Below, one piece after another: positions 1-64,000 of a stretch of DNA of 64,000 nucleotides. Position 1 is the stretch's first letter. Every line of letters begins with the position of its first letter. The position numbers were made by a program, and so were the translations under genes. The notes under the pieces are model-generated. The model saw only the letters and a program-made list of their open reading frames with translations. It was not told the DNA's origin and made no database searches. The stretch lies in assembly GCA_025602915.1 (NCBI GenBank), contig JAHLJZ010000116.1, positions 1 to 64,000 of the forward strand, given 5' to 3'. Origin of the DNA: Paraphysoderma sedebokerense. Taxonomy: Eukaryota; Blastocladiomycota; Physodermatomycetes; Physodermatales; Physodermataceae.

Positions 1-434
1 TTCTCCAATACGAATGAAGTCAACCAGCCTTTTGCTTCATGGTTACATACTTATTATACGAATTTGGTGCCAGTATTGTAAATTGTCCTAAATATATCTG
101 AATTGTATCCATTAAAACAGAAATAGAAATAGATGATTATGTCTATTGTAATTTGAAACAATTAGCAAATGTGTATATCATTCTTTCTATTGATGACAAC
201 CAATCAATTTGGGCAGCAATCAGTTTCCGTTGCTGAATGCTATTAATTCTGTCGTGTCAAAACGAGTAACCGCGCCGCAGTCAATTGAAGCGGCCCAAAG
301 TCATGCGCAGGTTTAAATAGCATGCATGTCACCGAAGAATTTTTTTCCTTATCATTCTTTCAAAAGACTTCCTACTGTTACCCCCACTGGTTATTCTGTC
401 CGTTTCTCAATTACAAATTTGAATTAACACAGCT

Positions 435-1405
435 TTGACAATAATGATTGCCCTATCTTTGTTCGCGCTTGCTGCCATGGTTTCTGGTTCCCTCGGCCAA
501 TCTTTAATGCCACCCAGTGCTGGTGGCAAGATCAGTCAAGGATGTCTTGACTCTCTCTCAAAAATTCAAAGCAATCAATGCTTGGCAAAAGCTCCTACCA
601 ATATCGATCCAAATGGTGGATTTGATCAGGTAATTCTCATCTCGCATTATCAATTGTCGTTCTGAAATTGTACTGATATCTTTATTGGTTTTTGCAATTC
701 ACTTTAGCTTCAAAAAACACTTTCTGCTTTTATAGACTCGACATGTCCATCTCAATGTCGTGAGACTTCAAGAAGTGGGTTGTCCGATGTCCAAAAGGCT
801 TGTACCAGCGACACCGATAAAATGGTCGCCGTTGGCGCAAATGTCGGAATTTTCGGTCTCGATATGTTGTGTTTAAAATCCAGTGACGGAAGTTATTGTC
901 AATTGAAAACGTTAGATTATCTGAAGAAAAACAATTTGAAACTGAACGAATTGATGAATTGGGCCACACCGGGAAGCACCAACGGCACGATCAACGTTGA
1001 AAAATTACCCAAAGAATTGGTCTGTAGTGACTGTTTCAAAAAAATGGAAGAGCAATCGTACGCTGTAAGTACCTACATCATTCATTCGGCTATCAATTCT
1101 TAGCAAAAAACGTTTATACTGGTTTATAACTAATTACCATTTGCATTTTTCAGTTTTCTGTTTCGCTAGGCGCAGAAGCATTTAATATCAACCCCAAAGT
1201 CAACTTGGACACTTACAAAAAGATTCGAAAAGAAAACGTCGCAAAAATTAATGCCATGTGCGGAGCCAACTTTGTCGCTGAAGATCCGAAATTGGAGCTC
1301 GGAACCACAGACGCTCCTCCTAGTTCAAGCGCTGACGTTGTTGGTTCCACATTACTCAATGCCGTTGGGGGATTAGTCGTTGGTTTCGGTCTTTTGAATT
1401 TATAA
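435..1405 (+). CDS. Secreted Cys-rich protein with GPI-like C-terminus, 3 exons
   Basis: Exons are about 435-629, 708-1064 and 1154-1405, all joined in phase 0, giving about 267 aa. The start may be the first Met or the fourth codon (444). The N-terminus (IALSLFALAAMVSGSLG) is a signal peptide. The mature part carries many paired cysteines (CPSQC, CSDC), as in disulfide-bonded secreted proteins. The C-terminus is Ser-rich and then ends in a hydrophobic stretch (LLNAVGGLVVGFGLLNL) with no charged tail, which resembles a GPI-attachment signal. I do not recognise the family. By inference it is a cell-surface or wall protein. Splice sites are canonical and the reading frame is open throughout. 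Confidence 0.75.
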
Positions 1406-1825
1406 GTTATCACTTATTAATAGAAAAATTATAAATTATTATCATATCGTTGTATTTAATTAAACATAAACAAAACATATGTCATTGGATTTGCACTACC
1501 TATAACACGCAATAGATTGATTTACATTCAACTGAAAAAAAATCGCCTCTTTTCAGTGCAGTTAGTTTCGCCATTTAGATGAAACGAATCCGAGTGCGTT
1601 AATGGATTCAGTCTGACTATGGTCACTATGCATACTTCAGTTTTCGATGAAAAGTTTTATTTTAACAGTTCTGTGTTGAATGCATCCACTTCAGTGGTTC
1701 TGGACTATACAAGGATCACTGCTAATTATGAGAAGTCCCCCTGGCCCAGTTTAATCATATAACACTCAACATTTACAGAGATTGTATATCATTTGATGAG
1801 AGGCCCATAGCTACGCGCACCCCAT
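1406..1825. other. Intergenic, convergent 3' ends
   Basis: This AT-rich stretch lies between the stop of the secreted-protein gene and the stop of MAGO, which converge here. I see no coding exon, RNA gene or repeat in it. Confidence 0.5.
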
Positions 1826-2831
1826 TTATATAGGTTTGATCTAAAATACACAGTTGTTAGAAGAGATAACACAGGTTACATGAGAGAAGCCGCAGAAAGG
1901 AGAAAAGTATTCACCTTGAAATGCAGCGAAATCAAACTAAACACCAAACATTTCAAGTCTTGAATCAAATAATAGAACACACGAAGTCCTTCTGGATCGC
2001 TTGATTGTTGAACTTCGGCTAGAGATCCAATTTTGGATGTCTGTGATTGTCAAGTGATAGTGAGTTAGAAAATTATGGGAGGTGGACGGTTGACACTGCG
2101 GCAATCGAGAATAACGAAGGCAACATACTGTGAAGCAGATATGATGATCACCCAATACGATTTCCAATTCTTGTTTACCCACTCTGTTAGGCTCTGGCCA
2201 ATTCTTATCGTCTTCTCTGCATAGTGAAAGCAATAAATGAAGATAGTATAAAAGGAAGAAATTAAAGTCAGATCACACAGCAAAGTTGATTGCATCTACT
2301 TAAAAACAACAAGAGCTCTGTTGGGCCGGATCAGGACGAAAGATGGAGATCGTACTTTAGGATTTCACTTTCTTGAATTATCTTTTGGAGCTCCTTTAAC
2401 ATCAGCGGACTGACAAACACTGATTATGTCGATGAAATGACGGTGTTTTGATCAAGGTTGATTTGTGTTGATTTGAAATTTTGTTCGATCGGAAATGAAA
2501 ATGCGAAGATTTAGATCCGCAAGGAAAGGAACGAAAAGGTAAGACAACAATTAAAGGGTCAGGGGATAAAATCGCTGATCAAAGCAAACGATTACATACT
2601 CTCTTTCTTAATGATAGTATCGTTTTTGTAGTTTGAGTTGTTGGCGTACCGTAGTTTACCGTTGCTAGCGAATTCGAATTCCAAGAATTCGTGGCCATAT
2701 CGACCCATGTGCCCGACACTAAAGGATGAATTCAGTAGAGTTAGAGAGTTGAGTGGTGCAGATTATAGGCATGAAAGAATGGTTCGATCAACATACTAGT
2801 ATCTCACATAGAATTCCTGTTCGTTGGCCAT
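1826..2831 (-). CDS. MAGO: Mago nashi, exon junction complex core subunit, 6 exons
   Basis: Reading the minus strand, exons at 2831-2797, 2718-2600, 2419-2356, 2216-2129, 2040-1915 and 1840-1826 splice in frame to 148 aa (human MAGOH has 146). The product begins [20 protein letters not shown] and contains family signatures [44 protein letters not shown] and [20 protein letters not shown]. The last exon is only 15 nt and supplies the conserved IKPI end. Mago pairs with Y14 in the exon junction complex, which marks spliced mRNA; this fits an intron-rich genome. No single exon exceeds 126 nt, so an ORF-length screen misses the gene. Two CACGTG boxes lie about 200 bp upstream. Confidence 0.95.
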
Positions 2832-3032
2832 GTTTAGTTTGGTTTGATCTGATTAAGAATACACCAATGGGTAGCTGAGCTATAATATCTTTCTCAAATG
2901 CGACCGAAGATAGTACAATCTGAGTATCAAGGTGTGAGGTAATGACAAAAAGATTGATGTATATTCGATTCGGCCCGAGGAAAGATTTCGAGTGGAAACG
3001 AGGAAGAGGAGGAGCGGCCACTGAAGGGAAAA

Positions 3033-3050
3033 CACGTGACTTTCACGTGA
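3033..3050. promoter_or_regulatory. Two CACGTGAC E-boxes upstream of MAGO
   Basis: CACGTG occurs at 3033-3038 and again at 3044-3049, each followed by AC on the plus strand, 11 bp apart (one helical turn). They lie about 200 bp upstream of the MAGO start codon. CACGTG is the core site for group-B bHLH factors (Cbf1, USF and MITF/TFEB classes). A binding role here is inferred. Confidence 0.5.
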
Positions 3051-3059
3051 CTGTAAGAT

Positions 3060-3800
3060 GCTTTATTACGACATATCACTACATTTATTGTTGCTGCAAG
3101 ATTGGAAGAGATTATTTAACAAGAAGCAGAACATTTGAATCATCTCTTGGATTAATACGGATGAATTTAAATAATCAGCGCAAGATGCGGGGATCGCGCC
3201 ATTCGTTTGGTGGGCCCAAAACCCAGGTATGGCTGCCAATCCGAAATGATCGGTAACAATGTTTTTCAGGCTAGATCAAATGAGAGTGATTCAATTATTC
3301 TGCGTACATGTATACTCAGTGACATGGTAAATGATCTTGTATTAAAGCTAAGACTTTGTTGTAATCAGTGTGCATAGAATCTGCCAGTGTCAGATCACGC
3401 CCGCCTGGAAAGGGATAATCGTAATGAGAGAGCCCGTCTTTACGCAAACAACACGATTACATGATATTCACACAGTATTACTCGCTGCATTCTTGCAGAT
3501 GGATATCTATTTCCACTCTTCCACTCCTTCATTCCAACAGCAACTTTTCCAGCCCTCACGCCTTCGCAAAGTGTTTGTTCGATGTCGAGGAGCAGAGGAA
3601 CCCTTAAGATGTCGTTCAGCCACATTCCCCGCGTGGGGAATCCGCAAAGTGCACAATTTTGCATTTTGATACAAAAGGGATTGAATTTGGAATTTTCAAC
3701 ACCGGCAAACAGAAACTAATTGTAGCAGGAATTAGTTTGTAAACTATTGGTCGTATCCCCCGCCGTCTGTCCCTCATCCGTCCATGCTCAAAAGTCGTCA
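3060..3800. other. Intergenic between MAGO and coiled-coil gene
   Basis: This holds the divergent 5' flanks of MAGO and the next plus-strand gene. Open frames exist on both strands at about 3370-3670 but have no recognisable motifs and overlap each other antisense, so I do not call a gene. No RNA gene is seen. Confidence 0.4.
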
Positions 3801-5436
3801 ATGATGGCCGCAACCGCTATAACTGATTTCTCTGACAATCCCGCCAATTCAATGCTGACAGATATGAATGGTAACCCTGATAATTCGCAATTCAATAAGG
3901 AAAATGCAAGATTGATAGAAGAAAATGACTATTTGAGGCAGAAAGTCGCATTTAATAATTCGGAATTGGAGAAATTGCAAGGCGCTTTCTTGAAATTAGA
4001 AAGCCAATTCTATAAAGTTCAGAATGAGTATTCCTTGCTACAAGAAAAGAATACAGAGTTGAATGCAGTGAACCAAAAATTAGAGAGAAAATTGAAGGGT
4101 ATGTTCAATTATATTGATTATGCTCAATGTCCTAGTCATGTCCTTGATTGCGACACTGATTATTTGGAACTCAAATGTCGGAACAAATCCCGCTGTGGCA
4201 CTTCGTTATCCGACATCATTTTTAACTATCTTGACCAAATCGTCCATAGAAACGAGTTTGCATCAGTCTGACAACTCTGAATTTTCAAAATTCGAGGCTG
4301 AACTCTTTGAACTCCGACAAGTATTAGATAATCGCCCCAACGATGCTCCGTTATCACCTCTGTCCCCGTCGTCCAATTTTTCAGCCGCTACCGATATCTC
4401 ACCTTTCGATATCAAATCGGCTGCCAGAATCATTAAGCACCAGGATTCAGTTTTGATAGAATTAACTAATCAAATAGATACATTGACCAAGGAATATGAA
4501 GAGGCGACTGAGCAAGTAGAATTAAAAGATACTAGAATTGACCAACTCTCAAGCGAAATTGATCAATTGAACGCTCTGAACAAGAATTTGATGGAAGAAA
4601 ACGAGTCATATCAGATGTTGTTAGAGGAGAGAACAATGAAGGGAAATTTTGACCTCAACAGATTGAATCTGTTGTCTGAATTCCAGAATACCCCAGTTCA
4701 AGAATCGTCGCCCTTTGCATCTCCGCAACCGGCTCGCACCGATAAATCCGAAATGCGAAGGCCGACTCTTCATCCAAAAGCATCCACCATGTCTCTTGCC
4801 GACGAACTTGGGAAATTTGCGTTATCGCCTCCTTCGAGCCCTACCGCTCCGGTATCTCCGTCAAGTCCTGTGGAGTCCTCGGAAGAAAGAATTTCTCGGG
4901 ACCCTACTTATCGCGCACTCAACGATCAACTCCGACAGATGCAATCGGAGAATAAAGCATTGGGATTGTACATTGGCAAAATATTATCTCGCATTATGGA
5001 AAATAACGCTTTACAAAATGTGTTGGCTACCGATTCAGATTATGCTGTTGCCGCCGACCACAACGGCACTGGTATCCATGCCCACTCAAATCCCAATACA
5101 CCACCATCAAAATCACGCTTCCCTAATCCTTCCTCGCTTTCCAAGAATTACCGTCGGTTTTCATGGATGGGCATGGCTATGAAGGCTTCCTCGTCAGCCT
5201 CAGCACCATCAGCGGCACCGCAGCAGCATCCGTCCTCTATACCGACAATCACTTCAAACCCGTCATCTAACCTCGATCATGAAAATAGAAGAAGTGAAGA
5301 ATCAGAAAGTTCTATCACCGTTGATAACCCGACGCCGGTCGTTCCAGTCAGAAGTAGCAGTAGAACTGGGGATATCTTAACCAGTCCAGCGAAAGCAAAG
5401 ACCAAGCTATCAAAGAGGTTGACTTTTGTTGCATAG
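3801..5436 (+). CDS. Coiled-coil protein with Ser/Pro-rich C-terminus, septation (Uds1)-like
   Basis: Exon 1 is 3801-4098 and exon 2 is 4250-5436, giving 494 aa. The first in-frame ATG is at 3801. Residues about 30-100 and 140-215 have heptad-like Leu/Glu/Lys/Gln runs typical of coiled coils, and these flank a short Pro/Ser linker. A central stretch (RALNDQLRQMQSENKALGLY followed by IGKILSRIM and LQNVLATD) resembles the conserved helix of fungal septation or cytoskeletal coiled-coil proteins of the Uds1 type. The last 130 residues are Ser/Pro/Ala-rich and basic, so probably disordered and phosphorylated. A structural role at cortex or septum is inference; the family match is from memory. Confidence 0.7.
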
Positions 5437-5793
5437 ACTTGGTGTTCTGGTATATTCTTCAAACTGTTTAATGTTCAATGTTTAGTATCCTCCATGATGC
5501 AGGGTTTGACAAGTCGACAAAGTCAAAATGAGATCGTACGTTTTGAGGCTTTGATCCTCAAGTTCCGCAGAGTGGTGGATCTGTAATAGATCGCAAGTCG
5601 TAATTAATGTATTAACCACAAAAAACAATTAAGTTTTGTATGGATAATTATGTATATCAATATAATAGTTTTTTCATTATAATCTTTCATCTGGAATTAC
5701 TCAACCCGGCTACATCAAAATTAGTTCCCCACGCATTCCCTTTCTCAGGTAATCAGGTCGCGCATATATTGACACACAAAAATCTCATCGACA
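5437..5793. other. Intergenic, AT-rich
   Basis: Between two co-directional genes. It contains 3' flank sequence and the 5' flank of the gene starting at 5794. No gene or repeat is seen. Confidence 0.4.
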
Positions 5794-7273
5794 ATGTTTT
5801 CATTTCAAGAATCAACAACGGACTCTAAGTCTACCTCCTCCGCTATGTCTTCCTCTTCGTCCTCGCCAAGTATATCAACATCGATTTCAGATCACCCATA
5901 CGCAAAGAAAGAAGAAAAACTAAAACAACGTCGACGAGGGGTCGGGTATTCTTTCTTTCTGTTTACTTTGGACTCAATATCCTTTCTAGAAGGACACCTG
6001 AAACTAACTATAGAATTCTTCAACTTTCATTCAAAATAATGAATGGCGCTTGATGATATCTAACAATTAATCATTCAAACTATTCGAATTCAGACACCAC
6101 CAAACTGCCTTTCGAGGGTTCACTATCATCAAACCTCCCAGTTGGAGTGCGAATTCAAATACTTCGAATCATTCGGATAAAAGTATAAACAACGATAATA
6201 ATGATAACGTTGTAGACGATCATAACGATTATATTGATCATATGAATGATGTTGGACAAGAATACGAAAACGAGTTCAATCAAGATAATGATTATGATAC
6301 ATGTCAACCTGATATTTCAGATTCACCTTCATCGTTCAGTTATAATACAACGTCGTCGTGTACGTTTACAAATATACACAATGATGAAGGCAATAATGAG
6401 AAGGAATCAGATCAATATGAAGTAGAGTTTGCGGTACAGGAAGAACATTTGGTTCAGTCGTTGCGTGTGGTGAGTTTACACGACTCAACGTCCGTTGAAA
6501 AGCAGCAAAGAAAGACACAGATTGGTGTGAAAGAAAAGGATTGTGGGAAAGAAGAAAATGATTCATTTGAGTATACGAAAGTTGAAAACCGAATACAAAC
6601 GGAAAGTCAAAGTCGCGGGCGAAATGAGAGTGATGGGTTTACTTTTATCAGAAGGGAAAAGAAAAGTAAAGATGTCGAAACCGATATATCGAAACATTCA
6701 AAACCGTTAGAAAATATCAAAATGAAGAAAAAGGAAGAAGTCAATGAAGACCGCAGCCAACCGGTTATGCAGAAGTCGAAACGAAAACTAGTACAAAAGA
6801 AAACCCCCACCACAGAATCACATCAACCTAACACCTTCGATCACTACGACCACAACGATTTTGATCCGTTATCCGTTGGCTCGTCTGAATACCTACTACA
6901 CGATATCCCGGTCTCTGTTTCCGAACATCAAACTACGAAAAGTGACAAGACCAGGATAAAACCTCACAAACCAAGAAACGATCAAAACGACACTAAATTC
7001 ACGAAATCCACGACAGTGGTAAAATCAACGGCAATGACTCAAATAGATGTCAACGTAGAAATAATTCCGAGATTAACAAGAGCTCAATCCAAAGTTCTTG
7101 GTACGTTTTTCTTACTTTCTTCAATTAGAATTCTCGTGACTTTTAGATCTCGACACGAGTTGCTGATGAATCTTTCTTTTAACTGCGCTTGATGTTTAGG
7201 TATAAAACCAGTATACCAGCGTAAATTTGGAGAAGATTTGAAATTGTTTTATAAGAAACGAGAGGCAGAGTAG
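5794..7273 (+). CDS. Unrecognised Ser-rich, acidic/basic protein, 3 exons
   Basis: Exons 5794-5945, 6094-7100 and 7200-7273 join in frame to 410 aa. The donors are GTATTC and GTACGT. The N-terminus has a long Ser run, then KKEEKLKQRRRG, then an ordered-looking motif FRGFTIIKPPSW. The middle is highly charged and Asn/Asp/Glu/Lys-rich, so probably disordered. The C-terminus regains order (PRLTRAQSKVLG, then KPVYQRKFGEDLKLFYKKRE). Basic clusters suggest a nuclear protein. I do not recognise the family. Both spliced joins restore the motif-like ends, which supports the model. Confidence 0.65.
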
Positions 7274-7587
7274 AGCATGGAGAACATTTAGATGGTGAAT
7301 TGATTTTACGGAGACCAGATGCCATAATATACATGAATACCAATGTATCATTTTGGTTTTGATATTTAAGCAATACAACATTTCGGTACCAACTGATGTG
7401 GAATGAATGTTGAAAGATGGATTACAGATCTTGGTTGAAACGAGATCAATCATCTGCTACTATTGATCAATTTTTTGGTATAATCTTATTTACAATTTCT
7501 ACAAAATATTCGTACAATTCTTAATATTTAATCCTATCAAAGCAACCTGCGGGTAAACGATGAATAAACCGATCTAGGATGGAACTG

Positions 7588-8262
7588 TTATACCTTAACA
7601 CCCAACGCATCACTCAATTTATTTAGATTCGCTTTCTTAATTTTATTCCCTTGATCAGTCGATGTACTTTGGACTGATTTTCTTTCGGTTTTCGTACCGT
7701 CTTTCGGAGTTTCCGATGATTGTGAAAGATGTTGATACATTTCTAGAATTTCTCTGGCGTTTTCCTTATGACGAAGAAAACTTAATAACCGTTACGGAGG
7801 TAAAGAACGGCTCAGGGGAAATTTACACACCAAATTGACGGACATTTGGTCACATATATCATCGATGTATTCTAATTCTCGACCTAATTTGTTGATGTAC
7901 GTTTCCGGTGGGAATAAAGTTATCTGATCTAACCCGCTGATTCACGAAACAAATAGTAATTCGATATTTAGATTATTGGTCGCGATGAACTTGATGGCAG
8001 GGGTGCAAAGAAATTTAAATAGACAATTAAGGGCTTACCTGTACGAACTCTGCGCAAAATGATGTAGTATATCACCCAATGTAGAAAACATTCCCTAACG
8101 TTGATATCCCCAATAGTGAGTGATACTATTCAGCCCTGCTCAAACCGCGGAACAACAAACACAAACACAAACCTCGAAAGCTCCTCGTAGTGCATTCGCT
8201 TCCGGGATAAACGGTGGCGGCGGGGGTTTTTGTGGTGGGTTAGACGGATTGTTTGTCGACAT
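7588..8262 (-). CDS. Small helical protein, unrecognised, 4 exons
   Basis: Minus-strand exons 8262-8173, 8094-8039, 7936-7829 and 7780-7588 sum to 447 nt (148 aa). The N-terminus is Pro-rich (MSTNNPSNPPQKPPPPP), followed by predicted helices (LRGAFEGMFSTLGDILHHFA; LDQITLFPPETYINKLGREL; EYIDDICDQM) and a charged tail ending NKLSDALGVKV. The size and helix pattern resemble small subunits of Mediator or kinetochore assemblies, but I cannot assign one. The third intron (48 nt, donor GTGTAA) is short and is the weakest join. Confidence 0.5.
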
Positions 8263-8487
8263 GGATAGGGTTTTGTTGAGTATTATAGATTATAAGAATT
8301 CTCTTTTGAATATTGATTCCTGTTCCGTGATAATGTTCTTGTTTACCGATGAATCCCGTGCTCCGTGTTTAAATTGAACACCATGTTAACCGGTAATTCC
8401 TCATTCCATTCGAATTTTAAATCTGATTATCGTATTCCCATACTCAGTATATCTCATTCTCTCGAATTTTCTTTTAAACCAGTCACC

Positions 8488-10297
8488 ATGAAGATGGATT
8501 TAAGAAAAAAAGCAAGCGTCATATTAAATGATCCCAACTTGTAAGTGTCCTCGACACTGTGTTCTATATTTATGTTCACTATGTTCGCGCAATACGAGAA
8601 TGTGAACTCGAAATTGACAGTACGGGTTACTCTTTCTTTGTCGCTTTGTGTTGTTTGTTGCCATGGTAGATCCGATTCAGAGAGCGAAGAAGACGAAGAT
8701 TATAATCCTTCTGGAGAGGGTAAATTGTTGTTTACGATTTTTTACATGATCTTGATCAACTTCATTGAATGAAGTAGTAGGACATTATGTGAACTGAGAA
8801 GTTAGACTGAAATTGTTATTATTTTACTTCATGTGTTGTGTTGGGGTTTGAACGTACTATCGCGACAGATGACTCTTTAGACGAATCAAGTAGCGATGAA
8901 TCAGATCTCGACGTAGACAACGAGGACGGTACTGGGACCGATCAAGCGGGCCGTTTGTCAAATTCACCCCGATTAGGTGAACAGAGTGGGAGTCCAAGAT
9001 TCGGAAAGAGCAAAGAGGATAGAAAAAAGAGTAGTGCAGGAATCAAAGAGAGCAGAAAGAGTTCGTTTAGAAAAGTCATTAAGGAAGAGATACCGCATGA
9101 CGTATGCTTATATTTGTTCTTGTGAAGAGTTTAGATTAATGATAAGGAATGACTGACGTGGTTGTTACAGGTTCTTAAATCTCAGTTTTCGGATCGCTGT
9201 AAGTTGTTATTGGTTTACATGTCGTCCGTCACAGTGTTACTACTGTTTACTCACATGGTGATTTTAGTCGATCACCTAAAACAACTAAAGGACAAAATTG
9301 TACGAAAGAAGGATAGCATACCGGCCGAACTGTATGCAATGTGTGAAGGTATCGTAATTTTGTTTGCAGCACTAATTATTTCGTTATTTTAAACTTCCGT
9401 ACTATTCGTTTTGCAGCTTATTTAAGAGATATATCACATATTCAACAATTGTACAATGATACGGGTCCGAAAATACTTGACATGCAGCGTAACGTTGAGT
9501 TATTGCGGACGAATCTCTCAGACGCAAAGTCTACATTGAACACTCAAAAATTGGAAGAGACTGATCAACTAGAGACCGTTTACGATTCCGTCACAGAGAA
9601 ACTTGTTTCTGTCTTGACAGCATCCCTCGATTCGTCAGTGATGCAAGAGATTGAAGACGAGTACGAGCAAAGATTGCAGCATGCCAAGTCACAAAGCGGG
9701 TTTGATACGTTATCACCACATAAAAAACCTCGCAGGAATTTAAGGAAGCGGGCCGAAGTGATGAAAGTTGTAGAAGAGAGGTTAACAAAATCGAATGTCA
9801 AAGAAGCGCTGAATCTGGTGTTTAATCCAGGACAATTGAGAAAGGTTTTGAATCGTGGTAGAAAGTCAAAGGCTTCGACTACAGCCGTCAAGGTTGAACC
9901 AACTGAACCGAAGGAAGAAAGCCAGGAATCGAAATCGGATAATACTCTGCATCTTGCTATTCCGAATCATGCTCCTCATTCGAATAACCACAAGTCACCG
10001 TCTTTATCACCTCGGCTTTCGAAATTACGACCTCCGGTTCCTCATGAGTACTTTAGTTCAAGTTCTCAAATACGGTCACGGCCTCCTCATAATTCTACTC
10101 CTACATCCGGCAATAGCAGGAAACGTAAAGTAAAAGAGGTGGAAGAAGAAGCAGTGTTTATAGATACGTCGCCTAAAGTGGGTGGAGGAAGGAGCTCTCC
10201 GCGTTTAAATGGGACGGGGCAGAAGAGCCGAAAGAGAAACAAAGGCGACGTTGTTCATTTGAACGATGAATCTGAGATGACTGTTGTTTTGGAGTAA
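8488..10297 (+). CDS. Acidic/basic nuclear coiled-coil protein, 6 exons
   Basis: Exons 8488-8540, 8670-8719, 8869-9101, 9171-9198, 9268-9348 and 9417-10297 sum to 1326 nt (441 aa) with every phase consistent. After MKMDLRKKASVILNDPNL comes an acidic Ser/Asp/Glu tract (SDSESEEDEDYNPSGE), typical of casein-kinase-2 sites. The middle (DHLKQLKDKIVRKKD, AELYAMCEAYLRDISHIQQL, then a long amphipathic stretch) looks helical and oligomeric. The C-terminal half is basic and disordered with several KR-rich nuclear localisation-type clusters (KKPRRNLRKR, SRKRKVK, KSRKRNK). Chromatin or nucleolar work is inferred; the family is not recognised. Confidence 0.7.
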
Positions 10298-10509
10298 GAG
10301 AAGTTGATTAACCATAGACTGCTAGTTGAGTGCGGAATATAAAGGCACTCCATTGATGTAGAATACTATCTGTGAATGTATAAATTTGAATTGAACACAC
10401 TCCAAGTCACATACAATTCTCATTAGAGGTTATATATTTTATGACGAAAGTATTTTATATACACAATTCCTCAACAACCTAGGAATTTATCAAATCATTT
10501 AGGCTAAGT

Positions 10510-10862
10510 TCAAGCTGATTGATTCGACTTGGGGGGTTCTGAAGGTATATCTACGTCTGGCCTTTCGACTTTATTTCCTCGAAATCTGTTCCTCATATCG
10601 AGCTGTTGTGGGCAATCGAGCAAAGGTTTAGGTGAGCAACCGAGTTTTCCAAAACACAATATAAGTGAAAGTGACAAGATACCATTCCCCTCCTGCATTC
10701 GAAATAACTTCTCTGCAACATTCTACATTTGTAGTCGACCTCGTCGTCATGTTCACTTTTCAGACAATCTCTAAAGGTGCGGCCAGGGTGTTTTTTGATA
10801 CAGTCTGAGGCGAGGATACAGTCGATCAGCTCCTGGCGGATCTGCTTGCACGAGGAAGACAT
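10510..10862 (-). CDS. PET191: Pet191/COA5, cytochrome c oxidase assembly factor, 2 exons
   Basis: Exons 10862-10683 and 10602-10510 give 90 aa. Twin CX9C motifs are visible: Cys5/Cys15 and Cys46/Cys56, the latter ending in YFECRRG as in Pet191/COA5 (FFECKRS, FLDCKRG). The post-splice sequence LDMRNRFRGNK matches the family's LDxRxRFRG. The protein acts in the mitochondrial intermembrane space in complex IV assembly and is imported through the Mia40 disulfide relay. The length is close to human COA5 (74 aa) and yeast Pet191 (108 aa). It converges on the preceding plus-strand gene. Confidence 0.93.
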
Positions 10863-11146
10863 GATTCAGTTTATATATACACAGTAGCGAGCGAATATAG
10901 ATATGTCGTCGGAGATTTGCAGAGGGAACGGGAACGGTTTTTGTTTACTGCAAAGACGCGGCAAAAGAGGAATGCGGCTGATCGGGATTCCCTCTCTGGC
11001 ATACACACTGACTGATATATATCCACCAGATTGTTTGTTGTGCTACTGATTACCTACTGAATTAGTTCTTGTGGGGCTGATTAGCATCTCTCAATCTAGC
11101 TGAAAAGTGGTGCTGCGTTCCGTTCAGTCTTTCGAGTCCAGGGAAC

Positions 11147-14100
11147 ATGGTAAGCTGGTCTGCCCGCAGAGATGGCACTCCTTCCAACGGATATAAACAT
11201 AAACAAATCACCCCTAATCGATGTGTCGTATAGGATGGCATATACAGTTACAAAAGATTCATTGATCCGAAGTCAACCGATTTCAAACAAAACTTTATCC
11301 TCGGTTACGTGCGGGCTCAGAGTGAACTTACCTTCCAAACCAAACCATCTGGCCCCTCACTCGTCAACGGATCCGGCGATGCAGAAGATGGAGTACTCCC
11401 CCCGATTGAAGTTCAGAACGAAACCGGTCAAACGATTGTCATGGGATCTTATGTTGATGACATCGAGGTCAATAGTAGCGCCACCCAAATCAAACCCGAG
11501 GGAAAGAAGAAAATGCTGGATGGGATGGTGCAGACTGATCTGGCATCGAGTAAAAGGTGATTTTCTAAGCCTATCATTATTTTCTTTTGTACATATACAA
11601 ATCGATGAATGCTGATATGCACAATGCACTGTTAGGACCAAAGCCTCACATTTGTCGCGAAGGAAAGAATACTTAAAACATCATAAAGCGAAATCTCAAG
11701 CTGAAATTCAGAGTAAGAGTAAGTTTAAGTTTTATGAATGCAATCATCTCTATCCAAATTTCTGTATATCACTACCTCTATCCTAAAGCTATCAAGTACG
11801 ATTTCGACGACGACACATCGTTTCTCAAACCTGAACCGCCAACGGTGATTGATTCATCGTCTGACAATGAGAAATCTAACGACAATGCATCTCAAAAGAA
11901 GCAGCCTATGAAAGCAGGCAAATCAACCGTTAGGCAAGTATCCACCGTTCCCGACCCATCGCCCGAAGCCCCTAGCCTGTCCAAGATTCGTGATGCCGTT
12001 AGACAACAACGAGCAGATACGAAACGTGCTAGAGCTTCCATTCAAAAGAAAGCGGAACCAGCCAAGGAAGCCAAAAAATCTCAAAAATCCAAGAAATCAA
12101 ATGCTGCCGGCAAATCAGGAAGCGTGGAGATAATGACTGTGAGTCACTTTCTTTCTCTCGTTTGAATTTTCTAAAACTGACATTTACGTTTCAGAAATTC
12201 CTATCTGATAAAATCGGCTCTAGTCGCGTAACAGTATTTATCTCTCTCAAAGTTTGCTTCATGGTTCCACTACCAACATTCTTGCTTTATCCACAGATTA
12301 AGCCCGCCCTTGGAATCTACAATAAAGGGAAACGATCAGAGAAAATACAAGTGTCGGAAGGTCCTCGATTTAAACTCTTGGCAACTTAAAGCTCTAACAT
12401 CTCTCAATTAGTTAACAAACTGTATTGCCCATAGGTGTAGGAGATCTCGTATTTTCCGAATCTCGATTCTTTGAGGATTTGGGATCAACTCGGAAACAAA
12501 TTCAATCAAAGTCGAGCAGAAACAAGCCGATATTGCCGTCCAAAACTCATAACTCCATACAATCCAAATACTTTGCTGAGGAATCACCTGCAAATGATGA
12601 CGACGATTACGCTTATGAAGCTCCTCCGGATAATGATAGCAATATATTCCCGGTCAAATCAAGTGGCAATCATTCTCCACAATCGAAAGACCGCAATGCC
12701 TATCCAAGAAATAGTCCTGAATCGCATCATTCAGCTTACTCGCTCGCTCAGAGACAGCGCAAGCTACAATCCACAAAGCAAACCAGACCAGCATCCAAAA
12801 GTCCGCAACAGTCCTCCATTCAAGATACGGGGAATGTTGCCGGCCCTGAACCGACTCGTGAAACTATTGTCGTTGAGGCGAAAATTGACAGGAGAAGGTT
12901 GCGTGAACGTCGACGCAAAATTGTCTTGGAAAGTTCGGATACTGAAATTGAGACTAGCCGAAAACCATCTGCTGACAAGTCACGTCGTGAAATAAGCCGA
13001 TCCGACATAGAGCGTACTGAAGTCGTGGATGACGCTGATGCTGTTAAAATCAAGAATGCCTCGGCAGGTGAAGACAGCATTCCGAAGAAGTCGAACTTGT
13101 GTAATAGTCCAAAGGTTACAGATTAGTCGTCGTCGAATATACCGGAGCACTACTGACGTCTTACCCTTGGGATCTCTTTTTCTGAAATTTATCCAACTTC
13201 AATCGCAACGTCAAAGATTTCCGCTGACCAAAAATCAATAATAAAAGCCTCTTCCGAAAAACAGTCATGCATTCAAACAGGACCCAAACGTCGAAAGGAA
13301 ACCCCGACTACAACTGAAGCTACTGGCTCCGATCCTAAAGATGGTGTCGAGGATGATGAATCTCCTGCCAAAAAGAGCCGCGTATCAAAAGATAGCCGAG
13401 ACACAGTTGATAGACTATTACAGGAGGTTGACCAACTTATAGAAGACCCAACGCTACTTTGGGTCCAAGGGTTTGTTTGACTGATCATTCCATCATCATT
13501 TAACCGATTTGTAGTGTTTAGGGAATGGAGCCCGCAAAGTTCTTAATCATAATTCTATTCCGTTTTTAGCTCACCCAGAAAGCTTCAAAACAGTTCCCGG
13601 CCGACGAATGATAAGATGAACACGGGGGATACAAGCAAGATAGTCGGGGTCCAGTCTCGCAAGCCGCGTAATCCCTTCTTTAGAACACTCGCAATGGTTG
13701 ATATCCCCAGCTACTACGACGAAGATACGACCACAGTAGACGATTTACTCAGATTATCTCACCATAATTACTACCCCGATTCGCAAGATCATCCTTATCC
13801 TCCTCGACCTTGTAGAACGCCGTCGTTTCACAATGAACTCGCCTTCCCCAATTCGCGAGTCGATCTAACTTACGAAGATTTCAAATCACCTGTAGTGTCC
13901 CAAATCGTAGCTCCAGCGTACAAAGAAATCATTGAAATTTCTGATTCCGACGAAGTTCGTGAAATCGTAGAACTAAAAGATGACTCTCAATCTCATACTT
14001 TGCCGCTCCCTCTTCCCATAGACCGCGTACATCATGTTGGTCATCCTGGCCGCTCATATTCAGTCGAGAATGATTACGAACTTGACGAAATGAATTTACT

Positions 14101-14404
14101 TTCTGATGAGGTTGAAGCAGATTTGCGTGCTGGTTTACAAGAAATGGTCGAAGGCGGGGAGATTGGTTACGGATTGCAATCTGAGGTTGGTAATAGAGTC
14201 GGGTTAGGAGTCGGGTTGGGTTTGACTGGAGGGGGTATCAGCAGAGGGTTATTGTCAGAATCTGGAGTCAGATTGGGACTGACGGGTCATGATGTCGCTG
14301 GGGTTATTAACAGTGGTTTTAGGGGATTAACAAGTCAATCTGGAGTTAGCATGAATGGTGTTGAGGCGCCTAGATTTAACTTTCGGCCACATCGATTACA
14401 TTAA
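11147..14404 (+). CDS. Large disordered nuclear protein with SUMO-interacting-like motifs, 9 exons
   Basis: My model uses exons at 11147-11149 (a lone ATG), 11234-11556, 11636-11718, 11789-12138, 12195-12233, 12297-12360, 12435-13114, 13217-13470 and 13570-14404, summing to 2631 nt (876 aa). Short conserved-looking blocks occur early (DGIYSYKRFIDPKSTDFKQN; then ALGIYNKGKRSEKIQVSEG joined to VGDLVFSESRFFEDL). The rest is Ser/Lys/Glu-rich and disordered. At least three hydrophobic-acidic motifs look like SUMO-interacting motifs: TVIDSSSDNE, KIVLESSDTEIE and EIIEISDSDEV. The C-terminal tail is Gly-rich with repeated GLG/SGV units. DNA-repair or chromatin scaffolding is inferred; the family is not recognised. 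The single-codon first exon is the least certain part. Confidence 0.65.
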
Positions 14405-14839
14405 CCTATCTTTTCTGTTCTAAGTCCGAACTTTCTTTTTACCGTCCAGACTGACAATGATTTTTAATGATTTCTTTTGGAAATAATTCTGGAAAGGATC
14501 CTTTGTATTTCTTCTTTGCTAACCTGAAATTTGGAGCCTGACTTTTGTTACTTGATGAATGACACATCTACATTCCCGAATATTGTGATACTTTTCGGTG
14601 ACAATAAAGCAACCGATCACAACCGGTCAATTTCCAAATGGAAAAGAATTTATGTCATTTTATACAACGTTAAGAATGGATATACTACATTTCTTGGTGA
14701 AAAATAAAACTACAACTGAGATATACAACCCCCACCAAAAAATAACCTCGCTATTGAATTAATTAATTAACAACATCTCGACAAAAAGCTAAACTAAAAA
14801 CGATATCTTGATTCTAACTGATCACGGGATTTCGTTCTA
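14405..14839. other. Intergenic, convergent 3' ends
   Basis: AT-rich sequence between two converging genes. No coding exon or repeat is seen. Confidence 0.4.
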
Positions 14840-15619
14840 TTAACGTCTCAGTGTTAAACTTTCGGGAAATTCATAGTCTAGTGCTAACAGTCCGTCTGTT
14901 TCGACGATTTTGGAGATATATTTCTCACGGAGAGCAAGGTGATCCGGATGAGTAAGGTATTCGTTTAAATACTAAAGAAAAAAAATCAGTGAGTACAATT
15001 CAGTACAATCATTCAATAAACGTGACAATCTGACGATCTTCTAAAACTCTCGTTGCCGTCCGTAACAAAGTTCAAATCAATGAAAACAAGAGTACAAACC
15101 TGTCTTGGACCCCAAATTTCAATCACACATCCATGGGTATACCCTTTACCTCGATCGGTAAAGTTAGGTCCACAATGGACTTTATGGACCCATGAAATGG
15201 TAGTTTTCAGTTTCACTATTTCGTTCAACATTTCGGCAGTAGATTCTGGTGGTGTGTTGGGCTTGATTTTGAATAACACTGTTTGAGTTTGATTGATTTT
15301 ACCAGAATGTTTTGGGATGATGGGATTATGTATTTGTGGGGTTAAGAGGTGTCCAAGTAGGTTCAAGCGCCGGAAAAAGTGGTTTGATCGGGACGTTTAT
15401 GAGTAAGTTTAGGAGAGGTATATTGAGGTTGGATTTCAAAAGATAAGTGAAGAAATAGTTGAGATTAGTAATTGTGAAAGAAGGGTTTGGATTTAAATGT
15501 ATAAAAGTAAAAGGAAAAGTGACATCCATACCGATATGACTGATAAGCGAACGTTCAGTTGGAGCCGCAACGACCAAACTGAAGAGACAAATCAATGCGA
15601 CAATAATATTCTTCAACAT
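14840..15619 (-). CDS. Secreted stress-responsive Dabb (alpha/beta barrel) protein, 3 exons
   Basis: Exons 15619-15532, 15278-15100 and 14971-14840 give 132 aa. Exon 1 is a signal peptide (MLKNIIVALICLFSLVVAA) plus a short linker. Splicing then creates SHIVLFKIKP, the diagnostic first strand of Dabb domains. It is followed by CGPNFTDRGKGYTHGCVIE and YLNEYLTHPDHLALREKYI, which match the family's GxNxxxRGxGYTHGxxxE and YxxHPxH blocks. Most Dabb proteins are cytosolic dimers; a secreted form is unusual. The catalytic role is unknown, and family members range from stress proteins to polyketide cyclases. No biosynthetic neighbour is seen apart from a carbohydrate-active and a copper enzyme nearby. 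Confidence 0.88.
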
Positions 15620-15904
15620 GACTTTCAACTTTTCGAAATGAATAGATATTATATAAATTCTTTTGATTCTCTTTCTATGGTTCTTGGAAAAGTTTTTGGA
15701 ATAAACAACTGTTTTCCGTCCTTGAAGGGGTTTTAATTGTAAAAAAGTTTTGGGCAAATTTGGGCGCGCATGTTGGCCATTTTATATTCTTTTTTGGCGT
15801 CGCACAAAAACAGCCGAAACTGGAGAACCAACGCGTTCGGAGTGTTTTGTGTAAGGGAAGGCAGAAATTACACATTCGTATTGGCCGAGAAGATTGTTAT
15901 CAGT

Positions 15905-16081
15905 ATGGGAATTGAAAATACGTCTGAAACTTGCGATGGGAACAGCGAAAAAAGATTGACCGTTGCGGAATCAGATTTCATTCGAAGTTTTGAAAGAACG
16001 TGGTTGGAACTCCAAACAGTTCAGCGTGCGAATGCCTATTGTGCCATTTCTAGGGAGTTGGGCAATAAGAGCTACTTGTGA
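15905..16081 (+). CDS. Possible small helical protein, first exon only
   Basis: An ATG at 15905 opens a frame of about 58 aa (MGIENTSETCDGNSEKRLTV and on) with a helical charged segment ending RELGNKSYL. A good donor (GTGAGA) at about 16079 suggests continuation in exons I could not place confidently; a candidate acceptor follows at about 16127. It lies between the Dabb start and the CHID1-like 3' end. The family is not recognised, and it may not be a gene. Confidence 0.3.
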   Translation: MGIENTSETCDGNSEKRLTVAESDFIRSFERTWLELQTVQRANAYCAISRELGNKSYL

Positions 16082-16257
16082 GATAAAACCTTTTGTATGT
16101 GTTGTTTGGGATTGTATGGCATTATAAACAGTATCCTGCGGCTGCTTTCGAAAAATTTGGAATCCCAGTTGCTTGATACTATGCAATATTGTACAATGGT
16201 TATAATACTTACAGCGATAATCTCATTTGACCGAACCCTACTTTGATTCCAACATCT

Positions 16258-17981
16258 TTACAGAGCTTCAAACTGTAAATCATGCAAACCTTATGTGAGA
16301 ATTCATCCATTTATGAAGATAATGAAATCAGCAACTTACAAACTCATTCACTCCTTGGCCTAACTCCCATATACTAATTCCAGTCTTCGTCTGTTTCACT
16401 AGCTTTACTCTAGATTTAATTGACTTTTGTGAAGGAAACATTACAATTATAGTTGTCATTCGAAAGAATTCAAAGAAGTTCTAGTTCCGGAGAGAAGAAC
16501 ATTTGACGTACCTTTACAGTTGGCACCCAGGCGGTATGTTTCATTCCCTTTCCGTCAACATACGAATACATCGTTTCTTCATTCTCCTTGTCCCATCTTT
16601 CTTTCCCGGTGGGATATTTGGCTTTCAACTCAAGATATTGTGGTGCCGTTAAAGCATCCACAGAAGCGGCAGCAGAAGAGGAAGGAGCGAAAGAGTAGTC
16701 CCAACCGTAAAAATTGAAGCCGGTTAAGATTTTTGAGCGGTAATTGGATTTTGATTTAGCTGCTTGTGATAGTGGTGTAAGGCTGATGATATTTCAGTTT
16801 TGCAATAGAGAGTTTGTAAAATAGTATGTCAAAGATGATTGAATTAAAAGTATCGAACCGTTCAATATTCCTTCGCACCCAATCAATAGGCGAGTTTGGG
16901 CCTGGTCTGAGAAGCAAATACAAAAGTCAGTCGCAACCACCTGAGATATGTCTGCGACAAAACTACCAACTTTTGAGGGCTTGAATGATCATAGGTCATA
17001 AGCGAGAATCTGTCCACGTATTCTCCAAACTCTTGCAAGTGATTTTCCTCAAAAACATAAGGTCCTTTAGCATCTGGGCCGATAACAAGGACGAGCAGTT
17101 TCTGCCTTGATTTAAGTTCCGCAGATATTGTCTTAACAAAAGATAGAAATAGACTGGGGAGGTGCAATTCAAGTGTAACTGTATATTTTGAAGGCGAGAC
17201 ATAAGTACAACTCGGCGAAAGAATGGTGCTCTATTGAAGAAAGAAGGAAACTGACCTCCGTCGAAGTTTCCTTTTTCACAGTCTGCTACAATAGCTTTAC
17301 TCAATCTCTTTTGCTCATTCGCATCTTGGATCACCGCGAGAAAATCATCCTGTTGGAAATCATGAAGAATATAGCGAGGTAATACTTTTGATCGATGAGG
17401 AGACGAGCGAAGCAAATTAAGGAATGTAGAGTTGATATCGTGATGACCTTCTATCAGGTATTTCTTGGGGGAACTACCGACATGCAAAATCATAAACGTA
17501 AGTCTTTCGAGAGAAAAGATAAAAAAAGGGCGGAGGTCGATACGATACGTTCTCTTCACGTTGAACCACCTGCATTGATAACAAAGCACCGATCCGTAAG
17601 ATAAATCATGAAGTAACTCTATTAGAGGAATTCGAGTGCCTAGTATAACAGAAAATCCAATGATACGAACACTGGCGACACATGCGTGATCTTATTCGCA
17701 TATTCTAAAGCGTAATCAAATCCCTTTGAATTCCATGGAGTTATATATCCAAGTATTTCTGTATCAGGGGTGCTTGCTGCTGTTGACTGCTTCGTATCAG
17801 AATGCGAAGGGGTTGGGCCGATGTGCTCGATCCTCGGACTTGCAGAAAAATACAAAGCAACTAGTAGTGCTAATCCTGAAAGCGGAAGTATGTACTTTGA
17901 AATAGATAATCTTGAGTTATTCTTATGAGTTGATGTCGCAGAAGGTGGTTGTATCGTGGTTTTCTTCTTCGTTTTGACCAT
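16258..17981 (-). CDS. CHID1-like glycosyl hydrolase 18 protein with N-terminal membrane anchor
   Basis: The start is at 17981 and exon 1 is 17981-17671; at least six more exons follow, the last only 15 nt (16272-16258, Phe-Glu-Ala-Leu-stop). Residues 31-47 form one hydrophobic anchor after a Lys-rich cytosolic start, so it is a type II membrane or signal-anchor protein. The GH18 barrel follows CHID1/SI-CLP in order: ILGYITPWNSKGFDYAL, ITHVSPV, GHHDIN, LPRYILHDF, NFDGV, DRFSLMTYDHS, PGPNSPIDW and GISIWELGQGV. The CHID1 group binds chitin-like sugars and usually lacks the full DxxDxDxE chitinase motif. Here the equivalent position reads NFDGVTLEL, so hydrolysis is doubtful. It is probably secretory-pathway localised. 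Confidence 0.88.
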
Positions 17982-18896
17982 GGTAAAAGTAAAGCAATGG
18001 TTCTCTAATCATTGAGAACTCGCAACTCGGAATTCGAGACTCACGACTTCCATTTCGAAAATACAAGTGGCCGGATCCTTGGTCGTGGGTGCACACTCAT
18101 TAATATAATTACAACTATCATTTATGTATTATTACTTAATACTACGGAATTCAAGTTTGTTGGTTGATGAATTTCAAGCCTCCTACCCAATTTGAGACAT
18201 TCTTTATTCGCACCTGGAAACATTGAAAAAGTTTTGAAATGAAAATGCGTAGTAATCATGTACACATAACGCTAGCGAGCCTGCTTAATCGATGCATGAG
18301 TTACCTTTAATCGAGTAGAGTTTCCGATGGTTTAACAAGTGCGACCCACAAGTTTGATTATCCGAAACCCTAATTTATCTGGAATCTGGACCATAGGCGC
18401 GAACGTTCGTGGTTGGGACGATAGATTGGCGCTTCTGAAAATCAAGTACTAATAATACTTTGACATCACACCGAGTGTAACTTCAATTGCAATCATTATT
18501 ATTTTCCTGAGTATATTTTCTGAATTATTAATAAGGATTAAGTCCATTGTAGGAATAAGCGCAACACACATTGCAGTTGAAAGGAATTTGGACGAGTAAT
18601 TCAAAATCTGACATGCGTGGACAGTGATGCAACAATGGATTGCTGAAAAAATAACAAGGATGAGTGTATTTGAGAGATGTGATTGTCACAGTTACTGGGC
18701 GATTGAATATATTTGGAGCATACTTTGAGCGCCATGACGAACTCCACCGGAACAGTCAACTCGTTTAACTGCTCGGACTATATCATTGCAATGCACCGCT
18801 TCCTTTTTAACCGAGAAGTTTTCAAAATACCTCTTGTTTATAAAACTCGGAGCTCCCTTTGTTAATTTACTTCTTGAGCATATCTGCTTTGACAAA
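17982..18896. other. Intergenic between CHID1-like gene and tyrosinase
   Basis: Divergent promoter region of about 0.9 kb. On the minus strand a possible short exon at about 18378-18436 would encode KRQSIVPTTNVRAYGPDSR then stop, and a 28-codon frame lies at about 18530-18616. Neither could be tied into a gene. No RNA gene is seen. Confidence 0.35.
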
Positions 18897-20790
18897 ATGA
18901 AGACAAATCCATTGTTGGTTCTCTGCTCTTTGCTGCTTTTACTGACGGCCGACTCTGAAGCTGCCGCTCCGTCGTGTCAACGTCCGCGACTCCGAAAGGA
19001 AGTGAGGTTAATATATACGTTTTTTTTATCTTTCCCTTCACACAATCCATTTCCTTCCGCCCATTTTTTGTATAATGATTATTTATTGTTTCTCTTGTAT
19101 TCTCGCATTGTCCGTCATCAATAATTTAACCAAACTAATATGACAATCATTCCTTTAATTACAACGTTTTTATTCATAAAGAGATTTGACTCCCCAAGAG
19201 TGGCAAGCATACACTGGCGCTATTCGACAATTAAAGGCTTCCGGTAGATACGACGGCTACACTCGAATTCACGTTCAGTACACTCAACAAGCGCATGGGT
19301 GAGTTCTCAATTTGTAAACTGATGCATTTTGCGACCAACTTAATCTAATTTGTCTTAAACTTTTTCAGAGGTCAAAATTTTCTCCCGTGGCATCGACGTT
19401 TACTCTATGATTTTGAAACTGATATCATAAACTTGACCAATGGCGCTGTACGAGGGATTCCATATTTCGACTCTCACTCTTCATATGTTTGTACTCTTTA
19501 TTCTCGCCAGAGCATTGAAGTGCTGCGTTCTGACTCTTCTATCTGACGTGATAATGCAGGGTATCTTCGATCCTCAAAGTTCAGTTTATGGTAGATAAAA
19601 CATTTCCCTCCGGAGTCGCATATGTTTTGAATACTGCTCCTCTAATTCTCTATTTTGTTCTCTCTTACCTTTATCTAGTTGGCAATCCGACTGGCTGTGT
19701 AACAGAAGGCCCTTTCGCTGGTTTCATGGCGGTAGACGGACAGTGCGTCACTCGTGCTTACAACGGTGATTTTTCAATTGATTCTTTGATTTGCAAGAAG
19801 TTGCAAAAAGTTCTTACTTTCAATATTCACAGCGTCTGTCACTGCCGTCGATCCTCGAGTTATCGCAGCATTGATCCTGGAAAATCAGCCTTTCGCTACA
19901 TACAGTGACACCTATGAATTCGGGCAGCACGCTGCAGTTCATTCAGCTATCGGTGGTCATATGGCTACATTGACTGGCAGTACGAACGATCCTATGTTCT
20001 TTATGCATCATGTATGAGCTTTCTCTCTTCGCTCATTTGTTTAGTTGCTGTTTGTTAAAAGTTTATATCTTTAGGCTCATGTTGATTACATCTGGTACAA
20101 ACGACAATGGGCTAATCCCCAACAAACCTATTGGGACCTTAACGGTCAACATGGTAAGAAGCTTCCTTCTTTGTTACTATGGTCACTTGATTAGGCATGT
20201 GATATCAACCCTTCTCATTCTCGACAGGCGGTCAACCTGTGAATTTGCAATCTCTTATTCCCGGACCCTGGGCTGAAAATAACGGCAGAGGATTTCAGAT
20301 CAGTGACACTTACTGGACATTATGGTAAAGTCATTTTTGAAACTACCTTGGATCCTTCCATCTTGAATACTGAAACCACTTTCAATTTATTTATAGCTAC
20401 GATTACCAAGACCCCAGTGGCCGTACCAGACTCAAGAAACGTCAAGCTCCTAGCAACCCTGACATGAAAACTGGACCATTCGGTGATCTCGATCCCAAGA
20501 AAATTAAACCCATCACCAAACTACAGGCTACTCAACTTCAGGCTTTCAATATTCCAGAAGACAGGTATAACAAAGCTTATGATTATTTGACAAGCTTAGT
20601 GGACAAGTTGAACGGTAGATTAGCAAAAGGAGAAAAAGTTCCTGATTTGATGGATATCAAAAAGAGTGATGAAGTGCCAGAACAGAATGCGCCAGTTGAC
20701 AAGAATAGTGGTGCGGTTGGTTCAGGGGTAAATAGTATTCAGGCTTTAGTAATGGGATTGCTTGCGTCGGTGATGGTTATGTTTCTGTAG
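18897..20790 (+). CDS. Secreted tyrosinase with GPI-like tail, about 9 exons
   Basis: The N-terminus (MKTNPLLVLCSLLLLLTADS) is a signal peptide. The copper-A site is built across exons: RIHVQYTQQAHG, then FLPWHRRLLYDFE. Copper-B has HAAVHSAIGGHM and DPMFFMHHAHVDYIWYKRQW, matching the type-3 copper fold of the common central domain. These enzymes oxidise mono- and diphenols to quinones, for melanin or wall cross-linking. The last 25 residues (SIQALVMGLLASVMVMFL) are hydrophobic after a polar linker, suggesting GPI anchoring. Intron joins include DPQSSVY to VGNPTGC and FMHH to AHVDY, all GT-AG. Exon borders in the middle are approximate. Confidence 0.93.
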
Positions 20791-21224
20791 GCTACCTACA
20801 ATTGATTGCCAGCAGCAGTTATTCAACAATGTTTTCCCGTTACGGTATGACATTCTTCGCCCTTCATTATTCAAAGAACTCTCTATACTTCTCGATATAA
20901 TATCCTTGATTGGTCCTGTATTCAGATAGAACCGAAATTTTAATAAATTGTAGCTTCATTAATGAATTCGTGTCATGTCCCTAGTAGTTAGTGTTCAGCG
21001 TAGATTTGATAGTAACTGTTCACGTGTAACATAAACACTATTGTTCAATACCACAATCTCCATTGTAGTATATCTTATGCTTGCAACAAGATGATATATA
21101 AGATTTTTCACATATTATATCGGCCCTTTGCCTCTTCTATCACCTATCACATGCGACTCCAAATGCCGATCCCTACCAGTTCAACCGACAACAAGTCGAT
21201 GATATCTACAATGTCATCTTAGTG
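20791..21224. other. Intergenic, 3' flank of tyrosinase
   Basis: AT-rich 3' flank. Towards its end, around 21150-21224, the plus strand has short protein-like runs (DPYQFNRQQVDDIYNVI) that lead into the left arm of the foldback repeat. No intact gene is seen. Confidence 0.35.
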
Positions 21225-21523
21225 GGTTCAAATCGCAAGAGTGTCACCAAGCTCTCATTCATTTGATGATCACTCAGTTAGCATGATCACAAATCGAAGT
21301 CTATAAAGCCGAAATCACAGAATCCATCAAGAGCACGTTGTTAGGTGACATTTGTGATTGTATTTGACTTCGTAAGGAGTGGAGCTCGGCTTCAACTTCA
21401 GCTAACAAGGTGCTCTTCATGGATTCTGTAATTTCAACGTTGTAGACTTCAATTTGTGATTTGGCTAACTGAGTGATCATTAAAGGAATGAGAACTTGGT
21501 GACACTCTTGCGATTTGAATCCA
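21225..21523. repeat. Imperfect foldback (inverted) repeat of a gene fragment
   Basis: The left arm (about 21225-21345) and right arm (about 21399-21523) are inverted copies with scattered mismatches, separated by a spacer of about 53 nt. Read inward, both arms encode similar peptides: GFKSQECHQALIHLMITQLA on plus and GFKSQECHQVLIPLMITQLA on minus, then a shared stretch like SQIEVY..EITES.KSTLL. The left arm has an in-frame stop; the right arm stays open longer (AEVEAELHSLRSQI). This looks like a head-to-head duplicated exon from an unidentified gene. Transcripts could form a long hairpin. Confidence 0.7.
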
Positions 21524-21775
21524 TCGACTCTACATTTTTTGCAAGGAATTCTCAGTCACAAGTTTTTTAGACTCACATTATAAAAAGTTTCAGGCAACAT
21601 TATACAATTATATAATACATTTTGTTTGATTGATATGACAAATGCAGTTACATTTTATCAAATTCTACAATCATTATGCCCAAATTATGAATATCACCAT
21701 GCTTTATAAACTTGTATCTTGATCCCGGGTTTTTATCAGATCTATAAACTTATCATAAATGTGTAATTCGAATAC

Positions 21776-22456
21776 CTATTTGAAATCGTGATTAATTGCA
21801 ACCCGCTGAAAGATGAAACTTTGAGTAACTTACACAATACAATATTTGGCAAACCAAAATTATCGCCCGAAAATGAACTAACCCAATATCCACGAATTTT
21901 AGTACATTATCCATCGTTTTCACAATATCATTCTCCTTCGTTCCTTTATTTTCCATGATAAACTTTAATAATGCTTGTTTTTCCGCCACATTTTGAATCA
22001 ATGGTCCAGCGGTTGAAAACGTCGAAAAAAGAAAGTACAAGTGCATGGCGAGAGTAGCGTAATAGTATATTTTAAAACTACTGAGTCGTTGCTTCACACT
22101 TATCGTTATAATCTTTACTTCTGGATAGATTATATCGCAAACATACCTGGTAGATACTCCAAATACCCAAAAATGCAAAAATTCCGGCCGAATGTTCATA
22201 CAAATACGCAGATAAAATTTGAAAAGCAACATTCCACTGGCTTGTTATTAAAGCTGTGAATAAGTGAGTGATGTGAGTTTAAACATCGATGTTACGCTCA
22301 TATCATAATTAAATTTGTTATTTTACCTTTCCACGCGACAGACACGGTCTGCGAGAAGGGAGACTAAACATAACAGTTAGTGAATTCAAATAGGTATAAA
22401 CTTGATGAATGAAATATATAAAGAATATTACTGTAATCAAGGGAATGAGTCTCCAT
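21776..22456 (-). CDS. Small multi-pass membrane protein, unrecognised, 5 exons
   Basis: My minus-strand model starts at 22456 (METHSLDY), passes through short exons giving ISLLADRVCRVE, then SQWNVAFQILSAYLYEHSAG with IFAFLGIWSIYQ, then FKIYYYATLAMHLYFLF and a Lys/Glu-rich loop, then VHFRAIILVCQILYC and a terminal RVAINHDFK. All joins use GT-AG and keep frame, giving about 140 aa with three hydrophobic segments. The family is not recognised and function is unknown. The first two exons are the least certain. Confidence 0.5.
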
Positions 22457-23123
22457 AGCGGGAACAGATATACGCCTCTTTCAAGGACACAGAAAAAGCA
22501 ACACGTTCTATTTAACTATTTTAGATTGGAAACCAAGGGGAGTGTAGCGTTAGCAGTCACACAGCACAGTTGGGAGATATAAGGTGCACAACTAATTTGA
22601 AGGGAGCTACTAACTTATCTCTCAGTTTCAATGAAGATTTACTCATCGGAGACTGCTTTTATTGTGTTATAAATTGGGAGAAGAAGATTTAAAGCTCAGT
22701 TGGAAATGACTGCGACTCGCGAATTGGATTGTCCGACAATAACGTTCCCAAATGCAACGCTGATGGTAAAAACGTACTGTCCATGATCATTGTTCATTCT
22801 ATTTCATATATAAATAATCATCCACAACAAAAATTTATGCAACCGCCAAAAATCCAATCAACCGAGAAGCAAGCCAAACTTAAATACAATAAATACAGAT
22901 ACTTCAATCCCCACACTGAAGTCTGCACGGCATACCAAGAACATTTATAAAATTTGTGATTCTAATTACACGACATCTAATTGAGTAGAAGATAAGAAAT
23001 GGAACCCCCTGGTGCATAAATTATTGCAGATCACTTCAGTGTACCTTTCCAACGAGTTTCCAGTGCTTCTTCGGTTAAAAAAATCGGTATATGAATGAAA
23101 GATTCCTTCCTTGCTTTTTTTTA
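22457..23123. other. Intergenic upstream of small membrane gene, downstream of muskelin
   Basis: Contains the 5' flank of the membrane-protein gene. A 73-codon plus-strand frame at 22729-22950 lacks an ATG at its start and has no recognisable motif. I do not call it a gene. Confidence 0.35.
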
Positions 23124-26698
<3,575 letters not shown>

Positions 26699-26997
26699 GT
26701 TGGCTGTTATGAGGATAGCAGTGCTGATGAGAGGACGGCAGAAGAGCACCACCACCGATATAATCTAAGCGAGAATGTATTTTTGTGAATGGGATGATGA
26801 GAGAGGGAATTCCCTTTCCTTACGTGTTCCCTGGTCTACGCGTTCCCTCTCGAATGAATTATGTTGAATTATGGCAATTCTGGTGATAAATTTGTATTCA
26901 ATTGGATTCTATGTACATGTCATCTCTTATGCACTCTGTCGGTATTATCTCCCACAACACACCATCTATCTCTATATGTCTCTGTCGCGAAATCAGA
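26699..26997. other. Muskelin 5' flank
   Basis: Short gap between two co-directional minus-strand genes, containing the muskelin promoter and the NNF1 3' flank. No other gene is seen. Confidence 0.4.
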
Positions 26998-28369
26998 CTA
27001 TTCGACAATCTCCTTCACTTGCTTCTTCATCTCTTCCACTGGAACGCTAGACAGCATTGTGATTGTCTAAATCATACAAAATTCCCCAAATCGGTCAGTC
27101 GCTTAATCATTTTGTTCATAGACAACGTATGCCTTTACCTTTTCAACGTTACCAATGACACCTGCCACCATCTGGGTCAACTCATCCACTTGCTTCTTAT
27201 TCTGAATTAACGATGCCGATAGATCTTTGTTTTGGCTCTCCATCTAAACCTCTATGTTAGCACAAACACATTCACCACACTGATTCTAAATGGCTCAGAG
27301 ATAGGTACCTTTGCAATCTCAGCTTTGAGTCTTTCAACTTCTTTTTGTTTCATCGGAATAGAACGAGACAACAAAGATTGTTCGGGTGTAATAAATAACC
27401 TACGCAATTGATTTGATCCAGTCAGTGTCGTTAGAACTCATGAACTTTCATAACTGCACTAGTAGACCGGTATAACAATCCAAACTGAAACCAAAAAGAA
27501 TATCAACAGACTTGTTTATGTTTTCTGCATCGGTGTTATCAAAGACTTGATTGTTTTTCTTGGCATCGTCAATCAAATTGTCTAATTCATCCAACTTTTC
27601 CGGAAACTTCTTCTTTTCAAGAATTGTCTTGAATTCTTCCTGTTTATTATTTCAGAAAATCAATAGTAATTAGATGTTAGCTAATCAAACACGGCAGTGA
27701 AGAACTTGTAAGCATTGATTAAACTCATAGGAATCCGAACAGCATCCATCAAAAGTAAAACCTTCAATGAGGGTCTCAAACTCCTATCATTTCCTATACA
27801 TGTTACTTTTAGATTTTTCAGATACATCATCAAATTTCTTTCTTTCGTCCTCTCTGAACTCTCAACAAGCAGCATCAGCATCAAAGTCCTGCTTTCCCAC
27901 GATTCTCACCATCAAATGCAGCTGCACATTTCAACCGAGAATCCCACAAAAAAAAACACAATAATTACCATAGCGCTATTCCTCAAAAAACCAATAAACT
28001 GCTCATGAGCACTTTTCAAAGCGTCAGGTTGATCTTGGGAGAGTTGTGGGAACGCCGAAACTAGTTTCTCGTAACTTCAGATCCAAGTATCGTAAATGCG
28101 ACATATAGCAATAATATGAACGAATTATTCAATGAGAAACAGAAATTGAGAATAATCTGTGAATATCAAGCCTTATAGAAACTAAGGATGCAAACAGAGA
28201 CTAAAATTATAACGACGAACCTGCAAGTTGACAATGTTTTTTCGAGGGCCGTGTTAAAACTTAGCTGTAATTTCTGGAATCGAGGGCCATGTTGACTCTG
28301 AGTAGAATCTGAAGGTTCAGTTGACGATGTGGTAGCATCAACATTATCAGCGGGGATAGACGATAACAT
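26998..28369 (-). CDS. NNF1: Nnf1/PMF1, MIND (Mis12) kinetochore complex subunit
   Basis: Exon 1 starts at 28369. Splicing produces RFQKLQLSFNTALEKTLSTC then SYEKLVSAFPQLSQDQPDAL, followed by HEQFIGFLRNSAM joined to EEFKTILEKKKFPEKLDELD. These are the signature blocks of the Nnf1 domain. Coiled-coil exons follow (SIPMKQKEVERLKAEIAKME, SQNKDLSASLIQNKKQVDEL) and the last exon ends VPVEEMKKQVKEIVE at 26998. One intron of about 300 nt (27660-27970) contains open-looking stretches but has no place in the domain. Nnf1 links the inner kinetochore to Ndc80. Six to seven exons; conserved motif order makes the call firm. Confidence 0.9.
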
Positions 28370-28602
28370 TTTGTTTCTTTGCTTTTTGGTTTTGTTAAAT
28401 ATATGCGGTGTCCAGAGGAGGGGAGAAGCAATCGTGGGGTCTCGCGAAATGACCGCGAAGTTGAATCTATATTTCTATTCTCAGTACTAATTCATCTGGC
28501 AACTTTATGAAAAGTACCACTCTACACTCTTAACGAAGCTCTTGTTGAATACATTGACTTGAAGTTTATTTTAGTTCACTTCATCCCAATTGTGTGCTAA
28601 AC

Positions 28603-28883
28603 ATGTGTGTCAATCTTAGCCGCCGCACAAGGCTTGATAACAAGTGCTATTTTGCTCAGAATCTTTATTGCCGTTTGTTTTACAAGACTGTCGTGGTGTG
28701 TATGTGTGTGTGTTCATCTTTCCAGTTCCCATTAAACCTAAGAAAAAGTTACAAGATCCACTGTTCGCGCGAAAATCCAAAGGCCACGGCCCGGCGGTTC
28801 CAAACGTCAATGATGAATGCTTCAGACCACCGATTCATGCAACAATTCTTTTATATTTTTACATGAAATTCAGACATCCATAA
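28603..28883 (+). CDS. Possible small spliced gene in divergent promoter
   Basis: A frame from about 28603 (MCVNLSRRTRLDNKCYFAQN), a good donor at about 28696 and an acceptor at about 28732 could give a product of about 80 aa with a Lys-rich second exon (PIKPKKKLQDPLFARKSKGH). I could not settle the join phase and do not recognise the product. It lies between the divergent NNF1 and F-box genes and may be promoter or 5' UTR sequence instead. Confidence 0.25.
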
Positions 28884-28926
28884 TAAACGACAAGTGATAA
28901 AAGTTCTCAACTACAGAGAGGTTTCA

Positions 28927-30751
28927 ATGAGTAAGAAACGCCAATTCTTGAAATTCAAAAACCAAGCGCAGGGCTTTCTCGGGTTGACGAAAGAAACTAC
29001 ATCCAAGTCGCATAATACACAATCGACAAGCACCAATTCTAACAGGACAAATGATAATTCTTCTTCTCAGTCTTCAAATTTATCTTCCAATTCAAAATCA
29101 CATTTGCATTCACATTCACACTCAACGACAAACCCACCACTCACACCATTGGGCTCATTTGATGTTATCGCGAACTCTGAAGAAATTTGTCTTAAAATTA
29201 TATCATATTTGACTCTCCCACATATCATTCGTTTATCTCAAGTAAACAAATTCTGGGCCCGTATTACAAATGATATCCCAACCCTACGTACTCGAATTAC
29301 CAAATCATTTCTCATCCCTCCTCAAGTTGTAAAACTACTCACGTCGGGTTCTATACAGTCCGCAGATATCGCAGAGCCAGACAAAAGTCCAGGCAAACTG
29401 TCGGCAAAATTGTACTATGAAAATCTGATTAAAGGAGTAACGAAATGGAAAGGCTTGGCGTTAGATTTCGCAACAAATGGATATAAACCTTACCCCATGA
29501 TGTTCGACATCGAGAAAATCACAAACTTATCGCCCGACGGATTTTATCATTCTGGTGCAGTTTTTTCTGGAATGTGTAACTGGATTTCGTTGAATGACGC
29601 GATCACTCAAATTCAGGGCACGTTTGATACTCCTTTAATCGATAACGTGGTGTTATTGGAGAGGAGGGGGAATTTGAAAAGTGAAATCGACAATTACGGA
29701 TCGGATGAAAATTTAGAGTGCTTTGGCGTTGTACCATCGTCTTGTGTGTCTAATGAGAGTACAGGTCGATCTAGAGTTTCATTGAGTATTGAAAATGACG
29801 TGATTCAGTTTGTAAAGTTTACAGAGGTACAGTTGATTCGAGGTGATATGATTGCTATCCCGAATGAGTATTATGGGTTGAGGGTTGGTAGCGTCATCGT
29901 GGGAACTTATGATCCCGGTAAGTGAATGCTAATTTAGACCCGCCAATATTTGAATTGATTTTGAATTAGCATTCTAATATCCATTCCGTTCAACAGGTTT
30001 CGGACATGAGTATTGCGGAATATTCGCTGCCCAAATGAACGATGCCGTTCATAATCAATTGTATCGGAATCCAACGATTGGGGTTTCGTACTCGGGAACA
30101 GGAATATTAGCCAACACAAAAGATCATTCCAGCTATGTTGGCGTCCATTTGAGTTTTAAATTCTGCGACGCAAAAGACGTTCCCAATTATAAGAGATTGA
30201 AAAACCATCTCAGTGATATGGTGGACACAACTACTCTAGCTGGAGAAGATTTTGACTCCACCACTGAAGCCACTTCATCCAACCCCAACTCTCTATCAAC
30301 GCCAATATTGAAGGGTAAATTAACTTTCTTCTACAAGGATTCATTACGCCGAAACAATAGTAAACCTCGTTCTGGATCTTCAAACGTCAAACCGCCCCTC
30401 GCGCCAAACCTCGACGAAGGAACTCTCGCCCTTATGAATCAACCAGTTAGCATCCGATTCTACGGTGAACCAACAAAATCGTCTTCTTCTTTCTCTTCCA
30501 CCTCACCCTTCTCACCCTCACCCAACAGCTCATTGTTAGATCACTTTCAACACACATGGGAGTTAATACCCGATCGTGATAAATTCACGCAACAGCAATT
30601 ACAATCTAAAAGTGGGTTAATTCATGAATGGTTGAGGCTATGGTTTCCATTAATCGATAAAATTGAAGTAAAGTTGATGGGGAGAGTCGCAGTTGGGTTA
30701 TGGAAGAATCCAGTGTTGAGTGTTTTCGCTGTACCATTGTATGAAGATTAA
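28927..30751 (+). CDS. F-box protein, 2 exons
   Basis: Exons 28927-29917 and 29997-30751 give about 580 aa. A Ser/Asn/His-rich disordered N-terminus precedes an F-box-like segment at about residues 80-125 (SEEICLKIISYLTLPHIIRL, then VNKFWARI). The remainder is a beta-rich region with motifs such as FGHEYCGIFAAQMNDAV and SYVGVHLSFKFCD and a Ser-rich loop (FSSTSPFSPSPNSS). It ends in a compact block (RVAVGLWKNPVLSVFAVPLY). It is likely a substrate adaptor for an SCF E3 ligase; the substrate is unknown. It is divergent from NNF1 across about 560 bp. Confidence 0.8.
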
Positions 30752-31904
30752 TAAAAGGAATAATCATGGATGACTGAAACGATTGCAATTTTGGGACTCA
30801 AGACGTGAGCCAAGCAAATTGTAGAATATAGTATGTACATCTCATGTCAGATATTATGTTGAGAATTGATTAAATGACTCATAAATTAGAGTTGTCAACA
30901 TAGTAACAATCATGCTTCATCATACTAGTCAATGTCCTTACGTAAAAGGGTACAATGTCCGAATTCAACCATTGGCTTATTTTATTGGATCGAGGGCGAC
31001 AACAACACGTTTAGGAACTTTTCAGAATTTGTTGGTTATCTTTAATATTTGATTCACCCGTGCACTCGAGGCTCAGAAATGAGTCATGATGACATTCCAT
31101 TGAACGCTTACGAAAGATCGCGCAAACTTTAATCTAGATCTCAGGGGGTATGGTGGAATTGCAAATACAAAATTCTGAACGAGATCATTTGACCCGGCCT
31201 ATCAACGTGTGGGAGGATGACGAAATATTATGTTTGGACTCCTTGGAGCGGGCAAATTAGTGCAACAGTTGTAATGAATTAAGAGGTCATTCTTTGTAAC
31301 AGAGTTTTGTCGCCACCGGAAACATTTTGCTTTGAGTTGTAACGTTTTGCGGGGGAGATTATGGGATGAATCGCTCGGCCGTTGTATTTTTTCCATCACG
31401 AAGCGGAGGACAATAGACTGGGACAGGGGAGGTCGCACAAGACCGAGTCTCCTCAGTCTCACATCGGGTTTTAGAACAAAGCAGCGGACCTCAAAGGATG
31501 GCGCCAAGGGTTTCATCGGAGTGATGGGTGCTCTATGGGATCCAGGGAGGGGTCATGCGGGACAAGGGATGTGCTCTGTCAAGGTGTGAGGAGCGGGAAT
31601 TGTCGTTGGATTGTGTCTGAGTTTCCAGTCAGCGTGGATGCGTGGAAGTCGCCAACCGTACACGACAACGCCCACGCTCCGTTGAACGCGCACATAAGAC
31701 CTCCCGTTGCCGCCCTAATTTGCAAAATTTGCATTCCATCTGCATTCTGCTCGCCCTCTCTGCTTTGCGAAGTTTCTGCTTTCCCTTGTGGCCCTCCATC
31801 GCTTGCTCCGTCTTCACTGCCGTGGCCCCAAAAAAAGATAATCTCCCTCCCACACTTTCTTTGCTATTTCGCCAACCCCACTTATCCGTACTAGTCTGAT
31901 ATCC
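30752..31904. other. Long 5' region of bHLH gene, GC-richer
   Basis: About 1.15 kb without a supported gene. The second half (31200-31900) is clearly GC-richer than its surroundings, with CT-rich runs just before the bHLH start. Both strands have open frames there by composition, without motifs. It is probably the promoter and 5' UTR of the transcription-factor gene. Confidence 0.4.
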
Positions 31905-33597
31905 ATGTCGTCCTGGTCAGAAACCTTCGCTTTAGACGTCCCTCAAACCAGTATGTTTCTTTAATGAATTCTTTGCTTGATTGTGTTTGGTCTTGGCCTT
32001 CTTTGCGCGGCCTTGGCTCCCCTCGCCGATCTTCCGCGGCTATGTATGTAAATACCATCTGATAAAAGTTCGCTAACGTTCATGCAAATGTTCAATCTTG
32101 GTGTCACCGATTGCCCTTGCAACGTTCAGAAGCTAAACGCAGAAATTACTCTAATGATGAAGAGAGAAGACTCAGTCACAATGAAATGGAGAGGTTTGTA
32201 CTTTTCCACTCTTGTGCAACCCTTTTGAACTTTAAATTTTTTTTTCGTTTTGCTGATCATGATTGTTTTGTTGACACTTCGTACCACTTACATCAAATTA
32301 GAAACCGTCGAGCGGATCTCCATGGTCGGGTAATGTCGCTGGCTTCCGTCATTCCTGCCTTATCAAACAACCCTCGTCCTTCTCGCAATCAAGTCTTGAC
32401 GGCTTCAAAATCATATATTCTCCTTCTCCGCAATCGCATGACTCGACGTGATGAATACTTGCGCAAAATGAAAACTGCCATCGTCGAATTACATGACCAA
32501 CTTAATGAACTGAGGAAACAAGCAGGTCAACCTGCCGAAGAGTTTAACAAGGAAGAATACTTTGCCGAACTCGACAAAGAAATGGAATCCAACAATGATT
32601 TCCCGGCCGGAACGGATTTCAAAGTTGGATCCTATGATGCAGGTTGGTATTTCTACCTTGTGCACTCCACAGGAATCATCTCTCTGATGTTGGTCTAATC
32701 ATTTTTTGTGCGTTTGTAGCGAGAGAACGATATTTGTCTCTTAACCTTCCTGGGTCTCCCCTCACCCCTGGTGTTCCTTCCCCCCTCTATATCAACGAAT
32801 TTGCATTTCCCAATACTCCTACTAGCACTTTATTCTCGCCAACTTTCCCGCAACAACATCATGTTGGTTCCCCCGTCGTTGGGTCTCTACCCACTACCCC
32901 AATCACCCCCATGTGCCCCACCCCCATGATGCAACATCAAAACCCTGCTGCTCAGGCTATGACTGGACTCCCCAACGCGGCCATGGATAGCATCACTGTT
33001 GACTTCAATCAAATGGTCTCTATGAATCCATCGTCGGTGGGTGCCATCCAACAGCAAATAAGATCGCAATATCAGCAGGCACAACAAGTCTCTTCAATGG
33101 CCCAGCTTCAACAAGCTCAAATGGCAAATATGCAACAGCAACAATTGCAGCAAGCCCAACAGCAGCAATTTGTTTCTGCTGCTCATAACCAACCCCAGGG
33201 ATCTATTCCCAATCCCTCGGTACCCATCTCCATCGGATATCAATCACCTTCCTATCCTTCTCCTCCAGTTCAATTCCAAAACGTGTCTCAACAGCACCAA
33301 CAACTTTCCACTTCCGCCCCTCAAATCGGCTCCATTTACTCTTCATCCATGCCCAACAGTTCGTCTTCCCTTTCCATCGTCACCAATATGAGCGGCAACA
33401 CCGCTTCCAATGGCATGAACGCTGCTTCCCCTCCTTCGCCTCCATTATCCCGCGCGGTATCTCCCCAAGTACCTAACGGAATGGACGACAAGAAGGGCAT
33501 GTATGTCAATATTGGCAACGGTGGTAACGGTATGATGAACAATGTCAACTTGGGATTGTACTTGAACCAAGAAACAGCTGGTGCAATGGTGATGTAA
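31905..33597 (+). CDS. bHLH transcription factor with Gln-rich C-terminus, 4 exons
   Basis: Exons 31905-31950, 32130-32193, 32302-32642 and about 32720-33597. Splicing creates the basic region RLSHNEMERRNRRADLHGRV, with His, Glu and Arg at the three base-contact positions of group-B bHLH proteins, which bind CACGTG. Helix 1 and the loop (MSLASVIPALSNNPRPS) and helix 2 (NQVLTASKSYILLLRNRMTR) follow, with a leucine-zipper-like extension (LRKMKTAIVELHDQLNELRK). The last 250 residues are Pro/Ser/Gln-rich with QQ tracts (MQQQQLQQAQQQQ), typical of activation domains. Regulatory targets are unknown; CACGTG boxes elsewhere in the window are possible sites. Confidence 0.9.
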
Positions 33598-34085
33598 ACT
33601 GGTATTATGTCTGTTATGTGGCTGGATGTAAATTGGTGTATAATGTCTTGTTTCTCTTCAACTGTTTACCTGTCGTTTCGTCTCTTCGCTTTTACATAGA
33701 ATCTATCATAATTAGAAAACTTGTGTTATTGAAATCTTTTATTTCAGGTTTTTTTCGCCGCACCATGTAATATTTTGAAATTTTGTTAGTAGACTTTATT
33801 GGTGACGTCCGCGGAGAAAAAATAGATTTGTAATTAATAACTTTCTCAGTAATAAATGACACTAAGTGCTGCTGTTAGTATCTTCATCTCTTATCTAACG
33901 TCCTGGTGCCTCGTTTGTTCTCGATCTTTGGTGCGACCTTCAGTAACTTGCAAGTCATGCCACCTTGCTTGACATCGATATCAACAGACACGTGATACTG
34001 TAAACAATGATTGCCACTTTCTATAGCAATCATAGATATACCTAGGATTCACTTAATTGACTAATTTATTACTAAATATATAGTC
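33598..34085. other. Intergenic between bHLH and MAK5
   Basis: 3' flank of the bHLH gene and 5' flank of the helicase gene. AT-rich; no gene or repeat is seen. Confidence 0.4.
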
Positions 34086-37083
34086 ATGTGGATTGTCAAA
34101 GACATAAGCGAAAGCGCAAAATCAGAAAAACCGCAAAGTGCGGCCACTTCTAAGAATCTAAAACGTTCAAAGAACCAGAAATCCAAGAAACGATTGAACC
34201 CTGCTTCTCAATCCTCCGATTCTCAACCGTCCAAAAAGACCAAATTTAATCCCAAACCGAAATCAAAGAAACCCAACCTCCCAAAGTCTATATCAAATGA
34301 GAACAAATCAATCGACGATTTAAAAGTTGATGACATTGATTCATGGGGCTGGAATCAGATTGATTGTCCTGACGGGATATTTTCGTCTGCCGCACCCGAC
34401 GATTTTGGTGGAGGATTTATCTGTTTGGAAGAAATTGATGGCGTAGATGTAGAGTATGTGGGTGGGAGTAATGAAGGAAAACTTATCAAGTTTAAGGTGT
34501 GTTCCCTTAACTACCCACATTCGTGAATGATGGGATTCCGGTATTTTGACATACCGATTTATTGACACTATTGAATTATGATCTTATTTATAGAAATCTG
34601 GAAACGGTAAAGCAAAGTCAAAGAAACAGGCTAAACCAGCTACACCGTATGAACCGTTACCAATTGAACAGTTTAAAGATTTTGTTCATGTCGATTCTAT
34701 ACTTGAAGATGATGATCCTTCTGTCATCAATCGAGCTATTAAGCAGTCAAAAGTAGATGAAAGTGATGATATTTCTGCCGACGATGTTTCTGGATTCGAA
34801 AATACAGAAGACGAAGAAAGTGACTATAACGAGAACGAGGTTGATATTGATGATTTAGAGGATATAGATGTTGATAATGAGAACCAAGAATCTCAGTTGG
34901 CAAATGACATGCCAGGGGTACAAGAGGAGAATGATTCCGAAGAAAAGTCTAGTGTCGTACCAAATTTTGTTCAAGAACGACCATCAATATCGTTACCGAA
35001 TGTGTCGGACTTCCCGGAAGTCTCCGCTTGGGTTGATCTGCTTCCAAAGATTCATCCACTACTTCTGAAAGCCATTCATGAACTGAAATTTGAAAAGCCG
35101 ACTAACATTCAGTCGAAAAGTTTACCAGAGTCAGTGATCAATGGAAGAGATATTGTTGGAGCAGCTGAAACGGTAGATAGATTATTTACTTTATCTCAAG
35201 GGATGGCGCTTTATGCTAATGATACCATCGTTTATTCTAGGGTTCTGGAAAGACGTTGGCATTTGGACTTCCTATACTTCAGCATTTGACTGAAGCACCG
35301 ATACTTTCACCAAGGCGTCTCACTGCGCTTATCCTTTCTCCTACTCGCGAACTCGCGCTACAAATCAACAAACATTTGGAATGCCTCGCTTCGCCATTTT
35401 CACATTCACATTCTTTAAACCGTATACATATCGTTCCTTTAGTCGGTGGGCTGTCAGAATTCAAACAAACAAGACTGTTAAGTGGAAATGTTGACATTAT
35501 TGTGGCTACCCCGGGTCGTTTGTGGGAAATGATCGAATCTGGAACGGTCAAGCGAGAATGGTTGAAGGATTTGAGATTTTTGGTTCTGGACGAAGCGGAT
35601 AGCATGTTGCAAAATGGGAAGTTTAAAGAACTAGAAGCGATTCTAAGTTGCGTTAGTTTGAACAGAAAGTATGGGATTTACTCCTATCTGAGTACATTCT
35701 GTTTTCTGAGTTTTCTAACATGGTACTTGTTTAATAGAGATACGTATGAATGGGACGATAAGTTCTCGGTATTCGATCAACAAAGGCACGTTAAAGCAAA
35801 AGGTACAGAATATTCACAGAGTAATAAACTTAGCATTTAGAATTTTCGCTGACACTGTTTGGTCAGTACGAAGGCAGACCTTTATTTTTTCCGCTACTCT
35901 ACCGGCTGCTATATCGCCGAATGACAGGTCCCGAAAGAAAATTAAAAATTCACTACAAGCTCTGTTCCGACGTATTGAATTTGCTGATCCGACGGGTTCC
36001 CCGCTCATCGTCGATGTCACATCACAATCCAAAGTCGCCTCTCAACTTGTCGAGTCAAGGATTGATTGTATGGCAGAAGAAAAAGATGTGTACTTGTACT
36101 ATCTTCTCTTACGATATCCCGGCCGAACATTAGTCTTCGTGAACAGTATCTCCTCTCTCCGTCGATTATTACCTATATTTTCAAATCTTAACCTTCCGGT
36201 TTACGGTCTCCACGCACAAATGCAACAAAGACAGCGATTAAAAAATCTTGATCGATTCGCTAATAGTGACACTTGTATTCTTATTGCCTCCGATGTAGCT
36301 AGTAGAGGTCTTGACGTCCGTAATGTTCAACATGTTATTCACTATCAAGTTCCAAAAACAAAAGAAGGTTATGTTCATCGAAGTGGTCGTACGGCGAGAG
36401 CAAATCAAGAGGGTATCAGTATTATGTTAGTGAGTCCACCTGAAGTTACGGCTTATAAAAAAATATGTTATGGATTGGGTAAACTTGATGGGTTGGATGA
36501 ATTTCCGGTCGAAAGAGGTTACAATTCCGAGTTGAAGAAACGATTGAAATTAGCTCAAGAGATTGACCAAGAACAACATCAAACTCAAAAGGTATATCTG
36601 CCGGTGTCATCCGTTTGTAGTCTTGTTCAATACTAACGATTTGATTCGCTCTATCCAAATCAGTCAACATTCGAGAACAACTGGCTGTCCCAAACAGCGG
36701 AAGCGTTAGATATCGATATCGACCCCGATTTTCTTGATGCCTCCACCCTAGCTAAACTAAATTCAACATCATCAAAGTCACAGGAAAAAGCTACAAAAGC
36801 TCGAGTCAATCAGTTGAAAGATGAGTTGAATCAGTTGCTTAAGAAACCAGTGGTACCGAAGGGACTTAGCATGAAGTATTTAACGAATAATATAAAGGAA
36901 GGATTAGTTAGTGTCATTAATGAAGGTTTGTTCGTTATTGTGATTCGGTGAAATGCGTTCATTCTGTATTTACTAAATTCGTGTTTCACATCTATAGGTA
37001 AAAATACAGTGATGGCGACGGAAGGGAATATTGATGCAATCGACGAAGTCAGGCAAAAGAAGAAAGGAAAAAAGTCAAATTAA
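34086..37083 (+). CDS. MAK5: Mak5/DDX24 DEAD-box RNA helicase (60S ribosome biogenesis)
   Basis: Seven or so exons. A Lys-rich N-terminus precedes the family motif WNQIDCP and a long acidic tract. The helicase core has the Q motif region (FEKPTNIQSKSLPE), Walker A split by an intron (AAET joined to GSGKT), PTRELA, TPGR, DEAD (LVLDEADSML), SAT (FIFSATLP), a DVASRGLDV block, and HRSGRTARA. The C-terminal exons are Lys-rich (QKKKGKKSN). The acidic N-terminal region plus this core order matches Mak5/DDX24, which acts in the nucleolus on pre-60S particles. The stop is at 37081-37083. The exon around 35740-35800 (DTYEWDDKFSVFDQQ) is placed by frame only. Confidence 0.93.
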
Positions 37084-37321
37084 AGATTCGCATCATAACT
37101 CCAGCGTCAATTGAAACTGTGTTATGCTAGATAGAGGGGCTTTGCTTGCACAAATATTTTGAGATGACTGCACAACATTAAAAATAGGTTAGGACTTACA
37201 CAGCAAATTAGATGTATGCTGTAGTTTCGTTTATTCTTCAACCAATACCTCTAATAAGACTACAAATACAAAATCTTTATATATATAAACCCTAATCCCG
37301 GATAATGCATCTGATTATATT

Positions 37322-39129
37322 TTAAGTATTCGACTGTTCAGATTCGTCATCCCCTTCAAGCAGGCTAAGGTAGAAATTGAGTTCATAAGTTTCTTTAGCG
37401 CAAGATTCAGAATGAGACAAGAGAAGTGGAAAGAAGTTCCAATATTAATATTTACCTGTACTGTTTCATAAGGGTACATTCCCCACCATTCTCCAAATCG
37501 ATGTTATATTGGTAAAAATTCCCTTGTGACGTTACAACCATCACTTGGGGTCCGGAACTGAGATTAAATAGTTGGTCAGAGATATTGAGTTTGTATCAAC
37601 GGTAAAACACCCGACTTACTTGCTTAACGCCACCAAACTCTGCACTCCTGTTCCGCAGGGTAACTTTAAAAATGCAAAATCACGGGCAGGTTCCAACATC
37701 TCATTCACAAATTCTGGTAAATATTGGTTAATGCTGCCTCTCCTTGCCAATAAGGATCCAATGGCGCCTGTCGTACTCTTCAGTAGAGTCGACGTGGCTG
37801 ACGATATCGAGCCCGACGTAGTGGACGGAGGTACGGAAGTGGTGGCGGTTGGTGAAGAAGAAATGATCGGTGGAGTTAGAGACGAAGAAGAGCCTGTTCT
37901 TTGCGGAGCAAAGTCAATCGGAGAAGAGACGGCTGAACCGGAAACAGCGCCGGATTGTTGGCTTTGAGATTGGGAAGACTGTGGATGTTGATGAGATAGC
38001 TTGAAGATGTGGACTGTTTCAGTCTCGCTGGAGCAAGCCAATAATGTATTTGCGAGGTTGAAATTCAATGAAAATATTCGCGCAGGATAAGTTCCCCTTC
38101 GGAATTGGAAAAGCTTTGTACCATCTGGCACGGAGAAAACTCTAACTAAAGTTCCCTTTTCCCCCGCGGTGGCCAACATCGAGCCATTTGAGGAGAAGGC
38201 TAAACAAGAGACCGGATTTTTATGGGCTTGAATGATTGTGAGAGGATTCAGGGACAAAGCGTCAAATATTAAAATGTCGCCGGATGAAGTAGAATGCGGG
38301 GAGGTCGGTGATGTTGGAGTATGAATCGGAGCAGACGGTGGGGCGGTTGGGTATGCGAGATAACACTCGTCGCTAGATGGGGATAGAGCACACACAGCTG
38401 CAAGGTTTGAACAAAGAGTTATCAGTAAGAATACATTGCAACATGTCACAAAGAATACGAACGAACCAGACGGGTTGAAAGCTGTTTCAATGGTATGAAC
38501 GAGTTTCATATTTGAGATGTCGTAAACATATATCTGATTCTCAAGGACCGCAATCAACCGCCGCCTATTCAGTCTAACTGCCAGAACTGTTGTCGGGAAC
38601 GTCAGTTCGCAAATCGTGGATTGCCTCTATTTCGAATATACGGTATGAGCACGATAAATTAAGATACTGACTAGAGATAAATTCAATGGACGGATTCATA
38701 CAATACCTTTGTATTGCATATTTGCAGTCTGCGAGGAGAGAAGGCAGGTTGTTCTCCGCCGCCAACCAAGGCCACTAAACTTGTACAGAACAACATTTCG
38801 ACTATCCTTCGACCACCGTCATCTAGAGAGAGTTGAACCGAGAAGTCAGTTTTAGTCACTCAATGAAGTGAATGCCTGAAAAAGAACCTCGAGGTACGAA
38901 CATTTGGAATAACATTTCCCAAACGGATCACAGTTATATATCTTAAATCCTCGTTTCGTGCCTACAGATATACAGCTATTCAAAACGAAACCAAAGAAAG
39001 CGTAAGCATTTGACCGGCCGTATTCATCCGGGAGCAGTGTGTAGCGTTTCAAAGTAAAAGGGAATACCTGAAATCCTGGTTAAAGTTTGCGAATAGCAGG
39101 TCATTCGATGACTTTCCACCCAAATTCAT
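37322..39129 (-). CDS. ATG18: Atg18/WIPI-type PROPPIN, autophagy beta-propeller
   Basis: I chose the ATG at 39129 ([20 protein letters not shown]). Splicing gives [20 protein letters not shown], the hallmark PROPPIN start, then [13 protein letters not shown], the conserved propeller blades and [20 protein letters not shown]. The phosphoinositide-binding FRRG motif is intact ([19 protein letters not shown]). A Ser-rich loop follows ([13 protein letters not shown], then a Ser/Thr/Pro tract) before the last blades. The C-terminal exon is 37322-37360 or so ([13 protein letters not shown]). The protein binds PI3P/PI(3,5)P2 on autophagic and vacuolar membranes. Its 5' end faces three GTCACGTG boxes. 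Confidence 0.95.
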
Positions 39130-39228
39130 ATTTAAATCAACGAAGTATATTAATTCAAATCCTAGTAGATGTCGTATCAGAACGAGCGCACTGTCAGTAG
39201 CCGCCAGGTGACCGGCCCAAATGACAGT

Positions 39229-39266
39229 CACGTGTTTCATTGCTTACAGTCACGTGCGGTCACGTG
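39229..39266. promoter_or_regulatory. Three GTCACGTG E-boxes in ATG18 divergent promoter
   Basis: CACGTG occurs at 39229-39234, 39251-39256 and 39261-39266, each preceded by GT, inside the 224 bp between the divergent ATG18 and cyclase-like starts. GTCACGTG is the left half and core of the GTCACGTGAC element recognised by TFEB/MITF-class bHLH factors on animal autophagy and lysosome genes, and is close to the Cbf1 site of yeasts. Three copies in 38 bp is unlikely by chance. Function is inferred. Confidence 0.65.
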
Positions 39267-39353
39267 TTATTAAGACGCGACAAGAATTCGTTCCTTCACT
39301 CATGCTTGGACATATGCTTGCCGGATTGAATATTTTATCGATTGTATTCACGA

Positions 39354-42300
39354 ATGAGAGTTTCTATCAAGTTGCAAGACTTTTCGGGTTCCATTTCCCA
39401 TGGCATTCCTCCAGAGCAGCAGGACACAGCAACGTCATCGATTCCCCGATCATCAATCTACTCTTCGCCAGTCACTAATAGATCCAGGAAGAAATCCCCT
39501 AAAAACCACCAAGATGTTGGATCGCATCCTAAGCTGGAACCATTGCGGATTCGTGCTGCAGATAATGCATTCACCGCAGTCGAAACCGTGGATGTGGATG
39601 ATAGCAAATCAAATCAAGGATGGAACTTGAATCTGTGCTCTACAATTGATAAGATAAAGGCTATCTGGAAATTTTTCGCCGTCATGAGTGATGCAGAGAA
39701 ACAATTCTTGTTGCGAGGTTTATTGAAGCGATGCGATCCCAAACAACTAGACTATCTCCGTGAAGAATTGAAGTTACAGTCGACGACGAAGGTAAGTTTA
39801 ATTTATGAACAACTCTGGTACTGTAAAACGGCTTACAATTTAATTAGAATAAAACCGATGGATTGATTCATAAAGCACATGGCAACATTTGTCGAAAAAG
39901 CAGCTGTAAATGTCAAATTGCAAACTTGATCCCAGAGTCAGCTTCAGTCTACTCAACCCCCATCATAAATGCAGAACATCCTTTTCATCGAATTCACAAG
40001 GCAAATCCCACGTTGTTGACGAAATTACTCAATCGAACAGATACGACTGAATCGACTCTGAAACAGCATGGTGATCATATTGCATACAAGAATGCAAATG
40101 AATTTCTAATTGTCCGATGTCAGAAATTGCAGGCAATCATCGAATGTATCAACAATCTAGCAAGGGAAAGAATCCCTTCCGAACCGTTGGAAACACTGCT
40201 ATTTATGTTCAAAGACATTTTGAAAGCCAATTTTTGCACGTTATACAGTATCGACGGAGTCAATGCGACGGTGCATATTAGCAACTTATTCAAGTTCGAC
40301 ACCACATTCCCGTTTACCGATGTGTTGGGGTATTCTTCACTCTCTAGGGGCAGTCTTGCCAACCGATTCAACCAAAAATCCGCCGATAATACTGCTCATT
40401 ATCTGTCAGAGCACTATGCAGATGTTCACCCAGATGTCAGATGTTTTATTTCATGCCCTATCCTATCTGAGGGTGGGAAACTTGTGGCTGTAGTAGAATT
40501 TATTAACACGATTGAAGAAAAATCAAATTTTGATGCTGAAGATGAATTTATTCTTCGTCTGACAAGTTCACTCTGGAACCTGTTCATCAAACATATTCCA
40601 GAAGAGACTAATAATCACCGAAAATCTCAGAAATTCAAGGATGTGTTCCTTCAAATCGCTGAAATATGCAACGCTAATGTTAATTTTGCTGACCTGGTGG
40701 ATAGAATAGTGGCGATTGCGAGAATCTTGGTCCCAGCCGAAAAAGCAGCTGTTTCTATTTCAGACAGCAACAGAAACGAGCCGTGGGCATTAGACTCAAA
40801 GTCAGGAAGAGTACGGCTCCCCAAGGAGCGAGGATTCACCATGAATACTACTGAAGGTACAAGCAGAATATCTCAATGCGTAAATACTTTCCTGAAAATC
40901 AACATATCTTTATTGTGTAGCACATCAGGATGGAAAGGAGGGAGGTTTTAAAACGGATGACCACAAAGATTTAATTACCCGGAATATTATCTCTGTCAAA
41001 CTGAAGGATTCTTCAGGCAACACTATCGGAGACTTACAATTGACGAATGTAAGATTTTCACCGATTCTGTACCATTACAAGTTTCTAGTTTAGATGTCAT
41101 GTTTATCTTTCCTAGAAATTACCCGAAACAAAAGGCTTTACATTGGCGGATGAAGAGACACTTTCTGCCTTCGGCTGTTTAGGTACTTTATGTCTTTTCC
41201 AAGACGAATTACTTTGTGCTCATTCGTGTATGTTCAGCTGGTAGCATCCTCGAGAAGACATTGAAATTGAAGAATTGCGATCAATCTATCAAGAAATATG
41301 CAGATTTCAGTTCCACTGTTCATTCGATTTTAAATTCGACAGATGCTGCAATACTTGTGTTTGATCAGGACGGCACCTTGGTATTAACTAATTCACCTTG
41401 ATCGCTATAGCAAATCTAAAGCTAATTACCTAACGTTCTAAAGGATACTTCATATAATGTCCACCAACTGTGTCTCCGTTATCATTCCTTCCCTCTAAAA
41501 ATGACGTATAATGACTTAATCGGTCGCCAAAATGAGCTTTTCCTACAACACGCCGAGCAAGTGCACTCCCACGCAACGACTAAACCGATCTCTAACCCGA
41601 CATATCGTTGGAAGTTACCAGATGAAACGTTGCTAATAATAGATTATCATGTCGCCAGGTTAGATCAAGGCAACGGTTTTGTCATTACTATTCGAAAGGT
41701 TGACAGTGAACGGCGTCTCAAAGAAAATTTGGCAAGGTGATACTCGACGAAAGCCAAACTGTGCCAGCGTTCTCAGCCGAAAAATGTTCTCACAATTCAT
41801 TGCTCTCTAGATATTTTTCATCTTTACTTGGAAATCGAATATTGAGTTCTCCGTCTTTAATTGGAGGGTCATGCAGCAGGGGGAGTGTTCTACGAGTGAA
41901 CCTCCAGAAATGTAGCAATACAGTTTTCTCAGAAGTCAGAAATGTTATTACCTCATTGCTCACAATGATCTACAGTTTTCTCTTTAGTACAGACTTTGCG
42001 GCCTGCCCAAGTGATTGAGCAACTCTCTGCATACTCGTCGGCGGTTTCTACTGCTGTGAAAAGACACAATGGATACATCTATTCAGCATCGAGGTATAGT
42101 AACTATCAGATTCGGTGAAATCCCTGTCTGACTACATGGCTTTTCGAATATAATCTAGCGAAGTCATAGTGGCAGTTTTCGGAATCCCGATATCGGAGAA
42201 TGATGACACATTATGTGCCATACGGTGCGCCTTGGAAATACGATCTCTGCTGACTACTATGAAAATGGAACATCATGCAGAAGGCAAGACAGGGTTAGAC

Positions 42301-42996
42301 TTCAACTTGGCTGTGACGACCGGTATGTGCGTATCGGGATTCATGGCCACAAATGAAGATCAACCTGAGGAGTGGGTTGTCGTCGGAGGTAAGGCTATCG
42401 AATATTTGCTCTATTTTCTTTAGCCTCTAGTGTTTTCTCTATAAATAGTCTCATACTAAGCCTGTTTATCTGCTGCAGAGCCTTTCATGCAAGCCACCCA
42501 TCTTGATCATTTTGCACGCTTATATAACGCACCGCTGATAATTGATCAGCCAACAATGGAATTAGTGAGAGCCCATTTTGATTGTCGCGAAATTGATAAA
42601 GTATATTTGAAATCTCCGACACAAGTCGATGACAATGTCTTGCCATCCACGGTGGATCAAAGCCATCGGTCCGCGGTAACTGCTCTGAAATTAAATAAGG
42701 AGTTCAATGTCTCTTTAATTTATGATGTTATCGCTCCCTCAAGCGGTATTTCATCTCAAAGTTCCGGAAACTTTGAACGAAAACCATACATATGTTATGA
42801 ACTCGGCCTCTCAGAGTATCGCGTTAGAAATTGGGATGCGGCGTTAGCTTATTTCAGAAAGTGCAATAGTTATTTGAATAATGACGGACCTGCGACTTTA
42901 ATGATTAAGAGATGTAAAGCTGCCATCGAAAAAGAAGTTGCAATTGGAGACGATTGGAATGGGATTTGGCCAATAGAGTCGTATCATCATTTCTAA
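39354..42996 (+). CDS. GAF-GAF-PAS protein with degenerate class III cyclase domain
   Basis: Start at the ATG at 39354. Exon 1 and 2 carry a Ser-rich leader and helices (FFAVMSDAEKQFLLRGLLKR). A first GAF domain follows (about 40150-40600; FKDILKANFCTLYSIDG, CFISCPILSEGGKLVAVVEF), then a second GAF-like domain (40640-41210; ISVKLKDSSGNTIGDLQLTN). A PAS-like segment covers 41280-41740 (NSTDAAILVFDQDGTLVLTN). A class III cyclase homology domain ends the protein (YFSSLLGNRIL; VIVAVFGIPISENDDTLCAI; VTTGMCVSGFMA; EEWVVVGEPF). The two metal-binding Asp positions read Asn and Ser/Glu, so catalysis is doubtful. Then a TPR-like tail (YELGLSEYRVRNWDAALAYF). About 10 exons; exact borders at 41740-42100 are uncertain. 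Confidence 0.8.
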
Positions 42997-43177
42997 GATT
43001 TAGTTTAGAATATAATAATGGCAGATCTAGCTATTCAAGGTCTATAGTTTGTAGAAATGCAAATAAACCTATTATGTACGGTACACGAATTTATTCAAAT
43101 ATCGCGATTCAAACGCGATAACTGCATCGCAAAGAGCAAATTACATGTGCTTACTAAATCTGATTAAATATTTTCTG

Positions 43178-44842
43178 TCAGCGCAAATGATTCAGACTGA
43201 AACATTCCTGCAAAGCCATTTCTTCCTCCTCATTATCATCACACCAGACTTTCACAAATCTCGCCACGTCAGGCACTGATTTCAAAGTCGTCTTGATTTC
43301 ACTGTATCGTGAATTCCGAGGAACAGTAAATGAAATCACCACTTTAGGGAATATCAAATGTCGCTCTCGATGCGACCTCTTCGAGACAGTACATCCACCA
43401 CTTGAGGAAGCATCTGCATTCAAACACGACGCAATCCGTTTGGCGGCATACTCAATTAGCAAACGGTTGACGGAACACAGAGGATTTCTCACCTCTACAT
43501 ATCCTAATCCGTTGTTAGACTCCAAACAAGCAATAATACTACTTTCGCTAACCCACATATCCATCAGTTTGACTACTTCCAAGTGACGACAATATCCAAG
43601 GCATCTCGATAATGCGGATTCAGATACAACGCAGCCATTCAGCACTAATTTTCTCAGCATAGGTATTTGAGCAACCTGTTCGAACACTGTACTACTCAAC
43701 TCCCATAGTCCTGAAAACTTGATACAGTTAACTACACTAGCTGGCTTTGTCATGTCTGCCAAAATCTCGTTGAAGTTGATGAGGCCCGAGTCGGAATAGG
43801 AGAATGATTCAAGTCGGGGGATAAGAAGTTGTATTGAAGGATATAGATTTTCAGTGATTTGATTCACCGAAATATTCTTAACAGATGGAAGCGTACAGAG
43901 GAGAAATTGAAGTGTAGAATCGTTGCAATGGCGGAGGTACTGTAGTGATAACGATATGATGGATTCGGAAAAAGCGAAATCTGGAGACCAGTCTCGAGTG
44001 TTTGTAAATGACCAAAACAAGTTTTCTGATCTTTCAAAACCTTTTGACAATACATTTGGGATTTCAAATCGATGAAAATGAAACCCACACAACGTTAACT
44101 TTCGTAACTTTTCAAACTTCAAAACTTTTGTCCACATCTCATAAGTCATACTCCCCGTTTCTATCATTGTGCTGTCGAGACACAGTCGCTCTAAACTGCT
44201 GTTACAATACAATTGAAATTTGTCCAACACCTCACCCAGCCGATCATAATCTAAAAACAAGTCTTTCAAACTCAATTGTTTAATTTCGGCCTTGGATGGG
44301 CACTGATACGTTGTTTCGAATGCGAACGGGTCGATAAATCGTAATTTAAGTCTGCTCAGTAGTGGTAGTTTGAGCACTTTTGGGATTAGAGCCGTCACTT
44401 GTCTTGCTAAATCTACTTCCTGAATTCCACTCGACAAAGTGTACGGAATCGGGTCGAAATGCAAAACTACTAAATTGATAAACTCTTCCACGGCGTGATG
44501 TAAAAATGGGATGACTATTTCAACTAAACCCGAGTATGATATTGATGCATCAATGATCAGTTCCCTGACGCTCCGTGTGTAGATGGTGGAATCACGAGCG
44601 GCTCTGAGAGACGATTGAAGCCGACAAATGGAGCGAATTATTGATTCAGACTGCGATTTTTTAAGAACAGCAACGGATGAGAGTTGGATGCGAGACCATA
44701 AAATCGGAATGGAAATATGGAACGATTTTTGGTTGACTGAGGCACAGGAAATAAGGTCTCTTCGGCAAAGGTTAGAATAGACGAGACCAAGAATTTCGTT
44801 CGGCAATCCGAATAGAGACGAAGATGGGTTGCTGTTATCCAT
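43178..44842 (-). CDS. F-box/leucine-rich repeat protein
   Basis: The ATG at 44842 (MDNSNPSSSLFGLPNEILGL) puts the F-box at the N-terminus (LPNEILGLVYSNLCRRDLIS, then IPILWSRI). The frame stays open upstream to 45076 without a better start. The remaining 500 residues contain irregular Leu-rich repeats (LLSRLKLRFIDP, LEKLRKLTLCGFHFHRFEIP-like, MLRKLVLNGCVVSESALSRC, HLEVVKLMDMWVSESSIIAC). This is the FBXL layout: an SCF ubiquitin-ligase adaptor with an LRR substrate-binding face. It appears intronless, unlike its neighbours. Confidence 0.82.
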   Translation of the reverse strand: MDNSNPSSSLFGLPNEILGLVYSNLCRRDLISCASVNQKSFHISIPILWSRIQLSSVAVLKKSQSESIIRSICRLQSSLRAARDSTIYTRSVRELIIDASISYSGLVEIVIPFLHHAVEEFINLVVLHFDPIPYTLSSGIQEVDLARQVTALIPKVLKLPLLSRLKLRFIDPFAFETTYQCPSKAEIKQLSLKDLFLDYDRLGEVLDKFQLYCNSSLERLCLDSTMIETGSMTYEMWTKVLKFEKLRKLTLCGFHFHRFEIPNVLSKGFERSENLFWSFTNTRDWSPDFAFSESIISLSLQYLRHCNDSTLQFLLCTLPSVKNISVNQITENLYPSIQLLIPRLESFSYSDSGLINFNEILADMTKPASVVNCIKFSGLWELSSTVFEQVAQIPMLRKLVLNGCVVSESALSRCLGYCRHLEVVKLMDMWVSESSIIACLESNNGLGYVEVRNPLCSVNRLLIEYAAKRIASCLNADASSSGGCTVSKRSHRERHLIFPKVVISFTVPRNSRYSEIKTTLKSVPDVARFVKVWCDDNEEEEMALQECFSLNHLR

Positions 44843-45409
44843 CGCAGTATCCGATACACTGTGAATATTCGAGAATCCTGCGGGGTAAAAACAACACCTA
44901 GGCGGAGTAGATTTTAACAAATGGAGGTATGTTTTTGTGATACCATTACGTGATGTCATTATGGTGGTAAGTCGATCTATCATTGTATCATCAAAATCGA
45001 ATGCTTCGATCTGGACTTTTCGTTTGCTGAAGTGACAACTCTTCCATCTAAATCTGCTTGCATATTGAAGAATCAAGGCTAATAATCATTGACAACGAAA
45101 AAGAGGTAGGCGGGATGAAAAACTTGCCCGCCTTCTAGATTGAGTTATCATACGGAGCCTTTGGTATTCTGTTACCATTGATGGACAGACACAAGAATTT
45201 TTTGCCTAGTATTGATGTGAATGTGGATGTTTGCAACAAAGGTTTTACTGTTTGATGGGGTTTGGATATCATGATTGTCCGGAAGAACGGATTTTTTAAA
45301 TTGTGCGGACGTCACTTGTCCATGTCTTCGCGCCTGCTCATAATACCAACCTAGAAACCGACATTCGCACATATATTTTGTCATCAATCATTTAGAGCAC
45401 AATACTGCA

Positions 45410-46754
45410 ATGGATTTAATGGAAATAGCCACCCGTTACCAACCATCCCGAGGGTACTACCTTGACGACTCGGACGATGTCGATTATACCACCGAATCAC
45501 CCTCGGCCCAACTGATCGACCCAACTACACAAGCCAAATTTAGCTTCAGCACTGCAGCGTCGAAACCCATTCATTGTGATGTTCTCATAATTGGGTTCGA
45601 CGTTGCTAGTGTGTACTTAAACGAGGTGGCAAGAGACAACGAGAACTGTAAAGTTATTGGCCACATAGAGGTGGAAAGTGTCAAGGTCCGTCTTGCTATT
45701 TCTTTTGGGTTTTCTGTTGTATTCGAAGAATACATAATGCTGTTTTCATATGACGATTGATGAAGGAAATACCGAAGCATTCTTTGGTATCCGAGATGCT
45801 GATGCTGTCTTGGTACATCCATGGGCCATTTTTTCTAACGACCTTGCGTTACTATCTCTATGCTTACGTGCCCACACCAGCCCTACGACATTCCAAGCAG
45901 CTTCTCAAAATCTACACATTCGTTATCGATTTCTTCTTTGCCGTCTTCCCAAAATCAAGAGATGATGAATACAGTGATTTTACCCGTTGTCGCTCAGAAT
46001 ATCGCCCCTGAACGTGCGGTTGCAATTGTCCAATCCCTGTTTGAAAATATTATTCCCCAAAAGTGCGATGACTTTGATTTTTAAGATCTCAGATTCACAA
46101 GTGACTGATTAAACTGCCCTTTGCTCACTTTTTCGACATTACGTGGTTGCCAATGTAATAGAGTAATCGTTCTGAGCGCTCTTCCTTTGTCCGATTTGAA
46201 GATTACATCGGACGATATCGATAAAATAGAAACTTGCAATCTTTTCCAATTAGTTTCAGGGAATGCTAAACCATATGTAAGTCTATACTTGTCTCTTTCA
46301 AACTCTCAATCGTTATTTGCTACTGTTATTCTTTGCCGAGCCTAACCTAACGTGTTTGATACAACCAGCCGTCCTATCCGATTCTTCCAGCTCCAAACTT
46401 TGTAGATTCCCTTGTCGGTGCGATTCTTTCACACGTATGTGTTCTGCCAAGTTTTAGCTTTACTTTCCTCCCTATTAACCAAAGAGTTCTCAATCTCTTC
46501 CATTCACCGATTTACATAAGTGTGAAATGTTTTCAATAACCGCCAATGCATTTTTCATGATGCTTCCAACGGAATTCGGTTCTGTTCAGTACAGGCCTAC
46601 AACTCTTGCGTCCCTCCGTCAATTGCTTAAACAAACACAGCTGGAGGATATAGTTCTTCCGGAAGAAAAAAATGACATGATAATACAAGACACATACAAG
46701 TTAGTATTGGGTAAAAGTATGGAAACTAGTTTGGGGAATCCATTGTATCTATAA
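45410..46754 (+). CDS. PSMG1/PAC1-like proteasome assembly chaperone
   Basis: Several short exons. Exon 1 (45410 to about 45685) starts MDLMEIATRYQPSRGYYLDD and includes CDVLIIGFDVASVYLNEVA. Later exons give EGNTEAFFGIRDADAVLV, NIAPERAVAIVQSLFENIIP, RVIVLSALPLSDLKITSDDI, LPAPNFVDSLVGAILSHCEM and TANAFFMMLPTEFGSVQYRP. The order matches PSMG1/PAC1: an N-terminal strand, a TEAF block, a middle ITILT-like strand, then PNIVxxLPAAVLSYC and the final helix. PAC1-PAC2 scaffold assembly of the 20S alpha ring. Similarity is moderate and from memory; exon borders between 45685 and 46130 are unresolved. Confidence 0.6.
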
Positions 46755-47001
46755 GTTTTGGCGATGTATTAAATGAAACGGGTTAAAGCAACAGAACTGA
46801 AAATCATAGTTTTATGTAATTTGTGGCATTCATTCCAACCTCGTTAAACGGGTATATTACAAACTCAGAATACAGACAACAACAGGAATCAAGAGACAGC
46901 TATGTAGACTAGACGAAGATAAATTTACAAATCAGGTAAATAAACATAATTGACGGTTTTAAAAAAATTTTGGTCTGATTTATAAATTTATTCGACGAAT
47001 T
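46755..47001. other. Convergent 3' flanks
   Basis: AT-rich gap between converging PSMG1-like and siderophore-synthetase genes. No gene is seen. Confidence 0.4.
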
Positions 47002-49685
47002 TTAGTTCGAGTCTGTGAGCAGTACATTCGGAATATCATGGTACAAGTACTATTTCACATGAAAAACCAAAAACGGTGGTTAGGATTTCAATAATTCGAT
47101 GGTGAATAAATAAATATGGTGAAGATAGTAAGGAGACACTCACGTTTCGGTATAACCCTCCCTTTTTCATTTCCAGAAAACACTTCATCTGAATTTCTTT
47201 CTGGAACCATACATTGTGTAAATCTGATTTTTGTGGAATATACTTTTGCACGATACGTCGTACGATAGACCATGCTTTTGTCGCGGATTCTGGGTGGTGT
47301 AGATGTGTGGATGGGGGGTTAGAAAGTGGAGGGGAAGCGTATAAATCAAGAGCTCGAATGAGACGGTGAAGGTGGGAGTGGATGGTGGTATGATGGGATT
47401 TGAGGTAAACCTGTGTATTTATGTCACGTATAGAAATAAATTGGTCAGTTTAGGATAAACGGATCGTATTAAGGAAAGGGAAAGGGAAAGGGAAAGAAAT
47501 ATTGACCTCTTCGATATTATCCGTCACGATACAACTGCCGTTCAAGACGTTGACTAATTTGAATCCCAACTCTTGGTTTGATTCCACCGTGGACCGATGG
47601 ATCCTTACGCCTCCAAAATCTCGAACGATGAAACCAAGTATCGAGTAGCCGTTGAACGATGGTGTATCGGAAGACAAAGAGGAAGTAGGTGCGACACGAA
47701 GAATCATATTTTGACTGTGACTTTCGAATGCAAAACCGCAATGCAGGAGTGGTGGAATAATGGCGTTTAATAGGTGAGTTGCGTAGCTATCGGTCGTGAC
47801 AAAAGTAATTAAATATTCCAAGACTAGGGTTAGTGATTTTGAAAGGATCGATGTAAAGAACAAGATGGTAACTGTCATCGCATACCATTCAAGAAACTCT
47901 AGTTTCTTTTCCACAGTATCCAAGCCAAACAAGTTTACCACTCTTGCCGCGTCGGTATCCATACCTTCAACACCTACCGCCCGTTCTACCAAGGCCGCAC
48001 ACACAATGTTCTGTTCACCCTCGATTCGTTCATTTTTGACTAGCTGCTGATCAAACGTTACACCTTGAAATTCAGGGTCTGTCCGGAAAATACATCCCGC
48101 TACTTTAACTTGTTCCCCCACAATTGGTGTAGGTAGAATACCAACCGACGCAATTTCTTTTGTTACCTTCAACGGTTTCGTTGTTGCCACCGATTTTGTA
48201 AATACCGCCGACTCTGAATTCGCCATTGAAATTACAAAATCTACAGAACGAGAAGAACAATACTGTATGACTTTTTCTGCCAACTCTGATATGATGGGTC
48301 CATTGTGAACGCTGTAATGACTAATGGTTCTTAAAGCAGATGTGGTGACTACACTCAACGATAATTTTAAATGGTATCCCTTCAGCACATCAGATATGGG
48401 GGAAACAGTTCGTAAACTCGCTTGTGGTAATGCAGGAATTTGATTTTGAAGGGTATAAAACTGGATATTGAGAAACTCGCAAAGGGATTGGATCGGTTTT
48501 TGTTGAGTGGAGTGGTAAGGAAGGAGAATGTGGGTCTGTGGTAGATCTATTTTGAGCGTTTTGATTAGATGGGGGTGAATGTGGGTGAGGTAGGTACCGT
48601 GAGCGTGAACGGAGGACGAAGGAAGAATGCAGAATCGAATAAAAGTATGGTATGCGAGAGTTTTCGGGATGTCAGTGGGTAATAGAGGGTGCATTGGTAA
48701 CCGAGTTCGATGCATCTTTTGATAGATAATAAATATGAATGAATGTTCCTTCAAATCAATAGAACGAATTAAAAAGGCCAAACCGGATGACTTCCATGAC
48801 CTTCAATCAGACTTTGCTCCCATTCCCATGACGATGACTCAATAGTAGGCTCCATATTTCTAAACCTGTAGAGCTCCGCTATTTCAATAACAAACATAAT
48901 TCAATGTTAAAATACCATTGGTGCACCATATAAGGAAAGAAGCAAGTACCTTGATTTTCCACAGAACTTTGCAACTCTGTGGCAATCTTCTCGGACATTT
49001 CATGATTCCAGTCACACCATTTAGCTACCATTCCTATAATACCCACCGGAGCCAAACATTCTCTCAAACCAGGCAACATATGTTCATTGGTTTCAACAGT
49101 TCTCTCTCCATTGCCAATGTACGAATTTTGTACCGAACCGTTACAACCGTTCTGTTTCCCGCCATTTGCATGACCAAGGTGTACCCCATCTTTTTTATCG
49201 AAATTCGAGGCTCCATCCCCGCCGAAATGGTACACCGTTGAAATAAAGTCTTCCGGATCGATATACTTTATCTTTTGAACCGTTTCTATACCATTCCTCG
49301 TTTCCACCTCAACGTTATCAAAATACGGTAAACTTTTCAACGGAACCAACAGTCCTTCCGTTACTTCACCATTTTTTGTTTTTGTCCCCTGTATGCCATT
49401 TATTTTTTCATCCGCATGGAAACAAACGACCCAAAATGAATAGTCAAATTCATGTAGAATTTCGTCAAGTTGGTTTAATTGAGTCGAGTTGAGGAATGAA
49501 GATTTTAGCAAGTAACCATGAATAATTCCTTCATTGATGAGTGCGGCTATCAATCGTCTCGTCGTTGCGAATTGTGCTTTTCGGTTAGCCAAGTCGGAGT
49601 TTGATGTCAGAGATAAAGTGTGGGTTGTTGCATTCGTTTTACTAACAGTTGGCGTTAATAGTTGCGGTGTAGGGAGCGGGGCCAT
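47002..49685 (-). CDS. NRPS-independent siderophore synthetase (IucA/IucC family), 6 exons
   Basis: First ATG at 49685 (MAPLPTPQLLTPTVS). Exons are about 49685-48950, 48870-48788, 48721-47886, 47792-47515, 47410-47143 and 47056-47002, giving about 750 aa. IucA/IucC signatures appear in order: WEQSLIEGHGSHP (usual EGHPxHP), LRTVSP, YHLKLSLSVVTTSALRTIS, DPEFQGV, LHCGFAFESHSQNMILRV (GxxxExHxQN) and GFIVRDFGGVRIH. The C-terminal part (LHNVWFQKEIQMKCFLEMKK) is the FhuF-like subdomain. The family adenylates citrate and couples it to amines or alcohols; in zygomycete fungi the related enzyme makes rhizoferrin. Substrates cannot be read here. Introns show it is expressed as a eukaryotic gene. Confidence 0.9.
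47471..47497. repeat. AAAGGG microsatellite in siderophore synthetase intron
   Basis: About four perfect copies of the hexamer GGGAAA lie at the 5' end of the fourth intron on the minus strand. It is polypyrimidine when transcribed. It is not the TTAGGG telomere repeat. Confidence 0.7.
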
Positions 49686-50221
49686 TTGCGGTGTCTTATT
49701 CAATGTCAAAGAAGGGAATTTAAGATAACTATATATGTAATTCCTGGAAAATTCAACGTTGACTTGTACAGATTAAAAATATTGCGAAAACGTTTGAAGA
49801 AAGCCAGTTCGATAAGTCAGCTATTGTCTGTTGGCAGTCACGGCGACAATCGTGATTCGCGCGTTAAATTAAACACATTTTCGGTCCCTCGAATGTGGAT
49901 TTGGAAGGAGGCGAGGAATTCCGATCAAGGACGTTGGCTATTAATTATATTACTATTGGTCAAAGTGTGTATGTTTGCGACTCATCTCTGTATTGAGTGG
50001 TAAACTTTCATGTATGTCCCTCTTATGTATTTGTCAGGTTATTGTCTGAAAAATTTACATACATACATATTTGCTCTATATCCTACCCTACAGTTGGAAA
50101 GTCCAAATCAACTATAATTTACAAAAAGTTCAATAGTAGATAGAAGGAAAATTGTAGTGAAATAATTTAAGTTCTGGCGGCTGCGCTCAACAAAATAGAA
50201 CTCTGAATTAATTCGTGTCCT
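49686..50221. other. Intergenic upstream of siderophore synthetase
   Basis: 5' flank of the siderophore-synthetase gene and 3' flank of the kinase fusion gene. A short ACAT/TACA run lies at about 50058-50072. I looked for a GATA-type iron-repressor box but did not find a convincing cluster. No gene is seen. Confidence 0.4.
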
Positions 50222-51966
50222 CTACCCAACAAGACCACCTCCAACTTGCAAATTCAATACCTCTTCTTCGTTTAGGGGTACTTCTTGCTTTAGTTTCTCT
50301 TTTCCTTTTCCCTTTGTGAGATCATTCTCTGTGATATCAAACCAAAAACCTTCATCTCTTGTGCCATTAGCCGACGCTTTCATGGCGGGTCCGTCTTTGC
50401 TCACCTGGCCCATCACAAAGTGTTCTCGACACACACTGACGTACGTGTTTCCAATTTCAACCGAGGCACCTGTCGTTGTGACAGTGCCGGACTGTGAGAC
50501 TCGGAGGTTCATGGTTGCCTTGCCTGATGCGGATTGGTTGTATCGGGAGAGGAGGATGCATTGATACCGAAAATGAGAATAAGTACGCATCATGTTAATC
50601 AGCCATAACGAGAATGGTATGATGATCGCAACAGATACTCACGGCCACAGTGACAAATTGTTTTTATCTCTACCAACTCATCCGCCAACGCCAGCAACAA
50701 TGCACTGCCTGGGAACGGGTTACCCTGAAAATCAGTTCGCAACCCATAGCACAATATCGGGATATGAAAGTCGTGGAGGATGTGAAGAAGCTGATGAATC
50801 TGTGGGGAATGTAGAAATTGGGCTTCGTCGACTGTTTTCGTTTGGTGTCGTTAGATACGCGGTCAATCAGGCACTTGAAAGTAGTGAGGTCTTGCAGCGA
50901 TGATACATACTTAAGAAACAAGCATACTTCTCGCCTGATTCAATCTGAGTTTTAATGTGTTGGTAGAAATCAAAATTTGCGTCGAATGTGACGGCGTCAC
51001 TTTGCAATCCGATTCTCGATGTAATCTTGCCGACTCCATATCGGTCGTCAATAACAGGACACTGAATTCAGGTAGTCGTTTGTATAGAGGATTTATCATC
51101 GAACGTCGTAGTGTTAGCATATATGCAGAACTACAGACATGAAAGAGTAGTTAAATACAAACAAATAACAAAACATTCATCCCCCGTTCCTGGTAATTGA
51201 ATGCGCTCTGTAACAATGTCGTCGATTTACCGGCATTCATGGCTGGTAGGTACGAAGTGTTCATATTGTATGACAAGGTAGGATATGAATAATTTAATAT
51301 AAATTTCATCAACCAAACATCAAGGATAGCTTGTCGGCATACCACTGTAGTAAAAGTATAATTTAGCTCCGCCCCTGATCCGGGTAGACAGATGTAGGGT
51401 GGCATTCGGCGGTAACTCGATCGATAAATCTGTAGTCCGTTTTCGTATTGATGCAGCATGCAATCACATATTTATTGCATTTCAGGGTAAATGTATTGTA
51501 AATAGCGGAAATAACAGTAGAAATTTTGATGTCAGGTTCTGTTTACAATCTCGCGGAGTTGGTGCAAGTAAACACGTCGCCAACCGTGTGTATCAACAAC
51601 CTATTCACGTTGCATGATAGCATATATTTGCAAAAGTCAAAGACTTACCGGCATTCAATATTTTCCCATTGTACGACAACACAAGACTGTCCTCCTCTAT
51701 GCGATAGCCTGAGTATGTGTGATCGGGAGTAACAGGGACAAATGGCAAGTCGACGTGCAATTGAAGATTTGGAGGGGAGAGTGTAGGAGGTTTTGAAACA
51801 GTCAGCATGCACTCAGAGCGAGATGGTTGGGGGAATGAAAGACGAGGCAAAGGAAGAGAGTACCGTGTCTCTGAATCCAGGCGAGTTTGATGGAAGCGGG
51901 GAGTGTGTGCGAAGGGAGGTTTAGGCAGGCGGTTCTGTTGGCAAAGTCTCTGACAAAGACCTGCAT
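50222..51966 (-). CDS. Ubiquitin-like domain fused to bacterial-type thymidine kinase, 7 exons
   Basis: Exons 51966-51864, 51708-51649, 51429-51343, 51242-51163, 51061-50911, 50831-50643 and 50523-50222 sum to 972 nt (323 aa), all GT-AG and phase-consistent. Residues 1-75 are ubiquitin-like: [15 protein letters not shown], Gly35 aligned with ubiquitin Gly35, [19 protein letters not shown]. Residues 76 onward are an E. coli Tdk-type kinase: [15 protein letters not shown] (P-loop), [30 protein letters not shown] (catalytic Glu), [31 protein letters not shown] and YVSVCREHF (zinc lasso), plus a charged tail of about 60 residues. The Ubl end and kinase start share exon 3, so the fusion is in contiguous DNA. 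Cleavage after GG would free a kinase starting AKLYFYYS (E. coli: AQLYFYYS). The kinase phosphorylates thymidine with ATP in dTTP salvage. Confidence 0.95.
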
Positions 51967-52130
51967 TGTGCGTAGAGTGTGAGTATCCAGATAAGAGGGA
52001 GTGAGTTGGGTGTGTGAGACTAAAGAGGGAATGTGCGGTTTTATTTAATATTAATTAAGCGTAGTAGTGGAACTGTAGAGGAACTCCGAGGACGCGTGAC
52101 AAGTGTAGGTTGCCTCTTTGCCACTTTGCC

Positions 52131-52185
52131 TAGTTGCCAGTTGCCAGTTGCCAGTTGCCAGTTGCCTAGTTGCCGGCTGATCTCC
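52131..52185. repeat. AGTTGCC heptamer tandem repeat
   Basis: About seven near-perfect copies of AGTTGCC lie between the divergent starts of the Ubl-thymidine kinase (51966) and lysozyme (52247). Two more copies occur at 52623-52636 inside the lysozyme intron. It is a short minisatellite that may alter promoter spacing. Confidence 0.8.
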
Positions 52186-52246
52186 CCCTGCAGTCAGACA
52201 GCCGGTATATCTTCGCAGACCAAGAGAACGATATACGTGGGGTCAT

Positions 52247-52990
52247 ATGCATTTTGTGTCGGTGAGTAGGCACAACAACAGTGGAATTCGAATCACGTTG
52301 CAAACTCTCCATGTATTTCATTATACAGACGAAACCTTTGGCGCTAAAAGCATAACCCGGGCAGCCAACCAGCTTTCAATCTCATTTTCACCATTTCAAT
52401 GTTCAAGACAACTCGCGGAGAATAACCTACAAGAAATAACTAAGTACAGGGAGATATTCACGAAAGCCGAGAATAATAGCGGTATTCCAGCTTCGCTTCT
52501 TGCAGCAATTGCCTCTAGAGAGAGTCATGTCGGCACTTTTGGTTTGGACGGGAACGGATGGAGTACTATGAAGGGCAATAAAGGGTGCGGGATGATGCAG
52601 GTATGGGTTGATTAATCGGTTCAGTTGCCAGTTGCCAGTTAGTATCATTCAAAATTAAGTGTCGTTCAGATCGATAAATCCGCACATAGTATCGTGGAGC
52701 AGAATGGACGGAATTCCCTTGACCACGTAATTCAAGCGGCGCACATACTGAAGAATTTCCTCGATCAAATCAAAAAGAAACCACCTTGTCGAACCTGGAA
52801 TGCCTCGGACCAACTTCGTGGAGCCGTAGCAGCGTATAATTTTGGCGTAGCCAATGTCCAGAGCATTGAAAAGTTGGACGAAGGTACATCTCCAGGCGGG
52901 AGGGAGAGGAAAGAAATGGGAGATTATTCAGCAGATGTAATAGTGCGAGCATCTGTTATTCAGGAGAAGGTATTTCCAAAAGTACTTTGA
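52247..52990 (+). CDS. Goose-type (GH23) lysozyme, 2 or more exons
   Basis: From about 52335 the product follows g-type lysozymes: TFGAKSITRAANQLSISFSP, LAENNLQEITKYREIFTKA, IPASLLAAIASRESHVG (catalytic Glu), NKGCGMMQ then across an intron (about 52601-52669) IDKSAHS, LRGAVAAYNFGVANVQSIEK and DYSADVIVRASV. The family cleaves the beta-1,4 link of peptidoglycan. An ATG at 52247 keeps the frame open to the domain, but no signal peptide is visible, so a further 5' exon may exist. It may serve bacterial digestion or defence. Such enzymes are well known in animals and sporadic in fungi, suggesting transfer; this is inference. Confidence 0.85.
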
Positions 52991-53700
52991 GGATGGGTAC
53001 AGGGCATCTCAACTTTCTTTGACTGCGAAATGATACGAATAAAAGCTTCGTGTTCATTCAAACCCTCGATTTAAATTTATGGGCTTTGCCAAGGGCCTTA
53101 AAGAATGGTGGTAGGAAGGAATGTGCGAGTTCTTGCGACACCGACTAAACTCTGGCGCTAAAGTCCAGTAGTCCGTTAGTAGTTATCTATGTCAAGTTCT
53201 AGCAGTCAGGTCAGAGACTTGATTCGCAGTTGCATCAGAATTATTCATATATGATATGGGTGATCTAAATACATTGTACATTTGCAAAGAATCTTTCTGT
53301 AAGCAATCTTCTTGGTATAATATCCTGCAACCATCCATAGTTGGACGCAACAAGAAGCCGGCCTTCCTGCGAACGTTGTAAAGTCAACATTTAGCCTCCA
53401 TGATGAAGCTGAATTCCGAATTGCATATTATTGCTTCATCTGATGGCATTGCAACAAGTAGCCTATTCCGCAGTCCAGTGACCACTGAGTCTTAATTTAA
53501 TCCCACTCCATATATCCCGCCAGAGTCAGGAAACAGCACGTCCATCGTCATCATTGTCGGTCTGACTTTTAGACTCTTGCTCATCCAGCTGACTCTTTTC
53601 CCTCTCCGTTCCATTCCCTCTCTCTCTTGTCGCACAAACTCACTCTCACACTCACCACTCACATCTCCACTCACATCTCCACTATCCCCTCCCACTATAA
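52991..53700. other. Intergenic, lysozyme 3' flank and FIT gene promoter
   Basis: About 0.7 kb. The last 100 bp are CT-rich with repeated CTCACATCTCCA-like units directly before the ATG at 53701, a common fungal promoter or leader feature. No gene is seen. Confidence 0.45.
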
Positions 53701-54726
53701 ATGGCCTCCACCTCATCTCCCGCCTGGAGGCTCCTCCCGCTGCGGCCTCACCAACCCCCCACGCTCGCTCTGCCCTTCTTTGTCCTCCTCGTCTCATACT
53801 TCTCTGACACACTCTCCGCCCGCAACTCCCCGCTCCCAGACATCCTCTCGCTCAGCTCTAAACACAACCCTCTGAACCAATACTTTGTCAAAATCGGATG
53901 GTTTTGGACAACTGTCTTGCTCGTCCCTTTTCTACTCTACACCAGTTTCTCCCCATCCCCAACTTCTCCTGAATCATCGTCCGCTTCACCCTTAACCAAC
54001 CGGCCCCAGGCAAAATGGATGAATGCCGCGAAAGGACTGCTGCGATATTTGCTCGCAACCCTGTATTGGTTCTGCCTCACTCAGTGGTTTGTTGGCGGCA
54101 TCCCCATCCTGGACCGTCTGTACCTCCTCTCCGGCGGCGCTTGCAACGGCATCTCCCAATCCTACTCAGAGACCCGAGTGTCTGAAAACCTCACTGTCGG
54201 CAACACAATCACGATCAGTAGCTATCAGTGTAAAAAACAAGGAGGGAAATGGGAAGGCGGACACGATGTCAGCGGACATTGTTTATTATTATTACATTCC
54301 GTGTTGGTTCTACGAGAAGAGATTGTCCTATTCATACAAAAGAGATCAAGGAACAGGAAACGCATAGCCGGTGCCAACAAAAATGGCAATGGGGACCCCA
54401 ACGGTTACCACAAGAAAAATGATGACGCCAAAGGAGGTAAAAAAGGACACGACGACGAAGGAGATGATTATTTCTCGCAACCATTCACCGATGCCAATCC
54501 AAATCGAAATCGTGGATTGAAAAAATTTCAAACCCCCCTGGTGAATCCGGTGGAACAAATCTTTATTTACCTCATGAATGGGCTGTGTCTGCTTTGGATC
54601 TTTATGTTGTTCACCACATCACTCTATTTTCATAATTTCTTTGAAAAGTTGAACGGATCGTTGGCCGCTTTATTGTATTGGTATATCGCTTATGTACAGG
54701 TATTCCCAAGATTACGATTATGGTGA
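53701..54726 (+). CDS. FIT family (FITM/Scs3) lipid-droplet biogenesis membrane protein
   Basis: Single exon, 341 aa, starting at the first ATG. Several hydrophobic segments are visible (LALPFFVLLVSYFSD, FWTTVLLVPFLLYTSF, YLLATLYWFCLTQWFVGG). The family core GGKWEGGHDVSGHCLLLLHS contains the conserved (H/F)D(V/I)SGHCFLL catalytic His motif. The second conserved His lies in LYFHNFFEKLNGSLAALLYW. FIT proteins are ER membrane acyl-CoA diphosphatases needed for normal lipid droplet budding. An insert of about 60 residues between the two His motifs is Lys/Asn/Asp-rich (KNDDAKGGKKGHDDEGDD) and looks disordered. The gene is GC-richer than most neighbours. Confidence 0.92.
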   Translation: MASTSSPAWRLLPLRPHQPPTLALPFFVLLVSYFSDTLSARNSPLPDILSLSSKHNPLNQYFVKIGWFWTTVLLVPFLLYTSFSPSPTSPESSSASPLTNRPQAKWMNAAKGLLRYLLATLYWFCLTQWFVGGIPILDRLYLLSGGACNGISQSYSETRVSENLTVGNTITISSYQCKKQGGKWEGGHDVSGHCLLLLHSVLVLREEIVLFIQKRSRNRKRIAGANKNGNGDPNGYHKKNDDAKGGKKGHDDEGDDYFSQPFTDANPNRNRGLKKFQTPLVNPVEQIFIYLMNGLCLLWIFMLFTTSLYFHNFFEKLNGSLAALLYWYIAYVQVFPRLRLW

Positions 54727-55083
54727 TCGTTCTTTGATTTTAATATTGGTTCGAATAAGCTTAACTATAATCAAAGGTCGAACCGGGTGGTTCATGTTAA
54801 TGGCAAAAAGTAATATTGATTTGTAGAGAAAGCAGTGTCCTGGTTTTTTTGTTTTCTTGCATAAAGCATGTACAATTTGCTGTACTGTTACTGCTGTTCT
54901 GTAGCTGTATAATATATGATTTTGTTATTATATGCCGTTGTAATGATGAATCTTAAATAATAGTCTTGTACGCTGTCGTGATTTAAGAAAACCAGTTCGT
55001 CTTTCGCGGGACCTCGTCTTCACCACCAACTCTAATCATCCTTTCACCGTTATCTCATCTCCTTTACTCTAATTGCTAAACTA
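54727..55083. other. Intergenic between FIT gene and TFB2
   Basis: 3' flank with AT-rich sequence, then the TFB2 promoter. No gene or repeat is seen. Confidence 0.4.
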
Positions 55084-57855
55084 ATGGTGGTCGATTTTAC
55101 CTCTGACTCTTCGGTACAATTTTCTCTTATCATCCTCTCATTTCCGGTTCTTTCCTCCATCAACAACTGACATTTCTGATATTCTTTGGACCAACAACTC
55201 TTTATCAAAACTTGATTCCTATCATTTAGAGTCATATAGCAATCTACCTCGAGCAATTACCTCAACAAACGTTTACCCGACTATTTAATCAACCTTCAAC
55301 ATGTTTGGCTGTGTACAGGTATCATTCGTTCCTCCTCAAACCGTATTTGACGTTCAAATTAGATCAAGTAATTCAGTGTCGTCGTCGCTGAATTACCTGA
55401 ATCAAGTTTCCAGTATATTCATATACAAAAGACTATCATAAATTAATTTAATCTATTGATTTCCTTTTTTAATTTTCCTCCCGATCCACCATGGCGCTTT
55501 ACAACGACTAAAAATTCAATTTTGCGCTGGACCGCCGTTACCAGACTCCTCCCTTCCCTTGCCAAACAAATTATCATGAGATTATTATACATTCAGCACC
55601 CGATTTCAGAATCAGATTTAAGTAGCTGGTGTTACAAAGAACATCTACTGTACGTTCTTCCATCAGTTTTCTTCCGCCCCTCGACTCTGAATTTTGGATT
55701 TGACGTGTTTTCATTTTCACTTTTTGAACTGGTCGGATTCTCGAATGGAATTGGTTACATCAATTGGCGGAAATAGAAAACAAAAAGAGTCGTTGCTAAA
55801 GTTGAAGAAATTGTATATATTGTTTGCGAAAAATGGGTTTTGGCATCTCAATGAAACGTTTAGAGTCGGCTTTAGGAATGCCTTGACTGGAAGGTATCTG
55901 GCATTGTTGTTTTTAATACTATTTATACTGATAATTCTAGCTTTGAACGTTGTCGTATTGGAATTATTTGACTAATGCAACTTTTTAACTTCTTTAGTGG
56001 AAATCACAACAGTTTCGGGCTCCTAGCACACACTTCAGCAAAGACAAATATAGAAGTCGATATCCCGTTTTTGGATCGGTACGCTACTGAACAATGGGAG
56101 GTTTGTCTATATCTTTTCTTTTTGAGGATAATACTGTATGTAGGATTAAATTAACGAGCCTATTTAATATTGGCGGTGTAGAGTATATTGCATTATATGG
56201 TTGGAACTTCGGTAAAGAGGCCACCCAATGCTGTGCTGAATTTGCTGCAGAGGAGTGGATTAATGGCTGTTGAGTACGTTTTCTTTGTTCCTTCTTCCGT
56301 ACTCGCACTTTTTTCACTGATCCAATTTATGGCTCTGTATCTGTTATTCATGCACCATATTGACAATTTTGGAAAACAACAGTTCTAACCGTCCGAGTAT
56401 AGAGAAAATGAAAATCAGTAGTAAAGGTTTTCAGTTTCTGTTGCAAGATGTGAATACACAAGTCTGGGCGTTACTGTTGCAGTATATAGAAATGGCCGGG
56501 GTCCGTCTCATCTTTTCTCACTGAGCGCCTTCTTTTTCTGTTTCTTTTTGACTGATATTTATGGATTCGATTATATGATGAATTTTCGTACTGATGATCG
56601 ATATCGAATTCAGGATTTACATATGGATTTAGTGGAAGTGCTGAATTTCTTTTTTCAGTTGAGTAGTTTGGAACTGGGCTGTGTAAGTTAAATCCCTTTT
56701 GATTTTGCTCCTTCCTCTTGAATTTTATAAAGCACGGCATGGAAAGGATTGACAATACCGTATCTAATAGGCGTACTCGGTGGAAACTCTAACGGAAACT
56801 CAGTTGATCATGTTGGAAGATTTGCGTGCATTTGGTATAGTTTATCAAAGAAAGGTACATTATTTCATCCTTTTGTTTTCTTTGACTGTATACTGCCATT
56901 CCAATGAGAATATTTACGACCGGCACGACAGAAAAAATCCAAAAAATATTATCCTACTCGTCTCGCTACGACTTTAACCACTGGTGGCTCTGCTACGCTG
57001 ACGACTTCCGTTCAGTCCGTTGCAGCTGATCCTGGTAGATCAGAAGACAAAGAAAAAGGATTTATTCTGTTAGAAACCAATTACAGGCTCTATGCTTACA
57101 CAGGTAACCTAATCCTTCGAGATCTTGCGTTCTAATCCTTCAAACAGTTGCCTCCTCATCCCTCCGCTCACTTGATCAAGTTCACTCATGCTTTATTTAT
57201 TAAGATTCCCCGCTCCAGATTGCCATATTATCGTTATTTTCTCACATGAAAGCCCGATTTCCTAATATGGTGATGGCCATCTTGACCCGGGATAGTGTCC
57301 ATAACGCCTTGAAGAGTGGAATTTCGGCGGATCAGGTTTGAACCCTTTAATACTCTCAAATATATGCTTGCTTCAGTACACTCCCTCGTTAACAGTCATC
57401 ATTTTTTGATTCAATGTCTCTTTGTATAGATTGTATCGTATCTTTACGCACATGCTCATCCGAATATGAGGAAACAAAATCCAGTGTTGCCGTTAACTGT
57501 TGTTGATCAAATTCGATTATGGGAGGTAGAAAGGAACCGTCTCAAATTCAACGAAGGTTCATTATCCTTTTCTTTGCTTCCTTTGCGCCTTTTCTTTCAC
57601 CCATGTTATTCGGCTTCTGCTTATTCACCGTGTTTCCTAAAAACTACAGGTTACCTTTACTCTCAATTCCTGAAACAATCAGATTTCGAAATAACGTTAG
57701 ACTACGCCCAAAAAATAAACGTGATAAAATGGTTTGATAAGAAGAAACGGATGTTTGTGGTGAGTGATGAAGGACATTCGAGTGTTAAAGAGTTTATCAA
57801 GAGGAGGATGGAAGCTAAGAAGGCTGAAAAAATGGAAAGAGAAAAAACAAAATAG
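55084..57855 (+). CDS. TFB2: TFIIH subunit Tfb2/p52, about 10 exons
   Basis: The proposed start at 55084 ([10 protein letters not shown]) splices to [20 protein letters not shown], then [10 protein letters not shown] and [20 protein letters not shown], which match p52's [20 protein letters not shown]. Further blocks: [31 protein letters not shown] with the adjoining exon, [51 protein letters not shown]-like sequence, [40 protein letters not shown] and [17 protein letters not shown]. The subunit stimulates the Ssl2/XPB translocase in transcription initiation and nucleotide excision repair. The motif order is complete. Internal borders are approximate. Confidence 0.92.
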
Positions 57856-57882
57856 AATTATCTTGACGGTTGACCGTTGATT

Positions 57883-57999
57883 TTATTTCCGTGCTTGTTG
57901 GATCATTCTTTGACACTGATCGCAACTCATAAGCATCGTTGCGTTCAAGCTGAAAATAACCAACAATAGGCAAATCGGTACCCACAAATACCCGCCCAT
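57883..57999 (-). CDS. Possible 38-aa single-pass membrane protein
   Basis: An ATG at 57999 gives MGGYLWVPICLLLVIFSLNA then a short Cys/Gln-rich tail (SCDQCQRMIQQARK) and stop. It is convergent with TFB2. The pattern, one TM plus a CxxC tail, is plausible for a small membrane protein, but there is no family match. Confidence 0.3.
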   Translation of the reverse strand: MGGYLWVPICLLLVIFSLNATMLMSCDQCQRMIQQARK

Positions 58000-58112
58000 A
58001 AAAAATAATAACCAAGCCGTTCAACCCGAAGTTGACAGGCTTGATGCACTCATTGTACTATCTTGCAGGTCAAACTACGGAGTCAGGTCTGATCTGCGCT
58101 ACCGGCTAGTTA

Positions 58113-58376
58113 TCAATCAAAGGAGATCAAAGGGATTGTACCCTGATTTCCGGTGTCCGTTGACTCCGTTCCTTTCCTGAAGCTTGGCTGGAAGTACAAT
58201 AGGGAACTGATAATACCCATATACAGTTTCATATGCCCACGAACGACGCCAACCCGACGCCCTGTTCGAACTGTCATTTTCTTCGCGCGACACCTCATGC
58301 TTGTGAAATAGAGGACAATAAAGGGGTGTATGAATAATAAACAGGCAATTGAAATGGCGCCAAGACCCGGTGTCAT
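58113..58376 (-). CDS. Possible small membrane protein
   Basis: An ATG at 58376 opens MTPGLGAISIACLLFIHPFI and a further hydrophobic run, then basic sequence. A donor at the MR codon (about 58288) suggests splicing, but I could not place the next exon. The N-terminus faintly resembles the short one-TM NDUFA1-type subunit; this is weak. Confidence 0.25.
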   Translation of the reverse strand: MTPGLGAISIACLLFIHPFIVLYFTSMRCRAKKMTVRTGRRVGVVRGHMKLYMGIISSLLYFQPSFRKGTESTDTGNQGTIPLISFD

Positions 58377-58578
58377 GTTTTTTTTTCTTTACATTCAGTT
58401 CAAACTGTTTTGTTGTTGTTGTGTTCGCAGAGATTCGGTTCACGGTAGAAGAGAAATAAAATAGAGACGGAATTTGAATCCGGAAGTGAAAACTCATCAA
58501 GGTTAGTTGATTCGTTTAATTCTAAACCGTAACTGCTACGAATAAACTCATTTTTACATAAGCAGTGTTTATACCAAA

Positions 58579-59757
58579 ATGCCGGATCTTACTTTCAACT
58601 TACAATTTGGCGGAATCGACTTTGGACCGATCTTGCTCAAGATATTCGCTCTATCATTATGTCAAGTTTTCAGATACACTTGGAACCGACTTTGGCGTGA
58701 CAGACTCAAATCGACATGTAACCTAGCAGAAGATATTCCTCGGCATTGGCTTTTCCGTAAACAAACAACCAAATGGCTCAGATTCGCAATCGTTCTTACC
58801 GTAATTATGCACTCAGTTGAAACTATTCTTAACGTCGTCGCTCCGAGAGATATTGTTGTGCTAAGAAATCCTGACTTTTCTCCTGAATGGAGACGAAACG
58901 GAAGTTCATTGGAAACTGACGCAATGAAGTGTTTACCAGATAATACATTTACCGTCGAACCACCGTCGCCTGCTCGCTCTACGGCTATCACGATCTCGCT
59001 AGATCCTAAGCTGGGTATATCCATACTAATGCCAGGAGGTCGCAAATTGCCTTTAAGAGAGCGTCTTATAACTTACTATTATGCTCATGTCGAGACTCCC
59101 GATGATAAATTCAAGCATTCGATTTTCGCTGCTAGAATCATGAGCGTTTTCACTTTCAGACCAAGAACCCCGCAAGATGTATGCTCAGATAACACTGTTC
59201 TGGGCGATGGTAAAAACCGGACTATTTGTAGCGACACAACAGTAGCATTCTTCGACGTCACGTACACCGAGATAAGTTACGGCAGTTTAGATGTGGCACC
59301 AGTTAAGGAATGCGATTCGTACAATAACAAAATCAAAAATTGTTTCATGGTCGGTCAAGTCTTGGATGGTTTCGGAACGTCAGGTGATTCGTTTGCTCAT
59401 GCCAATGCCGCGATGTCAGCGGTTGCTGGCAAATGTTACACCATCAAAGAAACTCTAAGCTTCCACCCTTTATTTTGGGGGTTCATTTTATTATTCGCCG
59501 TCCTGGCATTCGGGTCTTCATTCTCCTCAGGAATAAACCGACTATATGATAAACGAGCAACCGAGTTGCTACTTGATGCTTTTTGTCCTACCGACACCCC
59601 GAAAACCCCTCCTCACGACCTTCACTTGTCTTTCGTCGTCAAGAATGATCATATGTACCCTTCGATCAATGGACGGATCGCCGTAGCCTCAGAGGCTAAT
59701 GATTGCGAAACTCTTGTATCCGCTGAGGGGTTGAGTAAATATCAGAGTCATGTTTAA
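58579..59757 (+). CDS. Two-pass membrane protein with Cys-containing lumenal domain, unrecognised
   Basis: Single exon, 392 aa, from ATG 58579. Membrane segments are at about residues 67-86 (LRFAIVLTVIMHSVETILNV) and 300-320 (HPLFWGFILLFAVLAFGSSF). Between them lies a loop of about 215 residues with seven or so Cys (MKCLPDN, DVCSDNT, TICSDTT, KECDSY, KNCFMVG, GKCYTIK), probably disulfide-bonded on the outside or in the lumen. Possible N-glycosylation sites (NGS, NRT) occur in the loop. The cytosolic tail is about 70 residues. The layout suits a cell-surface receptor or wall-linked protein. I do not recognise the family. Confidence 0.75.
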   Translation: MPDLTFNLQFGGIDFGPILLKIFALSLCQVFRYTWNRLWRDRLKSTCNLAEDIPRHWLFRKQTTKWLRFAIVLTVIMHSVETILNVVAPRDIVVLRNPDFSPEWRRNGSSLETDAMKCLPDNTFTVEPPSPARSTAITISLDPKLGISILMPGGRKLPLRERLITYYYAHVETPDDKFKHSIFAARIMSVFTFRPRTPQDVCSDNTVLGDGKNRTICSDTTVAFFDVTYTEISYGSLDVAPVKECDSYNNKIKNCFMVGQVLDGFGTSGDSFAHANAAMSAVAGKCYTIKETLSFHPLFWGFILLFAVLAFGSSFSSGINRLYDKRATELLLDAFCPTDTPKTPPHDLHLSFVVKNDHMYPSINGRIAVASEANDCETLVSAEGLSKYQSHV

Positions 59758-60879
59758 TATTATTATATCTGTTTGATATTCTCGTTACTGTTTAATTGAG
59801 TTTTGATGAAAATTCTCATTTCCTCATACTGGGATTTATATTTCTTCATATTCATGTAACAATATTTTTGTTAATAAACGTTACGCGCTATTAGAAAAAC
59901 TTAAACAGTTATGTTTTCATTTTACTCGAGTACCAATTATGTCCATGATCATCTATCTGAGAACACTTGCTTCTTCTGCGCATTTGTATTTTTATTCAGA
60001 TTGATGTGACTACATTTATAGATAATAATATCTAAGTACAATGTGATGTTTGTACTGGCTTTATCACTCAGATAACGCTTTCACCGCCAGTGTTACAGCA
60101 CTAAACTCAATGTTCACGAATCTAGGTTGATCAAATTCACATCGCACACGGGTTGAAATTTAGTGCGATTTCGAATTCTGTCGTATATGCAACTCTAGAG
60201 GAATAACACTTCATGTCGCGTAATTGAAAAAAATTTAAGCATTTTCTAACTAATCAGTATGTAAAATCAAAGTACATCGCCACACCTACAGCGCCTACAT
60301 TGTGGCATTGTCATATACTACATTTTCGAAACCTTTTTATAAATTTCAAAACTTCCTCTGCTCTACGGTGCTACCAAAGCCATTACAACGGGAACAGAAC
60401 TTGGACTCCGCTGGCAAAATTAACCTTAAACTTTGAAGACAATATTGTTAGAAAAAGAGTTACAATTTGAAAATCTGGATTCTCGATTACAATAGCACAG
60501 AGCCCCAGACACACGATTGGAACTGGAAGAGGGTGTTGCTCGTAACTCTTAAACCGAAAACACAGAAGCCACGCGTCATTAGGCTTCCGTCCAATTCTGC
60601 AACATCCATCTTCCTTTGTTGCAGGGGAACTTTTCCAACCGACCAATCTTCAACCTTCTTTCACGGCCTCCATTGGATCTACAATTCTACATGGCTGCGA
60701 TTTTTCTCAAGCTCCCTTTGCGGCTTTTCGAAAGAATCAAAAACCATTGTTGACACTAACGGCTTTCTCAGCAAAGTAAACATATGTACAAAGCAACAAT
60801 GTCACCAGGTACGGATTGTATTGTCTCATTGCACTTCTACCGTATCTAATTTACACCTTACGCAGGGTCCCCCAAGCAT
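59758..60879. other. Poorly resolved region, possible upstream exons
   Basis: 59758-60450 is AT-rich and empty. From 60452 to about 60808 the plus strand is open without an ATG (KIWILDYNSTEPQTHDWNWK and on). It could be an exon of the gene called next, but its donor phase does not match that gene's likely acceptor. Confidence 0.35.
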
Positions 60880-61363
60880 TTGATGTTTTGCCAAGCTCAT
60901 GAGGGAATGGGCAATAATACCTACTCCGAATACTATAATATGTTGCTATCGAGCAATGCAATCCTCGGCGTAGCCAGCTATAATTTAAATGAGGTGGACG
61001 AGTCTCAGTTACCTTCTGAGGTTGATCTTGATGATTATAGCGACTTGGATTTGTCGGAGTATCTTTCACATACTGTTATAGCTATTCAGCATATGGAAGT
61101 CGAGGCTTGTCGAATTTGTAGTGTTGACACCGTTTTTTCACACTCGCCGAACTCTAATAGCTCTTTATATTGCTGTTCTTATCTCTCAAAAACTCCAACC
61201 AGAAAACTCAATGGACTTTGAGAATTACTTGGCGCAACTGGAAACGTATGCTATGGAATCTGAAGGTAAGGGCGAAGGATTACGGAGGTTGCAAAATTAT
61301 TGTCAAGATATCGCAGAAAGAGTGTATAGTGTATCTTCGTGGGTTCTACCGACGTCGGATTAG
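60880..61363 (+). CDS. Partly resolved spliced gene, unrecognised
   Basis: An acceptor near 60864 opens a frame (FCQAHEGMGNNTYSEYYNML and SEVDLDDYSDLDLSEYLSHT) to a donor near 61117 (EVEACRI). After an intron of about 95 nt a second exon runs ENSMDFENYLAQLETYAMES to KGEGLRRLQNYCQDIAERVY and stops at 61363. Both exons look like real acidic helical coding sequence. The 5' end is not found and the family is not recognised. Confidence 0.4.
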
Positions 61364-61685
61364 GTTCGTTTTGTTGGATGTAAGGAAAGGGTATCAATTC
61401 ATGTATCATTCAAGTTTGTTGGAAATGGTGTCGATAAGCAAAAACTATTTAACACCCGAAATTGTATGAACATTACTTACTGTTGGTATGATACATTAGC
61501 TTTGGCATTATAAGCAGGCCGAGCGGGCCAAACTATCATTACTTACTCGATGTGCTGTTCAGAAAAACAATTAGAATGCCTTCTCCATTTTCACAGGGCA
61601 GACTATTCCGACTACACCCTGTGCGTTTCGCCAAAACAATCTGATGGTTCAACGTAGTCGATGCGCTGATGTATCTGCTTCACTT

Positions 61686-62003
61686 TTAATGATTACTTGT
61701 TAGTTCATGACGGCAAATCACTTCATACTCTTCCCCGTGTATGCCTCCGCAAGCACCCAAAATTATCTGTACAACAGTCATTAAGAATTTCGCTTGCTCG
61801 TACACTCTATTGATTCTAGCCTTCGCAACCTTAAGATATCGCACTTGCCCTAATGCCACAAAATAAGGTGATATAAGTGGAGGTCTCGCTCGACCATCCG
61901 GGGTTCGTGAAGTTATCAACAAATTCATGATGAACCGGTAATCTTTCTCCTGCTGCAATCGCACAGCAATCAAGTTATAATAGATTTTATATTTATCATC
62001 CAA
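61686..62003 (-). CDS. Open exon-like frame, C-terminal end of unknown gene
   Basis: About 105 codons are open on minus and end at a stop, starting LDDKYKIYYNLIAVRLQQEK and including RPPLISPYFVALGQVRYLKV and a hydrophobic FLMTVVQIILGACGG. There is no ATG near the start and no clear acceptor was found upstream. It may be a terminal exon, a pseudogene fragment, or chance. Confidence 0.3.
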   Translation of the reverse strand: MDDKYKIYYNLIAVRLQQEKDYRFIMNLLITSRTPDGRARPPLISPYFVALGQVRYLKVAKARINRVYEQAKFLMTVVQIILGACGGIHGEEYEVICRHELTSNH

Positions 62004-63213
62004 ACCCAGGAAACCGTTTGATTATTGGAGGAATAGATTTCCTGTATACTCAACTGGATGACATGTGCCCTTTTGTGACCGTTGAATTAGAATACTCAAA
62101 AATATTATAAGCAGAGAATTGTCAGCACATTTATACGAACTTTCTCAGCAGCATGTAGTGAGCTCAATTTTAGATAAGCTGAGCTGAGGTTCTCTGTTCG
62201 ACATCCGGGCAGTCCATTCTACGTTCAACGTAACCTATTATGCAATTTTCATTTCTATAAGTATTTCATTTGGTAATAACAACACCCGAGAATTCTTTGA
62301 ATATAATTCGACATTCTTTTTTGTTTTCATTTAGAACGGATCAACGTAATTAATCATATATGAGGTGGCGCATCCACATTGAAGGAAGCAGCTGAACTTG
62401 CGCGTCGTCTTGCTGATTTCTTTTTTTCCTTCCTTCTTTCCGTCACACTCAATTCTTCGAGTTCGAAGAATTATCACTGAGTTCAGTATGTTTGGCTCTT
62501 ACTTACTGTATAAGCATAACGTTCGGTTTCTTCTGTTGGGCTTACCGTAGCTGAATGCACACTCTATCTTCGCAGCCGCCATAGGCAAGGAGTTCTTTCC
62601 ATTTCGGTGTTTTAAAAAGACGATTCGATGGATTTTCGCCTTACATTTTCTCGACGGATAAAGGAGCCCGAGGTTTCCGCAGCCGATAAATTATAGCCAG
62701 TGATTATGTAAACATGAATTCTGGACTTTCACTGTCTGTTAAAATAGAAGCACAAAGAATTTCCGTGATGGGTATCAAGACTGTTTATTGTTTCTTCACT
62801 CAATATCAGACGGCATTTATAGTGGTTGGAATTCTACTAACCCACTCTTCAAGCATCAAGACTCAAGAGTAGCTTGACGTCGACCGTATCTAAAGAGAAT
62901 ACATATTCTAGTTTGAAGGGTTTTATCAAGTAAGTTCACTGATTTTTGTAATGATGCATTTCAAAAAGAGCAATATTAACTTCCCCACCATTGACGTCAT
63001 ACAGCATAATCGTTTACTTGCACTACACAATTGCACATTAGGGCATAAATCCTGCGGATTATCATCGGTCGCTAACTGTTAATGTGGATGAAAGCAGTTC
63101 TCTTCGTTCCCCTTTCACTGGCCGAAGGCATAACATCAGCGAACAGTACATGTTCAATGGTCAATTTTGCTATTTTCATATCATTGGAAATTCATTCTCA
63201 AAGGATGCAAACC
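62004..63213. other. Gene-poor region before minisatellite
   Basis: About 1.2 kb with only short frames on both strands. I see no recognisable exon, RNA gene or mobile-element feature. Confidence 0.4.
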
Positions 63214-63510
63214 CGCAGAATGACAGTAAAGGGGCTGAAGTGGTGCAGAACAGCGGTAAGGGGATTCAGAACAACATCTAGGGGCTATTGGCCAATGGGA
63301 AGTAGAACAACGGTAAGGGGTTTCAAAACAACAGTAAAGGGGCTAATGGGGAAGCAGAACAACAGTAAGGGGGCTAATTGGAAATTAGAACAACGGTAAG
63401 GGGATTCAGAACAACAGTAAGGGGATTCAGAAAACAGTAAGGGGATTCAGAACAACAGTAAGGGGATTCAGAACAACAGTAAGGGGATTCAGAACAACAG
63501 TAAAGGCACA
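63214..63510. repeat. 21-bp minisatellite
   Basis: The unit is close to AACAACAGTAAGGGGATTCAG. Copies at about 63390-63505 are nearly perfect (about six, one shortened), and diverged copies extend back to about 63214. The repeats are head-to-tail and without unique spacers, so it is not a CRISPR array. Plus-strand frames through it are a by-product. Confidence 0.85.
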
Positions 63511-63670
63511 ATTATGCGTCCTCTGTGGGGCAGACCAATCCGTTTTGCAGATGACAGCATTCTTTATATATAAAGATCAGATATCTAGAACTGCCTGGTC
63601 ATGCAACAGCCAGAAGCAGAGTCTTACAATTTTAGTGGCTAATTCAAGTTTTTAACTCCTTTTCTTCAAT

Positions 63671-64000
63671 ATGTCCGTCCTTGCTACTGGGTCGTTACCT
63701 GAAATAGCTGGAGCCACCGGTTTTTTAACTGGAGTTGGCGTGGTCCTAGCCGCTTCTATTATGACATCGCCGCAATTACGAACATTCCAAAACAAAATGG
63801 TTTACCATTGCCTTATAATTGGGCCAATAGCATGCTTGGTATACCTATTCACAGGCTTGCACGCCTGGTCACAAGTGCAATTCACTCCGGAAGTGTTGTT
63901 CATCATTAGTTTATCCTGGACAGCATCATCATTTTGTGTGTCCGTTATTTTATCTGAGCGTACCATCCCCTTACTGAATCTTAAACGGAAACTGTCAAGC
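63671..64000 (+). CDS. Membrane protein, 5' part only (cut by window edge)
   Basis: An ATG at 63671 opens an uninterrupted frame of 110 codons to the window end. It starts MSVLATGSLPEIAGATGFLT and contains at least three hydrophobic segments (FLTGVGVVLAASIM; YHCLIIGPIACLVYLFTG; VLFIISLSWTASSFCVSVIL). The spacing suggests a multi-pass protein with helices of about 20-25 residues. The family is not recognised. The 3' end is outside the window. Confidence 0.65.
   Translation, partial: MSVLATGSLPEIAGATGFLTGVGVVLAASIMTSPQLRTFQNKMVYHCLIIGPIACLVYLFTGLHAWSQVQFTPEVLFIISLSWTASSFCVSVILSERTIPLLNLKRKLSS

Follow-up and report, generated by a model that had tools for sequence, protein, structure and literature searches.

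Can a nucleotide-salvage enzyme of bacterial type be made in a fungus as the tail of a ubiquitin-like precursor? The question is raised by Paraphysoderma sedebokerense, a small aquatic fungus of the Blastocladiomycota that lives as a parasite of algae, in which one gene appears, from its sequence, to join a ubiquitin-like tag directly to a bacterial-type thymidine kinase. The gene lies on the minus strand (51966-50222) of the window, by which we mean the whole 64,000-nucleotide stretch of DNA analysed (positions 1 to 64,000 of contig JAHLJZ010000116.1, assembly GCA_025602915.1). The reading that we favour, with a probability of about 0.55, is that it encodes a cleaved chimeric precursor, in which a diverged 75-residue ubiquitin-type domain ending in RIRGG is set without a linker on a complete bacterial-type (Tdk) type II kinase. 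The features of the gene, all on the minus strand, are:

51864..51966, minus strand: exon 1; opens with the ATG and codes for residues 1-34 and base 1 of codon Gly35; N-terminal half of the ubiquitin-like domain
51709..51863, minus strand: intron 1; donor GTACTC; splits the Gly35 codon at phase 1
51806..51808, minus strand: start ATG of the public protein model P0001, within intron 1
51649..51708, minus strand: exon 2; residues 35-54, ubiquitin-like domain
51430..51648, minus strand: intron 2; phase-1 intron within the Asp55 codon
51343..51429, minus strand: exon 3; last residues of the ubiquitin-like domain, RIRGG included, then the kinase start (AKLYFYYS); holds the junction 51368/51367
51163..51242, minus strand: exon 4; P-loop region of the kinase
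50911..51061, minus strand: exon 5; kinase
50643..50831, minus strand: exon 6; kinase, with DEAQF and the first zinc-site cysteines
50222..50523, minus strand: exon 7; end of the kinase, with the second zinc-site Cys/His, a C-terminal extension and the stop

The seven exons, separated by six introns that are all GT-AG, make a coding sequence of 972 nt, that is 323 residues and a stop; an initial annotation had proposed the same exons and counted 324 codons, a figure that includes the stop. An open frame is by itself little proof at this locus, because 288 GT-AG combinations near the exon boundaries likewise leave the frame open; the splice set chosen among these 288 is the one that keeps the Tdk motifs together with the 75-residue domain. 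Residues 1-75 end in RIRGG and are followed directly by the tail ([15 protein letters not shown]). As the initial annotation had seen, this join (RIRGG then AKLYF, at 51368/51367) is internal to exon 3, and the di-glycine abuts the tail with no linker. The exon model, the order of the domains and the exact junction are supported by the sequence. Intron 1 has the weakest of the six donors (GTACTC), judged against the usual consensus. An alternative in-phase donor for exon 1, GTGCAT, was tried and set aside: it makes a longer domain, and the profile score described below falls from 38.6 to 33.5.

The tail is a thymidine kinase. The best database match of the whole protein is P0001, a public P. 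sedebokerense protein of 322 residues named 'thymidine kinase-domain-containing protein', which is the sole public fungal protein among the 120 matches listed in a whole-protein search (8000 candidates scored); the other 119 matches listed are 56-64% identical. Residues 76-259 cover the PF00265 profile in full (176 positions, 161.2 bits) and carry the P-loop, the DE..F motif and the zinc-site Cys/His of a type II thymidine kinase, and 10 thymidine kinase sequences from the PDB match the tail. The same protein is known complete and unfused, according to Pfam, to bacterial loci and to the alignment of homologues. In a bacterial and archaeal collection, relatives were found at 571 loci, the best 80 of which are 51-60% identical; the match begins right after the junction (residue 76; 75 in P0001 numbering) in 66 of these 80 and 2 to 23 residues earlier in the remaining 14. 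Homologues that were aligned tell the same story, with 17/20 beginning MAKL(Y/H)F exactly at the junction, one having its Met after an extension and two differing, in agreement with the earlier proposal that the tail starts where Tdk continues after its Met. Throughout the 21 aligned rows, the P-loop Gly-Lys, D161, E162, F165, C219, C221, C254 and H257 (P0001 numbering) are invariant, and the A-Q in DEAQF shows almost no variation.

Where this kinase came from is addressed by a quick tree of 132 rows, in which it sits in an unstarred fork of 28 rows (SH-aLRT 90), no starred set including it. It shares the fork with rows from gammaproteobacteria, chlamydiae and metagenomes, with 8 viral rows and with one dinoflagellate-labelled protein. 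Because the tree holds few eukaryotes (besides our kinase, the known eukaryote-labelled rows are one human TK1 and the dinoflagellate-labelled one), a bacterial origin rests mainly on closeness to Tdk. Relatives on viral contigs number 11, of which 10 are in the tree (L121, with no usable frame, was excluded) and 8 share the fork of the kinase beside bacterial rows; on these placements, the kinase may have been gained by a viral route. A protein labelled as coming from a Ceratium transcriptome (P0005) is also Tdk-like, with a MAAKLYF start, no ubiquitin-like domain and 59% identity (best local alignment); it may be a second transfer into a eukaryote, or contamination. Within the P. sedebokerense assembly, an exon-by-exon search, in which only exon 6 matched, found one thymidine kinase, on two contigs. 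A thymidylate synthase gene is present as well, which means that dTMP need not come from the kinase alone.

The N-terminal domain is far more diverged. Of the 12 places listed when the assembly was searched with its 75 residues, 6 are exons of the gene itself, spread over two contigs, and the other 6 are ubiquitin units from C8 and C7 (32% identity, E 0.68); the nearest relative of the domain within the assembly is ubiquitin. Identity amounts to 25/75 with the fungus's own ubiquitin, 19 with FUBI and 16 with NEDD8. The domain is not ubiquitin proper: 25/75 is well short of near-identity to the fungus's own protein, and its Pfam score (18.8 bits) is under the cut-off of 25.4. It retains the positions of ubiquitin R72, R74, G75 and G76, and its end ([11 protein letters not shown]) is similar to ubiquitin's TLHLVLRLRGG. 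Ser stands in place of Ile44 and Val70 in both the profile and the pairwise alignments, and Lys27 and Lys50 are the only lysines left, which makes recognition by ordinary deubiquitinases uncertain. Nor is the domain FUBI in the sense of a fusion to eS30: a single eS30 locus was found, and by eye it appears unfused (ATG, intron, GKVHGSL). That FUBI had moved here from eS30 was considered and is disfavoured, the domain being nearer to ubiquitin and keeping Arg at ubiquitin position 72.

It is at the start of this domain that our model and the public one disagree. Exons 2-7 are the same in both, with 289/289 residues identical from Gly35 onward; P0001 begins with MLTVSKPP, from the ATG at 51808, and does without exon 1. 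Because that start falls inside intron 1, the first half of the ubiquitin-like domain is missing from P0001, whose precomputed Pfam list names thymidine kinase only. Exon 1 was submitted to three tests, picked successively and not preset, in the order HMM, global alignment and profile-profile comparison. A small HMM, built by ourselves from 8 divergent domains (8 seeds) and run in local mode, did not separate exon 1, with 444/1020 decoys and 333/2000 exon-1 shuffles scoring at least as high as the real sequence. When residues 1-36 were aligned globally and without gaps to the same stretch of ubiquitin (1-36), the score was 37, which is reached by 0/536 other ATG-led 36-codon open stretches in the window (max 23) and by 0/5000 shuffles (max 29). 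Compared with a ubiquitin profile of 4 sequences (two ubiquitins of P. sedebokerense together with NEDD8 and FUBI), residues 1-75 scored 38.6; none of 1020 decoy first exons (max 29.6), none of 500 exon-1 shuffles (max 28.1) and none of 500 full shuffles (max 19.2) came up to this. Exon 1 alone scored 23.0 and exons 2+3 alone 23.4, to which the public N-terminus adds nothing (23.7). Pfam is less discriminating: the 18.8 bits of residues 1-75 (E 0.0014) compare with 14.6 for the public N-terminus, a gain of about 4 bits, and with 16.3 when exons 2+3 are taken by themselves; exon 1 by itself has no match, and one decoy exon, picked as the best of 1020, scores 29.2. A ubiquitin-related domain beginning at Met1 is what the alignment and profile tests find, at a Pfam score below the cut-off and with no separation by the HMM.

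The introns provide a separate line of evidence. Both the Ub-S27a gene (C41) and the Ub-L40 gene (C60), which we name from their tail motifs, carry an intron between the first and second bases of the Gly35 codon (by eye), and intron 1 of the fusion gene is in the same codon and phase. Since this position is shared with these two ubiquitin genes of the fungus, the splice of intron 1 gains in credibility; it also points to the descent of the fusion gene from a ubiquitin gene and, taken with the profile-profile result, favours a spliced exon 1 over the public model, as far as sequence comparison can tell. The layout put forward in the initial annotation, a ubiquitin-like domain followed by Tdk, is borne out by the Pfam kinase match, the profile score and this intron, and its parallel with Ub-S27a and Ub-L40 is apt, both kinds of gene being present in the assembly. 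As for intron 2, a gene of two ubiquitin units on C7 carries a phase-1 intron within its Asp58 codon, and intron 2 likewise interrupts an Asp codon in phase 1; the two codons (Asp55 and Asp58) are paired in the pairwise alignment and not in the profile alignment. That gene, L007 (C7:528481-529018, minus strand), continues after RGG into a Cys/His-rich tail with a motif resembling an AN1 zinc finger, and is a ubiquitin fusion of known kind. One ubiquitin gene place recurs on three contigs (L012, the copy that was read, on C41, L013 on C82 and L014 on C97), two of them at identical contig coordinates, which suggests that the assembly has kept separate haplotypes or contains duplicated contigs.

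The fusion gene, too, is found twice. Contig C85 carries a copy of window positions 44698-52073 (7375 bases, 99.9% identity), on which the gene is identical except for codon 3, ATC (MQIFV) there and GTC (MQVFV) in the window. All six differences between the window and this copy (L023) lie within 51960-52030, crowded into the last 114 bases (51960-52073) before a sharp breakpoint, a pattern that gene conversion or a switch in the assembly would leave; past 52073, no match was found between the window contig and C85, and the C85 tail is in parts 79-80% like C64. The two copies may be alleles, a duplication or an assembly effect. Near the gene in the window is an open frame of the IucA/IucC siderophore synthetase family (47450-48802, minus strand, 62.5 bits), possibly another bacterial-type gene. 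On its other side, and on the opposite strand, the fusion gene is adjoined by two open pieces (52181-52990, plus strand) that, when joined, resemble goose-type lysozyme (PDB 3mgw, E 7.8e-20).

How far do these data bear on other readings of the gene? A likeness to ubiquitin that arose by chance, or a gene that is silent, would go with a Pfam score under the cut-off and with the lack of any orthologue of the fusion in the protein searches done; given that 0/500 full shuffles reach the profile score and that the kinase frame is intact over seven exons with its motifs kept, we hold this to be very improbable. It is also unlikely, if somewhat less so, that the public model is right and that translation starts at 51808 with exon 1 unjoined, the kinase then bearing a leader that keeps, of a former ubiquitin-like domain, only the latter half. 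The annotation of P0001 itself, the weak donor of intron 1 and the small Pfam gain from exon 1 all speak for such a start, and are opposed by the profile and alignment tests of exon 1 and by the Gly35 intron position shared with the fungus's Ub-S27a and Ub-L40 genes. Moreover, a message that retained intron 1 would offer the ATG at 51966 first, in a frame that passes 51808 and stops at 51804-51802.

A stronger competitor is a fusion that is real and stays uncut, its domain acting in cis on the stability, partners or location of the kinase; the initial annotation proposed that an unprocessed domain might in this way tie the stability of the kinase to the cell cycle. With just 25/75 residues identical to the fungus's ubiquitin and the surface positions Ile44 and Val70 lost, the domain could be of this sort. 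However, its di-glycine is kept exactly, in a linkerless RxRGG junction with Ala next, and this counts against an uncut fusion because permanent ubiquitin-like domains usually have no di-glycine and are set off by linkers. Divergence is also compatible with cleavage, since FUBI is likewise diverged and, in passages of PMC8354635, still cut by USP36. We consider the uncut fusion possible and somewhat doubtful, and retain the cleaved precursor as the main reading.

Under the cleaved-precursor reading, a horizontally acquired tdk gene would have been joined to a duplicated ubiquitin gene, and a deubiquitinase would cut the nascent protein after Gly75, freeing two products, a small ubiquitin-like protein and an active thymidine kinase with Ala-Lys-Leu-Tyr-Phe as its N-terminus. 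Cleavage at this site is the likely fate by analogy with ubiquitin-ribosomal precursors and FUBI-eS30, and UCH-family deubiquitinase genes are present in the assembly. The ubiquitin-like part could aid the making and folding of the foreign enzyme, as proposed for eS31 and eL40 (a cis-chaperone role of ubiquitin in ribosomal precursors is discussed in parts of PMC8122580), and the kinase would enable thymidine salvage by the parasite, its algal host being one conceivable source. More speculatively, and with fairly low confidence, we envisage that the ubiquitin copy carried on the acquired kinase became a new modifier or chaperone, released 1:1 with the enzyme, so that salvage and a private signal would issue from one message.

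A bacterial-type thymidine kinase would be unusual in a fungus in any case, because yeasts are said in passages of PMC10733785 to be without the thymidine salvage pathway, and a title cited there reports thymidine kinase to be absent from Neurospora. Its presence predicts that labelling of this alga parasite with thymidine analogues is possible. If true, the fusion extends ubiquitin precursors to a nucleotide-salvage enzyme and makes it possible to ask directly which role the ubiquitin part has when the tail of the precursor is a foreign enzyme. P0001 meanwhile exemplifies how an automated gene model can drop half of such a domain, and passages of PMC6332867 note that non-ribosomal ubiquitin fusions can be missed by automated gene prediction.

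Other fusions of this kind were sought in three ways that a diverged one could escape: none is among the best 120 matches listed of the whole-protein search (8000 candidates scored), a search with residues 1-78 gave 12 candidates with P0001 as the sole match, and a search with the ubiquitin-like domains of both copies gave no candidate. In the literature, in a search covering few subscription journals, we found no ubiquitin-thymidine kinase fusion and no Paraphysoderma thymidine kinase, and neither 'thymidine' nor 'kinase' occurs in the main text of PMC6332867. The initial annotation's statement that no such case has been described is not contradicted by the paper searches, but the general kind has been described in passages of PMC6332867.

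Compared with known systems, the gene is close in plan to Ub-S27a (eS31) and Ub-L40 (eL40), in which an RGG-ending N-terminal domain is likewise set without a linker on a complete tail and which, in this fungus, share the Gly35 intron at phase 1; here the tail is a bacterial-type enzyme whereas theirs is a ribosomal protein, and the domain has only 25/75 identity to the fungus's ubiquitin. With bacterial Tdk it shares the full PF00265 match and differs in its introns, in the ubiquitin-like domain ahead of the kinase and in its C-terminal extension. FUBI-eS30 (FAU) is similar in bearing a diverged ubiquitin-like domain with a di-glycine on a tail; in contrast, the eS30 of P. sedebokerense reads as unfused and the present domain is more like ubiquitin than FUBI. 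Processing of FUBI-eS30 has been attributed to USP36 (in parts of PMC8354635). The non-ribosomal ubiquitin fusions described in passages of PMC6332867, to actin, NiSOD, the bacterial-type membrane protein IMP, P1 and zinc finger proteins, resemble this gene in their unexpected partners, some of them bacterial-type, whereas their ubiquitin is called hyper-conserved there and the domain here is diverged. Judged against those passages, ubiquitin on unexpected partners is already described, and it is the fusion to thymidine kinase that appears to be new.
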